Positions 1-64,000 of a DNA stretch of 64,000 nucleotides are shown here, one piece after another (positions within the stretch are counted from its first letter, which is position 1; the number at the start of each line of letters is the position of its first letter). A model generated the notes under the pieces. It worked only from the letters and a program-made list of their open reading frames with translations, was not told where the DNA came from and searched no databases. Both the position numbers and the translations under genes were made by a program. Source of the DNA: Chloroflexota bacterium (GTDB lineage Bacteria; Chloroflexota; Anaerolineae; Anaerolineales; Anaerolineaceae); the NCBI GenBank assembly GCA_021779955.1, contig JAJXZS010000034.1, positions 1 to 64,000 of the forward strand, written 5' to 3'.

Positions 1-30
1 TGGGGTAGGTTATATTCACACACTCACTCT

Positions 31-95
31 GCTCGTCATGCTGAGCTTGCGGCTTGAACCACCCCGAGTGTCAAAAGGGCGAAGCATCTTCAACT
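31..95. repeat. Degenerate copy of dispersed 'GTCATGCTGAG...GAAGCATCTTC' repeat
   Basis: The stretch reads GTCATGCTGAG, then about 40 diverged bases, then GCGAAGCATCTTCAACTG. The same two blocks recur at 4879-4907 and, inverted, at 4962-4991. It carries no convincing reading frame. It looks like a decayed member of a short dispersed repeat family. What the family derives from cannot be told from this window. Confidence 0.5.
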
Positions 96-304
96 GACTC
101 TTGGCAATATGGAGCGATTCATCGATCTCGTTGATCGGCTTTGTGAAGCAAAGATGTTTCACTCCGATCAACAGGATACCACCCTTGGAGGCGTGCTACT
201 TCGCATCCGTCCCTCTTCAGTCACCACGCAGCCGCCATGTATGGCAGCCCTATAGCTCCAACCTTAAAATTTCCCAAATCTATCTTAAAATATCCCCAAA
301 CCCC

Positions 305-333
305 TTGACATAATAGAACATCTGTGCTATAAT
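305..333 (+). promoter_or_regulatory. Perfect-consensus sigma-70 promoter (TTGACA-17-TATAAT, extended -10)
   Basis: TTGACA at 305-310 and TATAAT at 328-333 are separated by exactly 17 bp, and TGC directly precedes the -10 (extended -10). Transcription should begin near 340. No plausible coding frame follows until 1039, so the promoter probably drives a non-coding transcript or a lost gene. A second perfect promoter in the window (4638-4666) serves tRNA-Asn, which suggests that consensus promoters here mark stable RNAs. Confidence 0.75.
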
Positions 334-339
334 AATCTC

Positions 340-601
340 GGTAGGGATTGCACCTTAATAACCAAATATCCGATTGGCTTCCTGGTTATCGACTCCTGAT
401 TACTGCATTTATTCGTTTCGAATGATCGATGCATACAATAAATAGCGGTTTACTGGCTGCCATGTCTCTTTTTAACAATTCTCGGTGCTCGAATTACGTT
501 TCTCGGGTCTGATTCGAATTTATTTGTTCCAATAGTTATCGAAACCATAGGGGTTCAGTCCAAATTACGGTCGTCGGGTGGGTTCGCTTTTTGAACCCAC
601 C
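340..601 (+). ncRNA. Candidate small RNA, class unknown
   Basis: This stretch of about 260 nt lies just downstream of a perfect promoter and ends at a perfect 9-bp hairpin (GGTGGGTTC/GAACCCACC, 577-601). The hairpin loop contains five T's but no T-run follows it. Local pairings are visible, such as ATAACCA with TGGTTAT near 359-390. I do not recognise tmRNA, RNase P RNA, SRP RNA or 6S RNA signatures. That it is transcribed is inferred from the promoter alone. Confidence 0.35.
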
Positions 602-745
602 ATCACGCAATGACGAGTCGGAGCTTAAGCATGACAGACCGGGCGGTAAGGGCGGCCGCGATACATCACGGTCCTACAACGAGTGTGTATCTGTAGGGAT
701 GCCATATGTGTCGTCCGCAATAGGCGCTCTGCCCGTTTCCCATCC

Positions 746-784
746 TTGTGGGATTGAAGCCGCTGCGCGGCTTCAATCCCACAA
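746..784. repeat. Perfect 17-bp inverted repeat (hairpin)
   Basis: Arms 746-762 and 768-784 are perfect complements around the 5-base loop CTGCG. The arm carries TTGTGGGATTGAAGCCG. A second hairpin, CCCTTCCC-AGTTT-GGGAAGGG, follows near 796-816. No T-run follows the first hairpin. These look like palindromic intergenic elements of the gene-free stretch 602-1038, where I see nothing else of note. Confidence 0.6.
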
Positions 785-1038
785 CAAAAGAACTTCCCCC
801 TTCCCAGTTTGGGAAGGGCGCCAGGGGGATGGGTAGGTTGGGTGATTGATTTGGATGCCAGCTCTGACCTCCGCGTGGTGGGCACCCACAAGGGGTGCGA
901 ATACGAAGAACGTGGGTCTAACAGGACTCGGCTGTTACCGTTCTCAGCTCTGCAGACTCCTCGCTCAAACTATGGTATATTTTAAATTCAGCAATACTCC
1001 TTCCCGGCATTGGCCGGAGATCGATCCCGGAGCTCGTC

Positions 1039-1674
1039 ATGTATTTTGCAATCGAAGGTGTCATCGGTGTGGGGAAGACAACGCTTGCCCGAATGCTGCG
1101 CCCCGTTTTCAACGCTGAACTGGTGCTCGAAGTATTCGAAGAGAATCCGTTCCTGAGCAATTTCTACTCCGACCGTGAGCGGTACGCCTTTCAAACCCAG
1201 ATCTTCTTCCTGCTGAGCCGTTACCATCAGCAGCGCCGCAATATCTCCGACAGGCTAGGGGAGGTGCAGGCGCTGATCAGCGACTACACTTTCGAGAAAG
1301 ACGCCTTGTTTGCCCGGATCAACCTCAAGGGCGACGAGTTGGAGATGTACTACAAGGTGCAGGAAGCCCTGGCCGAAAAGATCAGCAAACCGGACCTGAT
1401 CGTTTACCTCCGCGCCAGCACCGACACGCTGATGCGCCGGATTGCCATGCGCGACCGGCCGTACGAACGCTCGATGCAGCGGGAGTACATCCACCAACTC
1501 AATGAATCGTATGACGATTTCTTTGCCAACGGTTTTCACACTACCCGCATCCAGGTGATCGAAACCGACGGACTGGATTTCGTCGGGAATGCGGGTGATT
1601 TCGAAGAGGTTCAGAAGCAAATTCGGGAGGCGCTTTCTCTGCCCCCCATCCAACCCAAGCTGCCGATTGCTTGA
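1039..1674 (+). CDS. Deoxynucleoside kinase (dNK family)
   Basis: The 211-residue protein should phosphorylate deoxynucleosides (dA/dG/dC class) in the cytoplasm for nucleotide salvage. Seen: N-terminal P-loop GVIGVGKTT, an early ENPF block (EENPFLSNFY) followed by FQTQIFFLLSRY as in bacterial dAK/dGK enzymes, and the arginine-rich lid MRDRPYERSM. Length is normal for the family. A paralogue at 3502-4158 lies on the other strand, and the DnaA-box region sits between the two. Its stop lies close to the next gene's start, so the two are probably co-transcribed. The exact base preference cannot be read from sequence. Confidence 0.9.
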   Translation: MYFAIEGVIGVGKTTLARMLRPVFNAELVLEVFEENPFLSNFYSDRERYAFQTQIFFLLSRYHQQRRNISDRLGEVQALISDYTFEKDALFARINLKGDELEMYYKVQEALAEKISKPDLIVYLRASTDTLMRRIAMRDRPYERSMQREYIHQLNESYDDFFANGFHTTRIQVIETDGLDFVGNAGDFEEVQKQIREALSLPPIQPKLPIA

Positions 1675-1685
1675 CTCGAGGATTC

Positions 1686-2687
1686 ATGCGTATCAACCGC
1701 GATATCCTGCTTAATCTTGCACGCGAGAACGCCGCCAAAATGGCAACTGCCGACCACAGCCTGGTCTGCATCTACCTGACTGGTTCACTGCTGAATGACG
1801 AACCGATTCTCGGAGGTCTGACCGATATCGATCTGATCTGTGTGCACGACCGCCCTCAGGATATCCCCCGCCAGATCACGCGCATCACCGAAGAAGTTCA
1901 CCTGGATATCGCCCACCTGACTCAATCGACCTACGACCATCCGCGCCGCCTGCGAACCGACGCGTGGATCGGCGGCGCGATTTGTAACGATCCCAAAGTC
2001 TTGTTCGAAGCCGTGCACTGGTTCGATTTCACGCGCGCCAACGTCGCAGCCCAGTTCTGGCTGTCTGAAAATGTGGCCGCGCGCGCCAAATCGTTTTCCT
2101 CCCGCGCACGCCAGACCTGGCTTGCCCTCTCAGAAGAATCCATCTCCCAGGGGCCTAAGCGCCAGCGAGAATACCTTGGCGCGATCGACGATTGCGCGAA
2201 TGCCCTGGCCTCTCTGACAGGAATGCCCCTGCCCATCCGGCGGCTCGGCGTGGACCTCCCCGGCCGGCTCGAAGCAATCGGCCATACGGATCTATTGGGC
2301 GGTCTCGTCGAGACATACTACAACGAATCGATCACCCGCGAAAAGTTCGACTCGTGGATGCCTGCCTGGCGGGAAACGATGGCGGCGCTGAAATCCATCC
2401 CGGACGCGCCCGTGAGCCTCAGCCGTTACCGAAAGGCTTATTACGAAAGAGCGATCACCGCCCTGGCCGACGAAAGGCCTGCCGCAGCTTTATGGATCCT
2501 GCTGCGCACCTGGACCCTGGCAGCCCAGGTGCTTCCAAGATCGGAGGAGTCTTTCAAAGCCTGGCAGAGCTTCAGTAAAGATCTCGAACTGGACTCGAAG
2601 CACTTCAGCGATCGCGTCGAGAGCATCGACCACCTGATCGACCGTGTGGACGAAGCCATCGAGCAGTGGCAGCAAAGCAACCAGTGA
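1686..2687 (+). CDS. Nucleotidyltransferase-fold protein, function unknown
   Basis: The 333-residue protein shows a polymerase-beta-type nucleotidyltransferase signature: TGSLLNDEPILGGLTDIDL gives the GS...DxD pattern near residues 36-54. The rest is helical and not recognised, perhaps a HEPN-like or substrate-binding helical domain. I chose ATG 1686 because GAGGA lies just upstream; a TTG at 1671 would overlap the preceding stop and has no ribosome site. It follows the deoxynucleoside kinase by 11 bp. Possible roles include transfer of a nucleotide to an antibiotic, protein or RNA. Substrate unknown. Confidence 0.7.
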   Translation: MRINRDILLNLARENAAKMATADHSLVCIYLTGSLLNDEPILGGLTDIDLICVHDRPQDIPRQITRITEEVHLDIAHLTQSTYDHPRRLRTDAWIGGAICNDPKVLFEAVHWFDFTRANVAAQFWLSENVAARAKSFSSRARQTWLALSEESISQGPKRQREYLGAIDDCANALASLTGMPLPIRRLGVDLPGRLEAIGHTDLLGGLVETYYNESITREKFDSWMPAWRETMAALKSIPDAPVSLSRYRKAYYERAITALADERPAAALWILLRTWTLAAQVLPRSEESFKAWQSFSKDLELDSKHFSDRVESIDHLIDRVDEAIEQWQQSNQ

Positions 2688-2697
2688 CGCGCCCGGC

Positions 2698-3000
2698 TGT
2701 GGATAACTCCTCAAGAACCTGTGGATAATTACCTTTTCGTGTGGAGAAACCACCTGACGCATGTTGAAATTAGAGTCGAAAGAGATACGAAATTTGTGGA
2801 TAAATTGCCTTTTATCCACAGATTTTTTAATGCCTTTTAGCAAGGCAGGATAGCCTGTGGAAATCCCCTTTTTATCCACAAGATATTCGCCAGGGATTCT
2901 TGCGGGATTCTCGTAATCCATCCTTAAGGTTGAATACGGTGAGAGAGCAATGAACGGAGTATCTTAAATCACTTTGAATGTTCTTCACATATCCACACCC
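2698..3000. other. oriC: Candidate chromosomal replication origin (DnaA-box cluster)
   Basis: Five perfect DnaA 9-mers (TTATCCACA or its complement) lie in 183 bp: 2698-2706, 2720-2728 and 2795-2803 on the minus strand, 2812-2820 and 2872-2880 on the plus strand. Near-matches are at 2740-2748, 2856-2864 and 2989-2997. The following 100 bp (about 2960-3060) is AT-rich with TATAAATATGAATTATAAAG, a plausible unwinding element. The stretch has no gene. No dnaA lies in the window, but dnaN (47 kb) and parS-like sites (43.4 kb) support an origin-proximal location. Perfect clustering at this density is very unlikely by chance. Confidence 0.82.
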
Positions 3001-3086
3001 CCTACTGCAATTACGATATCTTCAAACCTATAAATATGAATTATAAAGGTTAAGTAATGGGGGTAATGGAAGTGTATAGACAGCGA

Positions 3087-3115
3087 TTGTATTTATTATC
3101 GAAATCTTGTACAAT
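3087..3115 (+). promoter_or_regulatory. Probable promoter of spoVS
   Basis: TTGTAT (3087-3092) and TACAAT (3110-3115) are 17 bp apart, about 70 bp upstream of the spoVS start codon. It lies at the edge of the candidate origin. Confidence 0.5.
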
Positions 3116-3187
3116 TTCCAATAATCATACGAATATGCCCCTTCAGCAATATTCAACTACCACACATGGTCGAAAAGAGAGGTTGAC

Positions 3188-3448
3188 ATGGATGTGATCA
3201 AAGTGAAAGCGAATTCAAGAACAGCTGCCGTCGCAGGGGCGATTGCGGGGGTGATGCGCGAACACAAGCACGCGGTCATTCAAGCTATCGGCGCTGGCGC
3301 GGTAAATCAATCGGTAAAAGCGCTGGTACTGGCCAAAGGATATCTTGCGGAGGACGGGATTATCATCGTCTGTATACCAGAATTTGTGGATGTAGAAATC
3401 GACGGGAAAGTACGTACTGCCGTCAAATTGACAGTAGAGCCCCGCTAG
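3188..3448 (+). CDS. spoVS: Stage V sporulation protein S (SpoVS/Alba-like)
   Basis: The 86-residue protein matches SpoVS almost end to end: VKANSRTAAVAGAIAG at the start, QAIGAGAVNQSVKAL in the middle and a beta-rich end with VDVEIDGKVRTAVKL. SpoVS is a small Alba-like protein needed for late spore development in Bacillus, but it is widespread in non-sporulating bacteria, where its role is unclear. Nucleic-acid binding is expected from the fold. GAGAGG precedes the ATG. It sits directly beside the DnaA-box cluster, so a nucleoid-related role is conceivable, though inferred from position only. Confidence 0.95.
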   Translation: MDVIKVKANSRTAAVAGAIAGVMREHKHAVIQAIGAGAVNQSVKALVLAKGYLAEDGIIIVCIPEFVDVEIDGKVRTAVKLTVEPR

Positions 3449-3501
3449 GATTCGCAGCATTCGTTTCAGGGGGCATCAGCTGAAGAAGGCATAGGAACAA
3501 G

Positions 3502-4158
3502 TTAATCTTGTGATAGTTCATCGCGGGCGAAGATAACCTCATCTTTGCCCGTGAGCTTTTCCTGCACCTTGTTGATGATCAATTGCAAATGGCGGGGGTG
3601 AGCCACATAATCCAGGTCGTCAGCAGGAACTGTGAGCACAGGGCAGAGGGTGAAGTGCTGGATCCAGTTCTCATAAAGGGAATTCAGGCGATCAAGATAT
3701 TCGGGAGCGATCTTGCGCTCGTATGAGCGGTCGCGCATGGCGATGCGTGCAAGCAGCGTCGGCACAGACGCCCGCAGGTAGATCACCAGGTCAGGCGGGG
3801 GCAGGTAGGTGGCCAGAGTCAGGTAAAGGTCGCGGTAGGTCTCGTGATCGCGCAAGCTCATGCTTCCCTGGACGAAAAGGTTTTGCTCGAAAACTTCGGC
3901 ATCCTCGTAGATGCTGCGGTCCTGGATCACCGACCCATCCACACGAAGCAGTTCCTGATGGATGCGCAGACGGTGGGTGAGGAAGAAGATCTGCGATTGG
4001 AAGCTCCAGGCGCGCATGTCTTTGTAGAAATCTGCCAGGTAGGGGTTTTCGGTGACGGGTTCGTAGAAGGGCATGCTGTCGAGCTGCTCAGAGATCATAT
4101 TCACCAGGGTTGACTTGCCGACGCCGATGTTGCCTGCCACTGCAATAAATTTTTTCAT
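3502..4158 (-). CDS. Deoxynucleoside kinase (dNK family), second copy
   Basis: The 218-residue salvage kinase has P-loop GNIGVGKST, TENPYLADFYKD (the ENPY block), FQSQIFFLTHRL, DRSIYEDAEVF (the DRS motif) and the lid MRDRSYERKI. These are the classic dAK/dGK landmarks, more complete than in the 1039-1674 paralogue. I start it at ATG 4158 because GAGGCGAGG lies just upstream; eight further in-frame codons exist 5' of it. It converges on spoVS. With the first kinase it could form a dAK/dGK-type pair, but no subunit interaction can be shown here. Confidence 0.9.
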   Translation of the reverse strand: MKKFIAVAGNIGVGKSTLVNMISEQLDSMPFYEPVTENPYLADFYKDMRAWSFQSQIFFLTHRLRIHQELLRVDGSVIQDRSIYEDAEVFEQNLFVQGSMSLRDHETYRDLYLTLATYLPPPDLVIYLRASVPTLLARIAMRDRSYERKIAPEYLDRLNSLYENWIQHFTLCPVLTVPADDLDYVAHPRHLQLIINKVQEKLTGKDEVIFARDELSQD

Positions 4159-4268
4159 GCCTCGCCTCGAGACCTTCCTCATTTATGGATGAGATTTCCT
4201 AGAGTATAGCATCGGCAGGATCGCGCGAGGTTTAAAAAAAGGCGCTGCCGTCTTAAAATATTTGGATT

Positions 4269-4295
4269 AAAAAAAGACAGCCTCGAGAGGCTGTC
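4269..4295 (-). terminator. Intrinsic terminator of the ferredoxin gene
   Basis: An 8-bp stem (GACAGCCT/AGGCTGTC, 4276-4283 with 4288-4295) is followed on the minus strand by seven T's (4269-4275). It lies 22 bp past the ferredoxin stop. Confidence 0.85.
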
Positions 4296-4316
4296 GGATT
4301 TGGGAACGATGCAGAA

Positions 4317-4487
4317 TTAAGCGGGTTGGGTGGCGCCGGTTGGGCAAACATCCGCGCAGGAGGCACAATCCTGGCACTTCGAAGCGTCGATGACGTACAC
4401 GCCGTCGCCTTCAGAGATGGCGCCTTCGGGGCATTCAGCTTCACACGCACCACACATGATGCAGTCAGTAGAGATCTTGTAAGCCAT
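4317..4487 (-). CDS. 2[4Fe-4S] ferredoxin
   Basis: A 56-residue protein, MAYKISTDC..., has two clostridial-type cluster motifs. Cys 9, 12, 15 and 19 form CxxCxxCxxxCP, and Cys 38, 41, 44 and 48 form the second. It should carry low-potential electrons in the cytoplasm for anaerobic redox enzymes. AAAGGATAA precedes the ATG, the promoter is at 4528-4556 and a terminator follows, so it is a monocistronic unit. Confidence 0.93.
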
Positions 4488-4527
4488 TTTCGGTTATCCT
4501 TTCGGGAAGTCGAATCAATCAAGAGAA

Positions 4528-4556
4528 AGAATAGCACTGCCATTGCGATTCGTCAA
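4528..4556 (-). promoter_or_regulatory. Promoter of the ferredoxin gene
   Basis: On the minus strand TTGACG (complement at 4551-4556) and TATTCT (complement at 4528-4533) are 17 bp apart, with TGC extending the -10. The ATG lies about 40 bp downstream. Confidence 0.65.
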
Positions 4557-4637
4557 CACAAAGGGGAAATCGTTTGTCATTATTTTGGATAGTAAATGTC
4601 ACAAATTTTGGGATGGCCGGTTTTTGAATTGCGAGCC

Positions 4638-4666
4638 TTGACACTCGTTGGGCATGACACTATAAT
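4638..4666 (+). promoter_or_regulatory. Perfect-consensus promoter of tRNA-Asn
   Basis: TTGACA at 4638-4643 and TATAAT at 4661-4666 have a 17-bp spacer. The tRNA begins at 4677. Confidence 0.85.
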
Positions 4667-4676
4667 AATCGAGCTT

Positions 4677-4749
4677 TCCTCGTTAGCTCAATCGGCAGAG
4701 CGGGCGGCTGTTAACCGCTAGGTTCGAGGTTCGAGTCCTCGACGAGGAG
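4677..4749 (+). tRNA. tRNA-Asn (anticodon GTT)
   Basis: Acceptor strands TCCTCGT (4677-4683) and ACGAGGA (4742-4748) pair fully and the discriminator is G. The anticodon loop CTGTTAA (4708-4714) gives GTT. The T-arm holds the GGTTCGAGTCC block. CC follows the discriminator, but CCA is not complete. Its 3' end is duplicated just downstream. Confidence 0.95.
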
Positions 4750-4803
4750 CCTCATTTTTTAAATCGCAAAACAGGTTAGCGCTTCCCCATTGAGGGGATG
4801 ATA

Positions 4804-4826
4804 TCGAGTCCTCGACGAGGAGCCTC
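4804..4826 (+). repeat. Duplicated 3' end of tRNA-Asn (att-like direct repeat)
   Basis: Positions 4804-4826 repeat 4731-4753 exactly over 23 bp, covering the T-arm 3' half, acceptor strand and following CCTC. The copies are 73 bp apart. Duplicated tRNA 3' ends are the usual scar of tRNA-targeting integrases. No integrase is present, so this may be a footprint of a lost element or a simple slippage duplication. Confidence 0.7.
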
Positions 4827-4830
4827 CAAG

Positions 4831-4850
4831 ACACCCGGAAGGGTGTTTTT
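4831..4850 (+). terminator. Intrinsic terminator after tRNA-Asn
   Basis: The stem ACACCC-GGAA-GGGTGT (4831-4846) is followed directly by TTTT, just past the duplicated tRNA tail. Confidence 0.8.
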
Positions 4851-4878
4851 GTTCAGGTTCGAGGAGCCTGGAAAGCTC

Positions 4879-4991
4879 GTCATCCTGAGTGAAGCGAAGG
4901 ATCTTCAATTCACTTGAACCAGCGCGATGGTTATTAAGAAGAGAGTTGGGTAAAGAGTCGGTTGAAGATGCTTCACTCCGTTCAGCATGAC
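4879..4991. repeat. Small element bounded by 30-bp imperfect inverted repeats
   Basis: The left end GTCATCCTGAGTGAAGCGAA... (4879-4908) is matched in reverse by 4962-4991 with a handful of differences. A third partial copy, CACTCCGTTCAGCGTGAC, lies at 5009-5026. The core holds no frame of note. The structure resembles a MITE or a REP-like dispersed palindrome. The rest of 5027-5203 shows nothing I recognise. Confidence 0.6.
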
Positions 4992-5203
4992 AATCAAAAG
5001 CCAAAACACACTCCGTTCAGCGTGACAAGTAAGGCATATGGGGCATGCCAGCCAGCATAACAAGGATTTTGTAAGTCTGAGTCTGGAGTGGAGGAGGCGA
5101 TCAGCCATGCAAATAAATAGAGACATGCCTATTTCAAGCATGTCTCTTTGTTCTTTGCCAGGAATTTCTGGTGTTCAGGCGCCGGCTATCCGGTTTGTGA
5201 TTA

Positions 5204-5410
5204 CTACTTTCCAAACTTGGATGTCAGATCTGAGATCATCCCTTCGGCTTTTTGGGCGCCGGCGTCATTGCTCATCAGCCCATCAATTTGCGAGGCAATG
5301 GGAGTAGGAAGTTTCTGCTTGAGGAAATCGATGACTGTGTTCACGATAGTCGTTGCAGTCGCGGCAGGTACACCCGTTTTCTTGACAATCATATCTACGA
5401 GCTCGTTCAT
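5204..5410 (-). CDS. Small helical protein, function unknown
   Basis: This 68-residue protein begins MNELVDMIVKKTGVP and appears fully helical, with a conserved-looking TGVPAATATTIVNTVIDFLK segment and a C-terminal half near QIDGLMSNDAG. The pattern recalls the small DUF2267/DUF2780-type proteins, but I cannot place it firmly. Start at 5410 is set by AGGAGG 6 bp upstream; an upstream in-frame ATG lacks a site. It lies downstream of, and on the same strand as, nothing obvious, so it is probably a single-gene unit. Confidence 0.6.
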   Translation of the reverse strand: MNELVDMIVKKTGVPAATATTIVNTVIDFLKQKLPTPIASQIDGLMSNDAGAQKAEGMISDLTSKFGK

Positions 5411-5501
5411 ACATCCTCCTATCACTAAATGCATTTGAACTACGCACTAACAGTATAGCTTGCAGGTGAGGAGGGGATTAAAAAGACATCTTGAAGGGGT
5501 C

Positions 5502-6530
5502 TTATTCCAACTGCCCCTGGGTTCGCTTCTCCCAGCGCTTCAACAGCCAAAAATTCACAGCGCCAAGCACGACCATTGCCCCGAGGAACACCGGATAGGC
5601 GATCCGCCAATTGGCGGGGCCAGTCATCATCGACCATTCCGACATGCCGCCGATGCCCGCAAGCAGCGAAAGCGGCATGAAGATGGTGGTGATGAAGGTG
5701 AGGCGGCGAACCGTGATGTTGGTGTCGTTGGCCGCTTTGGTCATCTGGTTGTTGAGCATCGATAGGTACATTTCCATCAGGCTGGTGACCAGGTCGCGCG
5801 AGGTCTCCGTCAGCTCGAAGAATTTGGACAGGTGATCGTAGATATCCCGGTAGAAGAAGATGGCCTTCTTCGGAATGAAGGGGCAGTCCAAGCGGCAGAT
5901 TTTGACCAGCACCTCGCGCTCGTTGAACAGGCTTTTGCGCACCGAAAGCAAATTTTGACGGATATGCAGCAACTCCGAGGGGTTGAACTTTGCAAGGTTC
6001 TCCATAATCGCGTCCTCAGCCTCGTTCAGTTCGTCTTCAAGCGCTTCGACAGCGATGAACTTGCTGTCCACGATCTGATCGAGGATAAAATGCAGCAAAT
6101 AGGCAGGCCCCTGGCGCAAGTCCTCACTTCCCTTGCCGAAATAATGCTGGATGATGCCCTGGAAGAATTTCTCGTTTCCACCATCCTGCTGCCTCGATGT
6201 GATGAGGAAATCGTCGCCGATGAAGATATTGATCTCGGTGACGTTCAGCAAGTGGTCGGAATAAGTGAGCGAATTGAAATTGATGAAGCTGTTCGTTGGA
6301 TAATCGTCGATTTTCGGGAGCTGGTTTTCATCCAGGCAGTCTTCGATGGAAAGCGGATGCAGCTCGAAAGGATTCTGCAATGCCGTCAGCATTTCTTTGT
6401 CCGGCCTGATCAGGTCGATCCAAAGATACCCTTTTTGGTTCCTTGCCTCAAGCGCTGTCTGCAAGTTTTGGAGTTGGACTGTGGGACCTGTGCGCGGGAT
6501 GTAATAGTAACGAGATTCGGATTCTTCCAT
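5502..6530 (-). CDS. corA: CorA-family divalent cation transporter with altered GMN motif
   Basis: The 342-residue protein has the large N-terminal cytoplasmic alpha/beta domain, the long stalk helix and two C-terminal membrane segments of CorA: TFITTIFMPLSLLAGIGGM and AYPVFLGAMVVLGAVNFWLL. CorA pentamers admit Mg2+ (or Co2+/Ni2+) through the inner membrane. The signature GMN after the first membrane helix reads GMS here (GGMSEWSM), and the usual YGMNF aromatic is missing. The end is KRWEKR, the normal basic tail. Start 6530 is preferred because AAGGAA lies upstream; an ATG at 6551 has no ribosome site. Ion specificity may differ from classical CorA. Confidence 0.88.
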   Translation of the reverse strand: MEESESRYYYIPRTGPTVQLQNLQTALEARNQKGYLWIDLIRPDKEMLTALQNPFELHPLSIEDCLDENQLPKIDDYPTNSFINFNSLTYSDHLLNVTEINIFIGDDFLITSRQQDGGNEKFFQGIIQHYFGKGSEDLRQGPAYLLHFILDQIVDSKFIAVEALEDELNEAEDAIMENLAKFNPSELLHIRQNLLSVRKSLFNEREVLVKICRLDCPFIPKKAIFFYRDIYDHLSKFFELTETSRDLVTSLMEMYLSMLNNQMTKAANDTNITVRRLTFITTIFMPLSLLAGIGGMSEWSMMTGPANWRIAYPVFLGAMVVLGAVNFWLLKRWEKRTQGQLE

Positions 6531-6835
6531 AGAGCATATTCCTTGATCCATTGGATATTCTTAAGATGGGTTATGCGATTGCCTGTGCGGAACCATTATA
6601 ACATTCCGATGGATAAGGAGGCTCGTCGTCTTGAGGGGACCAAGGATACATGGGTATGCTAGGAAGGGGTCAATGAACACATCTCGCAGGCGACCTCCCC
6701 CTTCCTTTCGCCTCACATGATGCTGCATTCGTATGTTACTATTTTGTAAGCGCTGGCTCCTTATATAATCGAGTTGGTAATTGCGCCGGCGTCTTCGTGG
6801 CTGCCCGTGGCGTATCCGGGGATTTCCAAACTGCT
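6531..6835. other. Gene-free stretch upstream of corA
   Basis: About 305 bp without a supportable gene. It contains a minus-strand TATAAT at about 6595-6600, which may be the corA -10 although no good -35 is spaced from it. Around 6767-6772 there is a plus-strand TATAAT, also without a well-spaced -35. I see no RNA gene or repeat. Confidence 0.4.
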
Positions 6836-7108
6836 CTAGATTCCTGAACCGGACAATAACTCCAAAAACTTGTAAATCTGAGCGGTCAGGGTGGGATGTT
6901 CGAATTCGAACTGGCTGACGGATTCCTCCAGGTCCTTGATCACATCAGGATTCGACCCTGGCTCCGTCTCCTGCGCGTGCTCGAGAAGAGCATTGATGTC
7001 GCCTTCAACATGCCGCAGCAGTTCGGTCTCTTTTGCATCGACCTTTTTTGTCTTTTCGATTTCGTCATGAAGTTCAGCAAGAAGCTTTTGAAGGTCTTTG
7101 TTTTCCAT
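6836..7108 (-). CDS. DUF4404 family protein
   Basis: This 90-residue, highly charged helical protein starts MENKDLQKLLAELHDEIEKT, the typical DUF4404 opening. It continues with a long amphipathic helix and an FEHPTLTAQIYKFLELLSG end, which also fits the family. It is probably cytoplasmic and coiled-coil forming; the function is unknown. The ATG at 7108 is chosen over one 39 bp upstream because AAGGAG is correctly placed. Confidence 0.75.
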   Translation of the reverse strand: MENKDLQKLLAELHDEIEKTKKVDAKETELLRHVEGDINALLEHAQETEPGSNPDVIKDLEESVSQFEFEHPTLTAQIYKFLELLSGSGI

Positions 7109-7236
7109 AGGATGTATCTCCTTGTGCATTCGATCAACCATTAACATTCTAGCACGGGAAGAGAACCAAATTTACCGGATGTCAGAATCCAAACTCACCG
7201 CATGCCATATGTTGTTTTCAATGTCCATTTCATAGT

Positions 7237-7968
7237 TTACCCTGGTTTGAGCTCGGTTCGTTCCTGCACTTTCTTCGCCGCCATCGGGGTGGTTGCGCGA
7301 ACGAATCCGATGAACATGATTATCGCGCCAAGCAATTCACTCCAGTAAAGCGCACCTGGTATCCCGAACCGGCTGAAAGCGCCTCCAAACGCGGGCAGGA
7401 TCGCTCCTGTGGCAATCAGCACGTTGCCTACTGCGCGATGCGGCAGAACACGCTTACGCCAGAAGATGTACGCTGAATAGATGGCACCGCCCACCAACGT
7501 TACGGTACCATAGGCGTTGAAGAAGGGGGTGAGTGAACGCACGCCGGGCGACAGGATCGCCGTTCCGCTCAACTCGCTGCCGGTGTGTACGCTCGAAGTC
7601 ATATGGCTCGGGTCGAGTTGAACATGAAATACCTGCCAGGCTGCAAAAAGGGAGGCGAGGCCCAGGATGATCATCAATATGTGCGCAACCATCGGCCGCC
7701 TCACAAGCAAGTACACGGTTCCCTGTCCAAGCCAGGCAGCTACAAGGATGGCGCCGCACAAATACCAAAAACGAAACACCAGGGGATTCCAGCCAAGCAG
7801 CGTATAGTAAGCTTCACAAAAACCGCCGATCCCATAGAAGATCAGGCCAATCCCCCAAAGAAGCAGATGCGGTCCCCTCCGGGCAATATAGCGTTTGAAG
7901 ACAAAGAATGCGAAGATGAAGCTGACGATGCTTGAGACAATCGGCAAATAGGAACTATAGTTCGACAT
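7237..7968 (-). CDS. Seven-helix membrane protein, function unknown
   Basis: The 243-residue protein is built of about seven hydrophobic helices with short loops: PIVSSIVSFIFAFFVF, LLLWGIGLIFYGIGGF, FWYLCGAILVAAWLG, ILMIILGLASLFAAW, YGTVTLVGGAIYSAYIF, NVLIATGAILPAFGG and LLGAIIMFIGFVR. A histidine-kinase 7TM-type sensor region is one resemblance, but no signalling domain is attached. Start 7968 follows AAAGGTGG; the longer frame to 8082 is hydrophilic and lacks a site. No recognised family, and the neighbours give no clue. Confidence 0.65.
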   Translation of the reverse strand: MSNYSSYLPIVSSIVSFIFAFFVFKRYIARRGPHLLLWGIGLIFYGIGGFCEAYYTLLGWNPLVFRFWYLCGAILVAAWLGQGTVYLLVRRPMVAHILMIILGLASLFAAWQVFHVQLDPSHMTSSVHTGSELSGTAILSPGVRSLTPFFNAYGTVTLVGGAIYSAYIFWRKRVLPHRAVGNVLIATGAILPAFGGAFSRFGIPGALYWSELLGAIIMFIGFVRATTPMAAKKVQERTELKPG

Positions 7969-8521
7969 CACGCCTATTCCCACCTTTCTGATGTGATGAA
8001 TTTCTTCTGAGTATAGCGTTCCGAAGGCGCAAATAAAAGCCCCATCGAAAGTCTCCTGGGGTGGCGAAAAATTGGGCATCAAATTAACAAAGAACTCCGA
8101 ATCAAGCAGGCCTGGGAGTTCTTGCGTGAGTCACATTCATATTTGCCTGAAATACCCGAGGGTGGGATGACATTGCCACTTCACACTCCAAGCCAATCCT
8201 AAACTTAATCAAACCTGATCAGAGCAGCATTCTCTGCTTCTTTTCGGTAGCCGTCCCGACAGGCGCAAACATACGAGGCCGATGAACATCAGGATCGCTC
8301 CCAGGAGATGGCACCGAACCGGAGATCACAATAGTAGGAGATTGGAAACGGTATGGAAATAACGGCTAAACTAAATCACAGATACTCCGGATTGTAAATC
8401 GCCAACCAGTTTTGTATCATTAATTATCAGCAAGTGAGCATCCATTGGGGGTCAATTCTGGCTTTCGATACTACGCGAATCAAAAAGCTGCTGCACTTGA
8501 TCTGGCTTCAATTAGAAGAGG
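7969..8521. other. Long gene-poor stretch holding a META-gene 3' remnant
   Basis: No intact gene is seen. Positions about 8095-8165 contain a degenerate copy of the 3' end and terminator of the META gene at 9462: an AAGAACTCC...GGGAGTTCTT hairpin, then TATTTGCCTGAAATACCCGAG, compared with TATTTGCCTGGAACACTCGAG there. The remainder (8170-8521) has no feature I can name. Confidence 0.55.
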
Positions 8522-8887
8522 ATGGGTGATATGAAACTAAAGATCAGCAGTAATGACATCCGCTGGTGGTTCTGGTTGGTGACCCTCGCCTTCATTATTG
8601 CAGCCTTGCTTGGCTGGACGCCAGCCTACATCATCGTGATTGCCATAAGCGCAATACAAGTGGTGTTCTTTCTTGTTCAGGAAAAGAGCTTTTCCGCCTA
8701 TCCTGTTCAGATCAGAATAGTCTACTTTGTCTGGACATTGTTCGGTTTGTGGCCGGGGGTCGGCTTCTTTATGTACATCCTTTTGCTTCTGGGAACCATT
8801 ATGGTCACTTTCTTTGGCCGCTGCCTCATCGCACAGGGGCTGAAATACATGCCATGGAATAGAGAACGCCAAATCAAGCTGAATTGA
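8522..8887 (+). CDS. Small membrane protein, three helices, function unknown
   Basis: This 121-residue protein has three strong membrane segments: WWFWLVTLAFIIAALLGW, IIVIAISAIQVVFFLV, and the long stretch IVYFVWTLFGLWPGVGFFMY to LLGTIMVTFFG. It has a basic C-terminus. AGAGG precedes the ATG at 8522; a second ATG at 8531 is also possible. It resembles short conserved inner-membrane proteins found beside metabolic genes, but I cannot name a family. Confidence 0.65.
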   Translation: MGDMKLKISSNDIRWWFWLVTLAFIIAALLGWTPAYIIVIAISAIQVVFFLVQEKSFSAYPVQIRIVYFVWTLFGLWPGVGFFMYILLLLGTIMVTFFGRCLIAQGLKYMPWNRERQIKLN

Positions 8888-8978
8888 TCTAGCTTTCTAC
8901 CAATAGATAATACAACCGCCCTCGCGATTGGCTATTGTGCATAGAAATCACAAGTTTGACCCATTTATCAGGCGTCTA

Positions 8979-9305
8979 TTAATGAATCACCAGTTTCTTT
9001 TGCCCGGGGGCAAACACAACTTCGAGCCGCTCTGGAAAACCAGACGGTGTCTTGAGCGCTTGCATGAGCTCAAATGCCCAGGCTTTATAGCTGTCCTGTC
9101 CACCGGAGCCTGCCTTGCGCTCAATTTTTTCCAATGCCTGACGACCTCCGTGCGACCAACTGGCTTACGACCATTCTGCTTCGTTACGAAGTCAAATCCG
9201 CCGGACGATAGGAGAGCCTCCACTTCCATAACTTGATCAACTATTCTCTCTGCCGCAGCAACACCGTGAATTTCCCCAATTGTATACGTCTTTGCGAACG
9301 TTCAC
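8979..9305 (-). pseudogene. Decayed gene, two frames joined by a frameshift
   Basis: On the minus strand an open frame without a good start (about 9305 to 9130) reads TYTIGEIHGVAAAERIVDQV then GGFDFVTKQNGRKPVGRTEV. A second frame (about 9150 to stop 8979) reads ERKAGSGGQDSYKAWAFELM then PERLEVVFAPGQKKLVIH. Both look protein-like in composition, while the continuation of each in the other's territory does not. The join lies at a run of A's near 9129-9134. I infer a single ancestral gene broken by a frameshift and lacking its 5' end; family unknown. Confidence 0.45.
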
Positions 9306-9411
9306 TGTATCAAAATATAAGACACCCAAGTCATTTCGACGAAAGAATATCCATTTCTTGATTAGAAAATCACCGTTCTGCCAGGTTCGAGGCGGTATGC
9401 TTGATGATCAC

Positions 9412-9446
9412 AAGAACTCCGGGGCCATCTTGGCCCCGGAGTTCTT
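9412..9446 (-). terminator. Strong hairpin terminator of the META gene
   Basis: A perfect 16-bp stem (9412-9427 with 9431-9446, loop TCT) lies 16 bp past the META stop. The T-run on the minus strand is weak. A degenerate copy lies near 8100-8125. Confidence 0.65.
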
Positions 9447-9461
9447 CAGCGAACCACACTC

Positions 9462-9911
9462 TTATTTGCCTGGAACACTCGAGAGTGTGAGCGCATTTTC
9501 GCCAGACGCAGCGTAGATTACGAGCGTGCTGCCTTCGAGCTTGTAGGTATCTTCACCATTCAGAATCTTCAGCCCCGCCTGCTCCTGCTTCATCACATCT
9601 TCATTCGTGCAGGCCATCAGGGTTGAGATGATCTCAGAGAAGACGATCTTGCCATCCTTGATCTCATATTTCCCGCCGAAGCTGTTGCAGCCAAAGTTCC
9701 CGCTCACCTGTCCGTCAGCGCCAAAGGTGAGGCTGGTATGGACGTCTGCGACGGCGGATACCTGGTCCTTGACCGGGCCAAGCGAAACCAAGGTCCAGTT
9801 GGTGCCCTTCAGACTGGCGGCGTTGGCCACAGGCGCGCCGCACGCAGCCAGGATCAATGCCGATACGGTAAAGAGGACAGTGAAAATCAATGTCAGTTTC
9901 CTTCTAGTCAT
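9462..9911 (-). CDS. META-domain (HslJ-like) lipoprotein
   Basis: The 149-residue protein begins MTRRKLTLIF and has a signal peptide ending in LILAAC, a lipobox, so it is a membrane-anchored lipoprotein. The mature part is one META domain: GTNWTLVSLG at the start, LTFGADGQVSGNFGCNSFGG in the middle and STLMACTNEDVMKQEQAG with conserved Cys, as in HslJ. META proteins are linked to heat or stress resistance in E. coli, without a known activity. GGAGG fixes the start at 9911. A decayed relative lies near 8.1 kb, so the gene was once duplicated. Confidence 0.88.
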   Translation of the reverse strand: MTRRKLTLIFTVLFTVSALILAACGAPVANAASLKGTNWTLVSLGPVKDQVSAVADVHTSLTFGADGQVSGNFGCNSFGGKYEIKDGKIVFSEIISTLMACTNEDVMKQEQAGLKILNGEDTYKLEGSTLVIYAASGENALTLSSVPGK

Positions 9912-10140
9912 TTCTACCTCCAAAAAGTGATTCAGAGCTTAAGACGATGGAGAGGCCAAGAAGTTCCCTCGCCAGCGCAGCATGTGAATTCAAGGAGTGA
10001 ATGGACAAGATCAAAGGGCTATGCCAGGTTCTTTTCACGTTTTTCCTTCACATTTTGTATCATTTTTCGTTTGCTCGTACAATTGATTGCGTCAGAAAGA
10101 GCAGCCGCAGGTCAATAAATTTACAACACTGGAGGAGCCA

Positions 10141-11925
10141 ATGGCGAAACCTTCTGCTCTACACCGCATTCTTGTACTCGCAAGTGCATTCTTGCTGATT
10201 CTCAGTAATGCAGCGTGCACGAGCAACTCAAATCAAGGCAATGCATTGGGCGCTGAAAACCCTACTTCGCAAAAAGAGATCGTACAGCCTGAATTGGAAG
10301 AAGCAAACCAGGTGGTTCAAACGATCGGTGCAGATGGCGGCGCGCTGACGGCTACAGGATTTGACGGCGTAGTCTATACGCTGACGATACCAACTGGTGC
10401 GCTCAGAAAAGATATCGAAGTACGGTTGACGCCTATCCGGTCACTCAAGGGCATCGAACTGAGCGGAGGTCTGATCGGCGCAGTCGACATCCAACCTGAA
10501 GGCCAAATGCTTCTCGAACCTGCGACGCTCGTCATCAAGTCTTCAGCGCCATTCGATCCGGGACGATTTGTCAGTTTCAATTATCAGGGAAAGGCTCAAA
10601 CCCTCGGCCTTTATCCCATGGAAACCAAAGGAAGCGAACTAACCGCTCAGCTCATTCATTTCAGCGGATACGGGGCAGGCATGGCGAACGCATTGGAATA
10701 TCAAAAATTGATCGATTCTACTCAAACAGCAGATCAGCCCCCATCCAATGCTTCATCAGAATCCGGCTTGCCTACAGACAAAAATGACCCTGCTAATTCC
10801 ATGTCGGGCAGCGCTCAGAGTTATGTCAATGAGATTTCGCAAGCGATGACCGACGCGGTGCGAAGCGGTCAAAAGCCTGAATCCGCGAATGCCAAAGTCC
10901 AGGACGCGCTCAGAAGATGGTTCGATCAGATACTCAGGCCGCGGATGATGAAAGTGCAAGATGATGAACATGAGTTTTATGGGGCGATGTTCGACTTCTT
11001 CGCCTGGGGAGCCTTTACGATGACGTTGGGCAGGGACAATGCTTCGAGCGTCGCAGACCTTTTGAAAGAAGGCGGCCAATTGCTGGGACAGGCCAGTATA
11101 CAGGCTGCAGACAGAACCCTAGCCAAATGCAGCGGGGAGAATGTTCTCGATCAAGCAGGAGTCATCCTCGGTTGGAGCGAAAGAATGAGCCTGGTTGAGG
11201 AATTCGTCAAGACGGTCGGGGTTTTCCCTGATAAATCAAGCTACTCAGCAGGAGACCGCAGGGCTGTGGAAACCAAGGCAGGACAATGCGTGAATCTGAC
11301 ACTCAGCATGGATTCCACAGCCGAATGGCAGATTGGGGACGATAGCGGCGGCTATAAATTACAGTCAAATGCTTCAGCCGAAGTGGCACTCGGTCAATGG
11401 CAGTATTTCAGCAATGATGCTGAATTCCTTGGCGCTGAAGCCTCGGCCTCAAGCTATTCGATTTCGCAAACTGAGGGAGAATTTTATGGCAGTTCGGCTG
11501 AAATGAATCAGTTGTGCACGTGGGTTATTCCATCGGGGGGTACAGCCGCAATGCGGGTGAGCGATGTCAGCTTCAACGTGATCAAAGGGGGTATGCTCGA
11601 AATGCCCGAGAGACTTGAACTCAATGAGGTGCGTATTATCCCAGGTATTCCAACGCCTGCAGATAGTCTCAAACTCGATTGTGAATCCTCTTATGGCGAT
11701 TGGACAACTGCCACGTTTCCTCCGATTATCACAGTCTGGTACAACGGATTTGCGGCAACAAATAAAGATATCAGCGGTGAGACTTCTGAAGGTGGAGCCT
11801 ATTTCAGTCTCACGGATTGGCAAAATGGCGATGCCGGCGTTGTATTGCACAAGGTTTTAAACAAAGAAACGGACCTTGAGGGTTCGGTATTGAGATCGTG
11901 GACCACTTTCGATTTGGTACACTGA
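10141..11925 (+). CDS. Large secreted lipoprotein with ZU5-like region
   Basis: The 594-residue protein has a signal peptide and lipobox (ILSNAAC, Cys 26). Residues about 60-180 read IGADGGALTATGFDGVVYTL then IPTGALRKDIEVRLTPI, the pattern of ZU5-like domains found in many bacterial surface lipoproteins. A helical segment (about 220-330) and a beta-rich C-terminal region follow, with a few Cys. I start at ATG 10141 because GGAGGAG precedes it; upstream in-frame codons lack a signal. No enzyme motif is visible. It is probably an exposed envelope protein of unknown role. Confidence 0.75.
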   Translation: MAKPSALHRILVLASAFLLILSNAACTSNSNQGNALGAENPTSQKEIVQPELEEANQVVQTIGADGGALTATGFDGVVYTLTIPTGALRKDIEVRLTPIRSLKGIELSGGLIGAVDIQPEGQMLLEPATLVIKSSAPFDPGRFVSFNYQGKAQTLGLYPMETKGSELTAQLIHFSGYGAGMANALEYQKLIDSTQTADQPPSNASSESGLPTDKNDPANSMSGSAQSYVNEISQAMTDAVRSGQKPESANAKVQDALRRWFDQILRPRMMKVQDDEHEFYGAMFDFFAWGAFTMTLGRDNASSVADLLKEGGQLLGQASIQAADRTLAKCSGENVLDQAGVILGWSERMSLVEEFVKTVGVFPDKSSYSAGDRRAVETKAGQCVNLTLSMDSTAEWQIGDDSGGYKLQSNASAEVALGQWQYFSNDAEFLGAEASASSYSISQTEGEFYGSSAEMNQLCTWVIPSGGTAAMRVSDVSFNVIKGGMLEMPERLELNEVRIIPGIPTPADSLKLDCESSYGDWTTATFPPIITVWYNGFAATNKDISGETSEGGAYFSLTDWQNGDAGVVLHKVLNKETDLEGSVLRSWTTFDLVH

Positions 11926-12153
11926 CGTGGTATAACACGTAATCAGGAGCACAACCCCGATGACCGGGAGACGTTCTCCCAACCAGGTGCTGGGTTGAGT
12001 TGATTGCTCTTGGAAATCATACTACCCAGACCAGCGAATATCATCCATTCGGACCGACTTCGCTTTTCGAGACGCGGTTCGCATTATCCCAAGCTTCGCT
12101 ATAATGGTATTGAGCAATAAAGCATCGAACAGTTAAGGTTCAAAAGGAGAACT

Positions 12154-12660
12154 ATGGAACAACCAACCGTCTTCAATCTCCTGGCCGCTTCAGGGCCATT
12201 CACCGATTATGCTGAGAAGCTGATGCTCTACGGTCAGTTCGTTGGCGCATGGAAGATCGAGGTCAACTGGTTTGATAAGAGCGGGGATGTCACAAAAAAG
12301 GAAAAGGGCGAGTGGTATTTCGACTGGATCCTGGGCGGGCGGGGCATTCAAGATGTGCTGTTCAGGTTGAACAGTCCTCGCGACCAATATGGCACCACAC
12401 TGCGCTGCTACGACCCACTGATCGACGCCTGGCACATCACCTGGATGCGTCCGAATAGCGGCGAATTCTCGAATCTCATCGCCCGGAGGATCGGCGATCG
12501 GATCGTGCAGGAAGGCCTCGCCATCGACTATCTCCACCGAGATCGCTGGAGCTTTGTCGATATCACGCCCAATTCCTTCCGCTGGCTTGGCGAATTCTCG
12601 ACTGATCGGGGCGCCACCTGGCAACTGGAAGAAGAGATCAATTGCGTGCGTAAATCGTAA
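12154..12660 (+). CDS. Conserved protein, lipocalin/DUF1579-like
   Basis: The 168-residue protein is beta-rich with recurring W-containing strands: GAWKIEVNWFD, GEWYFDWILGGRGIQDVLF, WHITWMRP, FRWLGEFSTDRGATWQLEEE. This repeated G-x-W pattern and the ending W-x-hydrophobic-E-E fit the small calycin-like proteins often labelled DUF1579, though the match is approximate. No signal peptide. AAAGGAG precedes the ATG. Ligand and role unknown. Confidence 0.6.
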   Translation: MEQPTVFNLLAASGPFTDYAEKLMLYGQFVGAWKIEVNWFDKSGDVTKKEKGEWYFDWILGGRGIQDVLFRLNSPRDQYGTTLRCYDPLIDAWHITWMRPNSGEFSNLIARRIGDRIVQEGLAIDYLHRDRWSFVDITPNSFRWLGEFSTDRGATWQLEEEINCVRKS

Positions 12661-12760
12661 CAGAGCAGCTTCAAAATCGCTTTTCGGTACGCATCTTTAG
12701 ATTTTGTCTGACGTATATTCAATCGAGAGCTTAACTCGAGACTCATGATGGAGCGTAACA

Positions 12761-13246
12761 ATGAGAGTATTGGTGCTCTATGATTCGTTCTTTGGGAATA
12801 CCGAAAAAGTCGCCCAGGTGATTGCTGCCAATGCAGGTTCAGGCGCCCAGGTGACCTCGGTGAAGGTTGCCGATGCAAAGGTCGGGCAGCTTAAAGAAGC
12901 AGACCTGCTCTTTGTTGGTTCTCCCACACGCGGGTTCAATGCCAGCGAAGGGATGGTTGCTTTTCTCAAGAGCATCCCGGCCGGGTCGCTCAACGGAATC
13001 AAAGCAGCGGTTTTCGATACACGCATCGCGCTCGAAGATATGAAGCCCGCCTTTTTGCGCTTCATGCAAAAAAGGGCCGGCTATGCCGATGTAAAGATGG
13101 TAAAGCTGCTCAAAGCTGCAGGCGCCGATGTGCTCCTTCCGACCATGGGATTCAACGTGGCTAAATCTGAAGGTCCATTGAAAGAAGGCGAGGTCGATCA
13201 GGCTGCGGCATGGGCGAAGCAGATCTTGGAGGGGAACGCCAAGTAG
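12761..13246 (+). CDS. Flavodoxin-domain protein
   Basis: The 161-residue protein is a flavodoxin-like FMN-binding protein. The phosphate loop YDSFFGNTEKVA lies at residues 6-17, FVGSPTRGFNAS (about 52-63) supplies the second FMN loop, and the C-terminal half holds the third. It is of the FldA/FMN-reductase-like, menaquinone-independent protoporphyrinogen-type short class. It likely carries electrons in the cytoplasm and could partner the ferredoxin at 4.3 kb, though nothing links them directly. GGAG lies upstream of the ATG. Confidence 0.85.
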   Translation: MRVLVLYDSFFGNTEKVAQVIAANAGSGAQVTSVKVADAKVGQLKEADLLFVGSPTRGFNASEGMVAFLKSIPAGSLNGIKAAVFDTRIALEDMKPAFLRFMQKRAGYADVKMVKLLKAAGADVLLPTMGFNVAKSEGPLKEGEVDQAAAWAKQILEGNAK

Positions 13247-13269
13247 AGTTGGCGGGCAAGGGAGGGAAC

Positions 13270-13563
13270 ATGAGGATCGTGTCGATCGTGATTTTAGGCA
13301 TGATTTTGCTCCTGCTGCTGGCAGGATGCGTGCCTGCTGCGAATCCATTCGTGGGTACTCCAGACAGCACGGGTGTCATTGGAGGATTCTGGCAGGGATT
13401 GTGGCACGGGATCATCGCGCCGGTGACGTTCATCATTTCTCTCTTCAATTCCAACGTGACCATGTACGACGTGCACAATAACGGCGGCTGGTACAATTTC
13501 GGCTTTTTGCTCGGGGTCGGAGTCTGGGCAGGCGGAGGCGGCGCGGCATCTCGAAGACGATAA
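13270..13563 (+). CDS. Small lipoprotein
   Basis: The 97-residue protein has a signal peptide with lipobox LLLAGC (Cys 20). A short amphipathic middle part reads GGFWQGLWHGIIAPVTFIIS, and the end has a YNFGFLLGVGVWAGGGG segment. The WQGLWHG...ISLF pattern is frequent in small envelope proteins of uncertain role. GGGAGGG supports the start at 13270. It begins 23 bp after the flavodoxin gene and may share its transcript. Confidence 0.7.
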   Translation: MRIVSIVILGMILLLLLAGCVPAANPFVGTPDSTGVIGGFWQGLWHGIIAPVTFIISLFNSNVTMYDVHNNGGWYNFGFLLGVGVWAGGGGAASRRR

Positions 13564-13638
13564 TCCCTGGCGAATCGAGGGCGGGTTCGGAATTCGAGCA
13601 GCAATCCGTTCGAAGGATGAATTCGCCCTTTTTATTCC

Positions 13639-13668
13639 CTTGACATATAGATGATTATCAATATATAA
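13639..13668 (+). promoter_or_regulatory. arsR promoter with overlapping palindrome
   Basis: TTGACA and TATAAT lie about 18 bp apart just upstream of arsR. The spacer is an imperfect palindrome, ATATA-GATGATTATCAA-TATAT, centred on TGATTATCA. Its position over the promoter fits an ArsR operator that represses when arsenite is absent. Confidence 0.65.
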
Positions 13669-13685
13669 TATGCACGTGAGGTGTG

Positions 13686-13994
13686 ATGGGAACAGTTGAT
13701 TTCGCGAAAGCGCTGGCAGACGAGACAAGGCAGAAGATCATGGAGATTTGCTGCTGCCGGAAACTGAGCGTGAGCGAGATCGTGGAGCAGCTCAATGTGA
13801 CTCAGCCCACGGTTTCACATCACCTTAAAGTCTTACGTGATGCCGGCCTAGTCGATGTCGAGCGCCGCGGCAAGGAAATCTACTACACGCTCAACCAGGA
13901 TCGGGTTGCCAAAGCTTGCTGCCAGGTGGCGGGTACCTTTGCGCCCGAAGTTCCAGTAGAGATGGTTCAGGGCTGTAGAGATAAAAGCAAGTAA
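13686..13994 (+). CDS. arsR: ArsR-family metalloregulator
   Basis: This 102-residue winged-helix repressor has the recognition helix QPTVSHHLKVLRDAGLVDVE and the wing RRGKEIYYTL. The metal-sensing site at the start of helix 3 reads EICCCRKLSV (Cys 22-24), close to the ELCVCDL As(III) site of ArsR. A CC pair near the C-terminus may add ligands. It should repress its own promoter until trivalent arsenic binds. arsM lies 63 bp downstream, so both respond together. GAGGTG supports ATG 13686 over GTG 13683. Confidence 0.88.
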   Translation: MGTVDFAKALADETRQKIMEICCCRKLSVSEIVEQLNVTQPTVSHHLKVLRDAGLVDVERRGKEIYYTLNQDRVAKACCQVAGTFAPEVPVEMVQGCRDKSK

Positions 13995-14057
13995 TTTTTT
14001 TTGCGGTCAAACATAGACACATGTCTATATATCTATTTGTTCAACAAGGAGTGAGTA

Positions 14058-14894
14058 ATGGCAATTCGAATTTCATCAAGTAACGATCTCGAGATCAAGA
14101 AGGCAGTGCGAAAGCACTACGCGAGCGCGATCAAAGATCAGGCTGCGTGCTGCGGCTCAAGCTCGAACGGCTGTTGCGATGGTAACGGTAACACGGCCCA
14201 AATCGCGAAACTCTACGAAGATCCCGATTTCACCAGTCTGCCGCAAGATGTAACCGAGATTGCCTTTGGTTGCGGCGATCCTGTGACATTGGCTTCGCTG
14301 GTGCGAGGGCAGACGGTGCTCGACCTGGGTTCCGGCGGTGGCATTGATTGCTTCCTGGCGTCGAGGAAGGTGGGCGAAACCGGCCGCGTCATCGGCGTGG
14401 ATATGACGCCCGATATGATCGATCGCGCCCGCTCCAATCTCGAGAAGGTCAGAGCAAATAACGTAGATTTCAGGTTGGGTGAGATCGAGCACTTGCCTGT
14501 GGAGGACAGGATCGTGGATGTGGTCATCTCGAATTGCGTGATCAACCTGAGCACCGACAAACCCCAGGTCTTTCGAGAAATCTTCCGTGTGCTCAAACCA
14601 GGCGGGCGCTTGGCTGTCAGCGACATCGTGACGGATGGCGTCATTCCAGAAGAGATACGCGAGAGCATGCAGTCCTGGGCGGAGTGCTTCGCAGGCGCAT
14701 GGGACGCGAAAGACTACGTAAAAGCCATCACCGATGCAGGCTTCGTCAACGTCAAGGTGGTTCCAACGTACATGAATGAGGAAATCATTCAAGATAGCCT
14801 GAACAATTCTTCGGATCCAAATGCACAGTCGATGGACGCGTCTGAACTGAAAAAGAAAGTGTTCAGCGCCAAGATCACTGCTGAAAAACGATAA
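14058..14894 (+). CDS. arsM: Arsenite S-adenosylmethionine methyltransferase
   Basis: The 278-residue Rossmann-fold methyltransferase has SAM motif VLDLGSGGGIDCFLA and acidic VIGVDMTPDMI. The three arsenic-ligand cysteines of ArsM are present: Cys 72 (FGCGDP), Cys 160 (SNCVINL) and Cys 210 (AECFAGA). Two N-terminal CC pairs (31-32 and 39-40) are extra. It converts As(III) to methylated species. It follows arsR in a two-gene unit. No efflux pump or reductase is nearby, so methylation may be the detoxification route encoded here. Confidence 0.95.
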   Translation: MAIRISSSNDLEIKKAVRKHYASAIKDQAACCGSSSNGCCDGNGNTAQIAKLYEDPDFTSLPQDVTEIAFGCGDPVTLASLVRGQTVLDLGSGGGIDCFLASRKVGETGRVIGVDMTPDMIDRARSNLEKVRANNVDFRLGEIEHLPVEDRIVDVVISNCVINLSTDKPQVFREIFRVLKPGGRLAVSDIVTDGVIPEEIRESMQSWAECFAGAWDAKDYVKAITDAGFVNVKVVPTYMNEEIIQDSLNNSSDPNAQSMDASELKKKVFSAKITAEKR

Positions 14895-14942
14895 TCAGGG
14901 ATTGGTAACAAGTAATCAGGGACGAGTAAATAGTAATCAGGA

Positions 14943-14981
14943 AGAACCCTTTAATTGAGAATTCGTAAGGGGTTCTTTTCT
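14943..14981 (+). terminator. Terminator after arsM
   Basis: AGAACCC (14943-14949) pairs with GGGTTCT (14970-14976), followed by a T-rich run. Upstream (14892-14942) a short tandem motif AGTAATCAGGGA is repeated about three times with drift. Confidence 0.65.
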
Positions 14982-15097
14982 ATTTCACCTCTGATAGGGT
15001 GTGCCTGCCTACTGAGCGATGAAGACGCAACATGCAGCAGCGTTATGACGAGGGAAAAACGCAACCGCAATTGGGAGATTTGTTTTAGAATTAGGTT

Positions 15098-16540
15098 ATG
15101 CCAAAAACTTTGACGCAATACGTCTGCCAGCAATGCGGGCGAACTTCTCCAAGGCAACTGGGGCGCTGCCCACAATGCGGCGCATGGGACTCAATGGTCG
15201 AAGAGGTCATCCATGAAGAAAGTCCCTTCAAATCCTCTGCCGGTCGCGGGCTGAACGGGCGTTCAGCACCAAGGCGCATCTCCGAGATTTCGGGCGATGT
15301 CGAAGAACGCATTGAGCTGCCCATCGGTGAGTTCGCACGCGTGCTTGGAGGGGGAGTGGTGCCCGGCTCCATCGTCCTCGTCGGCGGCGACCCGGGTATC
15401 GGCAAGTCGACATTGCTGCTGCAAATGGCGCTGGAAATGGCATCTCCTGCCAAGAAGCTGCACGCTCCCTTGAAAGTGCTTTACGTTTCAGGCGAAGAAT
15501 CCGAGCGGCAGATCAAAATGCGGGCCTTACGCCTGAACCGATTGGGGGACGGGACAGAACCGAACTTTCCGGAAGACCTTTTCCTGCTCACTGAAACCAA
15601 CCTCGACATTATCCTCGAGCACTCCGCTGCTCTCAAGCCCGACCTGTTGATTGTCGATTCGATCCAGACCGTCTACCTGCCCGATATGAGTTCGACCGCC
15701 GGTTCGGTGAGCCAGGTGCGCGAATGCGCCAACCGCTTGCGCGAGCTGGCGAAGACAAGCGGGATGGCAGTGTTCCTGGTTGGACACGTGACCAAGGAAG
15801 GCGTCATCGCCGGGCCGCGTGTGCTCGAGCATATCGTAGATACCGTGCTCTATCTCGAGGGAGACCGCTTCCAGTCTTACCGGCTGCTGCGCTCGGTGAA
15901 GAACCGATTTGGCGCCACGGCTGAAGTGGGCGTCTTCGAAATGCGCGAGAAGGGCATGGTCGAGATCACCAATCCATCTGAAGCGTTCCTTGCGGAGAGG
16001 ATGGTCAATGCTCCGGGTTCGGCGATTGCAGTGACCATGGAAGGCACCCGTCCGCTGCTGGTCGAGATGCAGGGGCTGACCACACCGAGCAACCTGGGCA
16101 ACCCGCGCCGCACCCCGAACGGCGTCGACTTCAACCGCCTGCTGCTGATTACCGCCGTGCTGACCCGAAGACTGGGCATGCGCCTTGCGGAGCAGGATGT
16201 GTTCGTCAACGTGATCGGCGGCTTGCAGGTGGGCGAGCCGGCTGCCGATCTTTCGATCGCGGCCGCCATTGCTTCATCGGTGCGCGACGTACCTGTCAAG
16301 GCCGACACGGTACTGATCGGCGAGGTGGGGCTATCGGGTGAACTGCGTTGGGTGGGGCAGATGAACGCCCGTTTGCGCGAAGCCGCCAAGCTGGGCTTCA
16401 AGACTGCTGTGATCCCGCGCAGGGTCCGGCCCGGCGAACCTCTGCCTGAAGGTATTGTCACTAAAGAAGCGCGCTCGTTACGTGAAGCGCTGCATTTGGC
16501 ATTGTTGGATTCAAACGATAAAGTTGTTTCGCAGGACTAG
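15098..16540 (+). CDS. radA: DNA repair protein RadA (Sms)
   Basis: The 480-residue protein processes recombination intermediates in the cytoplasm. The N-terminal zinc finger is CxxC (10, 13) and CPQC (24, 27). A RecA-like core follows with Walker A GGDPGIGKST and the RadA-specific KNRFG motif (VKNRFGATAEVG). The C-terminal Lon-protease-like domain contains NVIGGLQVGEPAADLSIAAA. All family features are intact. It heads a plus-strand unit with the DUF6391 gene and holA. Confidence 0.96.
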   Translation: MPKTLTQYVCQQCGRTSPRQLGRCPQCGAWDSMVEEVIHEESPFKSSAGRGLNGRSAPRRISEISGDVEERIELPIGEFARVLGGGVVPGSIVLVGGDPGIGKSTLLLQMALEMASPAKKLHAPLKVLYVSGEESERQIKMRALRLNRLGDGTEPNFPEDLFLLTETNLDIILEHSAALKPDLLIVDSIQTVYLPDMSSTAGSVSQVRECANRLRELAKTSGMAVFLVGHVTKEGVIAGPRVLEHIVDTVLYLEGDRFQSYRLLRSVKNRFGATAEVGVFEMREKGMVEITNPSEAFLAERMVNAPGSAIAVTMEGTRPLLVEMQGLTTPSNLGNPRRTPNGVDFNRLLLITAVLTRRLGMRLAEQDVFVNVIGGLQVGEPAADLSIAAAIASSVRDVPVKADTVLIGEVGLSGELRWVGQMNARLREAAKLGFKTAVIPRRVRPGEPLPEGIVTKEARSLREALHLALLDSNDKVVSQD

Positions 16541-16556
16541 GCTCAGGAGGATTGTG

Positions 16557-17111
16557 ATGGAAAAGTCAACCAACCTGCTCAATTGGGGGCCGATCTCGCT
16601 CGTAAGGCGCAATCACGGGCTCGAGCACGCCACTTTGAACCTGCTTTCCGAACTCTATCCGCAGAAGCCATTTTCCGGTTATTCCGACACCAAAGGTTTC
16701 TGGGTGGTGGGGGATATCTCGACGGATGTGCTCTTCTCTGTGGTCAATCAGGCGATCGACCGGCTGCACAATGGCGAGAAGCGGCTTGCAGTGCACGCCA
16801 ACTGCGGCACGAACTATGTCACTTCAGGATTGATTGCAGGAACCCTGGCCTGGTTGGCAACGCTCGGGAATGCCAACAGCTTCCAGAAGAAGACGAACCG
16901 CTGGTCTTACCTGGTCGTGCTGGTCACGGGTGCTTTGATCGTTTCGCGACCGCTTGGCCCCAAGGTTCAAGAAAAGATCACCACCTCGGCCGATCTTCGC
17001 GACCTCACCGTGAGCCAGATCACACGCTATGAGCGGCAGGGGCCAACCCTGCATCGCATCCGCACGACTGTGCCACAACAACCTGCTCCGATCCAAAAAA
17101 GCGAGGAATGA
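16557..17111 (+). CDS. DUF6391 family protein
   Basis: The 184-residue protein opens with RRNHGLEHATLNLLSEL, the HxxEHAT signature of DUF6391 proteins. A central glycine- and cysteine-containing segment (HANCGTNYVTSGLIAGT) and one or two hydrophobic helices (SYLVVLVTGALIVSRPLG) follow. It is likely membrane-associated; the function is unknown. AGGAGG precedes ATG 16557. It ends three bases before holA begins. Confidence 0.72.
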   Translation: MEKSTNLLNWGPISLVRRNHGLEHATLNLLSELYPQKPFSGYSDTKGFWVVGDISTDVLFSVVNQAIDRLHNGEKRLAVHANCGTNYVTSGLIAGTLAWLATLGNANSFQKKTNRWSYLVVLVTGALIVSRPLGPKVQEKITTSADLRDLTVSQITRYERQGPTLHRIRTTVPQQPAPIQKSEE

Positions 17112-17114
17112 TCC

Positions 17115-18140
17115 TTGGATTCTCCCGCTGAAAAGAACATCCTGGTATTACACGGGGATGACTGGTTTTCGATTTCCCGCGAGGTAAAGCGCATAGTAGA
17201 GAAGCTCGGCTCGCCAGCCGAAGCCGAGATGAACAGCATGCGCCTGGACGGGAAGACGGCGAGCCTTGAAGACATCCACAATGCAGTCACCACGCTGCCC
17301 TTCTTTGGAAGCCAGCGAATGGTGATCCTGGACGGCATGCCGGCAAGGCTGGATAAAAACCGCCAGGAACGGTTCCTCAAGACGCTTGAGGGAATGCCTC
17401 CGTCCACCATTCTGGTTTTGCTTCTCGAAGACCATCGCCGATGGCGCAAGGATGGCGGTCAATGGCTGCAGAGCTGGGAAGTGCTGAACGAAGGTCACTG
17501 GCTGGTGCAGTGGATGGACCGCAAGTCAAATATTGCGGCGAAGGCTTTTCCGCTGCCCGATACCCGAGAGATGGACGCCTGGATCCAGAAAGAGGCGATA
17601 GAGCAGGGAGGAAGATTCGCGCCTGAGGCTGCGCACGAACTGAGCGAGTACCTGGGCAACGATACCAGTATTGCCAGCCAGGAAATCGCCAAATTACTGA
17701 TGTACGTCAACGGCAAGCGCCCGGTCAGCCGCGAAGATGTCGTGGCGCTGGTGTCGGACGCGGGAAGCAGCGACGTGTTCACCATGCTGGATGCTTCGCT
17801 CGAAGGGCGGACGAAAGAAGCCCAGGCGATGCTGCACCGCCTGCTTGACGATACGCCGCCTGAAGTGATCATGGGAGCGGTCGTGCATCGTTTCAGGCAA
17901 CTGATCCAGGTGCGCGAAGCGCTAGACATGGGCGACGATCTGCAGAAACTGGTTTCGCAGCACATCATTTTTGGCGGCAAGCAGGTAGAACGGATCAGCA
18001 ACCAGGCCAGGCGGTTTACGATGGCAAGGTTGAAACAGGTCTACCACCGCCTGCTTGATTTGGATATACAATCAAAGACAACGGCCATCGACCTGGGGGT
18101 CAACCTGGAGGTGCTGGTGGTCGAATTGTCTCACAGGTAA
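17115..18140 (+). CDS. holA: DNA polymerase III subunit delta
   Basis: The 341-residue protein is the clamp-loader delta subunit, which opens the beta clamp (dnaN lies 29 kb away). Seen: an N-terminal degenerate AAA part with LPFFGSQRMVIL (the LPFF clamp-contacting segment), helical lid region with NDTSIASQEIAKLLMYV, and C-terminal collar with RFRQLIQVRE and LDLDIQSKTT. Length is normal. The start is TTG 17115: GAGGA lies upstream, and the nearby ATG is out of frame. It is transcribed with radA and the DUF6391 gene. Confidence 0.93.
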   Translation: MDSPAEKNILVLHGDDWFSISREVKRIVEKLGSPAEAEMNSMRLDGKTASLEDIHNAVTTLPFFGSQRMVILDGMPARLDKNRQERFLKTLEGMPPSTILVLLLEDHRRWRKDGGQWLQSWEVLNEGHWLVQWMDRKSNIAAKAFPLPDTREMDAWIQKEAIEQGGRFAPEAAHELSEYLGNDTSIASQEIAKLLMYVNGKRPVSREDVVALVSDAGSSDVFTMLDASLEGRTKEAQAMLHRLLDDTPPEVIMGAVVHRFRQLIQVREALDMGDDLQKLVSQHIIFGGKQVERISNQARRFTMARLKQVYHRLLDLDIQSKTTAIDLGVNLEVLVVELSHR

Positions 18141-18152
18141 TACTGAACAATA

Positions 18153-18180
18153 AAAACCCCGAAATCTTGCTGATTTCGGG
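18153..18180 (-). terminator. Terminator between holA and galE (convergent)
   Basis: A perfect 9-bp stem CCCGAAATC/GATTTCGGG (18158-18166 with 18172-18180). On the minus strand GGTTTTTA follows, an efficient T-run for galE. On the plus strand ATTCTCTTT follows, so it may also stop holA transcripts. Confidence 0.85.
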
Positions 18181-18193
18181 ATTCTCTTTGCTG

Positions 18194-19204
18194 TCAGTAC
18201 TTCAATATCTTCTGGCGAACTTCCCCCCACTTGAGCGCGTCAGAGATGCCCTGCTCGATGGACATTTCGGCTTCCCAACCGAGCAGACGGCCGGCGGTGT
18301 CTGCATTGCAATAGGAGCCGGCAACGTCACCTGGGCGCGGGTCGGTCTCGACCTTGTTGATGGTTTTGCCATAAACTTTTTCGAATGCGGCGACCATCTC
18401 GCGCACGGTCACACCCCTGCCTGTGCCGAGGTTGATGACCAGGTAGTTGTCCGCAGGGTTGCCGGCGCGTTCGAAAACTTCATCGAACCGGGTCACGGCG
18501 TTGACGTGCGCCCGCGCCAGGTCCCAGACGTGAATGTAGTCGCGGATGCCCGTGCCGTCACGGGTGGGCCAGTGCGTGCCCGTGATCTGGAAGACGGGAA
18601 GTCTGCCCTGAGCGGTATCCACGAGCTTGCCGACGATGTGGGTGGGGTGTTCGACGTGAATGCCGCTGCGCATCTTGGGATCGGCGCCGATGGGGTTGAA
18701 ATAGCGGAGGGCAATGCCCTTCATGCCATAGCCGGCGCAAAAGTCCCTGAGGATCCATTCCATCATGAACTTAGTGCGTGCATAAGGGCTGGATGGATTC
18801 AGCGGCGATTGCTCGGTGACCATGAACCCGGGGACAACATCGTAGAGGGCGGCAGAAGAACTGAAGACCAGACGTTTGCAGCCGTTTTCAATCAGGTTGT
18901 GAAAAAATTCAATGGATTTCGAGACGTTATCCTGGTAATACTCGTACGGCCGGGTAACCGATTCTGGAACGACGATCAAGGCTGCGCAGTGGACGACTGC
19001 CTGAATATCCGGGTGGTCGTGAAAGATGCGTTTGAGGGCAGCGGCGTCTGCGATATCGGCTTTGTAGAAGATCCGCCCGCGGGTGAATTCTTCACGGCCT
19101 GTGATCAGCGAATCCATGACGATGGGGGTGTGCCCCGCTTCATCGAGCGCGGAACAGATCGTGCTGCCGATGTAACCTGCCCCGCCTGTGATTAGATATT
19201 TCAT
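18194..19204 (-). CDS. galE: UDP-glucose 4-epimerase
   Basis: The 336-residue SDR-fold epimerase interconverts UDP-glucose and UDP-galactose for cell-surface glycans. The NAD loop is TGGAGYIGS at residues 6-14. The catalytic Ser region is FSSSAALYD, and YARTK supplies the Tyr-x-x-x-Lys pair. The substrate segment ALRYFNPIGADP is typical of GalE. Length fits. An ATTATTTC-N2-GAAATAAT palindrome lies 37-54 bp upstream of the start, possibly an operator. No other sugar genes adjoin. Confidence 0.93.
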   Translation of the reverse strand: MKYLITGGAGYIGSTICSALDEAGHTPIVMDSLITGREEFTRGRIFYKADIADAAALKRIFHDHPDIQAVVHCAALIVVPESVTRPYEYYQDNVSKSIEFFHNLIENGCKRLVFSSSAALYDVVPGFMVTEQSPLNPSSPYARTKFMMEWILRDFCAGYGMKGIALRYFNPIGADPKMRSGIHVEHPTHIVGKLVDTAQGRLPVFQITGTHWPTRDGTGIRDYIHVWDLARAHVNAVTRFDEVFERAGNPADNYLVINLGTGRGVTVREMVAAFEKVYGKTINKVETDPRPGDVAGSYCNADTAGRLLGWEAEMSIEQGISDALKWGEVRQKILKY

Positions 19205-19240
19205 GATTCCTCGCTAAAAATTGAATTGGATGCGGCGTTA

Positions 19241-19258
19241 ATTATTTCCAGAAATAAT
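19241..19258. promoter_or_regulatory. ATTATTTC-N2-GAAATAAT palindrome upstream of galE
   Basis: Perfect 8-bp arms around CA. The same palindrome recurs with small changes at 46903-46920, 49787-49804, 49906-49921 and 54217-54236, always outside genes. Confidence 0.5.
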
Positions 19259-19266
19259 CGTCTGAA

Positions 19267-19722
19267 TCAAACCAAAAAGGGAACAACTATGCCTACGACC
19301 ATGAAAACGATGCCAAGGATGAGGAAAACGGTGCCTCCGCGGGCCTTATTTTCGAGCACCGAATCTGCCGGTTTTTCGGGATTGTAATATACCGTTACGG
19401 CGGTTCCAACCGGGTAGGCGGCAAGCACCTTTTGGGCAGAAGCATAGTCTGAGCCCATGGCGCCGAAGGCGATGCGGCGCCCGCTAATGGGCGATCCCAT
19501 GATAGTATAGGTGTATTCGACTTTCGGCTCATAGGTCGTGCTGCTGGCTCCGTCACTGTCTGTGGAAGTGCTTGTGTGAATGACGCTGGAGATGATCTGA
19601 CCGGATGCCGTAGGCCATTGCAGCGAAGCAGCAGCCCTGCGCTTGGATATGAAGCCGACCAGACCGAAGATCAAGCCGAACACGAACAGGAAAATGCCGA
19701 TAAAGATCGGGATATTGCCCAA
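19267..19722 (-). CDS. DUF3592 membrane protein
   Basis: The 151-residue protein has an N-terminal membrane helix (GIFLFVFGLIFGLVGFI) and a beta-rich domain with WPTASGQIISSVI and YNPEKPADSVLE. The C-terminal helix is TVFLILGIVFMVVGIVV. That order and the YYNPxxP motif are diagnostic of DUF3592. The function is unknown. The best start is TTG 19722, preceded by GAGGAGG; no ATG is suitably placed. Confidence 0.85.
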   Translation of the reverse strand: MGNIPIFIGIFLFVFGLIFGLVGFISKRRAAASLQWPTASGQIISSVIHTSTSTDSDGASSTTYEPKVEYTYTIMGSPISGRRIAFGAMGSDYASAQKVLAAYPVGTAVTVYYNPEKPADSVLENKARGGTVFLILGIVFMVVGIVVPFLV

Positions 19723-19938
19723 GGTTTCCTCCTCAATCGCAAGCGGGAGTGGCGAGTTGCCAGGGGGATGTGCTGTACATACGAACAATTATACTCAGGA
19801 TTGATAGGCAGATATGGTGAAGGGAATCAGGAGAACGACAAACGTGAGGGCCAAGCTTCGGAAATGTGAACAGGTCGCTCAACGCCATGTTTCGTATCCG
19901 ATGCTTCGCGTTTTATATGACCTAGAATAGCCGCATAC

Positions 19939-19990
19939 GGGCAGGTCTCGGCGGTCGTTGACTACAATTCTTTTCCGTGCAGACCTGCCC
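19939..19990. repeat. Inverted repeat downstream of comEC
   Basis: GGGCAGGTCT (19939-19948) and AGACCTGCCC (19981-19990) are perfect 10-bp arms 32 bp apart. It lies 4 bp past the comEC stop and may act as its terminator, although no T-run follows. It could also be a dispersed palindromic element. Confidence 0.5.
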
Positions 19991-19994
19991 TTAC

Positions 19995-22286
19995 TTAATG
20001 GCTAGATAGCTTATACGCCTGTCCATCGGAGACAAGCGAGAGCACAGTTTTGCCGGGTAGACTGGTCCATGATAAATCGGGGGGAAGCGAATTGTCCTGC
20101 CAGAAGATGAGCCCGGCTTGCCAGCGGTTCCACCAGGCGGGAGGGACGAGGGTGAGGTCGGCAGGCGTCAATAGGATGGCTGTTAAACCGGAAGTGAACC
20201 GCGGGTCTACCTGGCGAAGCACAGCAGGGTCGATGCCACCCGGAACGAGAATGCGGCATTTCTGATAATCTAAAAGTAGAGCTGCACCTGATGGATTTGC
20301 TGCCAGCACTCGGAGAGCAGTTTTTCCACCAAACATGATCACATCGCCGGTCTGCAATTCTGCCTGGCTGATCGAAGCATCAAGCGTTACAGGTGAAGTA
20401 TTCTCCAGGGGGATCAGAACAGATTGCGCGAGCATTACCTGGCCGACAGGAAGCTGCTCATTGAACACAGCCACATTTTTTGCCGCCTCGCGCTCTGTAA
20501 GCAGTATGGCATCCAATCGATGATCCAAAGGCGACATCGAACGGCTGATCGCATAAGTGAGTTCATCGATACTACCCTGCGGATCGATGGCCACCTTCCG
20601 CCCTTCAGGAGAAGTGATCATCAAATCGACAGCGGTACCCGCACGAATCAAATCGACGTGCAGTTTGCCGTCAGGACGTTGAAGCACACCGGTCCATATC
20701 GTGAGGATTGCTGCGAGTAAGCCTATACACAGATAGGCAAAAGAGATGCGGCTGATGATGGTTTTCAACCTGTCGCGAACGGCGAAGAGCACAAATCCTG
20801 TGGCGCAAAGGACGCCGATGCCAAGTCCAAGGCGGGGGTCGATGGACACTGCGCCGGGAGCGATGCGGGAGATCCATTCCACCATGCGATTCGTGTAAGC
20901 CAACAATGGCCAGGCGAAGAACGCCAACGCATTCCCCAAAGGCTGAAAGAGCATTCCGCCGAGGGCTGCCGCTCCTCCCAACACCAAAACGGCGGGCTGA
21001 ACTGGAAGAACCAGCGGATTTGCGAATAGAGAAGAAAGCGAAATCCTGCCAAATTGGATGGCGATAATGGGCAATGTGGCGACCTGGGCAGCCAGGGTGA
21101 GGAGAAAGTAGTCCGTCAATGGGGCGGTAAAACGTTCGACGTGCTCCTCGGGGACGAAACGTCCCACCCATCCTTCGGCCCAGTTTTGGAGCGGTGTGCC
21201 AAACATGACCAGGCCAGCGGTTGCCGCGAAACTGAGCTGAAAGCTGGTATCCCAAATCAGCTGCGGGTCGAAGGCGCACATGAGAAGCGCGCTAAAGCAG
21301 AGTGCACCGATGCCCTGGTTGGGGCGTCCGATCAACCTGCCACCCATGGCAAAAACGGCCATGACTGCCGCGCGCACAACCGAAGGCGAGCCGCCAACCA
21401 TGATCGAGTAGAGAATCAGACCGACGCCGGTAAATACAGACGCGAGGTATGGGTTTACAGCCCGCGAGCTGAGCGCCATGAAGATGGCAGCAATGACAGC
21501 CATGTTGAACCCTGAAATGGCGATGATATGCGCCGTCCCTGTGTCGCGGTATGCCTGGGCAAGAGGTTCTGGCAGATCGTTATCCAGGCCGAGCAGGATC
21601 CCTGCCAGCAGTCCGGATTCGGGCTGGGGGAAGAGCTGAAAGATCCTGGAGCGGGCGCACTGGCGCAAGTTCTCGAGCCAGAGGTGAATTGGGCTGACGG
21701 GGTGGCTGCCGATACGTTGGACCGAACCCGGGAAATAGATGACCGAGTAGATCCCTTTATGGGAGAGGTAATCGCGGTATGAAAAGTCAAGATTGGAGGA
21801 GGGTGTACGAGGAGCCGCCTCGAAGCGCAGGATATCGCCCATCCCGAACGACGACGCTGGAGGCAGTTTGACCAGGGCTTCTCCATCGATCAGGCGATCG
21901 AACGGCTTTTCCTCAACCGGAAGCGTTACGGCTGCTTCCAGAAAATTCACCCGCAAATAGACTCCAGACTCGCGAACGTCCGGCGGTTCAGTTATCCAAC
22001 CTGTGAGGGTGAACGTTCCGAGGTCGTTGTACCCGGCGAGCGTGGTTGTGTCGATCACCGGGCGGTTGAGAGTAAATCGAAGCCCGCCCAGGGCAAGGAA
22101 CGCCAGCACAAGCGCAGGGGGCACGCTGGTAAAGCGTTTCCACCAAAGGCGATGCTTGAACAAGTCGAAAGTGAGCCACGCGATCGACACAGAGGCAAGA
22201 AATGGGAATATCAGCCCAATTTGGGGGAGATACCTGCCGAAGAGGATGCCGGCGATGAACGCGATGGAAACGGCGATGAGCAGCAA
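19995..22286 (-). CDS. comEC: ComEC/Rec2-type DNA-uptake channel with degenerate C-terminal nuclease-like domain
   Basis: The 763-residue protein should form the inner-membrane channel for transforming DNA. Order: N-terminal helices and the DUF4131/OB region (about 1-200), the competence domain with DTGTAHIIAISGFNMAVIAA and SVVRAAVMAVFAMGGRLIGR (about 230-490), and a C-terminal metallo-beta-lactamase-like part (about 530-763). In that last domain the HxHxDH metal motif is absent: LDAILLTEREAAKN stands where it is expected. It is therefore unlikely to cut DNA. The TTG start at 22286 follows AGGTG. The gene is the last of a minus-strand run from plsC. Confidence 0.88.
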   Translation of the reverse strand: MLLIAVSIAFIAGILFGRYLPQIGLIFPFLASVSIAWLTFDLFKHRLWWKRFTSVPPALVLAFLALGGLRFTLNRPVIDTTTLAGYNDLGTFTLTGWITEPPDVRESGVYLRVNFLEAAVTLPVEEKPFDRLIDGEALVKLPPASSFGMGDILRFEAAPRTPSSNLDFSYRDYLSHKGIYSVIYFPGSVQRIGSHPVSPIHLWLENLRQCARSRIFQLFPQPESGLLAGILLGLDNDLPEPLAQAYRDTGTAHIIAISGFNMAVIAAIFMALSSRAVNPYLASVFTGVGLILYSIMVGGSPSVVRAAVMAVFAMGGRLIGRPNQGIGALCFSALLMCAFDPQLIWDTSFQLSFAATAGLVMFGTPLQNWAEGWVGRFVPEEHVERFTAPLTDYFLLTLAAQVATLPIIAIQFGRISLSSLFANPLVLPVQPAVLVLGGAAALGGMLFQPLGNALAFFAWPLLAYTNRMVEWISRIAPGAVSIDPRLGLGIGVLCATGFVLFAVRDRLKTIISRISFAYLCIGLLAAILTIWTGVLQRPDGKLHVDLIRAGTAVDLMITSPEGRKVAIDPQGSIDELTYAISRSMSPLDHRLDAILLTEREAAKNVAVFNEQLPVGQVMLAQSVLIPLENTSPVTLDASISQAELQTGDVIMFGGKTALRVLAANPSGAALLLDYQKCRILVPGGIDPAVLRQVDPRFTSGLTAILLTPADLTLVPPAWWNRWQAGLIFWQDNSLPPDLSWTSLPGKTVLSLVSDGQAYKLSSH

Positions 22287-22307
22287 AGTGCACCTGTGAT
22301 GCAGCGA

Positions 22308-22922
22308 TTATTTCAGGCGGATTGGCAAGAACATGGATGTTCTACTGCGGTAATCCTCATATGAAGCGCCAAACTGTTCGATCAACTTTCTTTCTTCCAG
22401 GTGCGCACCAATGATCATGTACGCGGTGGCTGCGATGGCAAACGCCAGCAGGTTCCACGACATGATTGGAAACAGCCAGATGAAGATGAACACGCAATCG
22501 TAAATGGGGTGACGCACCCAGCGGTACAACCCGGTTGTCGCAAGCTCGGGCTTCTGCGAAGGGGATGAGCCGGGGTTCTGGCTGCCGGTGAAAGGCAGGC
22601 TTAAGTCGAACCGGCGGCTGATTTCCCTGAAAGCGGCCACCGCTCCCGCGAGCGATGCAATCTGTACGGCAAGGGTGAAGAACAGCCACGGTGTTGGAAT
22701 GCGGTAGATCGCTGCGTCTGGAAGCGCTGCCACCAGGAACAGATAAGCGGATGTGGTCACAATGGCAATCAGGATGTAATAAAACCGGTAGCGCTCGCGC
22801 ATTGCCACGCCAAAAATCCGCTCGGCCCCTTTCTTTGCCGTGTTGGAAGCCAGAAAGGAATGGACCGAGCCAAAAACTGCGCCAGCAATGAGAATCCAGA
22901 AGAAACCGGTTGAGCCAGGCAT
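22308..22922 (-). CDS. Membrane methyltransferase, PEMT/ICMT/NnrU type
   Basis: The 204-residue integral membrane protein has five or so helices and the C-terminal methyltransferase signature: TTGLYRWVRHPIYDC, then EERKLIEQFGASYEDYRS. In this superfamily (phospholipid N-methyltransferases, isoprenylcysteine carboxyl methyltransferases, NnrU) the RHPxY and EE residues bind SAM. The substrate is unknown; neighbours acting on lipids and envelope sugars suggest a lipid or membrane target. It starts 45 bp after the MBOAT gene and 21 bp before comEC. Confidence 0.8.
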   Translation of the reverse strand: MPGSTGFFWILIAGAVFGSVHSFLASNTAKKGAERIFGVAMRERYRFYYILIAIVTTSAYLFLVAALPDAAIYRIPTPWLFFTLAVQIASLAGAVAAFREISRRFDLSLPFTGSQNPGSSPSQKPELATTGLYRWVRHPIYDCVFIFIWLFPIMSWNLLAFAIAATAYMIIGAHLEERKLIEQFGASYEDYRSRTSMFLPIRLK

Positions 22923-22967
22923 ATCGTCCCCAGCAACCAGTATAGCTTAAATCACCAAATACGAATT

Positions 22968-24452
22968 TTAGAAACCCTGGTAAACGAAGGGAACTACCTG
23001 GTCGGAGAAGGCAGCCAACAGAGCAGCGGCGGCCAGTACAATCGTAAATCCGATGATCGCAACCCTGGGCCAGGTGAGGATGAAGTCGTCGCGTTTGGCT
23101 TTGTTCTGAAGGATGTCGAGCAAAACGGCGAAAATCAACACAGCAATCAGGATGGGGCTGGGCAGGTGGAATTGGGACCAAGCAGCGGATGGCAATTTGC
23201 CATCCAAGAAGTCGAGCAGCGCATATTTGTCAGGTTTTACCCAAATCAAAAGCCCTTTCCAGTATTGAAAAGCGATGTCGAGGGGCATGCGGAAGGGGAC
23301 CCAGGCCAGGACCGCAAGCGAAAAAGTAGTCATGGTCGCCAATGACTGCCTCCAGGCAGGCTGATCTTTGACAGGAACGGCGTTCTTTCGCAAGGAGAAG
23401 AGACGCTCAACCACCTGGTAAGTGCCATGCAGGCCGCCCCAGAAGATGAGATTCCAGGCCAATCCGTGCCATGCGCCGCTGACGAGCATGGTCACAATAG
23501 GGGGCACAACCAGGTTGATCCAGTGGGTCGAAGGCTTGAAATGCTTGAGGAGGTAGCGCGCCAGAGGGAAGAATATGTAGTCGCGCAGCCAGTTCGACAG
23601 GCTGATATGCCAGCGGCTCCAGAACTCGGTGAAGTTGCGTGAAAGATAAGGCAGGTTGAAGTTTGGGCTGAGCTCGATGCCAAACCACAAACTCACTGCG
23701 CGGACGATGCTCGTATATCCGGCAAAGTCGTTGTACAGGGCAAAGGCATACGCCAGCAAGTAGAATAACAACTCTTGACCTGAAAAAGTCAGGGGAGCGG
23801 TGAATGCAGCGGGCGGGATCAGATTGAAGAGCGGATCGGCGATGACGAGCTTTCTGAACAGGCCGATCAGAAGCAGCGCAATGCTGCGTTCGAAAAGCGC
23901 GGTATCCAGCGGAAGAGGGTTCTCCAGGCGGGGCAGGAACTTGCGCGCACGTTCGATGGGGCCAGACAGCAGTTTCGGAAAGTAAAGCAGGTAGACTGCG
24001 AACTTGATGAAATCTGTTTCGGCTTGCATGCGATTATTCTTGACGTCCAAAAGGTAGGAGATCGCCTGGACCATGAGAAACGAAAGACCAATGGGAATCA
24101 GGATAACCAGGGCGCTATTTTCAGAGAGCCATCCGAGCGCAGCAAGCCATTTGGATAATGCGCCGAGATAAAAATCGTTGTACTTGAGGAAGAAGATAAA
24201 GGCAACATTGATCCCGATCCCCGCAGTGGTCCAACGGGAGGCTGCTGAGGTGCCGGGAATGATCTTGCGCCCGAGAAAATAGTTTACAGAAGCAAAAGCG
24301 AGCAATACGAAGACGAATTGCCAGGACCACGTAGCTACGAAGCCCACCGAGAGGCTGAGCAGCCATAAATTCTTCCATTTTCCGGGCAGACGGCGATAGA
24401 TAAGGGCTGCCAGGAAGGTTGCTGCAAAGAAAATGAGCGAAGTCACGTTCAT
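22968..24452 (-). CDS. MBOAT-family membrane O-acyltransferase (AlgI-like)
   Basis: The 494-residue polytopic protein moves acyl groups across or at the membrane. Features of the AlgI/DltB branch: KLLSGPIERARKFLP, NDFAGYTSIVRAVSLWFGIE, NLPYLSRNFTEFWSRWHISL, and the conserved histidine in SGAWHGLAWNLIFWGGLHG. Membrane helices run throughout. Start 24452 overlaps the upstream gene's stop as ATGA, so translation is coupled. The upstream partner has an SGNH-like fold, as AlgJ/AlgX and DltD do, pointing to O-acetylation of a surface polymer. Confidence 0.92.
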   Translation of the reverse strand: MNVTSLIFFAATFLAALIYRRLPGKWKNLWLLSLSVGFVATWSWQFVFVLLAFASVNYFLGRKIIPGTSAASRWTTAGIGINVAFIFFLKYNDFYLGALSKWLAALGWLSENSALVILIPIGLSFLMVQAISYLLDVKNNRMQAETDFIKFAVYLLYFPKLLSGPIERARKFLPRLENPLPLDTALFERSIALLLIGLFRKLVIADPLFNLIPPAAFTAPLTFSGQELLFYLLAYAFALYNDFAGYTSIVRAVSLWFGIELSPNFNLPYLSRNFTEFWSRWHISLSNWLRDYIFFPLARYLLKHFKPSTHWINLVVPPIVTMLVSGAWHGLAWNLIFWGGLHGTYQVVERLFSLRKNAVPVKDQPAWRQSLATMTTFSLAVLAWVPFRMPLDIAFQYWKGLLIWVKPDKYALLDFLDGKLPSAAWSQFHLPSPILIAVLIFAVLLDILQNKAKRDDFILTWPRVAIIGFTIVLAAAALLAAFSDQVVPFVYQGF

Positions 24453-25576
24453 GGCTGATTCACTTCTGATGCAGAGATCAAGCAAGTGCTCTGCAGTTCG
24501 CAGGCAGCAAAGAATCGATCGGCCAGGAGTTTGGAATAGATGGGTACGCCCTGAAAATTCAGATGGTGATCATCGGCCCGACCGTAAATCGGGATGAGTT
24601 CTTCGTCAATCGAAGGGATGAAGGTGGAACCTGCATTGCTCACCGTGGAGTCAATCGCTGCCAGGTATTGCTCACGTACGGCAGAAGAGCCAAAATAGAC
24701 AAAATATGTTGGATAGAGCGGGATTTCAGTGATCAAAACGCGGGTGCCGTTTTGCTGAAGAGAGATGACATCGAGCAAATCCCTGATTCGACCCGGATCG
24801 ATCGAATAATTGGCGGCTTGCTTATATTTGATAATCTCCTCGGGATTGGTTGGATCGGGAATGTGACCTCCGAAACCGATGTACTTTTCGGGTTCATAAC
24901 CCTCGGGGGAAAGGTTTCCCTGGCGGTAAAGTGTCAAACGATAAGTGTCGGTAAATGTGGGATTCGACCAATTTCGAAAAGGCAGAAGATATTCGAGCAG
25001 GGTAACATGATCGATCAAGAAACCCTGGACAGAGAAATCGGCCATCTGGTAGCGCATCCAACTGTTGCCCAAGAATTGCTGTGAGACTTCGACTCCGTTG
25101 GAAGCAATATAGTCGCGCATCTCTGTGAAGAGGATGATTGTACCGGGATGATAAGTGGCATCGATCAATTTGGCGATTTCCGACAGCGGCTCAATGGTCA
25201 GACCTTCGACACCGAAATTGAAGACCCGCAGGTCTTTTCCGCTCAATTCGCGATACCGGCTTTGGAAGATGACCGGATCGATGCCTGTATTGACCGTCGA
25301 ATTACCCAGGATGACAACGTCGACTCCGCCATGTTCAGTAACGTAATTCTGCAAGTCGAACCATTTGAGCTCAAACTGGGAATGATAACTGCCGACCGAA
25401 CGAAGCGGGAAAAACGCAGTAATAAAGTCCGTGCGTGCAAGCCCCGCGAGCGCTGCAAGAAGAACGGCAAAGGCAAGAAAACCCCAGATCACAGAACTGA
25501 GGAAAGAGTGGGATTTTTTATTTCGAGCAAATTGGGCGTGGACGTTTGTATCGTTTGAGAGTTCGGGCAAAATCAA
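24449..25576 (-). CDS. Membrane-anchored SGNH-hydrolase-like partner of the MBOAT protein
   Basis: The 375-residue protein has an N-terminal anchor (VIWGFLAFAVLLAALAGLA) and an extracytoplasmic domain. VDVVILGNSTVNTGIDP (about 84-100) fits SGNH block I with GNST, and DDHHLNFQGVPIYSKLLADR near the C-terminus supplies the DxxH block V. Such proteins finish acyl transfer outside the membrane with an MBOAT protein. The start is TTG 25576 after AGGAAA; no better ATG is near. It overlaps the MBOAT start by 4 bp. Catalytic assignment is inferred from motif spacing. Confidence 0.78.
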   Translation of the reverse strand: MILPELSNDTNVHAQFARNKKSHSFLSSVIWGFLAFAVLLAALAGLARTDFITAFFPLRSVGSYHSQFELKWFDLQNYVTEHGGVDVVILGNSTVNTGIDPVIFQSRYRELSGKDLRVFNFGVEGLTIEPLSEIAKLIDATYHPGTIILFTEMRDYIASNGVEVSQQFLGNSWMRYQMADFSVQGFLIDHVTLLEYLLPFRNWSNPTFTDTYRLTLYRQGNLSPEGYEPEKYIGFGGHIPDPTNPEEIIKYKQAANYSIDPGRIRDLLDVISLQQNGTRVLITEIPLYPTYFVYFGSSAVREQYLAAIDSTVSNAGSTFIPSIDEELIPIYGRADDHHLNFQGVPIYSKLLADRFFAACELQSTCLISASEVNQP

Positions 25577-25598
25577 ATTTTCCTATTACGAATCAAGT

Positions 25599-26276
25599 CT
25601 ATACTGGCGCTGTTTGTCCTTGCGCCAATAATTCCCGCAGCCTGGGATGATCTTTGTAGAATCCGCGATATTTCTCAGGCATCATGGCAGCGATCTGACA
25701 CATAATCTCGGTAGTCAGCCAATGCAATTGCTCCTCGCGATGATCGCGATCCAGTTTAGGCGGCTGGATCACCTTTCCGTATTCGACCCGGATGTGCGGT
25801 CTGCGAAAATGACGGAGCTCTGCCACGGCTGCCTCAGTGCCAATCAATGCCACAGGAAGAATGGGTACCTGTGCACGAAGTGCTATCAAAGCGGTGCCCG
25901 GTTTACCCTCCAAAAGCTGACCCGTAGAACTGCGAGTTCCTTCAGGCGATATCCCCACTGCGAAACCCTGATCGAGTTTTTGAACTGCTTTACGAATCGC
26001 GCCGAAATCGGCGATATCACGGTCGAGCCAGATACCCTCTGCGGTGACTATGAACCAGCGCAGCAGGGGATATTTCAGGTATTTTGTGGTGACCAATGCA
26101 GTCATTTGGGGACGCGTGGGAATGGCAAAAAGGACAGGGATATCCAGACGGCTCATATGATTCGTAGCTATGATCAATCCGCCTGAGGTAGGGATATTTT
26201 CGATACCATTTTGCGTAGTAAATGTGAGGTGGTCGACCAGCCAGATAATGATCTCGCGCAGGCTTTTGGCTTTCAT
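25599..26276 (-). CDS. plsC: 1-acyl-sn-glycerol-3-phosphate acyltransferase (PlsC type)
   Basis: The 225-residue enzyme acylates lysophosphatidic acid at the membrane. Motifs: I, NHMSRLD (H-x4-D catalytic pair); II, the region around GIWLDRD; III, SPEGTRSSTGQL; IV, VPILPVALIG. All are in order. I start at ATG 26276; a TTG 33 bp upstream is an alternative and neither has a strong ribosome site. It is followed after 22 bp by the SGNH/MBOAT pair. Confidence 0.9.
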   Translation of the reverse strand: MKAKSLREIIIWLVDHLTFTTQNGIENIPTSGGLIIATNHMSRLDIPVLFAIPTRPQMTALVTTKYLKYPLLRWFIVTAEGIWLDRDIADFGAIRKAVQKLDQGFAVGISPEGTRSSTGQLLEGKPGTALIALRAQVPILPVALIGTEAAVAELRHFRRPHIRVEYGKVIQPPKLDRDHREEQLHWLTTEIMCQIAAMMPEKYRGFYKDHPRLRELLAQGQTAPV

Positions 26277-26471
26277 TGGGTCATCTTTCGCGTCTGTAGA
26301 TGGGTGCAAGTCCAGATGGACTCTTGTATGTATTATTCATACTGTGACTAATGCAGATGGTTCCATCTGGTTGCGATCGCTTAGGCAATTATAATCAGCC
26401 TTTGAGCGTTTAAAATGACAATATTGTTAGAAAATATCGAGAATTTATCGAAAATGCATCGTTCTCAGAGG

Positions 26472-27722
26472 TCAAGCCTGGCCCTCGTTCATATTTTCTG
26501 CCGGGAGTTGAATCAAAGGAGGCGGAGTTTGAGCAAGAATCCTGACTTTCATGACCCAAAGAATCGTGACCATCAAGACAAATAGAAGGGCAAGTATCCA
26601 AGGGCTGGCCGGAGCAAGCGATTCGACGGTTTGAGGCAGCGATATCGAGAGGGCGCCATAGCCCATCAGAAAGGCAAAGAAATTCCATAATCCGTGCATC
26701 AAAACCACGCCAGTATAGGTCAGAGCGGTTCTTAGCACGTTTCCATCCCGCCAACCCGAGACGATTGCCCAACCCATTAACCCAGTACAGAAGATATGCA
26801 GGGTGCTTGTACCGGTGCGGCCGAGAAGCAGTTGAACAAAGCTTAGCGACGTTGCCATACGCATGGCTAAAGCGCTTTCGAGCACGGCAAAGGCGGCTCC
26901 GCAAATCAAGCCCATACCAAATCCCTGGGCAGGGGTTAACGAGCGTTTGGCGAAAGCCCAGATCATCAGCGGTTTGAACAATTCTTCCACCACAGGCGCC
27001 AGGACACAAAGGCCAAGGATCAACCCATAAATTACTGTTGGGGAAGAAAGGAGGGGCGTCAATTGCGAATAGGCATGTTGGAGCTGTGCTTGTGAGGCAG
27101 CATCCGCCTGGGAAAGGCTTAGAAATAAGGTATAGAGATCGGGGTTGGAGGCAATTTTGACACTCACCAATGAGACGGCGATGAGAAGTAAAACACCTTC
27201 CAGCAGCATGGTGAGAGGCATCGTCACAAAGATGCTGCCGGTAACCAGGCCCCAAAAGTGCTGCACCGTGCCATGCTGGATCTTTTCGATGCCCAACGCG
27301 AGGGTAATGATCAAGGGGATGACGACCAATAAGATCATCAACGGCGTCAAGAAGGCCAAAGAAATTTTCTGATCGAGCAAATAGCCAGCGGCGATCGCAA
27401 TGGTGACCCACACTGGGATGAGGATCAGACTGGATTGGAGAAGCTTATCCGGCGCTTCGGACGGCTGCTTACCGTTCAGTTTTCGAATTGCCACAAAAGC
27501 AGACCAGATTCCCAGGAGGCCGAGGATCGCCAATGACCAGATCATAAAAGGATCCGCTGAATAGGCAATGCTGAAGGCAGCCGATTCAGAGATCGTACGG
27601 GAGTTCAGGTATAAAATCAAACCCGCAGCCAGAGCCGAAAGAAGGGCTCCTGAGACCCTGACCACAAGCTGGGCGACGGTGAGGAGTGAGTAACGGGATG
27701 AGCGTGTGGCAGCGGTCTGCAT
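26472..27722 (-). CDS. PrsW-family intramembrane glutamic protease
   Basis: The 416-residue polytopic protein has the four PrsW landmarks: APVVEELFKPLMIW (the EExxK block), GMGLICGAAFAVLES (the F/AxxxE block), TSTLHIFCTGLMGWA and VLMHGLWNFFAF (the two histidine blocks). PrsW of Bacillus cleaves an anti-sigma factor. The target here is unknown and no anti-sigma factor is in the window. Its ribosome site lies within the end of the preceding DsbA/cyclophilin gene (gap 2 bp), which indicates co-expression. Confidence 0.85.
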   Translation of the reverse strand: MQTAATRSSRYSLLTVAQLVVRVSGALLSALAAGLILYLNSRTISESAAFSIAYSADPFMIWSLAILGLLGIWSAFVAIRKLNGKQPSEAPDKLLQSSLILIPVWVTIAIAAGYLLDQKISLAFLTPLMILLVVIPLIITLALGIEKIQHGTVQHFWGLVTGSIFVTMPLTMLLEGVLLLIAVSLVSVKIASNPDLYTLFLSLSQADAASQAQLQHAYSQLTPLLSSPTVIYGLILGLCVLAPVVEELFKPLMIWAFAKRSLTPAQGFGMGLICGAAFAVLESALAMRMATSLSFVQLLLGRTGTSTLHIFCTGLMGWAIVSGWRDGNVLRTALTYTGVVLMHGLWNFFAFLMGYGALSISLPQTVESLAPASPWILALLFVLMVTILWVMKVRILAQTPPPLIQLPAENMNEGQA

Positions 27723-27724
27723 CG

Positions 27725-29044
27725 TTATTTTTCCTCAATGGTGATGGAAAGGATTGGGTCGGGAGCAAACAGAAGGGCATCATTGTCTGGATCGCGAGGG
27801 CGCATGGTTTGCAAGACATCCATGCCAGAGAGCACTTCGCCGAAGATAGTGTACTTGCCGTCGAGGTCAGGTATGGGGGCATACGTAATGAAGAACTGGG
27901 AGCCGTTCGTGTCTGCGCCAGCATTTGCCATGCCCACGACTCCAGGCTTATCGAAACGCAGGTCAGGCGTGACCTCATTCGAAAACTGGTAACCGGGATT
28001 TCCAAGGCCCGTATTCGATGGATCGCCTGCCTGGGCAATGTAGCCGCTAATCACTCTGAAGAAGCCGGAGCCGTTGTACCAGCCCGATTGGGCGAGGTGA
28101 ATGAAGCTGTTCACCGCCCAGGGCGCTTTATCGGCATAAAGTCCGATAACGACATCACCCTTTTCAGTCTTGAGGGTGGCGGTGTACTGTTTATTGGGAT
28201 CGACGGTCATAGCGGGGCAGGCTTTATCAGCCTTTGAGCCGAGCTTGACGAAGTTCATGTAGTTGGTGATCGTTGTTACATCGTTGCGCGGTGAGCGAAT
28301 GAGGCGATTGATGATCACGGAGGGCGTAGCATCGATCTTTAGCGTGCTCGATTGGGCGATGGAAAGTGAATCGTTCACAGCTTTGATCACATCATCACTG
28401 GTGAGATCGGCCGTGAACCTGGACGAGTTCAAACCAAGGGAAGCTGCCTGATCCTTCAGCCAGGTCGTGAAATCGGCAGAAGACATGGACTGCCACTGGG
28501 ATTGATTGGCAAATAGAACATCGTGCATCGCCCAAAAATATCCCTGACGGCCGGCTGCTTCAGCAGCCTGCGCAGCGAGTAAGGCTTTGTCGTGAATGCT
28601 CACGAGCGGCAGATAGTGAAAGACAACCCGAATATCCTTGGGGTTTTGCTGCACCAATTCGTCCATCACCGTGGAAAAGTTAGCGCAAAAGGGGCATTGA
28701 AAATCGCTGAACACGTCAAGAACAATTGGCGCATCGGCCGGACCCATGGAGCGGTAACTCGCAGTGTCAGAATCAATGGCTGCAGCCACTTCGGGGTGCG
28801 GATCGGGAACGGCTTGAACGACCTGGCACGTTGCAGCAGGACTGGACGTAAAAGCGGTTGTGGGAGCTACAAGTGTTCCTGTATTGGCAGTTGGCGCGTT
28901 GGTTTCGCCTTGAGAAGGTGAAACGGAAGCCGCGAGGGTCGCGGTAGCAGTTGACGATGATTGGGTTTGGAGGGGAGCACTCTGGCAGGCTGAGATGACA
29001 AGAATGCCTGCAAGAGCCACCAACAGGGCTTTTGTCTTCAACAT
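27725..29044 (-). CDS. Lipoprotein fusing a DsbA-like thioredoxin domain to a cyclophilin PPIase
   Basis: The 439-residue protein has a lipobox VISAC (Cys 20) and a Ser/Thr-rich linker to about 90. A DsbA-like domain (about 95-275) carries DFQCPFCANF (Cys 117 and 120) and the cis-Pro loop DATPSVIIN. From about 285 a cyclophilin follows, with KTEKGDVVIGLYADKAP, GFFRVISGYIAQAGDP and [16 protein letters not shown]. It would handle disulfide and prolyl isomerisation outside the membrane on one polypeptide. The second cyclophilin at 62180 is cytoplasmic and close in sequence. AGAGG supports the ATG. Confidence 0.92.
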   Translation of the reverse strand: MLKTKALLVALAGILVISACQSAPLQTQSSSTATATLAASVSPSQGETNAPTANTGTLVAPTTAFTSSPAATCQVVQAVPDPHPEVAAAIDSDTASYRSMGPADAPIVLDVFSDFQCPFCANFSTVMDELVQQNPKDIRVVFHYLPLVSIHDKALLAAQAAEAAGRQGYFWAMHDVLFANQSQWQSMSSADFTTWLKDQAASLGLNSSRFTADLTSDDVIKAVNDSLSIAQSSTLKIDATPSVIINRLIRSPRNDVTTITNYMNFVKLGSKADKACPAMTVDPNKQYTATLKTEKGDVVIGLYADKAPWAVNSFIHLAQSGWYNGSGFFRVISGYIAQAGDPSNTGLGNPGYQFSNEVTPDLRFDKPGVVGMANAGADTNGSQFFITYAPIPDLDGKYTIFGEVLSGMDVLQTMRPRDPDNDALLFAPDPILSITIEEK

Positions 29045-29076
29045 TAAGGGCCTCTCTTTTACAAGGAGTGAATATT

Positions 29077-29700
29077 CTATTTGATTGGAACGAGCCTTTG
29101 CCCAACTACCTGGCGTATGTTCGATTGTACCATTTCGGGGGAAGCGTTGGCATCGATCACGCGCCAGCGCTCAGGCTCAGAGCCGGCCAATTCGTGGTAT
29201 CCATTTCTCACGCGTTGATGAAACTGAACTTCGTAGGCATCGAGGCGGTTCCATTCCCCCCCACTTTGGCGGCGCCGGCGCAATCCTTCTACGACATCAA
29301 CATCGAGCAGTAACGTCAGGTCCGGCTTCAATCCACCCGTGGCAAAGCCGAGGATCAAACGCAATGCTTCCAGATCGAGTCCGTGGCCGTAGCCCTGGTA
29401 GGCGAGGGTTGAATCGCCGTAGCGGTCTGAGAGGACAACCACGTTCCGGCTGAGCGCAGGACGGATGACCTGGTCCACAAGTTGGGCGCGCGCAGAGCAG
29501 AAGAGCAATACCTCGGTGCGCGGATCCATCTCGGTGTTTTTCATGTTCATGATCACCTGGCGAACCTGATCGCCAATAGCTGTACCGCCAGGTTCACGCG
29601 TGGTGAGTACTTCGTAGCCGCGTTCACGGACGAAATCCGCCAAACCCGAGATCTGATGCGATTTTCCGCTGCCTTCCGGTCCTTCCAGAGTGATAAACAT
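29077..29700 (-). CDS. tmk: Thymidylate kinase
   Basis: The 207-residue kinase converts dTMP to dTDP. It begins MFITLEGPEGSGKSHQI (P-loop GPEGSGKS). It has the TREPGG motif (VLTTREPGGTAIG), the SDRYGDSTLAYQGYG dTMP/LID-proximal block, LLLDVDVVEGLRRRR and the ending typical of Tmk. ATG 29700 follows GGGAG and is chosen over a 46-codon longer frame. It begins 13 bp after the R3H ATPase gene. Confidence 0.95.
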   Translation of the reverse strand: MFITLEGPEGSGKSHQISGLADFVRERGYEVLTTREPGGTAIGDQVRQVIMNMKNTEMDPRTEVLLFCSARAQLVDQVIRPALSRNVVVLSDRYGDSTLAYQGYGHGLDLEALRLILGFATGGLKPDLTLLLDVDVVEGLRRRRQSGGEWNRLDAYEVQFHQRVRNGYHELAGSEPERWRVIDANASPEMVQSNIRQVVGQRLVPIK

Positions 29701-29713
29701 CGATGCTCCCGGA

Positions 29714-31366
29714 TTATTCCCTGAAGATGCGAACCCTGCGATTGGGTTCTTTGCCGTACGAATGTGAAACCAGTTGCGCCTGGCGGGCCATTTCATGCTG
29801 AATCCGCCGGATCGATGCAGCCGCAGGAGGCAGATCAACCCAACGCTGACCGTTGAGTACCGCTTCTATGGCAGATTGAGTCTGGTTTGTGACATCTTCG
29901 AAGTTCGCGCTCAGCGTTTCCTGGGGGAGGTGGAAGATATCTGCAAGAACCTGCTCCATCTGGTTGATGGTATTGGCGCGCAGGACATAAATGGGAATGC
30001 TGCGTGCTTCAGCATCCATGATGGCTTGTTCGCGAGCACGGTAATAGGCTCTCAAAGTCAGCACCAGGTCGGCATCGTTGATTTCTTTGGCGACGGCAGC
30101 GGGGACTCCCAGCCTGCGCGCTGCCTGTTGGAGGCGGTTGCGGGCCACGCCATACGGGAAGATACGAATCATCTTGCGGGGAGTGAATTCAAGCTCGCCT
30201 TCCTCTTCGAAGAGCGGCGTGTCAGGCTCAGAGCGGTATTGCTGACGAGCGTTACCGGCAGGGGGTTGCGCGTAGGCGGCCCCGGCAGGAGCTCTGCGTT
30301 CCTCGCCGGTGTAGGAGCGGCGGGTGCCCTGCGATTGGGGACGCGACGTTGCCGCTTGAGGCGGCTTTTCGATATGGATCTCATTCTCGGCATCGCGCCA
30401 GCGGATTTCAGGCAAGACCGGATAGCCGCGAACAAGGGTGTCCACAGCAGCGGCCACATCGGGATGCACGGCAAGGCGATCACGCTCCTGCAGTTCGACG
30501 AGGACATCGAATGTGGGCGGCGAGCGCCGTTCGAGAACCGTCTTTTGCGTGCCGCGCCTGCGGGCTTCTTCATCTGAAAGAGTGACCGATTCGATACCGC
30601 CGACCAGGTCTGAAAGGGTCGGGTTGAGGAGAAGATTCTCGAGGGTACGCCCGTGAGCTGTGGCAACCAGCTGAACGCCGCGTTCGGCAATGGTGCGGGC
30701 TGCAAGCGCTTCGAGCTCACGTCCAATTTCATCGATGATGATCACTTCAGGGTTGTGGTTCTCGACGGCTTCGATCATCACTTCGTGCTGCAGGGAGGGT
30801 TTTGCCACCTGCATACGGCGGGCTTTGCCAACTGCGGGGTGGGGAACATCTCCGTCACCACCGATTTCGTTCGATGTATCGACGATGATCACCCGCTTGG
30901 TCTCTGCGAGGATACGGGCAGCTTCACGAAGCAAGGTCGTTTTACCGATACCCGGTTTTCCAAGGAGAAGCGTGCTCTTGCCCGATTCGATGAGGTCCTG
31001 GATGATATCAATCGTGCCGTAGACAGCCCGCCCAACACGACATGTCAGACCGACAATGTGGTCGTGGCGATTGCGAATGGCAGAAATGCGATGCAATGTG
31101 CGCTCGAGGCCGGCGCGGTTATCCGCGTCGAATTCGCCGATATTCGAGACCACAAAGTCGATATCGGTTCGAGAGACTTCGTCGTCACTCAGGATGACTT
31201 CCGAATTGACGAAACGTGCCATGGGTTGCCGCCCAAGATCGAGGACAATTTCAAGAAGGTTATCACTGTTGTTTGCAGCGATGACCGCTTTTGCTACGCG
31301 TGCAGGCAGGACATCCAGCAATGCATTTAAATCGTCAGTTATTCTCTTTTGAGTCATTTTCTTCAT
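29714..31366 (-). CDS. SpoIIIAA/Ycf45-like AAA ATPase with R3H domain
   Basis: The 550-residue protein has an N-terminal domain (1-130), then a Ycf45/SpoIIIAA-type ATPase: Walker A LLLGKPGIGKTT (about 135-146), IIVDTSNEIGGDGDVPHPAV, Walker B EVIIIDEIGRELEALAA, and VATAHGRTLENLL. A low-complexity linker (about 350-400) leads to a second region with IFPYGVARNRLQQAARRLGV and a C-terminal R3H-like end (HEMARQAQLVSHSYGKEPNR, Arg and His three apart). R3H binds single-stranded nucleic acid. Role unknown; placement next to tmk suggests DNA metabolism. Confidence 0.88.
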   Translation of the reverse strand: MKKMTQKRITDDLNALLDVLPARVAKAVIAANNSDNLLEIVLDLGRQPMARFVNSEVILSDDEVSRTDIDFVVSNIGEFDADNRAGLERTLHRISAIRNRHDHIVGLTCRVGRAVYGTIDIIQDLIESGKSTLLLGKPGIGKTTLLREAARILAETKRVIIVDTSNEIGGDGDVPHPAVGKARRMQVAKPSLQHEVMIEAVENHNPEVIIIDEIGRELEALAARTIAERGVQLVATAHGRTLENLLLNPTLSDLVGGIESVTLSDEEARRRGTQKTVLERRSPPTFDVLVELQERDRLAVHPDVAAAVDTLVRGYPVLPEIRWRDAENEIHIEKPPQAATSRPQSQGTRRSYTGEERRAPAGAAYAQPPAGNARQQYRSEPDTPLFEEEGELEFTPRKMIRIFPYGVARNRLQQAARRLGVPAAVAKEINDADLVLTLRAYYRAREQAIMDAEARSIPIYVLRANTINQMEQVLADIFHLPQETLSANFEDVTNQTQSAIEAVLNGQRWVDLPPAAASIRRIQHEMARQAQLVSHSYGKEPNRRVRIFRE

Positions 31367-31393
31367 TTTATCGTTAAACTGAAATTTCCATTT

Positions 31394-32326
31394 CTAAATA
31401 CAGTCCGAATCAGGACTTATGTTGCGAGCCTGATGGACAATGGAAGAAGTTGGTTCAGGCGAGTGAGCTTCGATGCGCTTACGCAGCACGAGTCCGTTTT
31501 CGCTTGGAACCCCCACAGCCAAATGCTTGACCATCAAGGCGCGCTTGGGCGCCGATTTTGCCCCGAGATCTTCCAGTGCGTCTGCGATCCATGCCTGGTA
31601 AGAGCGCACCGGGAAGTAGACAGGTTTGCCCAACGATTGCAGATAGACGATCAGATCGCCGATGAGGCTGTGAACATCTTCGACAGAAGGATGGATCACA
31701 GGCTTGAGGAAGAATCCGCGCGGGCCCGAGATATTTTCGGTGAACGCCATCAGCTCGCCTTCCTGGCGATAGACCAGCCGCCGCATTGAAGCATTGATGA
31801 ACGGCTCGGCAGCCTGGACGATGGGTGGAACCACAGTCTGGTAAAGAGTTCGCACCGATTGTTCGTCTGTATCGCGTTCTTCCTGCCAGAGGTCTTTGAA
31901 TTCGGTCGTGGAAGGAGGCCTCGATGGCAATTTCCAGACGTTTTCCCAACAATAGACCTTGAAAGCGTCTTTACGCAGCATTTCGAAGGCAGGATGGGAT
32001 TCCTGCACATCTGCCAGAAGGTTCAATGCACCCATCTCGCCGGCTTTGACGGCAAGATAGTCGATCAGCATGCTTTCTTCGGGTAGATCGGAGATCTCAT
32101 CGGGCAACAGGTAAGTGAGATGGGCAGAACGCTGGCCCTGGCTGTAATCAACCTGGCCTGCCATGGGGATTTTGCCATCCTGTGATTTTGCTATTCCTGT
32201 TGAGACATCGATATTGGGATCGAGCCGCGACAACATGGCCGAAAAACCGAGAAGGTTTCCGAAGGTCAGCTCTTGAGCATAATTCAGGCACAACACACGC
32301 TGGCGGTAACGAAGCAACAGGGGCAA
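31394..32326 (-). CDS. GNAT-like protein, function unknown
   Basis: At least 310 residues. The N-terminal part (PLLLRYRQRVLCLNYAQELT) and C-terminal part (RRLVYRQEGELMAFTENI and LIVYLQSLGKPVYFPVRSYQ) resemble the two halves of a GNAT-fold protein with a degenerate coenzyme-A loop. The boundary given uses TTG 32326. However, the protein-like sequence IIRPLTWHD continues upstream in frame into the end of pdxT, where only ATA or ATC codons are available (32356-32351), with GGAG at a suitable distance. A non-standard start is therefore possible. Co-transcribed with pdxST and tmk. Confidence 0.6.
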   Translation of the reverse strand: MPLLLRYRQRVLCLNYAQELTFGNLLGFSAMLSRLDPNIDVSTGIAKSQDGKIPMAGQVDYSQGQRSAHLTYLLPDEISDLPEESMLIDYLAVKAGEMGALNLLADVQESHPAFEMLRKDAFKVYCWENVWKLPSRPPSTTEFKDLWQEERDTDEQSVRTLYQTVVPPIVQAAEPFINASMRRLVYRQEGELMAFTENISGPRGFFLKPVIHPSVEDVHSLIGDLIVYLQSLGKPVYFPVRSYQAWIADALEDLGAKSAPKRALMVKHLAVGVPSENGLVLRKRIEAHSPEPTSSIVHQARNISPDSDCI

Positions 32327-32349
32327 GTCGTGCCAGGTGAGCGGGCGGA

Positions 32350-32931
32350 TTATGATTTTGCCATCTCCAAAAAGTAACGATGAAAACGATCATCTCCGGT
32401 CAACTCGGGGTGGAAGGCAGTTGCCAGGAAATGCCCCTGCCGGGCAGCGACAATACGGCCATCTTCCAGAGTTGCCAGAATTTGTACGCCTTCACCAACT
32501 TTTTCGATCAAAGGAGCGCGGATGAACACTGCATGGAAACCGCGCCCGTTCTGTCCAAAGCCCTGCAAAGCCGGCACTTTGAGCTCGGTTTCGAAGCTGT
32601 CGATTTGCCGGCCAAATGCATTCCTTTCGACGGTGATATCCATCAGGTTTAGCAGGGGCTGCTTGCGGAGTGCATCTTTCGAAAGAAAGATCGCGCCGGC
32701 GCAGGTACCCCAAATGGCATGGTCCTGGCCAAACGCGCGCAGTGGATCCATCAGATTGAAATCGGTAGCCAGCTTGCCAATCGTGGTGGATTCACCTCCA
32801 GGGATGATCAAACCATCCAGTTGATTCAGGTGCTCCGCCAAACGTACCTGGACGACATCCACTCCAAGCGATTGGAGCATGATTTGGTGTTCAGCGAAGT
32901 CGCCCTGTAAAGCCAGGACGCCTATTCTCAT
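32350..32931 (-). CDS. pdxT: Pyridoxal 5'-phosphate synthase glutaminase subunit
   Basis: The 193-residue glutaminase releases ammonia from glutamine and passes it to PdxS to build PLP. Seen: GVLALQGDFAEH, the GGEST motif, the nucleophile in WGTCAGAIFLSK, and the catalytic His-Glu in TAFHPELTGD. It starts 6 bp after pdxS ends. All catalytic triad parts are present. Confidence 0.96.
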   Translation of the reverse strand: MRIGVLALQGDFAEHQIMLQSLGVDVVQVRLAEHLNQLDGLIIPGGESTTIGKLATDFNLMDPLRAFGQDHAIWGTCAGAIFLSKDALRKQPLLNLMDITVERNAFGRQIDSFETELKVPALQGFGQNGRGFHAVFIRAPLIEKVGEGVQILATLEDGRIVAARQGHFLATAFHPELTGDDRFHRYFLEMAKS

Positions 32932-32937
32932 AAAATC

Positions 32938-33825
32938 TTACCAACCTCGTGTTGCGAGTTTCTCGGTTTCAGTCAGGCTCGAGACAGAACGGCCGACCAT
33001 GGGCCCGCCAAGATTGCGGCTGACTTCTGCCAGGATCGATGCATCTTGATAGTGCGTGGTGGCTTTGACGATCGCAGCGGCGCGCCTGGCAGGGTCGCCG
33101 GATTTGAAGATGCCGGAACCCACAAAAACGCCATCCACACCAAGCTGCATCATCAAAGCGGCATCCGCCGGGGTGGCAATGCCGCCGGCTGCGAAATTGA
33201 CCACTGGGAGGCGGCCGAGCTTGCGTGTCTCGAGTAGCCATTCGTATGGGGCGCCAATTTCTTTGGCGTAAGCCATGACCTCTTCTTCAGCCATGGTCTG
33301 TAATTTGCGTATCTCGCCTAAAACTGAACGGGCATGGCGAACAGCTTCAACCACATCGCCGGTGCCGGCTTCGCCCTTGGTGCGAATCATGGCAGCACCT
33401 TCACCAATGCGGCGCAGCGCCTCACCCAGATTGCGGCAGCCGCAGACAAAGGGGACCTTAAAGAGATGCTTGTTAATATGGTTCGCTTCGTCAGCAGGGG
33501 TAAGGACTTCAGACTCGTCGATATAATCTACGCCGATCGCCTCGAGGATTTGCGCTTCCACAAAATGTCCGATCCGGCACTTGGCCATCACGGGAATTGT
33601 CACCGAGTCCATGATCTTCATGATCATTTCAGGGTCGCTCATACGGGCCACGCCGCCATCCGCGCGGATATCCGCAGGAACGCGCTCGAGCGCCATCACC
33701 GCTGCTGCGCCAGCATCTTCAGCGATTTTGGCGTGTTCGGGCGTAACCACATCCATGATCACGCCGCCTTTGAGCATTTGTGCCAGACCCTTTTTAATTT
33801 CAAAGGAACCGACTTCCTGTTCCAT
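32938..33825 (-). CDS. pdxS: Pyridoxal 5'-phosphate synthase lyase subunit
   Basis: The 295-residue TIM-barrel synthase makes PLP from ribose 5-phosphate, glyceraldehyde 3-phosphate and ammonia. It carries [56 protein letters not shown] (the catalytic Lys region) and [14 protein letters not shown]. Near-universal conservation makes the call secure. ATG 33825 follows AGGAGG; the longer open frame upstream is not protein-like. It heads the operon. Confidence 0.97.
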
Positions 33826-33860
33826 AAAAACCTCCTGGAGTTTGCATAACTTCCATCGTG

Positions 33861-33889
33861 ATTCTACCACGTCCCAAACAGTCCGGCAA
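33861..33889 (-). promoter_or_regulatory. Promoter of the pdxS operon
   Basis: On the minus strand TTGCCG (complement at 33884-33889) and TAGAAT (complement at 33861-33866) are 17 bp apart, about 40 bp upstream of pdxS. It likely drives pdxS, pdxT, the GNAT-like gene, the AAA/R3H gene, tmk, the DsbA fusion and prsW, as gaps between them are small. Confidence 0.6.
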
Positions 33890-33913
33890 AGAATGATGCA
33901 TGCCCCGCAGAAC

Positions 33914-33939
33914 CAAAAAGACCCCGCGTATGCGGGGTC
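33914..33939 (-). terminator. Terminator of the rubrerythrin gene
   Basis: The stem GACCCCGC/GCGGGGTC (33920-33927 with 33932-33939) is followed on the minus strand by TTTTT. It separates rubrerythrin from the pdxS promoter. Confidence 0.9.
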
Positions 33940-33955
33940 GGGAGGTGATGGACGA

Positions 33956-34453
33956 TCAGACAACTTTGAAGAAATCGGCTTTAGGGTGTCCGCAAACGGG
34001 GCACTTGTCAGGAGCGTTTTTGGCCTGGACGTATCCGCAATGCGGACACACCCAGTAATCTACCATTTCGGTTTCCTGTCCAAGTGTTTCGAGCGCTGCG
34101 CGGTAGAGCGCTTCATGAATCTTTTCAACGTTCCAGGCACGAATGAAGCTCTTGGTGGCAGCGCGATAATCTTCTGACTGGGCATCGGCGATCATGGGCG
34201 GGTACATGTCTGCAACTTCGTAATGCTCTCCGGCGATGGCGTCAGCAAGGTTTTCTTTGGTCGATTTGATTTCGTTTGCTGCTTCGAAATGGTTGAGGGC
34301 GTGAACTGTTTCGCCCGCGGCTGCAGCACGAAATAGACGTGCCACCTGGGGATATCCTTCTTCATCGGCTTTTTTGGCATATGCTGTGTACTTGCGATTG
34401 GCTTTGCTCTCACCACCAAATGCGGCCATCAGGTCATCATAAGCTTTGGTCAT
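33956..34453 (-). CDS. Rubrerythrin
   Basis: The 165-residue protein reduces hydrogen peroxide in anaerobes. The N-terminal four-helix diiron domain has [39 protein letters not shown] and [14 protein letters not shown] with the expected Glu/His ligands. The C-terminal rubredoxin-like Fe site is WVCPHCGYV and KCPVCGHPK. Start 34453 is set by GAGGAG. It fits a strictly or largely anaerobic life style. Confidence 0.95.
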
Positions 34454-34707
34454 ATTCGCATTCTCCTCTGGTAATATAGTTGTCTTAAAGATACCGCCAT
34501 GTGATCTAAAAAGCAATTTATTAGCCCAGATATATGCAACCAAATAGGGTGAATAAAGTCATAAAAATTCATTGCCATCAAACACAAGATGCATGATTCA
34601 TTGCGAATGGAAGCTGAAAAAACAAACTAATTTCACAGGTAAGACCGCCACGCCCCAAATCAGATTTTGCCATTTTCAAGCGAGATTCGAACCTTCTACA
34701 AGCAGGA

Positions 34708-35301
34708 TCATTTTCCTTTGCGAAGGCCAAAAGGATCCCTAAAAAGGGGCGCCATCACCGGAAACACACCCGCTTCAATCGAGCGGATATCTTCGATGGA
34801 GATAAATGCTGAAGGATGAAAGGTATGGATCAGCATCTTTATGGTGTCAAGCGACTTGCGTGGGATAACGGTAAAGATCAGTTTGACCGGACCGGTAGCT
34901 CCCTCGCCGTCGTAAGATGTGACCCCAAATCCGCGTTCATGAAGGGCTTGCACCAGTTCATCACCGCCCAGAGGGAGAATAATGCGCACAGATATGGTGC
35001 CAATGGCGATCCTGTCCTCCAGCAGCATACCTATATAGTTGCCGGTGGCAAATCCTGCTGCATAACCCAGATAGGCGGTGATGCTTTGGAGGTGCTGCAC
35101 GAGTTGGCCTATCACAACTATCCAGATGAGCACCTCGAAGAATCCGAGAAAGGGGGCGATGTTTCTCTTTCCTCTTGACACCAAAATGATGCGCATTGTT
35201 CCAAAGGTCACGTCGCAGATACGCGCAAAAAAGATGATGATTGGCAAGAGAATCCACGAATATGTTTGAGCAGGTGAAAGACCCAATAGCGATATTTCCA
35301 T
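34708..35301 (-). CDS. DUF2179/UPF0316 membrane protein
   Basis: The 197-residue protein has three membrane helices (WILLPIIIFFARICDV, FLGFFEVLIWIVVIGQL, ITAYLGYAAGFATGNYIG) followed by a cytoplasmic domain rich in beta strands, with VTSYDGEGATGPVKLIFTVI. This is the UPF0316 (DUF5698 plus DUF2179) architecture; the DUF2179 domain of related proteins binds small ligands. AAGGGTG precedes the ATG. Function unknown. Confidence 0.82.
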   Translation of the reverse strand: MEISLLGLSPAQTYSWILLPIIIFFARICDVTFGTMRIILVSRGKRNIAPFLGFFEVLIWIVVIGQLVQHLQSITAYLGYAAGFATGNYIGMLLEDRIAIGTISVRIILPLGGDELVQALHERGFGVTSYDGEGATGPVKLIFTVIPRKSLDTIKMLIHTFHPSAFISIEDIRSIEAGVFPVMAPLFRDPFGLRKGK

Positions 35302-35337
35302 CGCACACCCTTTCTCCTGATAAAGTTTCGGGATATG

Positions 35338-36681
35338 CTACTGAACCGGAGCTCCTTTAGTTCTACCCATCCATGCAAGATTTTCGAATTGGCCAAATTG
35401 TTCCTGAAATATTCTATAATACAGGAATTCTTCTTTTGAATTCAAAAGCCATCCGTTGGGTAATCTGCGACCCCTTTCAAAATCATGGTCTGAGATCGTG
35501 GAGTTTGCATAACGCGCAAGATCATCGTTTACCCCCGAGCCATTCCAGAATTTGGCCTTTTTGCGACGCAGGATGTTTTCAGGTAAGAGTCCTTTCACGG
35601 CCAGCCTGAGAATCCATTTTTCCACACCATCGTGGATTTTATATTGGGGTGGAATACGCATTGCGAAATCGACAACTGCTCGATTTAGAAAACACACATG
35701 CGCAACGAGGCCGTGAGCTGAAGCAGATCGATCTACACGCTGCAGAGCAGTATTGTGAAGCCTTCGCGTAATATCGATCAGCTCTTTGGGCAGATCGTGC
35801 AACTGCAATGATTTAAGATAATCATAGCCACCAAACAACTCGTCCCCGCCTTCGCCTGACAAGACATCACCCACAAATTCGGATGCCATTCCAGCAACGA
35901 GATAGTTCATCAATGTTGACCGGACTAACAACGCGTCGAAAGATTCGAGGTGGTAAATGACCTTTGGCAGGACAGCAATCAGGTCTTCACAGGCAACTAT
36001 CTTTTCATGATGATTTGTATTGAGCCATTCGGCCACTTGCCGTGAAGCCTTGACATCTTCTGAATCTGCGTAACCCACTGAGAATGTGTGCAAAGTCGAA
36101 ACCAAGGGACGCGCCAGGGCTGCCAGGGCACTTGAATCCAATCCGCCGGACAGCCATGAGCCGACCTCATTTCCTTTGATGCTTTGCTTCAATGCGCTGA
36201 TGAGCAGTCCTTTTAGTTGAACAGCAAGTATTTCCGGGGGATCTTGCAAGGGTTCTTTTTCTTCCAACGAAAAATAACTATGGACCTCGCCGCCATCATA
36301 GAATGAACCCGGGGGGAGTTCATGAATCATGTGAGTCAAGGGCAATAGCGCTTTTACTTCAGACGCAAAGCACAGATCGCCTTCTTGCGTTCTTCCGTAG
36401 TAAAGCGGTGCGACCCCAATCGGATCTCGTTTCAGGAAAAAGCTACTTGCCAACGGATATGCCATGGCATAATGGCTTTCAGTGGCATAATCGCGGACGA
36501 CGCGGTCTTCAGTCATGAGCCGGCCATCTTCTTCCTGAAATTTCGTCCAGGAGATCATTTCTGTTACTTGATCATCGAAATAAATATCCGAACCTTCATC
36601 ACCTCGATACTTTATTGATGAAAGCATTTCTTTCACTGTTTTTGATTGGTGGGATTTGGCGATCCCTGCGATAGCTGACAT
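35338..36681 (-). CDS. AsnB-like ATP-dependent amide synthetase without glutaminase cysteine
   Basis: The 447-residue protein is an asparagine-synthetase homologue. The synthetase half is intact: SWLSGGLDSSALAAL (PP-loop, about 176-190), DVLSGEGGDELFGGYDYL, and a late lysine region ILRRKKAKFWNGSG. The glutaminase half is altered: it starts MSAIAGI where AsnB has MCGIAGI, so Cys2 is Ser and Gly3 is Ala, and the domain is about 50 residues short. Loss of that Cys is shared with beta-lactam and carbapenam synthetases and some peptide cyclases, which form amides internally. AAAGGAAAAGAG supports ATG 36681. It is third in an operon with an opine-dehydrogenase-like enzyme. Confidence 0.85.
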   Translation of the reverse strand: MSAIAGIAKSHQSKTVKEMLSSIKYRGDEGSDIYFDDQVTEMISWTKFQEEDGRLMTEDRVVRDYATESHYAMAYPLASSFFLKRDPIGVAPLYYGRTQEGDLCFASEVKALLPLTHMIHELPPGSFYDGGEVHSYFSLEEKEPLQDPPEILAVQLKGLLISALKQSIKGNEVGSWLSGGLDSSALAALARPLVSTLHTFSVGYADSEDVKASRQVAEWLNTNHHEKIVACEDLIAVLPKVIYHLESFDALLVRSTLMNYLVAGMASEFVGDVLSGEGGDELFGGYDYLKSLQLHDLPKELIDITRRLHNTALQRVDRSASAHGLVAHVCFLNRAVVDFAMRIPPQYKIHDGVEKWILRLAVKGLLPENILRRKKAKFWNGSGVNDDLARYANSTISDHDFERGRRLPNGWLLNSKEEFLYYRIFQEQFGQFENLAWMGRTKGAPVQ

Positions 36682-36712
36682 CTCTTTTCCTTTCTTTGAA
36701 AAGTATAGTAGG

Positions 36713-37819
36713 TTATTCGATGATGCCTTCACTTACATAATGCATTAATTCGCCGACGCTAAGCTTGTCGATACCTAGCTTATCGAGTGTGCGGCCGCGT
36801 CTCCAATAATCCGTGCGGTGAACGATACTTGCCAGGCGGATCATGGCATCCATGCCCTGTACGGCCACTCCATAACGCTGACCGAGCGCTGCGATCGGCA
36901 CGAGGCTCATGGGAACATCTTCGAAGAGGTAACGATGATTGAGGGTGGGGGGAGCTTTAATGCCGTAATAGCCGGGCTGGTTGTGAATCGCCTCGAAGAG
37001 GTCCTCGCCCTTGGAGTTGTACGCCAGATCGAGCCATTCCAAGCCTGTGCGGGCGCGGATGCCGAGTGATGAAGCGACGGTGACGCGTTCACGATCCAGG
37101 GCCTCAAGCACGCGCGCCACAGATGGCGTGACGCCATCGATATAGAATTGATAGTCACCGTGGGTTGACTCGATCCAGCCCATATTGAGGAGGCTGAGCG
37201 CGGGGTGGAAGATGGCACCCATATTGTTCAGTCCGGTCTGCAGCACGTTCACGCCGTCGATAAACTGAGGATACGCCTCATGAATGGTATCCAACACAAG
37301 GCGTGTGCGCGTGGCCGGAAGGGCTGCCAGAGGCACCGCTTCCTTGATGCGGAAGATGCGCGCCTGCGCCGGCCCATCGGAGCGCGAAGCGTAGATGAAG
37401 GTTTCAGCCTCCGAGATGGTGATGTCTGCAGCGCAGCCGTTCTCTTTGAGCACTTTGGCGAATTCAATGGCGCCGCACGTACGCCCGGGGTGCAGAACGA
37501 CAATTTGACCATCTTTCAGACAGTTGGAGCAGTTCTTGGCGACCTCGGCATGGGCAGAAGAAGGGACGACCACCATCACCACGTCTGCCGTATCCAGTGC
37601 CTCAGACAAGTTGGATGTGACCCGCTCCAGACGGCCCAGGCCTTTCAAAGAACCATCATTGCTCTCGAGGTCGATCACACCCAATTCGCGGATTGCGGCA
37701 ATATGATCAGCGGTTCGGTTGTACAGGGTAGTCGGAAATCCCATTAAGGCAAGGTGGGCTGCCATGGCTTTGCCGCCATGGCCGGCACCAATCACGGTAT
37801 AGCGAGTCTTATGATTCAT
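36713..37819 (-). CDS. NAD/NADP octopine/nopaline (opine) dehydrogenase family enzyme
   Basis: The 368-residue enzyme should reductively join an amino acid to a 2-oxo acid, or act on a related N-carboxyalkyl amino acid. It has the Rossmann loop VIGAGHGGKAMAAHLALMG (residues 9-27), MVVVPSSAHAEVA, and the C-terminal opine-dehydrogenase domain with LNNMGAIFHPALSLLNMG (His 205) and STHGDYQFYIDGVTPSVA. Its start overlaps the upstream mutase stop as ATGA, so the two are translated together. The AsnB-like gene begins 31 bp after its stop. Substrates are unknown. Confidence 0.86.
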   Translation of the reverse strand: MNHKTRYTVIGAGHGGKAMAAHLALMGFPTTLYNRTADHIAAIRELGVIDLESNDGSLKGLGRLERVTSNLSEALDTADVVMVVVPSSAHAEVAKNCSNCLKDGQIVVLHPGRTCGAIEFAKVLKENGCAADITISEAETFIYASRSDGPAQARIFRIKEAVPLAALPATRTRLVLDTIHEAYPQFIDGVNVLQTGLNNMGAIFHPALSLLNMGWIESTHGDYQFYIDGVTPSVARVLEALDRERVTVASSLGIRARTGLEWLDLAYNSKGEDLFEAIHNQPGYYGIKAPPTLNHRYLFEDVPMSLVPIAALGQRYGVAVQGMDAMIRLASIVHRTDYWRRGRTLDKLGIDKLSVGELMHYVSEGIIE

Positions 37820-39459
37820 CGGTTTCTCCTTTGTAAACAGTCTTGTGTGCGTCTGTCTTCGGTTACCAAATCGCCGTCGGAATCTACTACACGGCATTGA
37901 CCCTGGACGATTTGAGTTCGAATTTGCCCCCGACCAAAAGGATTGTTCTTGAGCTGGGGCGCATCGAGAATGCCGCTGGTTACCGCGTGCGCCAGGGTGG
38001 CAGGATCCGTCAGAGGATCTTTTGTGCCGGGAGCGGCCAATTCACGGATGGCATTCAGCGTGACGGTTGTTTCTTCCACGAGTTCATTTGCCCTTGCCTG
38101 GACTCTTGGATCGGAAAGCATCTCAGGTGCTCCGGAGATTGCGTGCTCGATCGCACGGCGAGCGAGAGTTGCAGCTTCGATCACATCGTCGGCGGTGGCG
38201 GCATGATCGGCTTCAGTATGCCCAACAATATGCACAATATGAGGATGAAGAGCCATTTGAAGGTAGATGCTCACAGCAAGGTGCGCGCGCGACGCGACGG
38301 GATCGACAGGGTACGAAAGCAGGCCGGTGCGCGTCTGACGGTAGATGTGGAAGTTGCTGCCGGAGAGCGGGTCGATTAATTTCAACATCGCGAGCATCTT
38401 TGCCAGGTCCATGGCATCCGTCAAGCCGGGGGGACTATTGAACATCATTTGGGCGATGTACTCCTTCACGCCCATGGCTTTGGCATTGTAAGCGGAGAGA
38501 ACCGCGGCAGCGACGTAAACCACGTCTGGGGCATCGCGCATGCCCCAATGGTGGGGCTCATTGAGTTCGACGGGGATGCCGCGTTCGCCGTACCAGGCCA
38601 TGACCTGTTGATGTTCGCGGATCGAACCCTCAAGATCCCATGGCCCTCTGCCATCCATGCGATTGAACCAGAAGAGCGGGATGGCGCACCAGGAATTGCG
38701 GATGGTTTCGGTAAACACTTCTGCCTGGCGAATGAACTCGTCGGTGCCAGAGTAAGTGCGCATCAGGGGGAAGTTGCCCCTGCGGCTTGCGGCGTAGAGC
38801 ATACGATAATCGTCGGCAGAACGGACGGGAACCCCGCCGGCGCCCTTGCGCCGCGGATCCTGGCGCTCAGGGTGGAAGAAGTTTTCCTGGGCATCCTGGT
38901 CGGTGCCAAGCGAGATCACATCCAGTGCCCTGGCGTCGGCAATCTTCTCGATACCCTTGCGGGTCGCTTCTAGATCGGGTAATCCGAAATGATGCCTGAG
39001 CAGGGGATAAGGCGTTTTCCATTGAATACGTTCCACGGTAGTCTGCGGGTAGCTGGATACGACCCCTGCGGTAGATGCTTCTCCTTTCAAATAGGAGAGG
39101 ACATCTTCGGTCGATTCGTTGCCTGAGAAGACTTTTTCGAAGAAGCCCATCCGTTCGGCGCGCTCGGCCACAGGGGGAGTACCCCCGAAGGCAAAGCGGA
39201 CACCTTTGGCATGCAGTTCGTCTGCGGCTTCGGCAAATTGCGCCAAAAGCAGTTCGCCGTTTTCTGGAGTGAGCCGATAGGAAACGCCAACGAGGTCAGC
39301 CTTTTCACGAACAGCGGCGTCCAAAACGGTCTGGATGGGTACTGCGGGCCCCAGAAAGACGGTGCGCCAGCCGGCAGATTCTGCCAGGCGCAGGAAATTA
39401 GAAACGCCAGCGACATGAACACATTCCCCAATGGCAGCCGCTACAACGGTTTTGGTCAT
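37816..39459 (-). CDS. B12-binding mutase-like enzyme, substrate unknown
   Basis: The 547-residue protein begins with a cobalamin-binding Rossmann domain (about 1-135). GECVHVAG matches DxHxxG except that Asp is Cys, with the axial His kept, and VRFAFGGTPP follows. The remainder looks like a TIM-barrel with ERGIPVELNEPHHWGMRDAP, KAMGVKEYIAQMMFNSPPGL and HIVHIVGHTEADHAATADDV. The general plan recalls glutamate mutase E or aminomutases, but it is not a clear member. GGAGG sets the start at 39459; ATGA overlap joins it to the next gene. It leads the operon. Confidence 0.68.
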   Translation of the reverse strand: MTKTVVAAAIGECVHVAGVSNFLRLAESAGWRTVFLGPAVPIQTVLDAAVREKADLVGVSYRLTPENGELLLAQFAEAADELHAKGVRFAFGGTPPVAERAERMGFFEKVFSGNESTEDVLSYLKGEASTAGVVSSYPQTTVERIQWKTPYPLLRHHFGLPDLEATRKGIEKIADARALDVISLGTDQDAQENFFHPERQDPRRKGAGGVPVRSADDYRMLYAASRRGNFPLMRTYSGTDEFIRQAEVFTETIRNSWCAIPLFWFNRMDGRGPWDLEGSIREHQQVMAWYGERGIPVELNEPHHWGMRDAPDVVYVAAAVLSAYNAKAMGVKEYIAQMMFNSPPGLTDAMDLAKMLAMLKLIDPLSGSNFHIYRQTRTGLLSYPVDPVASRAHLAVSIYLQMALHPHIVHIVGHTEADHAATADDVIEAATLARRAIEHAISGAPEMLSDPRVQARANELVEETTVTLNAIRELAAPGTKDPLTDPATLAHAVTSGILDAPQLKNNPFGRGQIRTQIVQGQCRVVDSDGDLVTEDRRTQDCLQRRNR

Positions 39460-39480
39460 CGGTTTTCCTCCATCAAACAA

Positions 39481-39700
39481 AAGAGCGGCTGATCAGCCGC
39501 TCTTTCCAAATCGAAGGGGGTGCGCTGGAACCGATCAAGCACCCGCTGCTATAGGTGAGAAAACGGCCGACCGATCGAAATGCTCAAGTGAAATGTCATT
39601 TCCGAGTAAAGGATGATGATCGGGACGGAAAACAACTTCCGCAGTGCGATGGGACGGAAATGAACACAAAAATAAATGCGACCTGCTCGTGTGCAAGTAA
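39481..39700 (-). promoter_or_regulatory. Leader of the mutase operon with intrinsic-terminator hairpin (attenuator or riboswitch candidate)
   Basis: A perfect 10-bp stem, AAGAGCGGCT-GATC-AGCCGCTCTT (39481-39504), followed on the minus strand by TTTT, ends 21 bp before the mutase ATG. Farther upstream the RNA can form GGGTGC...GCACCC (about 39517-39546). Two direct repeats GGGACGGAAA lie at 39622-39631 and 39651-39660. No B12 box, T-box or SAM motif is recognised. A terminator between promoter and start implies conditional read-through. Confidence 0.55.
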
Positions 39701-39882
39701 CACCCGCAATGTGACAAATTGTAAGAAGATACTAAACGAAAAAGAACGAGAAGTCAATATTGAATCGGACAAGGGGTGAATCATTGGCAATCGATTCTTT
39801 GGCTGAGAGGCTGTAAATTCAGAGATAGAGGGAAATGGAGGCCGAAACCTTTTTTCAATGTGTCCGCATTTCGAGAAAGAAC

Positions 39883-39940
39883 CCTTGACAGCGGTTGGAA
39901 AAGATATACAATTAGTACAATGATACAATGATACAATAGC
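39883..39940 (+). promoter_or_regulatory. GntR promoter and repeated operator-like motif
   Basis: TTGACA near 39883-39888 and TACAAT near 39905-39910 form the promoter. It is followed by tandem copies of ATACAATG (about 39917-39938) covering the start of transcription. Such repeats immediately before a YtrA-type gntR gene suggest autoregulation. Confidence 0.5.
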
Positions 39941-39955
39941 AAAGGAGGCAGGAAT

Positions 39956-40366
39956 GTGAAACCCGTTTATCTCAGCCTTGATTTTCGCTCGGGTACGCCC
40001 ATCTACCTGCAGATCGTGGAAGAGATCCAACATATGGTGCAGGAAGGTGAGCTTATTCCTGGAGATCAACTGCCCACCGTACGCCAGCTTGCCGCAGAGA
40101 TTCGAGTGAATTTCAATACCGTGGCAAGGGCTTACAGAATGCTCGACGAATCACGCTTGATCTCGACGCAGCAGGGACGGGGAACATATATTCTCGATCG
40201 CACAGGTGCCGAGCTCGATGAAAAGATCAAGGCAGCTTCTCTCGAGGACCAGCTCCAGCGGGCTCTGCAAAACCTGACGAGGCAAGGATTCACGCAAGGT
40301 GAGATCATAAATGAACTGAAAAGGATCGTCAATCAAGGCAAATTTCAAACTGAAAACGAAGAATAA
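39956..40366 (+). CDS. GntR-family regulator, YtrA subfamily
   Basis: The 136-residue protein has a GntR winged helix: GTPIYLQIVEEIQHMVQEGE, LPTVRQLAAEIRVNFNTVAR (recognition helix) and STQQGRGTYIL. The C-terminal extension is short (about 60 residues), which marks the YtrA branch that controls neighbouring ABC transporters. GTG 39956 is the start, after AAAGGAGG; the overlapping ATG is out of frame. The next gene begins 15 bp after its stop, so it leads the operon to 43366. Confidence 0.9.
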   Translation: MKPVYLSLDFRSGTPIYLQIVEEIQHMVQEGELIPGDQLPTVRQLAAEIRVNFNTVARAYRMLDESRLISTQQGRGTYILDRTGAELDEKIKAASLEDQLQRALQNLTRQGFTQGEIINELKRIVNQGKFQTENEE

Positions 40367-40380
40367 GAAACGAGGAAGAG

Positions 40381-41382
40381 ATGAAGACAAATACCCAATC
40401 TACAGAGAGTCAGAGTGAAACACAAAATTTGAGTCCGTTTCGCTTGAAACAAAAAGCAAAACAGCAGGCCATGGAAGAGATGCACATTGGCGGCCCAGCG
40501 ATCTTCGTGTTCATTGTGCTGTTTGTGGTGGCGATAGGCATTGCGGTAATTCTGGACACGAAAAGCGTACCTGAGATAACGATCTTTGAAATTGTTATTC
40601 CGGTGATGCTATTAGCGTTCTACCTGATGTTCGCAATCAAAGTGGCGCGCCAATGGGAAAAGGCGGTCGTGCTGCGCTTTGGGCATTTCCACGGCCTTAA
40701 AGGACCCGGATTCTTTATGATCATCCCGATTATCGATTCTGTGACCATCTGGATCGACCAGCGTGTGATGGTGACACCCTTCTCTGCCGAGAAAACACTG
40801 ACCCGCGATACTGTACCTGTGAACGTCGACGCTGTGCTCTTCTGGGTGGTGTGGGATGCGGAAAAGGCGGCACTCGAGGTGGAAGATTATCGCATGGCGA
40901 TTGCCTGGGCTTCCCAAACTGCTTTGCGCGAGGTCATTGGACAGATGAGCCTGGCGGACATCCTGGTTGGGCGGGCTAAGATGGATGCCGATCTGCAGCG
41001 CATCATCGACGAACGTACCACACCCTGGGGCATCACGGTGCAATCCGTGGAGATCCGGGACGTGATCATCCCCATCGACCTGGAGAATGCGATGAGCCGG
41101 CAGGCACAGGCTGAACGCGAACGGCAGGCACGCCTGATCCTGGGCGAATCCGAAATGCAGATTTCCGCCAGCTTCGCCGAGGCAGCCAAGGCATATTCCT
41201 CCAATCCTACAGCACTGCACCTGCGCGCTATGAACATGCTGTTCGAAGGCATGAAGGACAAGGGCTCGCTCGTGATTGTACCGAGCAGCGCAGTCGATAC
41301 GATGAACCTGGGCGGCTTGAGCGGTTTGATTTCTCTCGGCCAATCAAGGACAGGTACGAGCAGCGAATCTGAAAACAAATAA
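40381..41382 (+). CDS. SPFH/band-7 (slipin-stomatin-like) membrane protein
   Basis: The 333-residue protein has two adjacent N-terminal membrane helices (AIFVFIVLFVVAIGIAVIL and IFEIVIPVMLLAFYLMFAI), then a band-7 domain starting WEKAVVLRFGHFHGLKGPGF and continuing to GITVQSVEIRDVIIP. The slipin-type tail follows with RQAQAERERQARLILGESE. Stomatin-like proteins form membrane microdomain scaffolds. It is placed between the GntR regulator and the ABC genes, which suggests joint expression. Confidence 0.92.
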   Translation: MKTNTQSTESQSETQNLSPFRLKQKAKQQAMEEMHIGGPAIFVFIVLFVVAIGIAVILDTKSVPEITIFEIVIPVMLLAFYLMFAIKVARQWEKAVVLRFGHFHGLKGPGFFMIIPIIDSVTIWIDQRVMVTPFSAEKTLTRDTVPVNVDAVLFWVVWDAEKAALEVEDYRMAIAWASQTALREVIGQMSLADILVGRAKMDADLQRIIDERTTPWGITVQSVEIRDVIIPIDLENAMSRQAQAERERQARLILGESEMQISASFAEAAKAYSSNPTALHLRAMNMLFEGMKDKGSLVIVPSSAVDTMNLGGLSGLISLGQSRTGTSSESENK

Positions 41383-41469
41383 GCGCTTGTGGGAGGCCGC
41401 GATCATATTCGAGACCTCCCAATCAATCGATGAGATGTATAGAACCGGCAAATCCTGTAAGGAGTGAAG

Positions 41470-41673
41470 ATGTCTAATATTGATGTATTGATCAAATATC
41501 TGCCATTGCTGATCCCGATCGTATTGCTTCAAATTGGTTTGATGATCTTTGCCCTGATCGATCTGGCCCGACGGGAGAGAACCCGTGGCCCCAAGTGGAT
41601 GTGGGTGATCATCATCGTGTTGGGCGAGCTGATCGGTCCAATTGTGTACCTGGTGGTAGGAAGGGAAGAATGA
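41470..41673 (+). CDS. PLDc_N-type small membrane protein
   Basis: The 67-residue protein has two membrane helices (YLPLLIPIVLLQIGLMIFAL and WMWVIIIVLGELIGPIVYLV) joined by DLARRERTRGPKW, the pattern of the phospholipase-D-nuclease N-terminal domain in its stand-alone form. Such proteins often accompany ABC-2 transporters. GGAGTG precedes the ATG, and its stop overlaps the ATPase start as ATGA. Confidence 0.8.
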   Translation: MSNIDVLIKYLPLLIPIVLLQIGLMIFALIDLARRERTRGPKWMWVIIIVLGELIGPIVYLVVGREE

Positions 41674-42611
41674 ATGCAATCGAGGTCAATCATCTGAGCA
41701 AACGTTATGGTCAGGTGCAGGCGCTGAACAGTCTGAATCTTCAGGTGAAGGCAGGCTCTGTGTATGGCTTTCTGGGACCAAACGGCGCCGGAAAGACGAC
41801 AACCCTGCGCATCCTCTCGGGATTGGCAAGAGCGGATAGCGGGGATGTGATCATAGACGGGGCGGGTGACGGGGTCGCAAGGAGAGCATCGGATCATCTA
41901 GGCTACCTGCCCGAAGAGCCGGCTTTCTATGCCTGGATGACTCCGCTTGAATTTCTGAACTATATCGGTGAGATATTCCACCTGGAAGCAAAGCTACGCA
42001 AGAAGCGGGTTGGAGAATTGATCGAACTCGTGGGATTGAAAGATGCGCAAAAGAGGAAGATCGGCGGCTTTTCTCACGGGATGCGCCAGAGGCTGGGTTT
42101 TGCCCAGGCGATGATGAATGCGCCAGACGTGCTGCTGCTTGACGAACCGGTCAGTGCACTAGATCCGGCCGGGCGCAAGGAAATCCTTGAGCTGGTTCTC
42201 TCGCTGCGGAGCCGATGCACGATCTTGATGTCAACCCACATCCTGGCCGACGTCGAGCGGGTATGCGATACCATCGGCATCATTCACAAGGGAAGCATGG
42301 TCATTCAATCAGAACGAAACGAATTGCTCAATCGCTACGCCGTCTCAGCCATCGATGTGGAACTGGCAAACGGAAGCGCTGCCAATGCTGAGGCAATTAT
42401 GGAAGAGTTCAAGCAAATCGAGGGCGTCAAGGCGGTTGGTGTCGATCAGACATTAATCCACGTTCACACGCCTGAGGTGCCAGAGGTGACGCAGCGATTA
42501 ATGAAAAGGATCGTTGCAGACGGCATCCAGATCAATAAGATCGAAGTGGTGAGGCCATCGCTCGAAGATATCTTCATGCAGCTTACCTGCGAAGGGAGGG
42601 TGCAGGCATGA
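41670..42611 (+). CDS. ABC transporter ATP-binding protein
   Basis: The 313-residue ATPase has Walker A GPNGAGKTTT, the Q-loop near LPEEPAFY, signature FSHGMRQRLG, Walker B VLLLDEPVSALDP and the H-loop MSTH. The C-terminal extension (about 220-313) is typical of ABC-2 exporters such as YtrB/CcmA types. ATG 41670 overlaps the previous stop. The permease begins within its stop codon (ATGA). Substrate unknown; GntR/YtrA control suggests response to envelope stress or antibiotics in relatives. Confidence 0.94.
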   Translation: MNAIEVNHLSKRYGQVQALNSLNLQVKAGSVYGFLGPNGAGKTTTLRILSGLARADSGDVIIDGAGDGVARRASDHLGYLPEEPAFYAWMTPLEFLNYIGEIFHLEAKLRKKRVGELIELVGLKDAQKRKIGGFSHGMRQRLGFAQAMMNAPDVLLLDEPVSALDPAGRKEILELVLSLRSRCTILMSTHILADVERVCDTIGIIHKGSMVIQSERNELLNRYAVSAIDVELANGSAANAEAIMEEFKQIEGVKAVGVDQTLIHVHTPEVPEVTQRLMKRIVADGIQINKIEVVRPSLEDIFMQLTCEGRVQA

Positions 42612-43366
42612 ACCTGTGGTCGGCATTCAAGAAAGAAGTTCTCGAACAGGCAAGAACCAAGAAGCTGCTGATCGCGGTCATCCTGCTGGCGGCGTTTGGA
42701 ATGCTGTCACCCTTAATGGCAAAACTGATACCGGATATCTTTGCTTCGATCCCAAGCCTTGCTTCGTACAGCAGCTTGATCCCCCCACCGACGGTCAACG
42801 ACGCTGTGGCGCAGTATGTTAAAAATCTGACACAATTCGGCGTGCTTTTGGCGCTTTTGTTCAGCATGGGAGCTGTGGCGCAGGAGAAGGATAAAGGGAC
42901 CGCAGCCATGGTATTGAGCAAGCCCATGCCGCGAAGTAGCTTTTTGATCGCGAAATTCATGGCGGTATCGCTGACGCTGGCGATTGCCATGGCAGCGGCG
43001 GCAATTGGCGGATATTACTACACCTACTTTCTTTTCGAACCTTTGAAGGCGACCGCATTTCTCGAAATGAACGGATTACTGCTGCTCTACATGCTGGTCT
43101 ATGCCGCAGTGACATTGTTTTTCAGCTCGCTTACCCGAACGCAATTTGTGGCGATTGGCGGAGCCGCTGGGGTCTTGATTGTATTCAATATCCTGGCTGC
43201 GCTGCCAAACCTGGGCAAATATGCTCCAGAAGCGATGATCTCCAATGCAATCGCGCTGATGCTTGGACAACCGATCAGCAACTGGTGGGGGCTGTGGGTA
43301 GGGCTGATCACAATTGGCGTGGCGCTTGCGGGCGCCTGGCTGGTATTCCGCAGGCAAGAGCTATAA
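42608..43366 (+). CDS. ABC-2 type transporter permease
   Basis: The 252-residue integral membrane protein has about six helices. KDKGTAAMVLSKPMPRSSFLIAK (the ABC-2 coupling motif) and GWWGLWVG-like terminal segments fit the family; MLVYAAVTLFFSSLTRTQF is a conserved internal stretch. It overlaps the ATPase gene by 4 bp and ends five bases before the first parS-like site. Confidence 0.88.
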   Translation: MNLWSAFKKEVLEQARTKKLLIAVILLAAFGMLSPLMAKLIPDIFASIPSLASYSSLIPPPTVNDAVAQYVKNLTQFGVLLALLFSMGAVAQEKDKGTAAMVLSKPMPRSSFLIAKFMAVSLTLAIAMAAAAIGGYYYTYFLFEPLKATAFLEMNGLLLLYMLVYAAVTLFFSSLTRTQFVAIGGAAGVLIVFNILAALPNLGKYAPEAMISNAIALMLGQPISNWWGLWVGLITIGVALAGAWLVFRRQEL

Positions 43367-43370
43367 TCAC

Positions 43371-43478
43371 TGTTTCACGTGAAACATTCGGGAGACCAAA
43401 CCGGGTATTGTTTCACGTGAAACTTTTAACGGGGGAATTATCCTGGCAGTCGGGCCGGCATCTGTTTCACGCGAAACG
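43371..43478. other. parS: Three parS-like ParB-binding sites
   Basis: The palindrome TGTTTCACGTGAAACA occurs perfectly at 43371-43386, with one change at 43409-43424 and two at 43463-43478. This 16-mer is the conserved chromosomal parS sequence where ParB nucleates to segregate origins. Three sites in 108 bp form a cluster about 41 kb from the DnaA boxes. No parA or parB lies in the window. The gene-free stretch 43367-43596 holds nothing else apparent. Confidence 0.88.
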
Positions 43479-43596
43479 TTTTCCACCGCTGTACTGCTGA
43501 TTTTTCTCGATGGAATCCCCATAAAATGGGGTAGCGGGATTTGGCATTCACGCATATACTTTAGTCGCGGTTATTCAATCTTTCCGAGGTGTTTTG

Positions 43597-44508
43597 ATGA
43601 TCAACTGGGCACTATTCGGCAGTTACCTGCTTTCGATCCTAATCATGATTGGTCTTCCAATCGTGCTGGCGATATTGATCAACCGGTACTTCAAAGTGTC
43701 CTGGTGGATCGTACTTGTGGGTGTCGCAACGTACGCCATTTTCCAGGGGGTGTGGACTCTGCTCCAAAATGGATTCACGAGTGGCGCTTTGCCGCTTCCT
43801 CCCTCCACCTGGCCTACGCTGGTACAGGTGACCATCCTGAGCATTCTTGCTGTCATCATCGAGCAAGGTCTGGTATGGGCGGGTTTTCTGCTCTTGCGCA
43901 AGATGACGAAGCCTTATGGCGCATCCCTGGCGATGGGTGTCAGTCATGGCGGAGCTCAGGTCATCCTGTATGCCGTCCTGGGAATCATCGTACCGCTTTG
44001 GCCAATTTTGACCTATAACGGCGCGGCGGAAATCGCAAAAGGTGTACCGACCACTACCGTTTCGCAAATGCTGACGGCACACGCTCAATTCTGGTCGCAA
44101 CCCTTCTACGTGGGACTGCTTCCGGGTTTCCAGCAGTTGATCACTTTTTCTCTTCAGATTGTTTTGTCCATCCTGATCTGGAAGGCTATCGTCAATCGAA
44201 ACGGCCTGTGGCTGCTGCTCGTGCTTGTCTACCAGGTCGTTTACTATTTGTTGAACACTTTTATTGGCACTCTTGGTTTGCCCAGCTATGTAGCGATCGG
44301 TGTGCTTTTCCTGTTCTTCCTGATTAACGCTTTTCTGATCTACCGCTTCACAACCGACGAATTGGAGTATGGAGAAGAGGAAGAAGAAGAGGGTGAGGAA
44401 GGGGAGGAAGAGAGCGAAGAAGACGAGAGCGAAGCAGAATCCGGCGGGGAGGATGATGAGGAAGGCGCCGGAGATGAAGACGAGGAAGACCCTGAACCTG
44501 ACAAATAA
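43597..44508 (+). CDS. YhfC-like membrane protein with long acidic tail
   Basis: The 303-residue protein has about seven membrane helices in the order of the YhfC family (putative intramembrane metalloproteases). YhfC motifs are changed: SHGGAQ stands where GHGGxE is usual, and the EE block reads IIEQGLVW. The last 50 residues are almost entirely Glu/Asp/Gly/Ser, giving a cytoplasmic acidic tail. With the metal-ligand residues altered, protease activity is doubtful. GAGGT supports ATG 43597. It stands alone between parS and a terminator. Confidence 0.68.
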   Translation: MINWALFGSYLLSILIMIGLPIVLAILINRYFKVSWWIVLVGVATYAIFQGVWTLLQNGFTSGALPLPPSTWPTLVQVTILSILAVIIEQGLVWAGFLLLRKMTKPYGASLAMGVSHGGAQVILYAVLGIIVPLWPILTYNGAAEIAKGVPTTTVSQMLTAHAQFWSQPFYVGLLPGFQQLITFSLQIVLSILIWKAIVNRNGLWLLLVLVYQVVYYLLNTFIGTLGLPSYVAIGVLFLFFLINAFLIYRFTTDELEYGEEEEEEGEEGEEESEEDESEAESGGEDDEEGAGDEDEEDPEPDK

Positions 44509-44530
44509 CCGAACGTAACCTGAACGAAGC

Positions 44531-44562
44531 AAAGCGGGTGGAAATCTCCACCCGCTTTTTAT
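44531..44562. terminator. Bidirectional terminator
   Basis: A perfect 12-bp stem AAAGCGGGTGGA/TCCACCCGCTTT (44531-44542 with 44547-44558) with T's on the plus side and A's on the other. It lies between convergent genes and overlaps the first base of the minus-strand gene's end region. Confidence 0.88.
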
Positions 44563-46892
44563 TTCTGATCTCTCTGAAGGAAAGCGACGGCCTTGCCGAT
44601 TTCGTCGTTCATGACAATCTTGATGTGGGCCTGAGGATCGTAATCTTTTACACGGATGACTTTGAGAGAATTGGTGAATGACGAGGCTTCGGGAAGCCAA
44701 TCCACCAGGCGATTGGGTGTCGACTCGAAGAAGCGATTGTTTATTTCGGTGTGCGGATCGTCGAGCTGCAGCGCCAGCGGGTAAATCTGCGATTCGAGCA
44801 GGTCCTGGAAAAAGTGAGTGCCAAGCGACGGTTCAGGGGGCAGGCCGAAGCCTTCACCTGTGACCTCGACCAGGGCACGCGTGTGATAGATATCGCCGTA
44901 GGCGATGGGCACCCCAAGGTCGGTATTGGTGCTGCCCCAGCGGCCCGGACCGATGCAGATGAACTGCTCCTTTGCCATGACTGCATTCAGCTTTCCGATG
45001 GTTCGTGCAAGACCAACGCGATTCGCATTCGTAGTGAGGGAGAAATATCCCCTCGGCTCGACGTAGATGACGTAGTCGATGCGATCCAGGCGACCCTGAG
45101 GCACCATGAACTCTGTCGAAAAGACAATATCCTCTTTGGTCAGGGTGGAGGGCAGGATCTCTTTTTCGGTCTGCTGCAACTGACTTTGCGGCCGGCATTG
45201 CAGGATAGTTAGCATTAATGCCGGGCTCCCTTCCTCGTCTGCGCTGATTTGGAGTGTAAACTCCATATCTACTGGAGTGCGATAGGCATCCTCGAGGGTC
45301 TTCAGCATCCTGCGAGTCCATTCGGCAAAAGGCGTTCTGCGGAGGAGTTCGTCGAAAGTCAGCACGAGCTTGTCTTTTTCGCTGCCGAGGATCGAACTGC
45401 GCAGGGTGATGAAATAGCCATCCTCGTCGATTTGAGCCAGGTAGCGCAAGGGTGGATAGTCGGCATCGAGCACTTCATGGATGGGCACAGTGATGAATTC
45501 GTTCTTGTCGAGGTCGATGAGGTCGACAAATTGCTGCGAGTAGCGCGTCACCGCATTGGCGTCGTTGCTGGGGCGCAGAAGGGGATGGCTGAGCGCGATC
45601 AGTCGCGGGTAGTCATTGCCTACCCTGTCCACGGCTCGGGTGCCCAGCCCCCAAACGAGGCGGACAAAACCATCTTCTGCACGGATTTGTGGCGCCCAAC
45701 GGTACAGGTTGCGGCTGAAGGCCACGCCTGCGCCGTGGGGCAAAAGATAGTGCTTGTAACTTTCTCCTTCGACGACCTGGATGAGGAGAGCCATTCGCTC
45801 GTCGTAATCCTGCAATCCGCGGCTGCGGCGATAGAGCAGGGCATTCGGGTTTAAAGTGGAGCAGTAGATCCTGGCGATTGCCTCGGTAACCCCTTTCAGA
45901 TTCTGCTCAAGGGTGCCCTGGTTCGGGCAAAATATCGACTCATATTTCCCGGCAAAAGAGGTGCCGAAATTGTCTTCAAGCAGGCTGGACGAACGGACGA
46001 TCAGGGGCTTATTGCCAATTTTTATCAACATTGTCTGCAATTGATCGAGGATATCGGGGGCGAAGGTTCCCTTGACGAACTCCTCCTCGATGGCAGGATA
46101 TTCCGAGCGCATCTCTTCTTCGGATTTATATTTCTGGTCGTTCCAGGTGAAGAGATTGTTGATCGACATGAAGGTGTACATCTCGTCTGAGCCGACAAAA
46201 TAGGACTCCGCTGTTTTGAGATGATCGATAAAAGCCAAAGAACGGTTATTCTTGAGGATGTGATAGGCAAGCAGCATGCCCGCAGCTTTTCCGCCGATCT
46301 TGCCCGAGCCAATTTTGCGGCGGCGGATATCCGCCAGGTCGGCAATGGAAAACCACTCTTTAGCAATATTGATGTAACGCAGTTGGTCGCTGATCATATT
46401 GCGGATCAGCACAACCTTCGATTCTTCATAGCGCGCTTCGAATTTCTCGCGTTCGCCGTGCGGCATCGACTCGATGGTGAGCGCCTGTTCGAAAACGAGA
46501 TCAAGCGGAGCCAACTCCGGATTGATGGCCAATTTCAGCTCATCTCCTGTAACGCCTTTTTCGCCAAGAACCTCGGCGATCAGATTTTCGAGGATGTCAA
46601 ATGGAAGATGCTGGCTGAAGATCAAATCTGTGAGATGTTCGCGGATGGCTGCCAGGCGGATCGTCCACATCTCGGCAGATTCCTGCACCAGGGGATTGTC
46701 CATGCCTTCGAGGCGCTGAGTCTGCACGGCTTCTTCGATCACCTGGGTGTCGAACTCGCCCCGACCGATGATGCCGCGCTCGAATAACTCGCGCCGCATG
46801 CATGCCCGAATGCGGGGCGCAAGAATCGGGTACTGGGTAAGCGCAAGGGTGATTGTGAGCAATCGTTCGGATGAATTGGGCAAAAAATCCAT
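44559..46892 (-). CDS. PEP/pyruvate-binding (PPDK N-terminal-like) protein
   Basis: The 777-residue protein contains an ATP-grasp domain of the PEP synthase/PPDK N-terminal type: KIGSGKIGGKAAGMLLAY (about 195-212), PLIVRSSSLLEDNFGTSFAG (the RSSxxxED motif) and LMLTILQCRPQSQ. About 190 N-terminal residues precede it and a C-terminal part with ICIGPGRWGSTNTDLGVPIAY follows. The central phosphohistidine and the PEP-binding barrel are missing, so it is not a complete PEP synthase. Role unknown; a nucleotide-dependent phosphotransfer is possible. The start is ATG 46892 after AAGG. A palindrome lies 10 bp upstream. Confidence 0.8.
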   Translation of the reverse strand: MDFLPNSSERLLTITLALTQYPILAPRIRACMRRELFERGIIGRGEFDTQVIEEAVQTQRLEGMDNPLVQESAEMWTIRLAAIREHLTDLIFSQHLPFDILENLIAEVLGEKGVTGDELKLAINPELAPLDLVFEQALTIESMPHGEREKFEARYEESKVVLIRNMISDQLRYINIAKEWFSIADLADIRRRKIGSGKIGGKAAGMLLAYHILKNNRSLAFIDHLKTAESYFVGSDEMYTFMSINNLFTWNDQKYKSEEEMRSEYPAIEEEFVKGTFAPDILDQLQTMLIKIGNKPLIVRSSSLLEDNFGTSFAGKYESIFCPNQGTLEQNLKGVTEAIARIYCSTLNPNALLYRRSRGLQDYDERMALLIQVVEGESYKHYLLPHGAGVAFSRNLYRWAPQIRAEDGFVRLVWGLGTRAVDRVGNDYPRLIALSHPLLRPSNDANAVTRYSQQFVDLIDLDKNEFITVPIHEVLDADYPPLRYLAQIDEDGYFITLRSSILGSEKDKLVLTFDELLRRTPFAEWTRRMLKTLEDAYRTPVDMEFTLQISADEEGSPALMLTILQCRPQSQLQQTEKEILPSTLTKEDIVFSTEFMVPQGRLDRIDYVIYVEPRGYFSLTTNANRVGLARTIGKLNAVMAKEQFICIGPGRWGSTNTDLGVPIAYGDIYHTRALVEVTGEGFGLPPEPSLGTHFFQDLLESQIYPLALQLDDPHTEINNRFFESTPNRLVDWLPEASSFTNSLKVIRVKDYDPQAHIKIVMNDEIGKAVAFLQRDQK

Positions 46893-46902
46893 TTGAACCT
46901 TA

Positions 46903-46920
46903 ATTATTTCTAGAAACAAT
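46903..46920. promoter_or_regulatory. ATTATTTC-N2-GAAACAAT palindrome upstream of the PEP-binding gene
   Basis: One arm differs by a single base from the galE copy. It lies 11-28 bp before the start codon, a place that would affect initiation or transcription. Confidence 0.45.
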
Positions 46921-46941
46921 TCATTTCCCTGGCGGATAGAA

Positions 46942-46970
46942 TTTCCCCTCTCCTTGAGAGAGAGGGGAAA
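46942..46970 (-). terminator. Hairpin after dnaN
   Basis: The 11-bp stem TTTCCCCTCTC/GAGAGGGGAAA (46942-46952 with 46960-46970) lies 22 bp past dnaN on the minus strand. TTCT follows. It may stop most dnaN transcripts before the PEP-binding gene. Confidence 0.6.
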
Positions 46971-46992
46971 GTGAGCGTTTGGAAGGAGAGGT

Positions 46993-48120
46993 TCAACCGA
47001 GGTGCATGGGCATAATCACATGCACGAAATTGTCGCTGCCGACAGGCCTTACGACACCCGGCGTATTATTGGCATTGACCTCCAGGGCGATATTGGGCGA
47101 GCCGACGACTTCGAGGACCTCGCGCAGGTACTTGACATTAAAAGCGATCAGCAGCGAGCTTCCTTCGATCGTGGCTTCGATCTGGATATCGCTTTTACCG
47201 GTTTCTTCGGTCTGAGCGTTGACTTCGATCTTGCCAGGCCCGCCTTCATCCGGAAGAATATTCAGGCGCACGACGTTGTTGCCCTCGCGGGCGATAATCT
47301 CGGCCTGCTTACAGGCTTTGAGGAAGGCAGGGGTGGAGACGAGAGCGCGGGTCTTGTACGATCTTGGGATGATGGCGCGATAGTCCGGGAAGTTCCCGTC
47401 GATCAACTGCGAGACAAGTTCGGCGTTCTTCAAGTGGAAGATCACCTGGCCGCGCCCCTGGGGAATGACCATGGTGACGGTCTTATCGTCCTCGCCGGAG
47501 ATTCGAGCCAGTTCGCTCATGGCACGGGCAGGGATGATGATGGAAAAGCCCTGGCGGGCAGGATTTCCAAGCAGTTCCTTGCGCACAGAAATACGGAAAC
47601 CGTCAGTGGCAGCCAGGGTGATCTCGTTTTCGGCCGTCTCGAGTTTGACACCCTGGAGTACGGGGCGGGCTTCATCCGCGGAAGCGGCAAAAGCAACCTG
47701 CTGGATCATTTCTTTGAAGGCCGACAGGTCAAGCTCGATACCTTCGTTCAGGTCTGGCACGGGAATGGGCGGGAAATCCTGCGCATCGATGCCTTTGATA
47801 TCGTGGACAGAGGCGTTGCAAACCACATTGAGCGTTTGTGTTCGCGTATCCAGGCTGAGAACCACGGGCTCGGGAGGAAATGTGGCGATCAGGTCGGAAA
47901 AAGTGCGCGCGGGGACCGTGACCGAGCCTTCTTCCTGAATTTGGGCGGGGATCCAACAAGTAATTCCGAGTTCAAGGTTGGTCGCAGAAAGGCGCAGTCT
48001 GCCTTCATCCGTGGCAATCAGGACATTGGCCAGCACCGGCAGCGTGCTTCGTGGTGAAACTGCTCGCGAAACGACGCTCAGTCCGTGAGCCAGGTTTTGT
48101 TGGGTTACTGTCACTTTCAT
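46993..48120 (-). CDS. dnaN: DNA polymerase III beta sliding clamp
   Basis: The 375-residue clamp subunit encircles DNA during replication. It begins MKVTVTQQNLAHGLSVVSRAV. The three clamp repeats are visible: VSPRSTLPVLANVLIATDEG, then FAASADEARPVLQGVKLETA, and the C-terminal peptide-binding end VRPVGSDNFVHVIMPMHL, the normal termination of DnaN. ATG 48120 follows AGAGGGTG. dnaA, recF and gyrB do not flank it, unlike the usual origin order. Confidence 0.96.
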   Translation of the reverse strand: MKVTVTQQNLAHGLSVVSRAVSPRSTLPVLANVLIATDEGRLRLSATNLELGITCWIPAQIQEEGSVTVPARTFSDLIATFPPEPVVLSLDTRTQTLNVVCNASVHDIKGIDAQDFPPIPVPDLNEGIELDLSAFKEMIQQVAFAASADEARPVLQGVKLETAENEITLAATDGFRISVRKELLGNPARQGFSIIIPARAMSELARISGEDDKTVTMVIPQGRGQVIFHLKNAELVSQLIDGNFPDYRAIIPRSYKTRALVSTPAFLKACKQAEIIAREGNNVVRLNILPDEGGPGKIEVNAQTEETGKSDIQIEATIEGSSLLIAFNVKYLREVLEVVGSPNIALEVNANNTPGVVRPVGSDNFVHVIMPMHLG

Positions 48121-48247
48121 GGACACCCTCTTGGTCAATCTATAGGATAATAATGAGTATACATCACGCGAATAAAAAATTCTAGTCAATCTGGCCCGCG
48201 TGAGAAGCAGCGATTTGGTTGGATGAAAGCTTCAGACGGGAGGAAAA

Positions 48248-49195
48248 ATGGTCGAAGGCACACCCAGATTTTTCAACACCGCAATGGAGCTCTACAATGC
48301 TCAGAAATATCGGGAAGGGTATACGTTCGTCACCGAACATGCGGGAGATTATCCAGAATATATCGACCGGTCGTTCTCGTTCCGCATTTGCTTCGCCGCA
48401 AAGTCCGGAGAGCTCGACCTTGCCGAGGAATTGCTCGAAGATGCGCTCGACCAGGGATGCTTCTTCTCAAAGAAAGCACTCCGAGAGGACGAAGATTTGA
48501 TCCCTCTACAGAAGCGGGAATTTTTCAACCGCCTGGTTGCCAGAGATTTGAATATGCTCGAAGATGCTCAAGGGAATGCAAGGCCACTTCTGCAAATCCT
48601 TCGCCCGAACCACCGCGTGACCGATGAAAAGGACCGCTTTTTGATGAGCCTTCACTGCAACCTTGGCAACTTGAGGCGCTACCTGCCGCTCTGGGAGTTC
48701 ATCCCCCGCACCGATTGGCTGGCTGCAATTCCCCAATCTTCACAGGTGGGCGGCTCGCACACCTTTGTTTGGGACAACAAAGAAATTGCGCTCAAAGAAG
48801 TGAGGGATCATTATCAAACGGTGCTCAAACACTTTACCCCCGACCCTCAATTGAGCTTGATGATCGGCTACTCGATGGGCGGTCACATTGCCTTGCGGGC
48901 GGCCTTGGAGCAGACGTTTCCGATCCGTGGCTTCCTGCTGGTGTGCCCTGCTTTTGGAGAAGTCGACGCCTGGATGCCAATGATCGAAGCTGCACAGGGT
49001 TTGGGGTTGAAAGGTTATTTCCTGCTGGGTGAAATGGATGAGCCGGTGACTACCAACGCCAAAGCGATGCAGAAAATCCTCGAACAGCACGGTATCAATG
49101 CTGGAGTGGAAGTATTTGCCGGCATCTGGCATGAATTCCCGCCCGATTTCGAGCAGGTTTTTGAACGAGTCACACGAGAGATCTTCAACGAATAG
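48248..49195 (+). CDS. Alpha/beta hydrolase with helical N-terminal region
   Basis: The 315-residue protein has a helical, TPR-like start (about 1-110) and an alpha/beta-hydrolase part: the nucleophile elbow LMIGYSMGGHIALRAAL (about 200-216) with GxSxG, FPIRGFLLVCPAFGEVD, YFLLGEMDEPVT (the acid region), and GIWHEFPPDF with the catalytic His. The substrate cannot be told. GGGAGGAAAA precedes the ATG. The acetyltransferase gene starts 9 bp after its stop. Confidence 0.78.
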   Translation: MVEGTPRFFNTAMELYNAQKYREGYTFVTEHAGDYPEYIDRSFSFRICFAAKSGELDLAEELLEDALDQGCFFSKKALREDEDLIPLQKREFFNRLVARDLNMLEDAQGNARPLLQILRPNHRVTDEKDRFLMSLHCNLGNLRRYLPLWEFIPRTDWLAAIPQSSQVGGSHTFVWDNKEIALKEVRDHYQTVLKHFTPDPQLSLMIGYSMGGHIALRAALEQTFPIRGFLLVCPAFGEVDAWMPMIEAAQGLGLKGYFLLGEMDEPVTTNAKAMQKILEQHGINAGVEVFAGIWHEFPPDFEQVFERVTREIFNE

Positions 49196-49204
49196 GATGG
49201 AGAA

Positions 49205-49783
49205 ATGGCCGGCAAAGTGAAGAAGATCGATCGATTGGAGATCCACCCGGTGACGCCCGACCGCTGGGAAGATTTTGAAACCTTGTTCGGAGAGAATGGA
49301 GCTTATGCCGGCTGCTGGTGCATGTGGTGGCGGATAAGGAGCGGAGAGTTCAAAAAGGCCGGAAAAGAAGGGCACAAGGAAGCCATGCGAACGACCGTTC
49401 AATCCGGCATCGAACCGGGTTTGCTTGCGTATGCCGACGGGGTTCCCGCAGGTTGGGTGGCCATCGGCAATCGGGCAGATTACCCGCGCCTCACCACTTC
49501 GCAAACGATGTACCCCGTGGACGATCAGGACGTTTGGTCAATCGTGTGTTTCTTTATTCACAAGAATTATCGAGGGCTTCAAATCATGCAATCTCTCATC
49601 AACGCTGCCGTTGAGTTTGCCCGTGATCACGGCGCGAAGATCGTCGAGGCATATCCACTCGAGGTGCGCGAAAGAATCAATTCATCTCAAATCTATATGG
49701 GTATCGCATCGATCTATGAACGCTGCGGTTTCGTGGAAGTAGCCCGGCGCGACTACAGGCCGATAGTGCGCAAAATGCTCTGA
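49205..49783 (+). CDS. GNAT-family N-acetyltransferase
   Basis: The 192-residue protein has a GNAT core: PAGWVAIGNRADYP, WSIVCFFIHKNYRGLQIMQSL (CoA-binding loop, R/Q-x-x-G/A replaced as YRGLQIMQ) and YPLEVRERINSS before the C-terminal YERCGFVEVARRDYRPIV. A WCMWWRI segment near residue 37 is notable and recurs in a family of putative acetyltransferases. It likely modifies a small amine. Co-transcribed with the hydrolase. Confidence 0.82.
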   Translation: MAGKVKKIDRLEIHPVTPDRWEDFETLFGENGAYAGCWCMWWRIRSGEFKKAGKEGHKEAMRTTVQSGIEPGLLAYADGVPAGWVAIGNRADYPRLTTSQTMYPVDDQDVWSIVCFFIHKNYRGLQIMQSLINAAVEFARDHGAKIVEAYPLEVRERINSSQIYMGIASIYERCGFVEVARRDYRPIVRKML

Positions 49784-49786
49784 TGA

Positions 49787-49804
49787 ATTATTTCATGAAG
49801 TAAT
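49787..49804. promoter_or_regulatory. ATTATTTC-N2-GAAGTAAT palindrome
   Basis: A fourth-type copy of the recurring palindrome, with one arm mismatch, 4 bp past the acetyltransferase stop. A fifth copy is at 49906-49921 (TTATTTC-CA-GAAATAA). The stretch 49784-49949 otherwise has nothing I can name. Confidence 0.4.
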
Positions 49805-49949
49805 TAGGCGCTAGACCGCCTTGCATTTAAACTCAAAGGGACAAACCAAGGAGGAGGGTTTACCCCTTTGTTCTGTGATGCTAATTCGATGGAAAGTGCC
49901 GCTATTTATTTCCAGAAATAATTCTCCACAATCCGTTTCACGGGTGCTA

Positions 49950-51065
49950 TCAATGGTTGAGGATTCGATCCAGGGCGGCCAGAAGCAGAACCACATTTTC
50001 CCTTGAAGAAGAATAGCCCATCAGCCCAACCCGCCAGATCTTGCCTTTGAAGGCGCCCAATCCGCCTGCAATTTCGATGTTGTATTCGTTCAACAGGCGG
50101 CTGCAAACCTGGGCAGCGTCCACGCCCTCAGGCACTTTGATCGTCGTCAATGAGGGAAGACGGTAAGCAATCTCGACAACCGGTTCCAGCCCCAGGTCTT
50201 TGAGACCGTTCCAAAAGAGTTCGGCATTTTCATGATGGCGTTTGAACCTGGCTTCCAGGCCTTCTTCCTGCACCATGCGCAGCCCTTCACGCAGGGCATA
50301 ATTCATCGAGATGGGGGCTGTGTGATGATAGGTGCGCTCAGGGCCCCAGTAGTGCTCGACTGCCGTGATATCAAAGTACCAGGAGGGTACGGGAGTTTTG
50401 CGAACATGTAGAGCTTCGACCGCGCGCCCGTTGACGGTCAATGGCGCAAGACCGGGCGGCACCCCTAGGCACTTTTGCGTGCCGCTGTATGCGATATCGA
50501 TGCCGGTTTCGTCGATTTTGACAGGCATGCCGCCCAGGGACGTGACGCAGTCGACCAGCAGCAGTGCGCCGTGGTTGTGCACAATCTTGGCGATTTCCTC
50601 CAGCGGCTGCAATGCGCCTGTGGATGTCTCGGCCATCACAATCATGACCAATTTCGCGGGTTTCGACTTGAGCGCGTCATCGATTTCCTTCGGCTCGAAG
50701 ACGGTGCCCCAGGCGCGATCCAGACGGGTGAGGTCCGCTCCGTAGCGGGAGGCCATTTCGCACAGGCGTCCTCCAAAGTAGCCGTTTACGCAAGCCAGAA
50801 CGGGCATGCCCGGTTCGACGAAGTTGCAGACTGCTGCGTCCATGCCGGCACTCCCCGTGCCCGAGACCGGGAAGGTAATCTTGTTTTCCGTTTCGAAGAC
50901 GTAGCGCAGCAGTTCCTGTACCTCGGTCATCAACTGCACAAACTGGGGATCGAGATGTCCGACCAGAGGGTGTGCCATGGCTCTCAGCACGCGAGGATGA
51001 ACCATGCTCGGCCCGGGTCCCAACAAGATTCTTGGTGATGTGTTCAAGTCTGGATACTGGTTCAT
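49950..51065 (-). CDS. Alanine-glyoxylate/serine-pyruvate aminotransferase family protein
   Basis: The 371-residue PLP enzyme is in the class-V fold. GPGPSMVHPRVLRAM opens it, SGTGSAGMDAAVCNF binds the cofactor phosphate, VDCVTSLGGMPV holds the Asp contacting the pyridine nitrogen, and AYSGTQKCLGVPPGLAP carries the Schiff-base Lys. It should transfer an amino group from alanine or serine to glyoxylate or pyruvate. GAGGCGG precedes the ATG. Whether it serves photorespiration-like glycine formation or another pathway is open. Confidence 0.92.
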   Translation of the reverse strand: MNQYPDLNTSPRILLGPGPSMVHPRVLRAMAHPLVGHLDPQFVQLMTEVQELLRYVFETENKITFPVSGTGSAGMDAAVCNFVEPGMPVLACVNGYFGGRLCEMASRYGADLTRLDRAWGTVFEPKEIDDALKSKPAKLVMIVMAETSTGALQPLEEIAKIVHNHGALLLVDCVTSLGGMPVKIDETGIDIAYSGTQKCLGVPPGLAPLTVNGRAVEALHVRKTPVPSWYFDITAVEHYWGPERTYHHTAPISMNYALREGLRMVQEEGLEARFKRHHENAELFWNGLKDLGLEPVVEIAYRLPSLTTIKVPEGVDAAQVCSRLLNEYNIEIAGGLGAFKGKIWRVGLMGYSSSRENVVLLLAALDRILNH

Positions 51066-51301
51066 TTTCCGCCTCTTTAGTTATTCCAGCAAAGTGATAG
51101 CAATGACGCCTGCTAACCAAGCGGCCATTGAGATTTATTCGCAATCTCATTAAGACAGTAAGGAAAGCCAAAGTCAAATGAAATTGTTCCAGAATATATT
51201 CGACATTAATAACCCAATCCCGCCTTGCACTTCTCTAATCGCACTCCCGCATCCGGTGAATCGGGGTTAAGATTACCAGATCAGTAAATGGAGAGGGTTG
51301 A

Positions 51302-52084
51302 ATGGACAGCGAAGCGCCGAAAATCTACGAGAAGACCGAAAGAGTCAATGGGTTCGAGTGCGGATTCGACCGCCGTTGGAAACCGGCAGCGTTTTTCCAG
51401 CATTTGACCGAAGCGGCCGGCGAGCATGCCGAAGCCCTGGGTTTCGGTTTCGACAAAATGCTCGAAAGAAATCTATTTTGGATCCACTCACGCATGAAGA
51501 TCAGGTTCGCTGACTTTCCGAAACCTTACGATCTCATCACGATCCGCACCTGGCCGAAGACCATCCAGCAGAAGCTGTTCTTTATCCGCGATTTCGAGGT
51601 CCTGAATTCTGCCGGTCAAAGGATCGCCACAGCCACCTCGGCCTGGCTGGTGATCGATGCCACTACACGCCGCATGGTGCCTACGCAGGTGCTGAATCTC
51701 AGCCTGCCTGCAACACCAGGCAGGGCGGGCCTGGACGAAGCGCTCGAAAAACTGCCGCCATCGGCTTATGGCGAGGAAAAGCTGCGGGTGAAGGCGGGGT
51801 ATTCGGCGGTGGACATGCTTGGACACGTGAACAACAGCCGCTACATCGAATGGATTTGCGACAGCTTCCCGCTCGAACAATACCGCTCAAATACTCTGGA
51901 TTGGATGCAGATCAATTACGACCATGAAGTGCGGCCGGGCGAAGAGGTCAGCATCATGACAACCAACTACGACAGTGACGCTGATCTATGGAAGATCGAG
52001 GGGATGAATCAGAGCAATCCCGGCCGGGCTTTCGACGCCCAGTTGCATTGGAGAAGAAATTCAGAAGGGGAGCTTCCAAAATAA
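51302..52084 (+). CDS. Acyl-ACP thioesterase
   Basis: The 260-residue protein has a double hot-dog fold: the N-terminal half with FFQHLTEAAGEHAEALGFG and WIHSRMKIRFADFPKPYD, the C-terminal half with DMLGHVNNSRYIEWICDSF (the NxxH-type active site motif). FatA/FatB-like enzymes release fatty acids from acyl carrier protein. It stands alone before a tRNA. GAGAGGG precedes the start. Confidence 0.9.
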   Translation: MDSEAPKIYEKTERVNGFECGFDRRWKPAAFFQHLTEAAGEHAEALGFGFDKMLERNLFWIHSRMKIRFADFPKPYDLITIRTWPKTIQQKLFFIRDFEVLNSAGQRIATATSAWLVIDATTRRMVPTQVLNLSLPATPGRAGLDEALEKLPPSAYGEEKLRVKAGYSAVDMLGHVNNSRYIEWICDSFPLEQYRSNTLDWMQINYDHEVRPGEEVSIMTTNYDSDADLWKIEGMNQSNPGRAFDAQLHWRRNSEGELPK

Positions 52085-52128
52085 AACAGCCCCCGGAGTT
52101 GAAGGGGACCGCCGTGTTATAATCAAGG

Positions 52129-52210
52129 TGCCGAAGGTGGGAATCGAACCCACATTCCCGAGGGAACACGATTTTGAGTCGTGCGCGTCTGCCAATTCCG
52201 CCACTCCGGC
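52129..52210 (-). tRNA. tRNA-Leu (anticodon CAA)
   Basis: On the minus strand the acceptor GCCGGAG pairs with CTTCGGC (one G-U). The anticodon loop CTCAAAA gives CAA. A short variable arm (TTCCCTCGGGAA) and the TTCGATTC T-loop match class II tRNA-Leu. The length is 82 nt and the discriminator is A. Confidence 0.94.
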
Positions 52211-52264
52211 ATGCAGTGCAGAGTATAGCTGACAATCTCATCATGGTCAAGGGAAGTTAATCGC

Positions 52265-53335
52265 ATGCGTTTGGGAATCATTGGCCTGCCTCAAACAGGC
52301 AAAACAACCTTGTTCAATGCCCTCACCCGCGGATCGCAACCTACGGGTACGGCTTCCGGCAAGATCGAAATGCATACCGCCGTAGTGGATGTTCCGGATG
52401 CCCGGGTGGATGTGCTTTCGAACATGTTCAAGCCCAAGAAGACTATCTATGCCAAGGTAACGTATGTGGATATTGCCGGCCTGGATGGTTCCAATACCAA
52501 GGGCGAGATTTCAGGCAATTTGCTCAACCAGCTCGCGCAAATGGATGGCTTCATCCACGTTGCGCGAGCTTTTGAAGATGATAACGTCCCGCATGTCCGT
52601 GAGACGATCGACCCCTTGCGCGATATCCAGGCAATGGACAGTGAACTCGTGCTCAACGATCTGATCTCTACCGAGCGCAAGATCGAGCATCTGGCGGAAG
52701 AGAAGAAGAAAGGCGCCGGCAGGGATAAGTCGTTGATCGAACGCGAGAGCGTGCTTTTCAACCGCCTGCACGAGGCTTTGAGCAAGGAAATTCCGCTGCG
52801 CGATGTGGAAATCAGCGCCGAGGAAGACAAGCTGCTCTCCGGATTCGGATTCCTCAGCCGCAAACCGATGTTGGTCGTGCTCAATCTGGCGGAGGGCCAG
52901 GCTGCGCCGCAGGTGGATTACGGTCACAAGCACAGCCAGGTGGTTGCCCTGCAGGGCAAACTCGAAATGGACATTGCCCAGCTTTCAGAAGATGAAGCCA
53001 AAGAGTTTTTGACCGAATATGGCATCGAAGAACCGAGCTTGAACCGGATGATCCGCTATTCGTATGACTTGCTGGGATTGGAATCTTTCTTCACAGTAGG
53101 ACCCGACGAAGTGCGGGCATGGACGGTGCGGCGGGGAGCCACTGCGCCAGAGGCCGCCGGCGAGATCCATACCGACCTGCAGAAAGGGTTCATCCGCGCA
53201 GAAGTGATCGCCTACAACGATCTCATGGCGACGGGCGGGATGACGGAAGCCAAAGCAAAGGGAAAATACCGCCTGGAAGGAAAAGAGTACATCGTCCAGG
53301 ACGGCGACATTCTGAATATCCGGTTCAATATATAG
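52265..53335 (+). CDS. ychF: YchF/Obg-type GTPase-fold ATPase
   Basis: The 356-residue protein has the G1 loop GLPQTGKTTLFNAL, switch region VDIAGLDGSNTKGEI and the G4 region VVLNLAEGQ where GTPase-type NKxD is altered, which is why YchF prefers ATP. The C-terminal TGS-like domain ends AKGKYRLEGKEYIVQDGDIL. It binds ribosomes and is linked to redox and stress response. ATG 52265. A terminator follows. Confidence 0.93.
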   Translation: MRLGIIGLPQTGKTTLFNALTRGSQPTGTASGKIEMHTAVVDVPDARVDVLSNMFKPKKTIYAKVTYVDIAGLDGSNTKGEISGNLLNQLAQMDGFIHVARAFEDDNVPHVRETIDPLRDIQAMDSELVLNDLISTERKIEHLAEEKKKGAGRDKSLIERESVLFNRLHEALSKEIPLRDVEISAEEDKLLSGFGFLSRKPMLVVLNLAEGQAAPQVDYGHKHSQVVALQGKLEMDIAQLSEDEAKEFLTEYGIEEPSLNRMIRYSYDLLGLESFFTVGPDEVRAWTVRRGATAPEAAGEIHTDLQKGFIRAEVIAYNDLMATGGMTEAKAKGKYRLEGKEYIVQDGDILNIRFNI

Positions 53336-53362
53336 TGAAAAAACCGAAACCCGAATTCAATG

Positions 53363-53395
53363 AGAACCCGAGATCGAATGATCTCAGGTTCTTTT
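53363..53395 (+). terminator. Terminator after ychF
   Basis: GAACC and GGTTC (53363-53367, 53387-53391) extend an inner GAGATC/GATCTC stem; TTTT follows. It overlaps the last codons of surE on the other strand. Confidence 0.75.
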
Positions 53396-54218
53396 ATGGC
53401 TGCATTCGTTTGCGCATGTCTGCTTCGAAGCCGGCAAGCTTTACTCGGGAGGTGAGATTCAGGCTCAACGGGGTGACGGAAACCACCTTGTCGTGCCTGA
53501 AAGCCGTGATGTCGCAGGTTGGGTCAGCCAACTCTTCGTCGTGAATCACGATATGAGCCGAGACGTGAGCCGGCTTGCTCTCTGACGGCGGAACTGCAAA
53601 AGCTTCGAAATAGGGATAATCACTCAAGTGGGTCATCCGCCATGGAGTTTCGGGCGTGGCTTCGGCAGGGACGTTGACATTGAGGACGTGAACGTCTTTT
53701 GGCATCCTGTTCTCGAGCAAGAGCCGGGCGAACATGCGGGTGAAGGAGGCTGCTGCCGAGAAATCGACCTTTGTCGAGTAGCCGTAATAATCATCACTCA
53801 AGAGCTGCAGCGAAACCGCCAGGCCTGGCACTCCGTAGGATGCTCCCTCCAGGGCTGCGCCGACCGTGCCTGAAAGGGTGACGTCGGTGCCTGGGTTCTC
53901 GCCATAATTGATACCCGATACAATCAGGTCAGGTTTCTCTTTCATCACGATCAGGGCGCCGACCTGGACAGCCTGGGCAGGGGACCCGCCAACGGCATAG
54001 CATTCCCATTCCTGCTCGCCGATCCGCAGGACCGTGGGTTTGATCTCCCGGTCAGACCAGGAGGGGACGCTTCGCCCGGAGCCCGAATGCTGCTCACGAG
54101 GAGCAGCGACCGTAACATAACCGAGTGCGGAGAGGGCTTCGGCAGCCGCCCAAAGACCGGGCGAAAGAATACCATCATCGTTGCTGAGCAGTATTTGCGG
54201 TTTTTTGACGTTCATCAT
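53394..54218 (-). CDS. surE: 5'/3'-nucleotidase SurE
   Basis: The 274-residue phosphatase acts on nucleoside monophosphates under stress. It has LLSNDDGILSPGL (the metal Asp pair), SGSGRSV, VSGINYGENPGTDVTLSGTVG (the active-site SGxNxG) and NVNVPAE. Length is normal. A variant of the recurring palindrome lies within 20 bp of the start. It ends at the ychF terminator. Confidence 0.95.
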   Translation of the reverse strand: MMNVKKPQILLSNDDGILSPGLWAAAEALSALGYVTVAAPREQHSGSGRSVPSWSDREIKPTVLRIGEQEWECYAVGGSPAQAVQVGALIVMKEKPDLIVSGINYGENPGTDVTLSGTVGAALEGASYGVPGLAVSLQLLSDDYYGYSTKVDFSAAASFTRMFARLLLENRMPKDVHVLNVNVPAEATPETPWRMTHLSDYPYFEAFAVPPSESKPAHVSAHIVIHDEELADPTCDITAFRHDKVVSVTPLSLNLTSRVKLAGFEADMRKRMQP

Positions 54219-54250
54219 TAATTCTCGAAATAATTACCCGTTTTTGAAAT

Positions 54251-54277
54251 AGAAAAGGGTGGTCAAGAACCACCCTT
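54251..54277 (-). terminator. Terminator after tRNA-Arg
   Basis: The stem AAGGGTGGT/ACCACCCTT (54255-54263 with 54269-54277) is followed on the minus strand by TTTTC. Confidence 0.8.
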
Positions 54278-54284
54278 CATTCGA

Positions 54285-54358
54285 TGCCCCCGGCAGAATT
54301 CGAATCTGCAACCTTTTGCTCCGCAAGCAAACGCTCTATCCAATTGCGCTACGAGGGC
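54285..54358 (-). tRNA. tRNA-Arg (anticodon GCG)
   Basis: The acceptor GCCCTCG pairs with CGGGGGC (one G-U), and the anticodon stem TTTGC/GCAAA frames the loop TTGCGGA, anticodon GCG. The T-arm is GCAGA-TTCGAAT-TCTGC. The total is 74 nt with discriminator A. Most bacteria read CGC/CGU with ACG modified to inosine, so a GCG anticodon is unusual; the assignment rests on the loop read above. Confidence 0.85.
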
Positions 54359-54439
54359 GCGTTTCTGTTCTGTAAATATACCGCGAGCGAGCCGAATCGT
54401 CAAGGAATCCGGTATGGCGACGATGCAGGCCTGGCCAGC

Positions 54440-54769
54440 CTATTCGTTGTCATGGTTGTGGTTGAGGAGGAGCGCGGCGCGAGTATTTTGCTCAATGGAG
54501 ATCAATACGTCCACCACGCCGCCGATCGCCAGGACTACAGTTCCCAGGACTCCTTCGACGATGAAGATCAACACGCCAGCAACCACACCGCCGATCAAAC
54601 CAGAGCCCGGTGTGATGGCATAAAAACCCAGGTTCGCAAAGATGCTGTCATTTTCGGCAAAGATCAAGGGTAACATGATCAAGCTCACAAACGCGATGAG
54701 CAGCGAGATTGCGCCTACTATTTTCAGTGCAAGCGCAATCAAGGTCAGACCCTGGAATTTCCTCTGCAT
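54440..54769 (-). CDS. Small membrane protein, function unknown
   Basis: The 109-residue protein has two membrane helices: LIALALKIVGAISLLIAFVS, and a glycine-rich second segment with GLIGGVVAGVLIFIVEGVLG. It ends LLLNHNHDNE. GGGGAG precedes the ATG at 54769. It resembles small stress-induced membrane proteins only loosely; no family assigned. Confidence 0.6.
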   Translation of the reverse strand: MQRKFQGLTLIALALKIVGAISLLIAFVSLIMLPLIFAENDSIFANLGFYAITPGSGLIGGVVAGVLIFIVEGVLGTVVLAIGGVVDVLISIEQNTRAALLLNHNHDNE

Positions 54770-55451
54770 AAGAGACTCCCCAAAATCGTATATCTGGGAG
54801 AATACACCAGATGGCTGATTTTCGATAGATGGTTATTAAACATCAAATGCCGGAGTGAGGGGGGCACCCAGGCATTTGATGCTGAAAATAATAACATTGT
54901 TCAATTAAAATAGAATTAGGGTTTGATGAGAGTTTGTCACAATGGGTATTTTGGGAGAAAATATTCCAATACCTTTCGTTTTTGTTAATCCCGCTTCATA
55001 TTCATGATTTGAGGGAACTATAGAATATAGACACATCCAGGGCGGCAGCGATTTGGGTGATGATTTTATTGCCAGAGCTCTTGTTTAATTAGGTTAAGGT
55101 TAGTCACTGAACGAGGATTCATCCGGTTCTTGAGAGCAGACAAAAGAAGAAATCTTCAGAGGCTAAAGGTCAGACTTACTTGAGTCATTATCGCTCCACC
55201 CTAAATCGAGCATGGATCAAGATTCGGGCTTCGTCGAAGGATAAAGCTTTTGGTTTTTGGGATACACTCATTAATGATCGATCTAAAAGTCCTGCACAGT
55301 ATTCAAATACCTACTTAGAGCGGAACTACTTTGATGAGAAACGCGCCGGGAACCGGTTGTATTTGCTGGGTGAATCGAAGGCCTTTACGGTTCGACCAGT
55401 GAACCTATGCACTTTCGATGATGACGTTATGAATTTCGAGGGGGAAGATTC
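54770..55451. other. AT-rich gene-free stretch before the diguanylate cyclase gene
   Basis: About 680 bp without a supportable gene. It is AT-rich at 54880-55000. A small open frame (TTG 55180 to 55455) ends in an ATGA overlap with the next gene, but it has coding-unlike composition and no clear start. I see no GEMM-type c-di-GMP riboswitch. A long leader for the next gene is plausible. Confidence 0.4.
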
Positions 55452-57905
55452 ATGAGAGAAATCGATTTGAGCTCTTTATTCGGGACGATAAACGAGATGA
55501 TGCTGATGATCACGCCAGGCGGCATGATCGTCAAGGCAAACCCTGCATTAACCGATAAGCTTGGCTATCCGCCAAATGCTCTGGCAGGAAAATCGATCAA
55601 GTACATTCTGCCCAGCGAAGCGGCGGAAGAGATGGATCGGATCCTGCAAAAGATTGCAGAACTCAAGACCGGCTCATTTCGCCTTCCTTTTATCACCAAT
55701 CGGGGCGAAACATGCCAGGTTGAAATGGATATGAGCACCGGCACCTGGGACCAGAAAGATCTGATCGTTGCCATTTGCCGCGATGTAACCTACCGGACCG
55801 AGGTCGAGAAGGAAGAACGCGAGCAGCGAGTGCTGGCTTCAGCACTTGCGGACATGGCCATTCTTTTGAACTCGAGCCTGAATCTCGAAGAAGTGCTCGA
55901 TCGCATTCTCGATAATGTGGGCAGTGTGATACCAAGCACATCGTGCAATATCATGTTCGTCGAGGGCAATCATGCGCGAATCGTGCGCACGCGAGGGTAC
56001 GAATCGGTTGGCACCGAAGATCTCTTAAAGGCCCGCGTTTTTACTGTCAAGAAGATCAATTATCTGTACAAGATGGCCTATTCATTGCAACCCACAGTAT
56101 CTGAGGATACAGCGACAGATGCCAACTGGTCGCTAATACCTGAAGCCATGTGGGTGCGTTCTTATGTAGCAGCGCCAATCACTTTCCAGGGTAAACTGTT
56201 CGGCTTCATCAATTGCGACAATGAGAAAGCCGGTTTCTACAACCGCGGGCACGCGATGAAACTCAAATTATTTGCCGACCAGGCAGGTATTGCCATTGAA
56301 AATGCGGTTCTGTTCTCGGAAGCCAGGCGTCATGCACGGCAGATGACGCTGATCAACGATCTCACACGCGTATCGCTGGACTCGGACGATTTCGAAAACC
56401 TCCTCGAGAATCTACCTGCGCGCCTTAAGGAACTGTTCCAGGCACAAAATGTGTATATCAACCGCTGGGACGAGGCGGCCCAAACCGTCTATTGCATTGC
56501 CACAACCTATCCGCACAAAGCCAATTTTCACAAGCAGGTAAGCGAGTCCAGTGAAAGGTCGCTTACCCTATCCTGTCTCGAAGCGGGTAAAGCTGTCTAC
56601 ATTCACGGTCAACACAAGCTTTCCTCGGCAAAACGCAGCGACCGGGGAGTTTACTCAGAGAAGAACTTCCTGGCACTGCCGATGGTCGCCAATGGAGTAA
56701 AGATCGGCGCCATTGTGGCGGGATTTGCAGGCGACCATTCGAGTTCAGAGGTCGATCTGGCAATCGGTGAATACGCCGCAAATACGATCAGCCCCGTGAT
56801 TTCGAAGATTCTCTCTCTCGACCTTGAGCGGACGCAGTCTGAGCAATTGGGGCATGCGAACGCGCTCATTGCAGCCTTGAGCCGAGTTGGCACGTCCATC
56901 GTCAGCGCTGCAGACACATCGACAGTGATGAATTCACTTGGCAGCGAACTCGAAATGCTGGGAATCCACAGCATGATTGCTCTCATCGAGCCTGATTCGA
57001 ACTTTCTCGAGATTCGGTTCATCTCACAGGAGAGCACGATCTTGCCAGCAATCGAAAGAATGCTGCCTGAGAAGCACCTGATCCACAGGATTCCTGCCGA
57101 CAAGTTTCCGTTTTCGACCAATCTTTTCAAGGAGGGCAAACCACAGTTTATCGAAAATCCCGAGAGTATCGTTTCCTACATCATGCCCGAGATCGTAAGC
57201 CCATTCAAGCGGAGATTGCTGTCCATATTATCGATACGCAAGGATACGCGTGCGATGCTCCTGCCGCTAACGACTAAGGGAAGGATCAGCGGGGTGCTGG
57301 TGCTTTGGGGAGATCATCTCAAGCAGGTGGATACCGAAGCCTTTTCAATTTTTGGATATCAGACGTCTGCCGCTCTAGAAAATGCTGCACTGCTGGAGAC
57401 AATCAAGCGAATGGCTATCACAGATGAAATGACAGGAATATACAACCGCAGGGGGATAAACGAATACGGGCAGCATGAAATCGAAGTTGCCAAACGCATG
57501 GTTCGTCCCTTGAGCGCAATCATGTTCGACCTCGATCACTTCAAGGTCGTAAACGATACTTATGGACACCCCGTTGGCGATGAAGTGCTTTGCGAGATCG
57601 TCAGAAGGTGCAAGGAAAAAATACGAGAGATCGACCTTTTTGGTCGATACGGTGGTGAAGAGTTCCTGATTCTCGTTGTAGGTGCGGGGATCAAACAGGC
57701 AAGCATGGTGGCAGAGCGCCTGCGAGCCGTCGTTGGAGACAACCTCATTCAAACGGCAGCCGGTGATCTTGCCGTCACCATCAGCCTGGGCGTGACTGCC
57801 TTGTCGGACGATGTAATTACGATCGATGATATGATTAAAGAAGCGGATACTGCGCTCTACAATGCAAAGAATCGCGGTCGCAATAAAGTCGCAATAAAGG
57901 AATAA
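55452..57905 (+). CDS. Diguanylate cyclase with PAS and three GAF domains
   Basis: The 817-residue protein makes c-di-GMP. Order: PAS (1-120, MLMITPGGMIVKANPALTDK), GAF (about 130-285), GAF (about 300-455), GAF (about 475-640) and GGDEF (about 655-817). The active site is YGGEEF, and the RxxD inhibitory site REID sits five residues before GGEEF, so product feedback is expected. ITDEMTGIYNRRG opens the catalytic domain. No membrane segment, so it senses in the cytoplasm. The HD-GYP gene begins 7 bp after its stop. Confidence 0.93.
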   Translation: MREIDLSSLFGTINEMMLMITPGGMIVKANPALTDKLGYPPNALAGKSIKYILPSEAAEEMDRILQKIAELKTGSFRLPFITNRGETCQVEMDMSTGTWDQKDLIVAICRDVTYRTEVEKEEREQRVLASALADMAILLNSSLNLEEVLDRILDNVGSVIPSTSCNIMFVEGNHARIVRTRGYESVGTEDLLKARVFTVKKINYLYKMAYSLQPTVSEDTATDANWSLIPEAMWVRSYVAAPITFQGKLFGFINCDNEKAGFYNRGHAMKLKLFADQAGIAIENAVLFSEARRHARQMTLINDLTRVSLDSDDFENLLENLPARLKELFQAQNVYINRWDEAAQTVYCIATTYPHKANFHKQVSESSERSLTLSCLEAGKAVYIHGQHKLSSAKRSDRGVYSEKNFLALPMVANGVKIGAIVAGFAGDHSSSEVDLAIGEYAANTISPVISKILSLDLERTQSEQLGHANALIAALSRVGTSIVSAADTSTVMNSLGSELEMLGIHSMIALIEPDSNFLEIRFISQESTILPAIERMLPEKHLIHRIPADKFPFSTNLFKEGKPQFIENPESIVSYIMPEIVSPFKRRLLSILSIRKDTRAMLLPLTTKGRISGVLVLWGDHLKQVDTEAFSIFGYQTSAALENAALLETIKRMAITDEMTGIYNRRGINEYGQHEIEVAKRMVRPLSAIMFDLDHFKVVNDTYGHPVGDEVLCEIVRRCKEKIREIDLFGRYGGEEFLILVVGAGIKQASMVAERLRAVVGDNLIQTAAGDLAVTISLGVTALSDDVITIDDMIKEADTALYNAKNRGRNKVAIKE

Positions 57906-57912
57906 TCCAGGA

Positions 57913-60900
57913 ATGGCGGAAACGACTATCAATTCCAGCGCAGTTCCTCCGCCATCGGCTTCAGCCGGCGGCGAATTCGAGACGTTTGTTGCAAAGGTCA
58001 GCATGGCTGCATGCGTGCTCGACAGTGATGGCAGGATTCTTTACATCGACCCGGTCATCGCATCCGATAAAAAGCTCAAGGCTGGCGATCGGGCGATCAT
58101 TCACGAAGATCCAGTTTCCAAGAAAAAATATCTTCTCAATTCGGTTGATCAAGTTAATCTCCCATCGGGCGACGAAATCGGCTGCGTGATGGATTCGAGC
58201 TGGTGTGGCCAGCCCGCTCAATTTGTGATGCTCGAAGATGGACGCGCGGAAAAGCTTGCACAATTGCGCGAAAGCCAGAGGATGATGCAGACCCTGGTGA
58301 GCAATCTCCCGGGAATGGCATACCGCTGCAATTTCGACGCTGCATGGACAATGACCTACGTGAGCAGCCGTTGTTTCGAATTGACCGGGTATTCACAGGA
58401 CGATCTCGCCAATAACCGTTTCGTTTCCTATGGGGAATTGATCTTGCCGGCGGACAGGCGCAAGGTTTGGGAAACGATTCGGTCGGCAGTACTCGAAAAC
58501 AGGCCCTATCAGCTGACGTATCGCATTCAATCTAAAACTGGTTCTCTCAAGTGGGTGTGGGAGCAAGGTCGTACGGTTTACTCGGAAGAGGGCAAACGAA
58601 CCGGCATAGAGGGCTTGATCATCGATATCACCGACAGGCAGATCGCCGCAGAAGCCCTGGTCGAAAGTGAAGAACGCTACCGAAGCCTGTTACAGGCATG
58701 CCCCGATGCTGTGATCCTGATCGACCTGAAGAGTAATATCATGCTGTGCAATCAGAGACTCTGCGAGCTGGTGGGCGAGGCTGACCCAAGACACCTGATT
58801 GGAAAACCTGTGTTCAAGTTCCTAGATATTGGACAGCGCAGTGAGCAAGCCTCGAAGATCGCAAGGTCGTTGAGGAAAGACGCATCCGTCAGAGAAATGG
58901 GCACGATGATCATGGTCAACGGCAAACGCGTGCCAATCGAACTGAATATCGCCGCTGTACACAATTCCAGCGGGGCTCCAAATGGTTATCTTATCGTAGC
59001 CCAAAATATGAGCCAGCAAGATGAGACCCAACGTGCCTTACGGGAGAGCGATGCGATCTATCGTGTAATTGTTGAAGATAGCCCCCAGATGATCGTGAGG
59101 TTCAAACCGGATGGGGTGATCAGTTTTGCCAACGAGGCGTTTTGCCGATACTTTGGAGCCATGCGCCAGGAGTTGATCGGCAAGAGCTTAGAGGGTGTGA
59201 TCAATCGAACTTCCACAGGAGACTTCGAAAAAGTCCTCAAATTCGTGTCGCCGCAAATGGAACCTCTCGTCCAGGAATATCTGGAAAAGAAGGGCAAGGA
59301 TGACTCACGCTGGGTTCGCTGGGTCACCCGGTCGATCCTGGACAGTGAGAACCAGTTCATTGAGTACCAGACCGTTGGTGAGGACATTACCAGCCAGAAA
59401 AATGCAGAACAGACGCTCAGCGAATCGGAATTTCGATTTCGCGAACTGCTTGGCAACGTCAAGCTGATTGCCATCATTCTTGATTTACAGGGGACAGTCA
59501 CATACTGCAACACTTTCTTCTGTGATGTAGTGGGAATGAGCAAAGATGAAGTCGTCGGCAAGAACTGGCTGGAAAGTTTCATGTCCATCGACGATTCGAT
59601 CGCCTTTCGCAAATTGTTGCTCGAATGCGGGCTGACGGGAGTCATTCCTGCAAAAAGGGAAAATCTTATCATGACCAGACAAGGCGAGCAGCGCTTGATT
59701 GCCTGGACGAACACGACCCTAAGCGACAAAAACGGCCATATCACAGGCATCGCCAGCATTGGACAGGATATTACCGAGCGTAATTTTTCAGAAAAGATCC
59801 AGGCCGCGATCTACCAGGTTTCGCAATCAGCCAATCAGGCACACGACCTGGACCAGCTTTATCTCTCGATTCATCAGATTTTGCAGGAATTAATGCCGGC
59901 TGACAACTTCTTTATCGCGTTAATCGATGAGGAACAGGACCTGCTCAGTTTTCCTTATTTCGTTGACCAATTGGACACTCAACCCAAGCCCAAGAAGCCC
60001 GGCCGTGGACTAACCGAATATGTTTTGCGTACAGGTAAGACAGTACTTGTGAACCCCGAGGTGTTCAACCTTCTGGTCGAGGAAAATGAAGTCGAATCCA
60101 TTGGCACGGCGAGTGTAGACTGGCTTGGAGTGCCGCTCAAAGTCGAAAATCGCACCATTGGCGTAATGGTGGCGCAATCTTATTCCGAAGGGATCCGCTT
60201 CAAGTATCGAGACGAACAGATGATGGCGTTCGTGTCCACCCAGGTGGCGATGGCCATCGAGCGGAAGCGCGTAGAACAGGCGTTACGACGAAGCCAAAAA
60301 CGCAATGAACTGATCGTCGAGGCATCGACAGATGCCATTTTCGTCGAGACATTGGATGGAATAATCCTGGACTGTAATTCGGTGGCGACTCAACTCTACG
60401 GCTATTCGCACGAGCAGCTTTGCCAGATGACGGTCAGAGACCTGGTGCCTGCCGGCACAGAACCGGTCATGCCTGGGAACATAGGGCAGAACCTCGAAAA
60501 CCAGGCAGCCCTCGTTGAGACGGTGAACGTACGCGCCGATGATACGGTCTTTCCGATCGAGTTGAGCATGCGGCTGACGACCATCGAAGGCGACCAGGTG
60601 CTTGTGGCATACGTGCGTGATATCACCGAGCGTAAGCAAGCCCAGAATGCGATCATTGAGTCGGAAGCGAAATTCAGAGACCTGGCTGAGACGACCGCGG
60701 CCGGCATTTTCATCCACAGGGGCGAGAAATACCTCTACGTCAATCCGGCCTGGTGTCAGATGACCGGATATGGCGCCAACGAACTCAAAGAAATCAGAGT
60801 TTTCGACAAGGTATCTCCAGAATTGGTCGAAGATCTGAAGGAAAGATCGCGCATCCATTTGCGCGGCGCCCAGGATGTCGACCATTACGAGATCAAGTTC

Positions 60901-62082
60901 GAGACAAGGAGCAGGGAGAAGCGCTGGTTCGATGTCAATTCGAGCCTAATCAATTACGAGGGAAAGACGGCTATCATCAGCACGGCTCTGGACGTGACCG
61001 AACGGAAGCTGCATGAACATGAGATGGAAGCCATCGTGCAGATGAGTGAGATTTTGCGCGCCAAAACTAAACTCGATGAAATTCCGCCCACGATCCTGGA
61101 AATACTGCCTGACCTGCTGAACATCGAAGGCGCGCTGATGATCACACTCGATAAGAAGAACAAAGATCTGACCCGTTATTATGGGTCGGGCTCATGGAAG
61201 GCGCTCGAGGGGATCACACTTCAAAAAGACAAGGGCCTGGCAGGATATATCATCAATTCAGGAAAGCCATATATCAACCACTCTGCAAAGACGGACGAAC
61301 ATTTCGAATTTCCCGAAATGATCCAGACAATGACCTCGATCATTGGCTCGCCCATGATCGCCCAGGGGAAGATAATTGGAGCGCTGATCGTAGGATCGTC
61401 GCACCGGATGGAGGAGTTCGAAATTCACTTGCTGATGACGATCACAGACATCGCCGCAGGCGGGATGCACCGGGCTTACCTTTATGAACAAACCCTGGAG
61501 CAGACCGAAGAACTCAAGAACGCCTACAATGCCACCCTCGAGGGCTGGGCACATGCTCTCGAATTGCGCGATAAGGAAACCCAGGGTCACTCGCTTCGGA
61601 TTGCCAATTTCACCATCCGTTTAGCCCGGCGTATGGGTTTCGATGAGAATGAGATCGAAAACCTCCGTCAGGGCGCGCTGCTTCACGATATTGGCAAGAT
61701 GGGTATTCCCGATACCATTTTGCTCAAACCGGGCACGCTTACCGAGATGGAATGGACGATCATGCGCAAGCATCCAGCGTATGCGCGCGACATGCTGCTG
61801 CAGATTCCATTCTTCAAAGGCTCGATCGACGTGCCCTATTCGCATCACGAATGGTGGGATGGCTCCGGCTATCCTCAAGGCCTTGCAGGGGAGCAAATAC
61901 CGATGGCGGCAAGAATATTCGCCATTGTCGATGCCTGGGATGCCCTGATCTCCAACCGGCCTTACCGCAAAGCATGGGATCGAAAGGAAGCCCTGGCGCA
62001 TATCATCAACCAGGCCGGGACCCACTTCGACCCCGATGTCGTCGACGCGTTCGTGAAGCTGCTTCAGGAAGAAGGCGAATGA
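57913..62082 (+). CDS. Multi-PAS/GAF HD-GYP phosphodiesterase
   Basis: The 1389-residue protein should hydrolyse c-di-GMP. After about 115 residues of weakly defined N-terminus come PAS domains near 116-240, 253-370, 379-500 and 503-625, GAF at 630-790, PAS at 795-910 and 915-1035, GAF at 1050-1190, and HD-GYP at about 1200-1385. The catalytic core is complete: LLHDIGKMGIPD, HHEWWDGSGYPQGLAGEQIP and IVDAWDALISNRPYRKAW. It has no membrane helix. It follows the diguanylate cyclase directly, giving a make-and-break pair with up to eleven sensor modules between them. Confidence 0.94.
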   Translation: MAETTINSSAVPPPSASAGGEFETFVAKVSMAACVLDSDGRILYIDPVIASDKKLKAGDRAIIHEDPVSKKKYLLNSVDQVNLPSGDEIGCVMDSSWCGQPAQFVMLEDGRAEKLAQLRESQRMMQTLVSNLPGMAYRCNFDAAWTMTYVSSRCFELTGYSQDDLANNRFVSYGELILPADRRKVWETIRSAVLENRPYQLTYRIQSKTGSLKWVWEQGRTVYSEEGKRTGIEGLIIDITDRQIAAEALVESEERYRSLLQACPDAVILIDLKSNIMLCNQRLCELVGEADPRHLIGKPVFKFLDIGQRSEQASKIARSLRKDASVREMGTMIMVNGKRVPIELNIAAVHNSSGAPNGYLIVAQNMSQQDETQRALRESDAIYRVIVEDSPQMIVRFKPDGVISFANEAFCRYFGAMRQELIGKSLEGVINRTSTGDFEKVLKFVSPQMEPLVQEYLEKKGKDDSRWVRWVTRSILDSENQFIEYQTVGEDITSQKNAEQTLSESEFRFRELLGNVKLIAIILDLQGTVTYCNTFFCDVVGMSKDEVVGKNWLESFMSIDDSIAFRKLLLECGLTGVIPAKRENLIMTRQGEQRLIAWTNTTLSDKNGHITGIASIGQDITERNFSEKIQAAIYQVSQSANQAHDLDQLYLSIHQILQELMPADNFFIALIDEEQDLLSFPYFVDQLDTQPKPKKPGRGLTEYVLRTGKTVLVNPEVFNLLVEENEVESIGTASVDWLGVPLKVENRTIGVMVAQSYSEGIRFKYRDEQMMAFVSTQVAMAIERKRVEQALRRSQKRNELIVEASTDAIFVETLDGIILDCNSVATQLYGYSHEQLCQMTVRDLVPAGTEPVMPGNIGQNLENQAALVETVNVRADDTVFPIELSMRLTTIEGDQVLVAYVRDITERKQAQNAIIESEAKFRDLAETTAAGIFIHRGEKYLYVNPAWCQMTGYGANELKEIRVFDKVSPELVEDLKERSRIHLRGAQDVDHYEIKFETRSREKRWFDVNSSLINYEGKTAIISTALDVTERKLHEHEMEAIVQMSEILRAKTKLDEIPPTILEILPDLLNIEGALMITLDKKNKDLTRYYGSGSWKALEGITLQKDKGLAGYIINSGKPYINHSAKTDEHFEFPEMIQTMTSIIGSPMIAQGKIIGALIVGSSHRMEEFEIHLLMTITDIAAGGMHRAYLYEQTLEQTEELKNAYNATLEGWAHALELRDKETQGHSLRIANFTIRLARRMGFDENEIENLRQGALLHDIGKMGIPDTILLKPGTLTEMEWTIMRKHPAYARDMLLQIPFFKGSIDVPYSHHEWWDGSGYPQGLAGEQIPMAARIFAIVDAWDALISNRPYRKAWDRKEALAHIINQAGTHFDPDVVDAFVKLLQEEGE

Positions 62083-62087
62083 CAAAA

Positions 62088-62164
62088 ATGCCCTCCAGTT
62101 AGCAACGCACCCCTTTCTGTCGGTTTTGTCCAACTTTTGGGGTGCTGTTCAGTTCGGAGGGCGT
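62088..62164. terminator. Long imperfect hairpin between convergent genes
   Basis: GCCCTCC (62090-62096) pairs with GGAGGGC (62156-62162), and inside it GCACCCC (62107-62113) with GGGGTGC (62139-62145). T-rich stretches follow on both sides. It likely stops both the HD-GYP and cyclophilin transcripts. Confidence 0.65.
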
Positions 62165-62179
62165 TTCTGATACAGTTTT

Positions 62180-62695
62180 TTATTCTTCAGTGATCGTCAC
62201 GGTCAGGAGCTTGACCCCGGGGGATTGAGGGCGCTGCGGATCTCGTTCTGGGATCGAAAACAGTACATCCAATCCCTTCACCACCTGCCCAAAGATCGAA
62301 TGCTTATGATCGAGCCAGGGTGTGGCGATGTGTGTGATGAAGAATTGCGAGCCATTGGTGTTGGGTCCTGCGTTGGCCATGGAAAGCACACCCGGTCCGT
62401 TATGCTTGAGAGAAGCATCGAATTCATCATTGAACTTATAGCCAGGACCACCCATACCGGTTCCGGTTGGATCGCCGCCTTGCACCATAAAGTTATTGAT
62501 CACTCTGTGGAAGATGGTGTTATCGTAGAATCCTTCACGCGCCAGGAACACGAAATTATTCACCGTGTTCGGCACCTTATTGGCATATAAGCTGCAAACG
62601 ATATCGCCTTTTTCTGTCTTGAAGGTGGCAGTGTATTTCTTGGTGGGATTGATCTTCATTTCAGGTGGTTTTGACCACTGCTTGGTTTGAGCCAT
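62180..62695 (-). CDS. Cyclophilin-type peptidyl-prolyl isomerase
   Basis: The 171-residue single-domain cyclophilin lacks a signal peptide. It has [41 protein letters not shown] with the active-site Arg, and [19 protein letters not shown] short N-terminal arm precedes it. It is close to the cyclophilin part of the lipoprotein at 27725 (both share NPxKxYTAT-KTEKGD), suggesting a duplication with one copy fused and exported. AAAGGAA precedes ATG 62695. Confidence 0.94.
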
Positions 62696-62749
62696 GAGTC
62701 TATTCCTTTCTTTTGACGCGAGTTTAATCATTGTAGCATATCCGTAAAA

Positions 62750-63601
62750 TCACGCGCTGCGATTTGCAGCCAACCTTGCACCGAGCGTACGTGTTGACCA
62801 GACGATCACGAAGATCAGGGTACAGGTCAGGACGATTGCAGAGCCCGAAGCAATGTTGAGGTAGTACGACAAGTACAGGCCGGTGATGCCCGAGAAAGCA
62901 GCAATGACGGCCGAAATCAGCATCATGCTCGGAAGGTGGCGGCTGAGCAGCGAAGCTGTGGCAGCGGGCGTTACCAACAGGGCTACCATGAGCGCCACTC
63001 CCACCACCTGGAGCGAAACGACGATTGCCATGGCAACGAGCCCAATCAGCATGAATTCCAATACGCGGGTTGGCAGGCGCAATGTGGCGCTCAGCACAGG
63101 GTCGAAGGAGAGCACCAGGAACTCTTTGTAGAAGAGGAAGATTCCAAGCAGGATCACCGCGCCAAAAATGGCAGTGCGGATGAGGTCACCCGTGCCCACA
63201 GCCAGCACATCGCCGAAGAGAAAGTGGGTCAGGTCGGCGGTATAGTTCCTCACCGTGGAGATGAGGGCAATGCCGAGGGCAAACATGCCTGCAAAGATGA
63301 TGCCGATGGCTGTGTCTTCCTTGATCTTCGAGGTGCGGGTTACGATGCCAATTCCCAACGCGCTCAAGAGCGCGGTGAGCATGGCCCACCAAAAGACCGG
63401 TTCGCGCGCTCCTCCGCTGATGAGATACCCCACTGCCACACCGGGCAGAACTGCGTGCGACAGCGCATCGCCAAGGAAAGCCATCCCGCGCAAAATGATA
63501 AAGCAGCCCAGCACTGCGCTGACGACGCCAACCAGGATGGCGGCAGCCATGCCGCGGACCATGAATGCGTATTGCAGGGGGGCTGTGAGGAACTCAAGCA
63601 T
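62750..63601 (-). CDS. Metal ABC transporter permease (ZnuB/MntB family)
   Basis: The 283-residue protein has eight or so helices of the ABC-3 family: FIILRGMAFLGDALSHAVLPGVAVGY (the conserved GDAxSHAxLPG block), EDTAIGIIFAGMFALGIALI and LLVTPAATASLLSR. It imports Zn2+, Mn2+ or Fe2+ with a binding protein not seen here. Start 63601 overlaps the ATPase stop by 8 bp; the operon order is ATPase then permease. Confidence 0.92.
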   Translation of the reverse strand: MLEFLTAPLQYAFMVRGMAAAILVGVVSAVLGCFIILRGMAFLGDALSHAVLPGVAVGYLISGGAREPVFWWAMLTALLSALGIGIVTRTSKIKEDTAIGIIFAGMFALGIALISTVRNYTADLTHFLFGDVLAVGTGDLIRTAIFGAVILLGIFLFYKEFLVLSFDPVLSATLRLPTRVLEFMLIGLVAMAIVVSLQVVGVALMVALLVTPAATASLLSRHLPSMMLISAVIAAFSGITGLYLSYYLNIASGSAIVLTCTLIFVIVWSTRTLGARLAANRSA

Positions 63602-64000
63602 GAGGATGTCCTTCCTCTTCGCAGCATGTATCGTCGAAAGCGGTTGTGCCGCCTGTCGTTGGGCGTATCTGCAGTTTCCCCGAATAAGCATCTTCCAGGA
63701 TATCTTCGCGGAATACGTCTGCCGGTAAACCGAATGCGAGCTGCCTGTGATTCAACAGCAGCGCCTTGTCGAAACGCTCAGACGCCATTTTTAAATCATG
63801 CAAGGCGACCATGACAGTTACCTTTTGCGGACGTAGATCATCCAGGATTTTGAAGAGCTCTTCCTGCGAAGGCTTGTCCAGCCCGCTGAACGGTTCATCC
63901 ATCAACATCAGCTCGGCATGCTGAGCGAGTGCCTGGGCGATGAACATGCGCTGCTGCTGACCTCCCGAAAGCTGGCTGATCTGACGATCTGCCAATGATA
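63594..64000 (-). CDS. Metal ABC transporter ATP-binding protein (5' end outside the window)
   Basis: Only the C-terminal 135 or so residues lie in the window; the start is beyond 64000. Seen: the signature ISQLSGGQQQRMFIAQAL, Walker B LMLMDEPFSGLDKPSQ and the H-loop ALHDLKMASERFD. These place it with ZnuC/MntA-type ATPases, and it overlaps the permease gene. The end DTCCEEEGHPHA carries a CC pair and two His, which could be a metal-responsive tail. Confidence 0.88.
   Translation of the reverse strand, partial: SLADRQISQLSGGQQQRMFIAQALAQHAELMLMDEPFSGLDKPSQEELFKILDDLRPQKVTVMVALHDLKMASERFDKALLLNHRQLAFGLPADVFREDILEDAYSGKLQIRPTTGGTTAFDDTCCEEEGHPHA

Follow-up and report, generated by a model that had tools for sequence, protein, structure and literature searches.

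The segment at 2690-3060 of the DNA analyzed here (the window: 64 kb, from the start of contig C12 of a genome of 2.83 Mb in 56 contigs) is almost certainly the chromosomal oriC of this genome, from an uncultured Anaerolineaceae (Chloroflexota) bacterium, as judged from its sequence and that of its relatives. It carries an array of DnaA boxes, a double box with trio-like triplets and an AT-rich tract, it is conserved throughout the family, and it lies at a minimum of GC skew and near parS, all of which agree with the probable oriC proposed by an initial, sequence-only reading. The explanation as a whole, namely an origin at 2690-3060 worked by DnaA from a distant dnaA gene, following one separation of dnaA and origin, is given a probability of about 0.93.

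Architecture of the putative origin

The features discussed below are the following (coordinates in the window, strand, description):

1039..1674, +, deoxynucleoside kinase gene (PF01712, E 5.3e-38), upstream of the NT gene
1671..2687, +, orphan nucleotidyltransferase-fold (NT) gene, 338 aa, stop codon just before the putative origin
2698..2706, -, perfect DnaA box (TTATCCACA), first of the conserved same-strand pair after the NT stop
2720..2728, -, perfect DnaA box, 22 bp from the first
2740..2748, -, DnaA box with one mismatch (TTCTCCACA), third of the left array, 20 bp further
2795..2803, -, perfect DnaA box
2812..2820, +, perfect DnaA box, forming an inverted repeat with the box at 2795
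2872..2880, +, perfect DnaA box
2981..2997, +, double box by the unwinding element: TTCTTCACA (two mismatches) overlapping ATATCCACA (one mismatch, at 2989)
2998..3001, +, C-rich spacer
3002..3019, +, DnaA-trio-like array, complement read as CTA CTG CAA TTA CGA TAT, degenerate and clearer in relatives
3017..3056, AT-rich tract, probable DNA unwinding element, the least stable 40-mer of 2650-3190
3087..3115, +, probable spoVS promoter TTGTAT-17-TACAAT, aligned in the genus, not called by a consensus scan
3188..3448, +, spoVS (PF04232, E 6.6e-33)
43371..43478, parS cluster with one perfect, one 1-mismatch and one 2-mismatch site
46993..48189, -, dnaN (PF02767/PF00712/PF02768, TIGR00663)

Five perfect boxes (TTATCCACA), at 2698(-), 2720(-), 2795(-), 2812(+) and 2872(+), occupy 183 bp (2698-2880) in both orientations, as first reported, and these are all the perfect boxes of the 64-kb window in a genome that holds 33. 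With 33 boxes placed at random, about 1e-9 occurrences of five in any 183 bp would be expected (Poisson), and the next closest same-strand pair of the genome (C6:87575/87597) falls inside a 533-aa ORF; the dense cluster is therefore real and not a product of chance. This ORF on C6 adjoins phage-portal-like and lysozyme-like ORFs, as read from their translations alone.

Other elements of the initial description needed adjusting. Its count of three near-matches is roughly right, two boxes carrying one mismatch (2740, 2989) and others, such as that at 2981, two. Its interval enclosed the cluster but stopped at 3000, while the putative origin reaches about 3060, and the AT-rich tract that it recognized does exist, but just beyond that end, at 3017-3056. 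The flanking genes were correctly named as a predicted nucleotidyltransferase-fold gene and spoVS (PF04232, E 6.6e-33). The AT-rich tract forms a low-stability element beside the boxes (dG per step of -1.047, 99.98th percentile in the window) and lies directly past the trio-like triplets.

This order of elements resembles that of incC and the basal unwinding system (BUS) of Bacillus subtilis, described as boxes and a double box followed, after a short spacer, by trios (3'-GAT-5' consensus, degenerate) that lead into the unwound region (PMC6669920, PMC8287927). Among the criteria given for a BUS are at least three trios of the form 3'-NAN-5' (PMC8287927). In the window, a DnaA box stands within 16 bp of the trios (the box ends at 2997 and the triplets start at 3002), and the middle base is right in three of six triplets (CTA, CTG, TTA), not all of them consecutive, so that the array is more degenerate than its B. 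subtilis counterpart; across Anaerolineaceae, moreover, G (CGA) frequently takes the place of T in the middle. A relaxed box-plus-trio pattern occurs once in the genome, at 2992-3010, the pattern having been loosened to admit this very site. By analogy with the B. subtilis system, on which all steps from binding and opening to helicase loading and firing are modeled here, DnaA made from the distant dnaA gene would bind the polar box array, would be loaded from the double box (2981-2997) onto the trio-like strand (3002-3019), and would open the AT-rich tract (3017-3056) for helicase loading, with replication forks then departing both ways.

GC skew, parS and the dnaA locus

The initial reading expected the minimum of cumulative GC skew to fall at the cluster, and it does so clearly in the relative G024, to within 11 kb in G013, one-sidedly on the contig of the window, and weakly in a sampled profile of G058. 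On contig C12 the minimum is at 3,000 over the 304 kb examined, which is weak evidence when taken alone because just 2.7 kb of the contig lies to the left of the cluster; the sign of the skew is also reversed over about 60 kb (~181000-241000), as might result from an inversion, foreign DNA or a misassembly. For G024 (10-410 kb of C9) the skew falls to 211 kb and then rises, the cluster being at 211.7-212.0 kb. The same-genus genome G013 (40-440 kb of C15) has a plateau at 187-198 kb as its minimum, the cluster being located near 187 kb; its absolute minimum, at 198 kb, is 11 kb off the cluster and closer to parS, a further dip, at around 121 kb, reaches nearly the same depth, and dnaA, at 410 kb, sits on the rising arm. 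The skew of G058, integrated from 40 samples of 20 kb (22% of the genome), reaches its minimum at 975 kb and its maximum at 2,880 kb, the cluster and dnaA being located at 1,036 and 704 kb, respectively; a fit gave a residual sum of squares (RSS) of 0.0219 at 960-980 kb, vs 0.0226 near 340-380 kb and 0.0276 at dnaA, so these sampled values agree weakly with the cluster as origin.

The sole parS cluster of the genome, at 43371-43478, is close to the putative origin. Among the genomes listed, 40 family members have both an exact parS and the NT gene, 16 of them on different contigs; in the other 24, where both are on one contig, parS is invariably 2.9-46.7 kb from the NT gene. This comparison took in 53 NT, 48 parS and 26 dnaA places, and the one-contig cases include G031 and G044, in which the box array is absent or displaced.

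Could the cluster be a site for DnaA titration or for regulation, in the manner of datA or DARS in Escherichia coli, with the true origin elsewhere, for example at dnaA? Clusters of this sort exist in other bacteria, and the matches listed for family genomes include secondary same-strand box pairs, such as those at G024:C9:182737 and G057:C15:82984. Against this, the skew minimum and parS are found at the cluster and not at dnaA, the cluster is adjoined by a double box, a trio-like array and an AT-rich tract, and no box cluster is present at the dnaA loci of this genome, G031, G044 or G071. Around the dnaA gene of this genome (contig C30; TIGR00362, E 5e-160), 19 kb contain no perfect box and no cluster, only scattered one-mismatch boxes, 10 vs 6.2 expected for the relaxed motif. 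A titration site at 2690-3060 is thus very unlikely, and the segment is better read as the origin itself. In G024 and G057, which are congeneric species, this secondary pair adjoins an ABC-F-like gene some 29 kb away from the origin and might itself be a titration site.

Conservation within Anaerolineaceae

A search of 101 relatives located the NT gene in 86, and conservation was counted over the 51 same-family loci whose sequence continues for 450 bp or more past the NT stop. In 46 of these 51 testable members the cluster comes after this NT-fold gene, and three of the remaining five carry it nearby. Within 500 bp past the NT stop, at least two perfect boxes are present at 45/51 loci; at least three boxes with up to one mismatch are present at 46/51, and a same-strand pair 20-22 bp apart at 45/51. 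Perfect boxes over all 51 loci number 153, vs 0 for the reversed string, and the array is polar (97/103 minus boxes at most 150 bp from the NT stop, 43/49 plus boxes beyond).

The five loci in which the array is missing directly after the NT gene are those of G051, G044, G034, G052 and G031. The array is found about 650 bp downstream of the NT gene in G052, 3.9 kb downstream, with double box and trios, in G044 (Longilinea, L094), and on the opposite side of the kinase-NT pair in G034. In G031 a box-trio-like site 2.6 kb beyond the NT gene is all that is present, and in G051 there is no array in the stretch fetched around this gene, leaving two of 51 family loci with no box cluster near it; no clear origin could be named in G031, G051 or G071. 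The genome of G031 (a single contig of 2.9 Mb) contains 13 perfect DnaA boxes without a cluster, and encodes a fast-evolving DnaA (end branch of ~2). Its DnaA-box consensus may have changed, given the few boxes, the missing cluster and the fast-evolving DnaA. In addition to its usual array, locus L034 (G022) has a further set of five perfect minus-strand boxes downstream of spoVS, at about 1719-1908 bp past the NT stop.

At 41 of 52 family loci a double box precedes a trio-like array, the copy in the window being among the weaker ones. The trio form was fitted by later triplets 85 times, vs a mean of 27.5 and a maximum of 43 in 2000 shuffles, and the third triplet base was A in 154 of 205 cases, vs 76 in shuffles. 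These statistics required CTA after the box, took the best candidate per locus and left out the first four bases; a slight selection effect persists in them, and relatedness among the loci is disregarded.

Conservation also bears on whether the boxes act as operators through which DnaA would control transcription of spoVS or of the kinase-NT genes. Some promoters are regulated by DnaA, and the cluster is intergenic and upstream of spoVS. However, the probable spoVS promoter (3087-3115), conserved in the genus, stands apart from the cluster, more than 200 bp past the last perfect box; the array is present at 46/51 loci and spoVS in the fetched stretch downstream of the NT gene at 35/52, the array persisting without an adjoining spoVS; the same array follows dnaA in other families; and the skew minimum and parS would be left unexplained. 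Operators are accordingly a highly improbable reading of the boxes. An origin of a plasmid, a phage or an integrated element is another conceivable source of such a cluster, as some plasmid origins have DnaA boxes (PMC6323995), but the locus is syntenic across dozens of family species and chromosomal in G058 (3.57-Mb contig), the 318-kb contig of the window also carries dnaN and tRNAs, and no rep gene was found among the adjacent products searched; the chance of a mobile origin is therefore close to negligible.

Location relative to dnaA, and neighboring genes

The initial reading had noted dnaN 44 kb away and dnaA outside the window. Both statements hold: dnaN is at 46993-48189, and dnaA was found on another contig, C30. 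The same reading took the position away from dnaA for a departure from textbook origins, and here only the position stands, the arrangement being common among bacteria (PMC2275245). Origins away from dnaA are a known kind and not rare, since the survey in PMC2275245 gives 342 of 568 chromosomes with an origin adjoining dnaA at the skew switch, and DoriC, as described in PMC6323995, includes a cyanobacterial origin far from both dnaA and dnaN. Within the family, almost all relatives open to this check have the origin apart from dnaA: in the four genomes with dnaA and the NT gene on a single contig, the two are 94, 225 (G013), 331 (G058) and 3,145 kb apart, the remaining dnaA/NT contig pairs having been compared by eye.

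The oriC of B. subtilis adjoins dnaA, unlike that of the window. Cyanobacterial origins also lie away from dnaA, adjoining dnaN or far from both genes (Synechococcus lividus PCC 6715; PMC6323995), but the consensus in the window is TTATCCACA and not TTTTCCACA, the neighbors are the NT gene and spoVS, and dnaN, at 44 kb, is not adjacent. The E. coli oriC no longer adjoins dnaA either, but the box-trio arrangement, which according to PMC6669920 is not obviously kept there, is kept in the window.

How did dnaA and the origin come apart? In other families of the class, a box array stands directly after dnaA, as in G063 and G089 (both f4), G061 (f2), G395 (f59), G346 (f30) and G109 (f24). These dnaA-linked origins (G089, G395, G109, G346 and others) share with the window the polar array and its 20-22 bp spacing, and G089, G395 and G109 also share the double box and trio array, but dnaA precedes the array there, whereas the kinase-NT pair does so here. 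A box-trio match also lies about 0.5 kb from a dnaA match in G069 (f10). The loci of other families were picked among the matches listed, and 20 stretches were fetched, five of which, all non-family (G218, G132, G353, G144, G404), contain none of the genes searched, some of them ending at a contig edge. Family f12 has the array together with the NT gene, spoVS or both in the fetched stretch of six of eight genomes (G096, G329, G465, G261, G439, G372), dnaN being about 3 kb from the array in G096 and G329; the array of the other two, G309 and G208, is accompanied by none of the searched genes in the fetched stretch.

As the same module directly follows dnaA in other families of the class, a single separation is the simplest history; it is probable that dnaA and the origin were parted on one occasion and that the origin remained intact. 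In a DnaA tree of 12 rows, one branch (support 100/99) splits genomes with dnaA-linked origins from those with separate ones; this tree is unrooted and leaves the direction of the dnaA change unfixed, G031 forms a long branch, the fragmentary G061 was left out and the f12 row is unlabelled. That dnaA would have moved, and not the origin, is suggested by parS and dnaN having stayed near the origin. RNase J was considered as a retained neighbor of dnaA and rejected: it adjoins dnaA in this genome and in G395, but in differing orientation, and no RNase J gene turned up around dnaA in L240-L242.

The NT protein has no family match in Pfam or NCBIfam. Its AlphaFold model (pLDDT 91.6, pTM 0.89) matched aminoglycoside-type and other nucleotidyltransferases in Foldseek (best E 4.7e-4, TM at most 0.41 by query length), and its GS...DxD residues are invariant. 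A likeness to mitofusin, from one weak PDB sequence match (E 0.044), was taken as chance. The gene borders the origin throughout Anaerolineaceae and in some genomes of f12, and a distant homolog (~25% identity) is found in L203 and L205 (f4), on the far side of a dnaA-linked origin. From these positions it can be speculated that the protein has a role in replication and might modify DnaA or another replication factor, although a functional tie to initiation, proposed from gene position beside the origin in the place of dnaA, is unlikely. PF01712 deoxynucleoside kinase genes occur on both flanks of the origin (1039-1674 and 3502-4182), in opposite orientation.

No paper describing this Anaerolineaceae origin was found in the titles and abstracts of the open-licence literature searched. 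The order kinase-NT-boxes-spoVS offers a usable origin landmark in an abundant, little-studied family, by which to orient draft genomes and to derive growth rates from coverage. The locus would also be an example from nature of a dnaA gene that has become separated from its origin with the working parts of the putative origin unchanged, so that one may ask whether closeness to dnaA matters for the control of timing. In other families, very dense box arrays were seen at G355:C44:8749-9216 and G317:C57:3539-3983, with at least 10 and at least 8 pair matches, respectively, in about 0.5 kb, both far larger than the array of the window.

Follow-up and report, generated by a model that had tools for sequence, protein, structure and literature searches.

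A B12-domain mutase, an opine-dehydrogenase-family enzyme and an AsnB relative in Anaerolineae: what looks like a new amino-acid pathway rather than a beta-lactam maker

What does an operon do that joins a cobalamin-domain protein, an opine-dehydrogenase-family enzyme and a homologue of the asparagine synthetase AsnB that has lost its glutaminase cysteine? Such a set of genes is present in the 64,000-nucleotide stretch of Chloroflexota DNA analysed here (the window), which comes from contig C12 of a 2.83 Mb genome; judged from its relatives, the host is a member of the Anaerolineae. A preliminary description had proposed an undescribed pathway in which an amino acid supplied by the mutase is built into an opine by the dehydrogenase and the AsnB homologue closes an internal amide, giving a beta-lactam, a lactam or a cyclic opine. 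Our analysis makes the first two genes and their AsnB relative look like a new amino-acid pathway, rather than a beta-lactam maker.

The locus and the spread of the mutase-dehydrogenase pair

The genes of the unit all lie on the minus strand. The first encodes a B12-domain mutase of 547 residues (37816–39459; PF02310, E-value 5.9e-11) and runs from an ATG at 39459 to a TGA that ends at 37816. The ATG of the second gene (37819–37817) overlaps this stop codon in an ATGA, and its TAA ends at 36713; the product (36713–37819; PF02317, 2.2e-48) is an opine-dehydrogenase-family NAD(P) enzyme of 368 residues (ODH). The third gene follows after 31 bp, with AAAGGAAAAGAG upstream of its start and a ribosome-binding site present, and extends from an ATG at 36681 to a stop that ends at 35338. 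It encodes an AsnB-type amide synthetase of 447 residues with a dead glutaminase (35338–36681; PF00733, 3.6e-62), the N-terminus of which reads MSAIAGIAKS..., with Ser at position 2. The coupling of the three genes on one strand is as had been described, and so are the Ser2, the shortened glutaminase and the intact synthetase motifs of the AsnB homologue, borne out by the sequence and by Pfam. The limits first given for the unit, 35338–39700, do include the three genes; the upper one is too far, as the unit ends at 39459 and none of its genes reaches beyond, and a further gene lies downstream. This gene (34708–35301) encodes a DUF5698 and DUF2179 membrane protein (PF18955, 7e-24; PF10035, 1.5e-12), starts 36 bp past the stop of the AsnB-like gene on the same strand and is the probable fourth gene of the unit; a homologue was found within 6 kb of the mutase gene, on the same strand, in 26 of the best 80 named loci among 438 relatives. 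A Rfam scan of the window, of three type-strain loci and of locus L112 returned tRNAs only, no cobalamin riboswitch or other element being found. Elsewhere in the window, positions 55452–62082 encode a GGDEF protein and then a 1389-aa sensor with multiple PAS, GAF and HD domains.

The mutase was searched for in 199 genomes of the class, which gave about 50 strong matches, and 55 loci were read around such matches; scanning a single genome for each species gave 438 mutase relatives, the best 80 named loci of which were examined. An ODH gene was found within 0.8 kb of the mutase gene and on the same strand in 48 of the 55 sampled class loci, several of the exceptions being contig ends, and in 79 of the best 80 named loci of the 438; mutase-ODH adjacency was seen in more than 120 loci. 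All of these best 80 loci are annotated as Chloroflexota, Anaerolineae predominating. The mutase is about 70% identical across the Anaerolineae and is rare beyond the class, a sample of the phylum yielding three matches from other classes. Within 6 kb of the mutase, an AsnB homologue (Cys-less or Cys2) was present in 22 of the best 80 named loci of the 438 and in 3 of the 55 sampled class loci, and the majority of the AsnB homologues that accompany the pair have an intact Cys2 and a full glutaminase. The recurrence of the mutase-ODH adjacency, and of AsnB homologues beside the pair, is more than chance would give. In conclusion, the conserved unit is the mutase-ODH pair, and AsnB homologues are its recurrent, optional partners; the trio originally described is conserved as to the pair and not as to its third member.

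In a literature search that covered a minority of the subscription papers, nothing was found that links opine dehydrogenase, or Anaerolineae, to glutamate mutase or to adenosylcobalamin. The mutase-ODH pair is widespread in Anaerolineae and apparently undescribed; the novelty claimed for the pathway is supported for the pair, the families of which no paper found combines, and its beta-lactam branch is disfavoured.

The mutase, the dehydrogenase and their neighbours in relatives

The cobalamin domain of the mutase is N-terminal (approximately residues 1–125), and a TIM-barrel catalytic domain is fused behind it. An AlphaFold model made with 46 homologues (pLDDT 88) was compared with the PDB by Foldseek. 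First, the top match was the E chain of glutamate mutase (1cb7_B, E-value 2e-14, TMt 0.65), followed by ornithine 4,5-aminomutase and lysine 5,6-aminomutase. Second, the N-terminal domain matched the glutamate mutase S chain. Profile alignment (hhalign) with three genuine MutE proteins was collinear across the whole barrel (E-value 1.2e-5), and some homologues of the mutase exceeded the PF06368 cut-off of 26.6 bits (31.3 and 28.1 bits). From this fold, the cobalamin domain and the MutL fusions of relatives described below, we infer a radical mutase that depends on adenosylcobalamin, consists of a single chain and has the glutamate-mutase fold.

The mutase shares with glutamate mutase (MutS/MutE, GlmS/GlmE) the TIM barrel and the B12 domain, and differs from it in having both domains in one chain, the B12 domain first. 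Residues C13, H15 and G18 are invariant in the 46-sequence alignment, so that the cobalamin motif, C13-V-H15-V-A-G18, keeps the His and the Gly of DxHxxG and has an invariant Cys in place of its Asp. In glutamate mutase, R66, R100 and R149, the positions of which were checked, form the arginine claw that binds glutamate. In the profile alignment these residues face H157, Q191 and Y236 of the mutase, and R155 and R234, both invariant in it, are offset from the claw positions by two residues. R213, R271, E298, R377 and H410 are among the further conserved residues of the mutase. Because the claw positions are not kept, the substrate predicted from the alignment is probably other than glutamate. 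Genuine MutE is encoded separately in 3 of 150 class genomes. Operons for D-ornithine 4,5-aminomutase and lysine 5,6-aminomutase likewise combine an AdoCbl mutase of similar fold with an NAD(P) dehydrogenase, which acts on the mutase product. The dehydrogenase found here is of the opine family, and the catalytic domain of the mutase is covered by no Pfam or NCBIfam family. A separate ornithine-degradation operon was observed in the host's own genome (L106, C9:1-14000), with genes for a racemase, MutL, aminomutase E, OrtA/OrtB-like proteins and a dehydrogenase-like protein; MutL was assigned by Pfam and the other genes by inspection.

The nearest solved relative of ODH is N-(1-D-carboxyethyl)-L-norvaline dehydrogenase (CENDH, 1bg6; phmmer E-value 1.4e-75), and His205, Arg296 and Asp301 of ODH align with the catalytic His, the Arg and the catalytic Asp of that enzyme. 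From its family and these conserved residues, ODH is predicted to be an NAD(P)-dependent opine-type dehydrogenase. CENDH and octopine dehydrogenase belong to the same family; unlike them, ODH is almost always tied to a B12 mutase.

In deep relatives, as with glutamate mutase, MutL is a partner of the mutase. Fusions of mutase and MutL of about 1240 aa occur in L037-L041 and L253-L260 (PF13941, 2.2e-89), and other deep relatives have their own MutL gene beside the mutase gene. A general dependence of the mutase on MutL was considered and is not supported by co-occurrence: MutL was present in 31 of 41 mutase-positive and in 21 of 34 mutase-negative genomes (p = 0.22), it was absent, above cut-off, from 10 mutase-positive genomes, and a dedicated or fused MutL is limited to the deep relatives. 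Downstream of the pair, the MutL-fusion group and L261 have genes for a solute-binding protein of family 5, for two permeases and for ATPases of the oligopeptide type; several of these loci also have one for an amidohydrolase-family protein (PF03417). This importer is limited to deep relatives (about 36–54% identical) and is absent beside the window operon. These neighbours suggest that in deep relatives the pair serves to take up and break down a compound resembling an opine or a peptide, a context that lends no support to the biosynthetic direction, joining and then cyclising, that had first been assigned to the operon. An RpiR-type regulator precedes the pair in most of the MutL-fusion group; it was not retained as a general partner, being found mainly in that deep group and also in L081 and L112. 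The cluster of L255 for the mutase-MutL fusion, ODH and the importer ends with an MTTB-family gene (13488–14873; PF06253, 4.9e-80).

Genes for cyclic-di-AMP receptors (PF06153) were found within 6 kb of the mutase in 10 of the 55 sampled class loci and in 8 of the best 80 named loci; L064, L074, L077, L081, L174 and L261 are among the loci with such a gene, and the receptor protein of L253 also matches DUF2179, weakly. AsnB relatives elsewhere make amide osmolytes, such as N-acetylglutaminylglutamine amide. With this precedent, these receptor genes and the DUF2179 membrane protein found downstream in many loci could mean that the product of the unit, made under second-messenger control, is neutral, bears an amide and serves as an osmolyte or nitrogen store. 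We consider this improbable, as both kinds of neighbour occur in a minority of loci, no cyclic-di-AMP receptor was found beside the window operon, and the importer of the deep relatives is of the oligopeptide type.

The AsnB-like protein

The glutaminase domain of the window protein is truncated, since its GATase_7 match is confined to the last 35 positions of the model. The segment that would align with the glutamine-binding motifs RLxI, NGEI and SDTE is deleted, and Ser2 replaces the Cys. On the synthetase side, SGGLDSS, SGEGGDE and the catalytic Lys are all intact. The PP-loop (S178-D182) is kept, as are S275, E277, D280, R315 and K375, equivalent to Ser-362, Glu-364, Asp-367, Arg-403 and Lys-466 of human asparagine synthetase (ASNS), the roles of which in the synthetase site have been described (PMC6748925, PMC11615228). 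All Cys-less members compared keep the PP-loop and the equivalents of Glu-364, Asp-367, Arg-403 and Lys-466, and all have lost Cys2, the segment that binds glutamine and the equivalents of Glu-414 and Arg-416, which residues in the human enzyme are near the glutamine pocket and the tunnel (PMC6748925, PMC11615228). At the position of human Asp-400 the window protein has Ala, and the Cys2 sister family has Asn; because of this replacement, the amino-acid pocket differs from that of asparagine synthetase.

Beta-lactam and carbapenam synthetases are also AsnB descendants without a glutaminase Cys, and this likeness, together with the opine-type dehydrogenase in the same operon and the possibility that an intramolecular amine stands in for ammonia, is what speaks for closure of an internal amide. 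The analogy was not supported by closer comparison. At the position of AsnB Glu348, CarA and beta-lactam synthetase have a Tyr (TGYG), whereas the window protein (SGEGGDE) and all 13 other Cys-less proteins have Glu. With phmmer, the window protein scored 170.6 bits against AsnB, 87.9 against CarA and 57.2 against beta-lactam synthetase. The AlphaFold model (pLDDT 91) had AsnB (1ct9) as its first Foldseek match (TM 0.85/0.77), with beta-lactam synthetase ninth (0.74/0.68), so that the structure comparison suggested earlier came out in favour of AsnB. Best alignment with asparagine synthetases had been named beforehand as the outcome that would speak against the proposal, and it is what was found as far as the beta-lactam branch is concerned. 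Membership of the beta-lactam synthetases was rejected on the Glu in place of Tyr and on the scores. The internal-amide pathway as a whole is distinctly improbable: AsnB is nearest in sequence and structure, most AsnB homologues beside the pair are Cys2 proteins with a full glutaminase, and the majority of pairs have no AsnB at all.

AsnB and human ASNS are thus the best sequence and structure matches of the protein, which keeps Glu348, Asp351, Arg387 and the essential Lys, and differs from them by the loss of the Cys, of the glutamine site and of the interface Glu and Arg, and by a change at Asp384. It scores below the cut-offs of the curated asparagine synthase models (318 vs 499 bits for NF006949; 214.4 vs 267.1 bits for TIGR01536). 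In the tree, the Cys-less proteins form one clade of 14 with a support of 100/100 and a long stem, sister to ordinary Cys2 AsnB proteins; a single origin of the Cys-less proteins is well supported by this alignment-based tree. The simplest reading is of an amide synthetase that takes ammonia and an aspartate-like amino acid as its substrates.

The window copy is itself on a long branch (0.68), and of the 145 positions at which the other Cys-less proteins are conserved it differs at 11, a number exceeded by one member only, as might be expected of a gene that is decaying and functionless in its host. Decay is very improbable, given the open frame, the ribosome-binding site, the intact catalytic residues and the confident predicted fold; furthermore, several of the 11 departures are to residues that AsnB proteins themselves use.

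Does the protein then belong to the chemistry of the pair? Among 396 class genomes searched for AsnB, 20 had a strong match. The mutase is present in 9 of the 10 genomes with a Cys-less protein, the tenth being a 70%-complete MAG, and the AsnB proteins of four near-complete mutase-free genomes with a match are full-length. Seven Cys-less genes have readable flanks: four lie beside the pair (window, L057, L109 and L112) and three apart from it (L113, L115 and L116). In L147 (12884–15806), a Cys-less and a Cys2 AsnB gene are in tandem behind the pair. The third gene is a lineage-specific partner of the pair. The host genome has genes for an aspartate--tRNA(Asn) ligase of the non-discriminating kind (472.2 bits, cut-off 353) and for two GatB proteins, and no asparaginyl-tRNA synthetase above cut-off was found in it; free asparagine is therefore not required for translation, which favours a dedicated role of the AsnB-like protein.

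A plain ammonia-dependent asparagine synthetase, co-transcribed with the pair and outside its chemistry, would also have AsnB-type active-site residues and could lie elsewhere in the genome, as in L113, L115 and L116, and with 576.5 bits the Cys2 sister family found next to the pair is above the 499-bit cut-off of the curated model for asparagine synthase B. We judge this possible and yet unlikely: AsnB proteins of two sister lineages are repeatedly found next to the pair, in varying positions and orders, the Cys-less genomes nearly all have the mutase, the host has the tRNA-dependent route to asparagine, and Cys-less members fall under the asparagine-synthase cut-offs.

Some further genes were noted around AsnB homologues. 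A D-glutamate cyclase-like gene (PF14336, 1.4e-70) lies between the mutase and Cys-less AsnB genes at L057:3403-4479; occurring in one genome only (L057 = L155), it was discarded as a general pathway member. The host's own genome encodes a second AsnB homologue, of 574 aa and with Cys2, among glycosyltransferase-like genes (L108:5407-7131, C6). L124:1-1527 encodes a full-length AsnB homologue with Ser for Cys2, the neighbours of which are, by inspection, two trimethylamine-methyltransferase-like genes.

A proposed pathway and its meaning

The reading that we favour, with modest confidence and with its reactions predicted throughout, is a two-enzyme core of amino-acid or opine metabolism to which some lineages have added an ammonia-using amidation step by an AsnB-like protein. 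In this core, the AdoCbl radical mutase would rearrange an amino-acid-like substrate, probably not glutamate, and ODH would oxidatively split, or reductively form, a secondary amine that links an amino acid to an oxo acid. The likelier ancestral direction would be catabolic, with an opine- or peptide-like compound imported and broken down, because of the oligopeptide-type importer and the amidohydrolase-family protein of the deep relatives. In the window and in some lineages, the AsnB-like protein would then act on an aspartate-like alpha-amino acid, adenylating its side-chain carboxylate and amidating this with free ammonia, the predicted nitrogen donor since the glutamine-hydrolysing half and the tunnel-side residues are lost. 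More specifically, and only tentatively, a new AdoCbl rearrangement of a substrate other than glutamate may feed or drain an opine-type secondary amine, and the product may be amidated by the glutaminase-less AsnB.

The pair is open to testing, as four cultured type strains, all among the best 80 named loci of the 438, have it: Anaerolinea thermolimosa IMO-1, Levilinea saccharolytica KIBI-1, Ornatilinea apprima P3M-1 and Bellilinea caldifistulae GOMI-1. Few carbon-skeleton mutases with the glutamate-mutase fold are known to us, and to our knowledge each new substrate has so far brought a further metabolic route with it. As a natural experiment, the AsnB-like clade shows an amidotransferase that has lost its glutamine half and kept its synthetase half. 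Anaerolineae are anaerobes, abundant in digesters and sediments, the amino-acid metabolism of which is poorly known; if the proposal is true, a B12-dependent opine pathway would be widespread among them.
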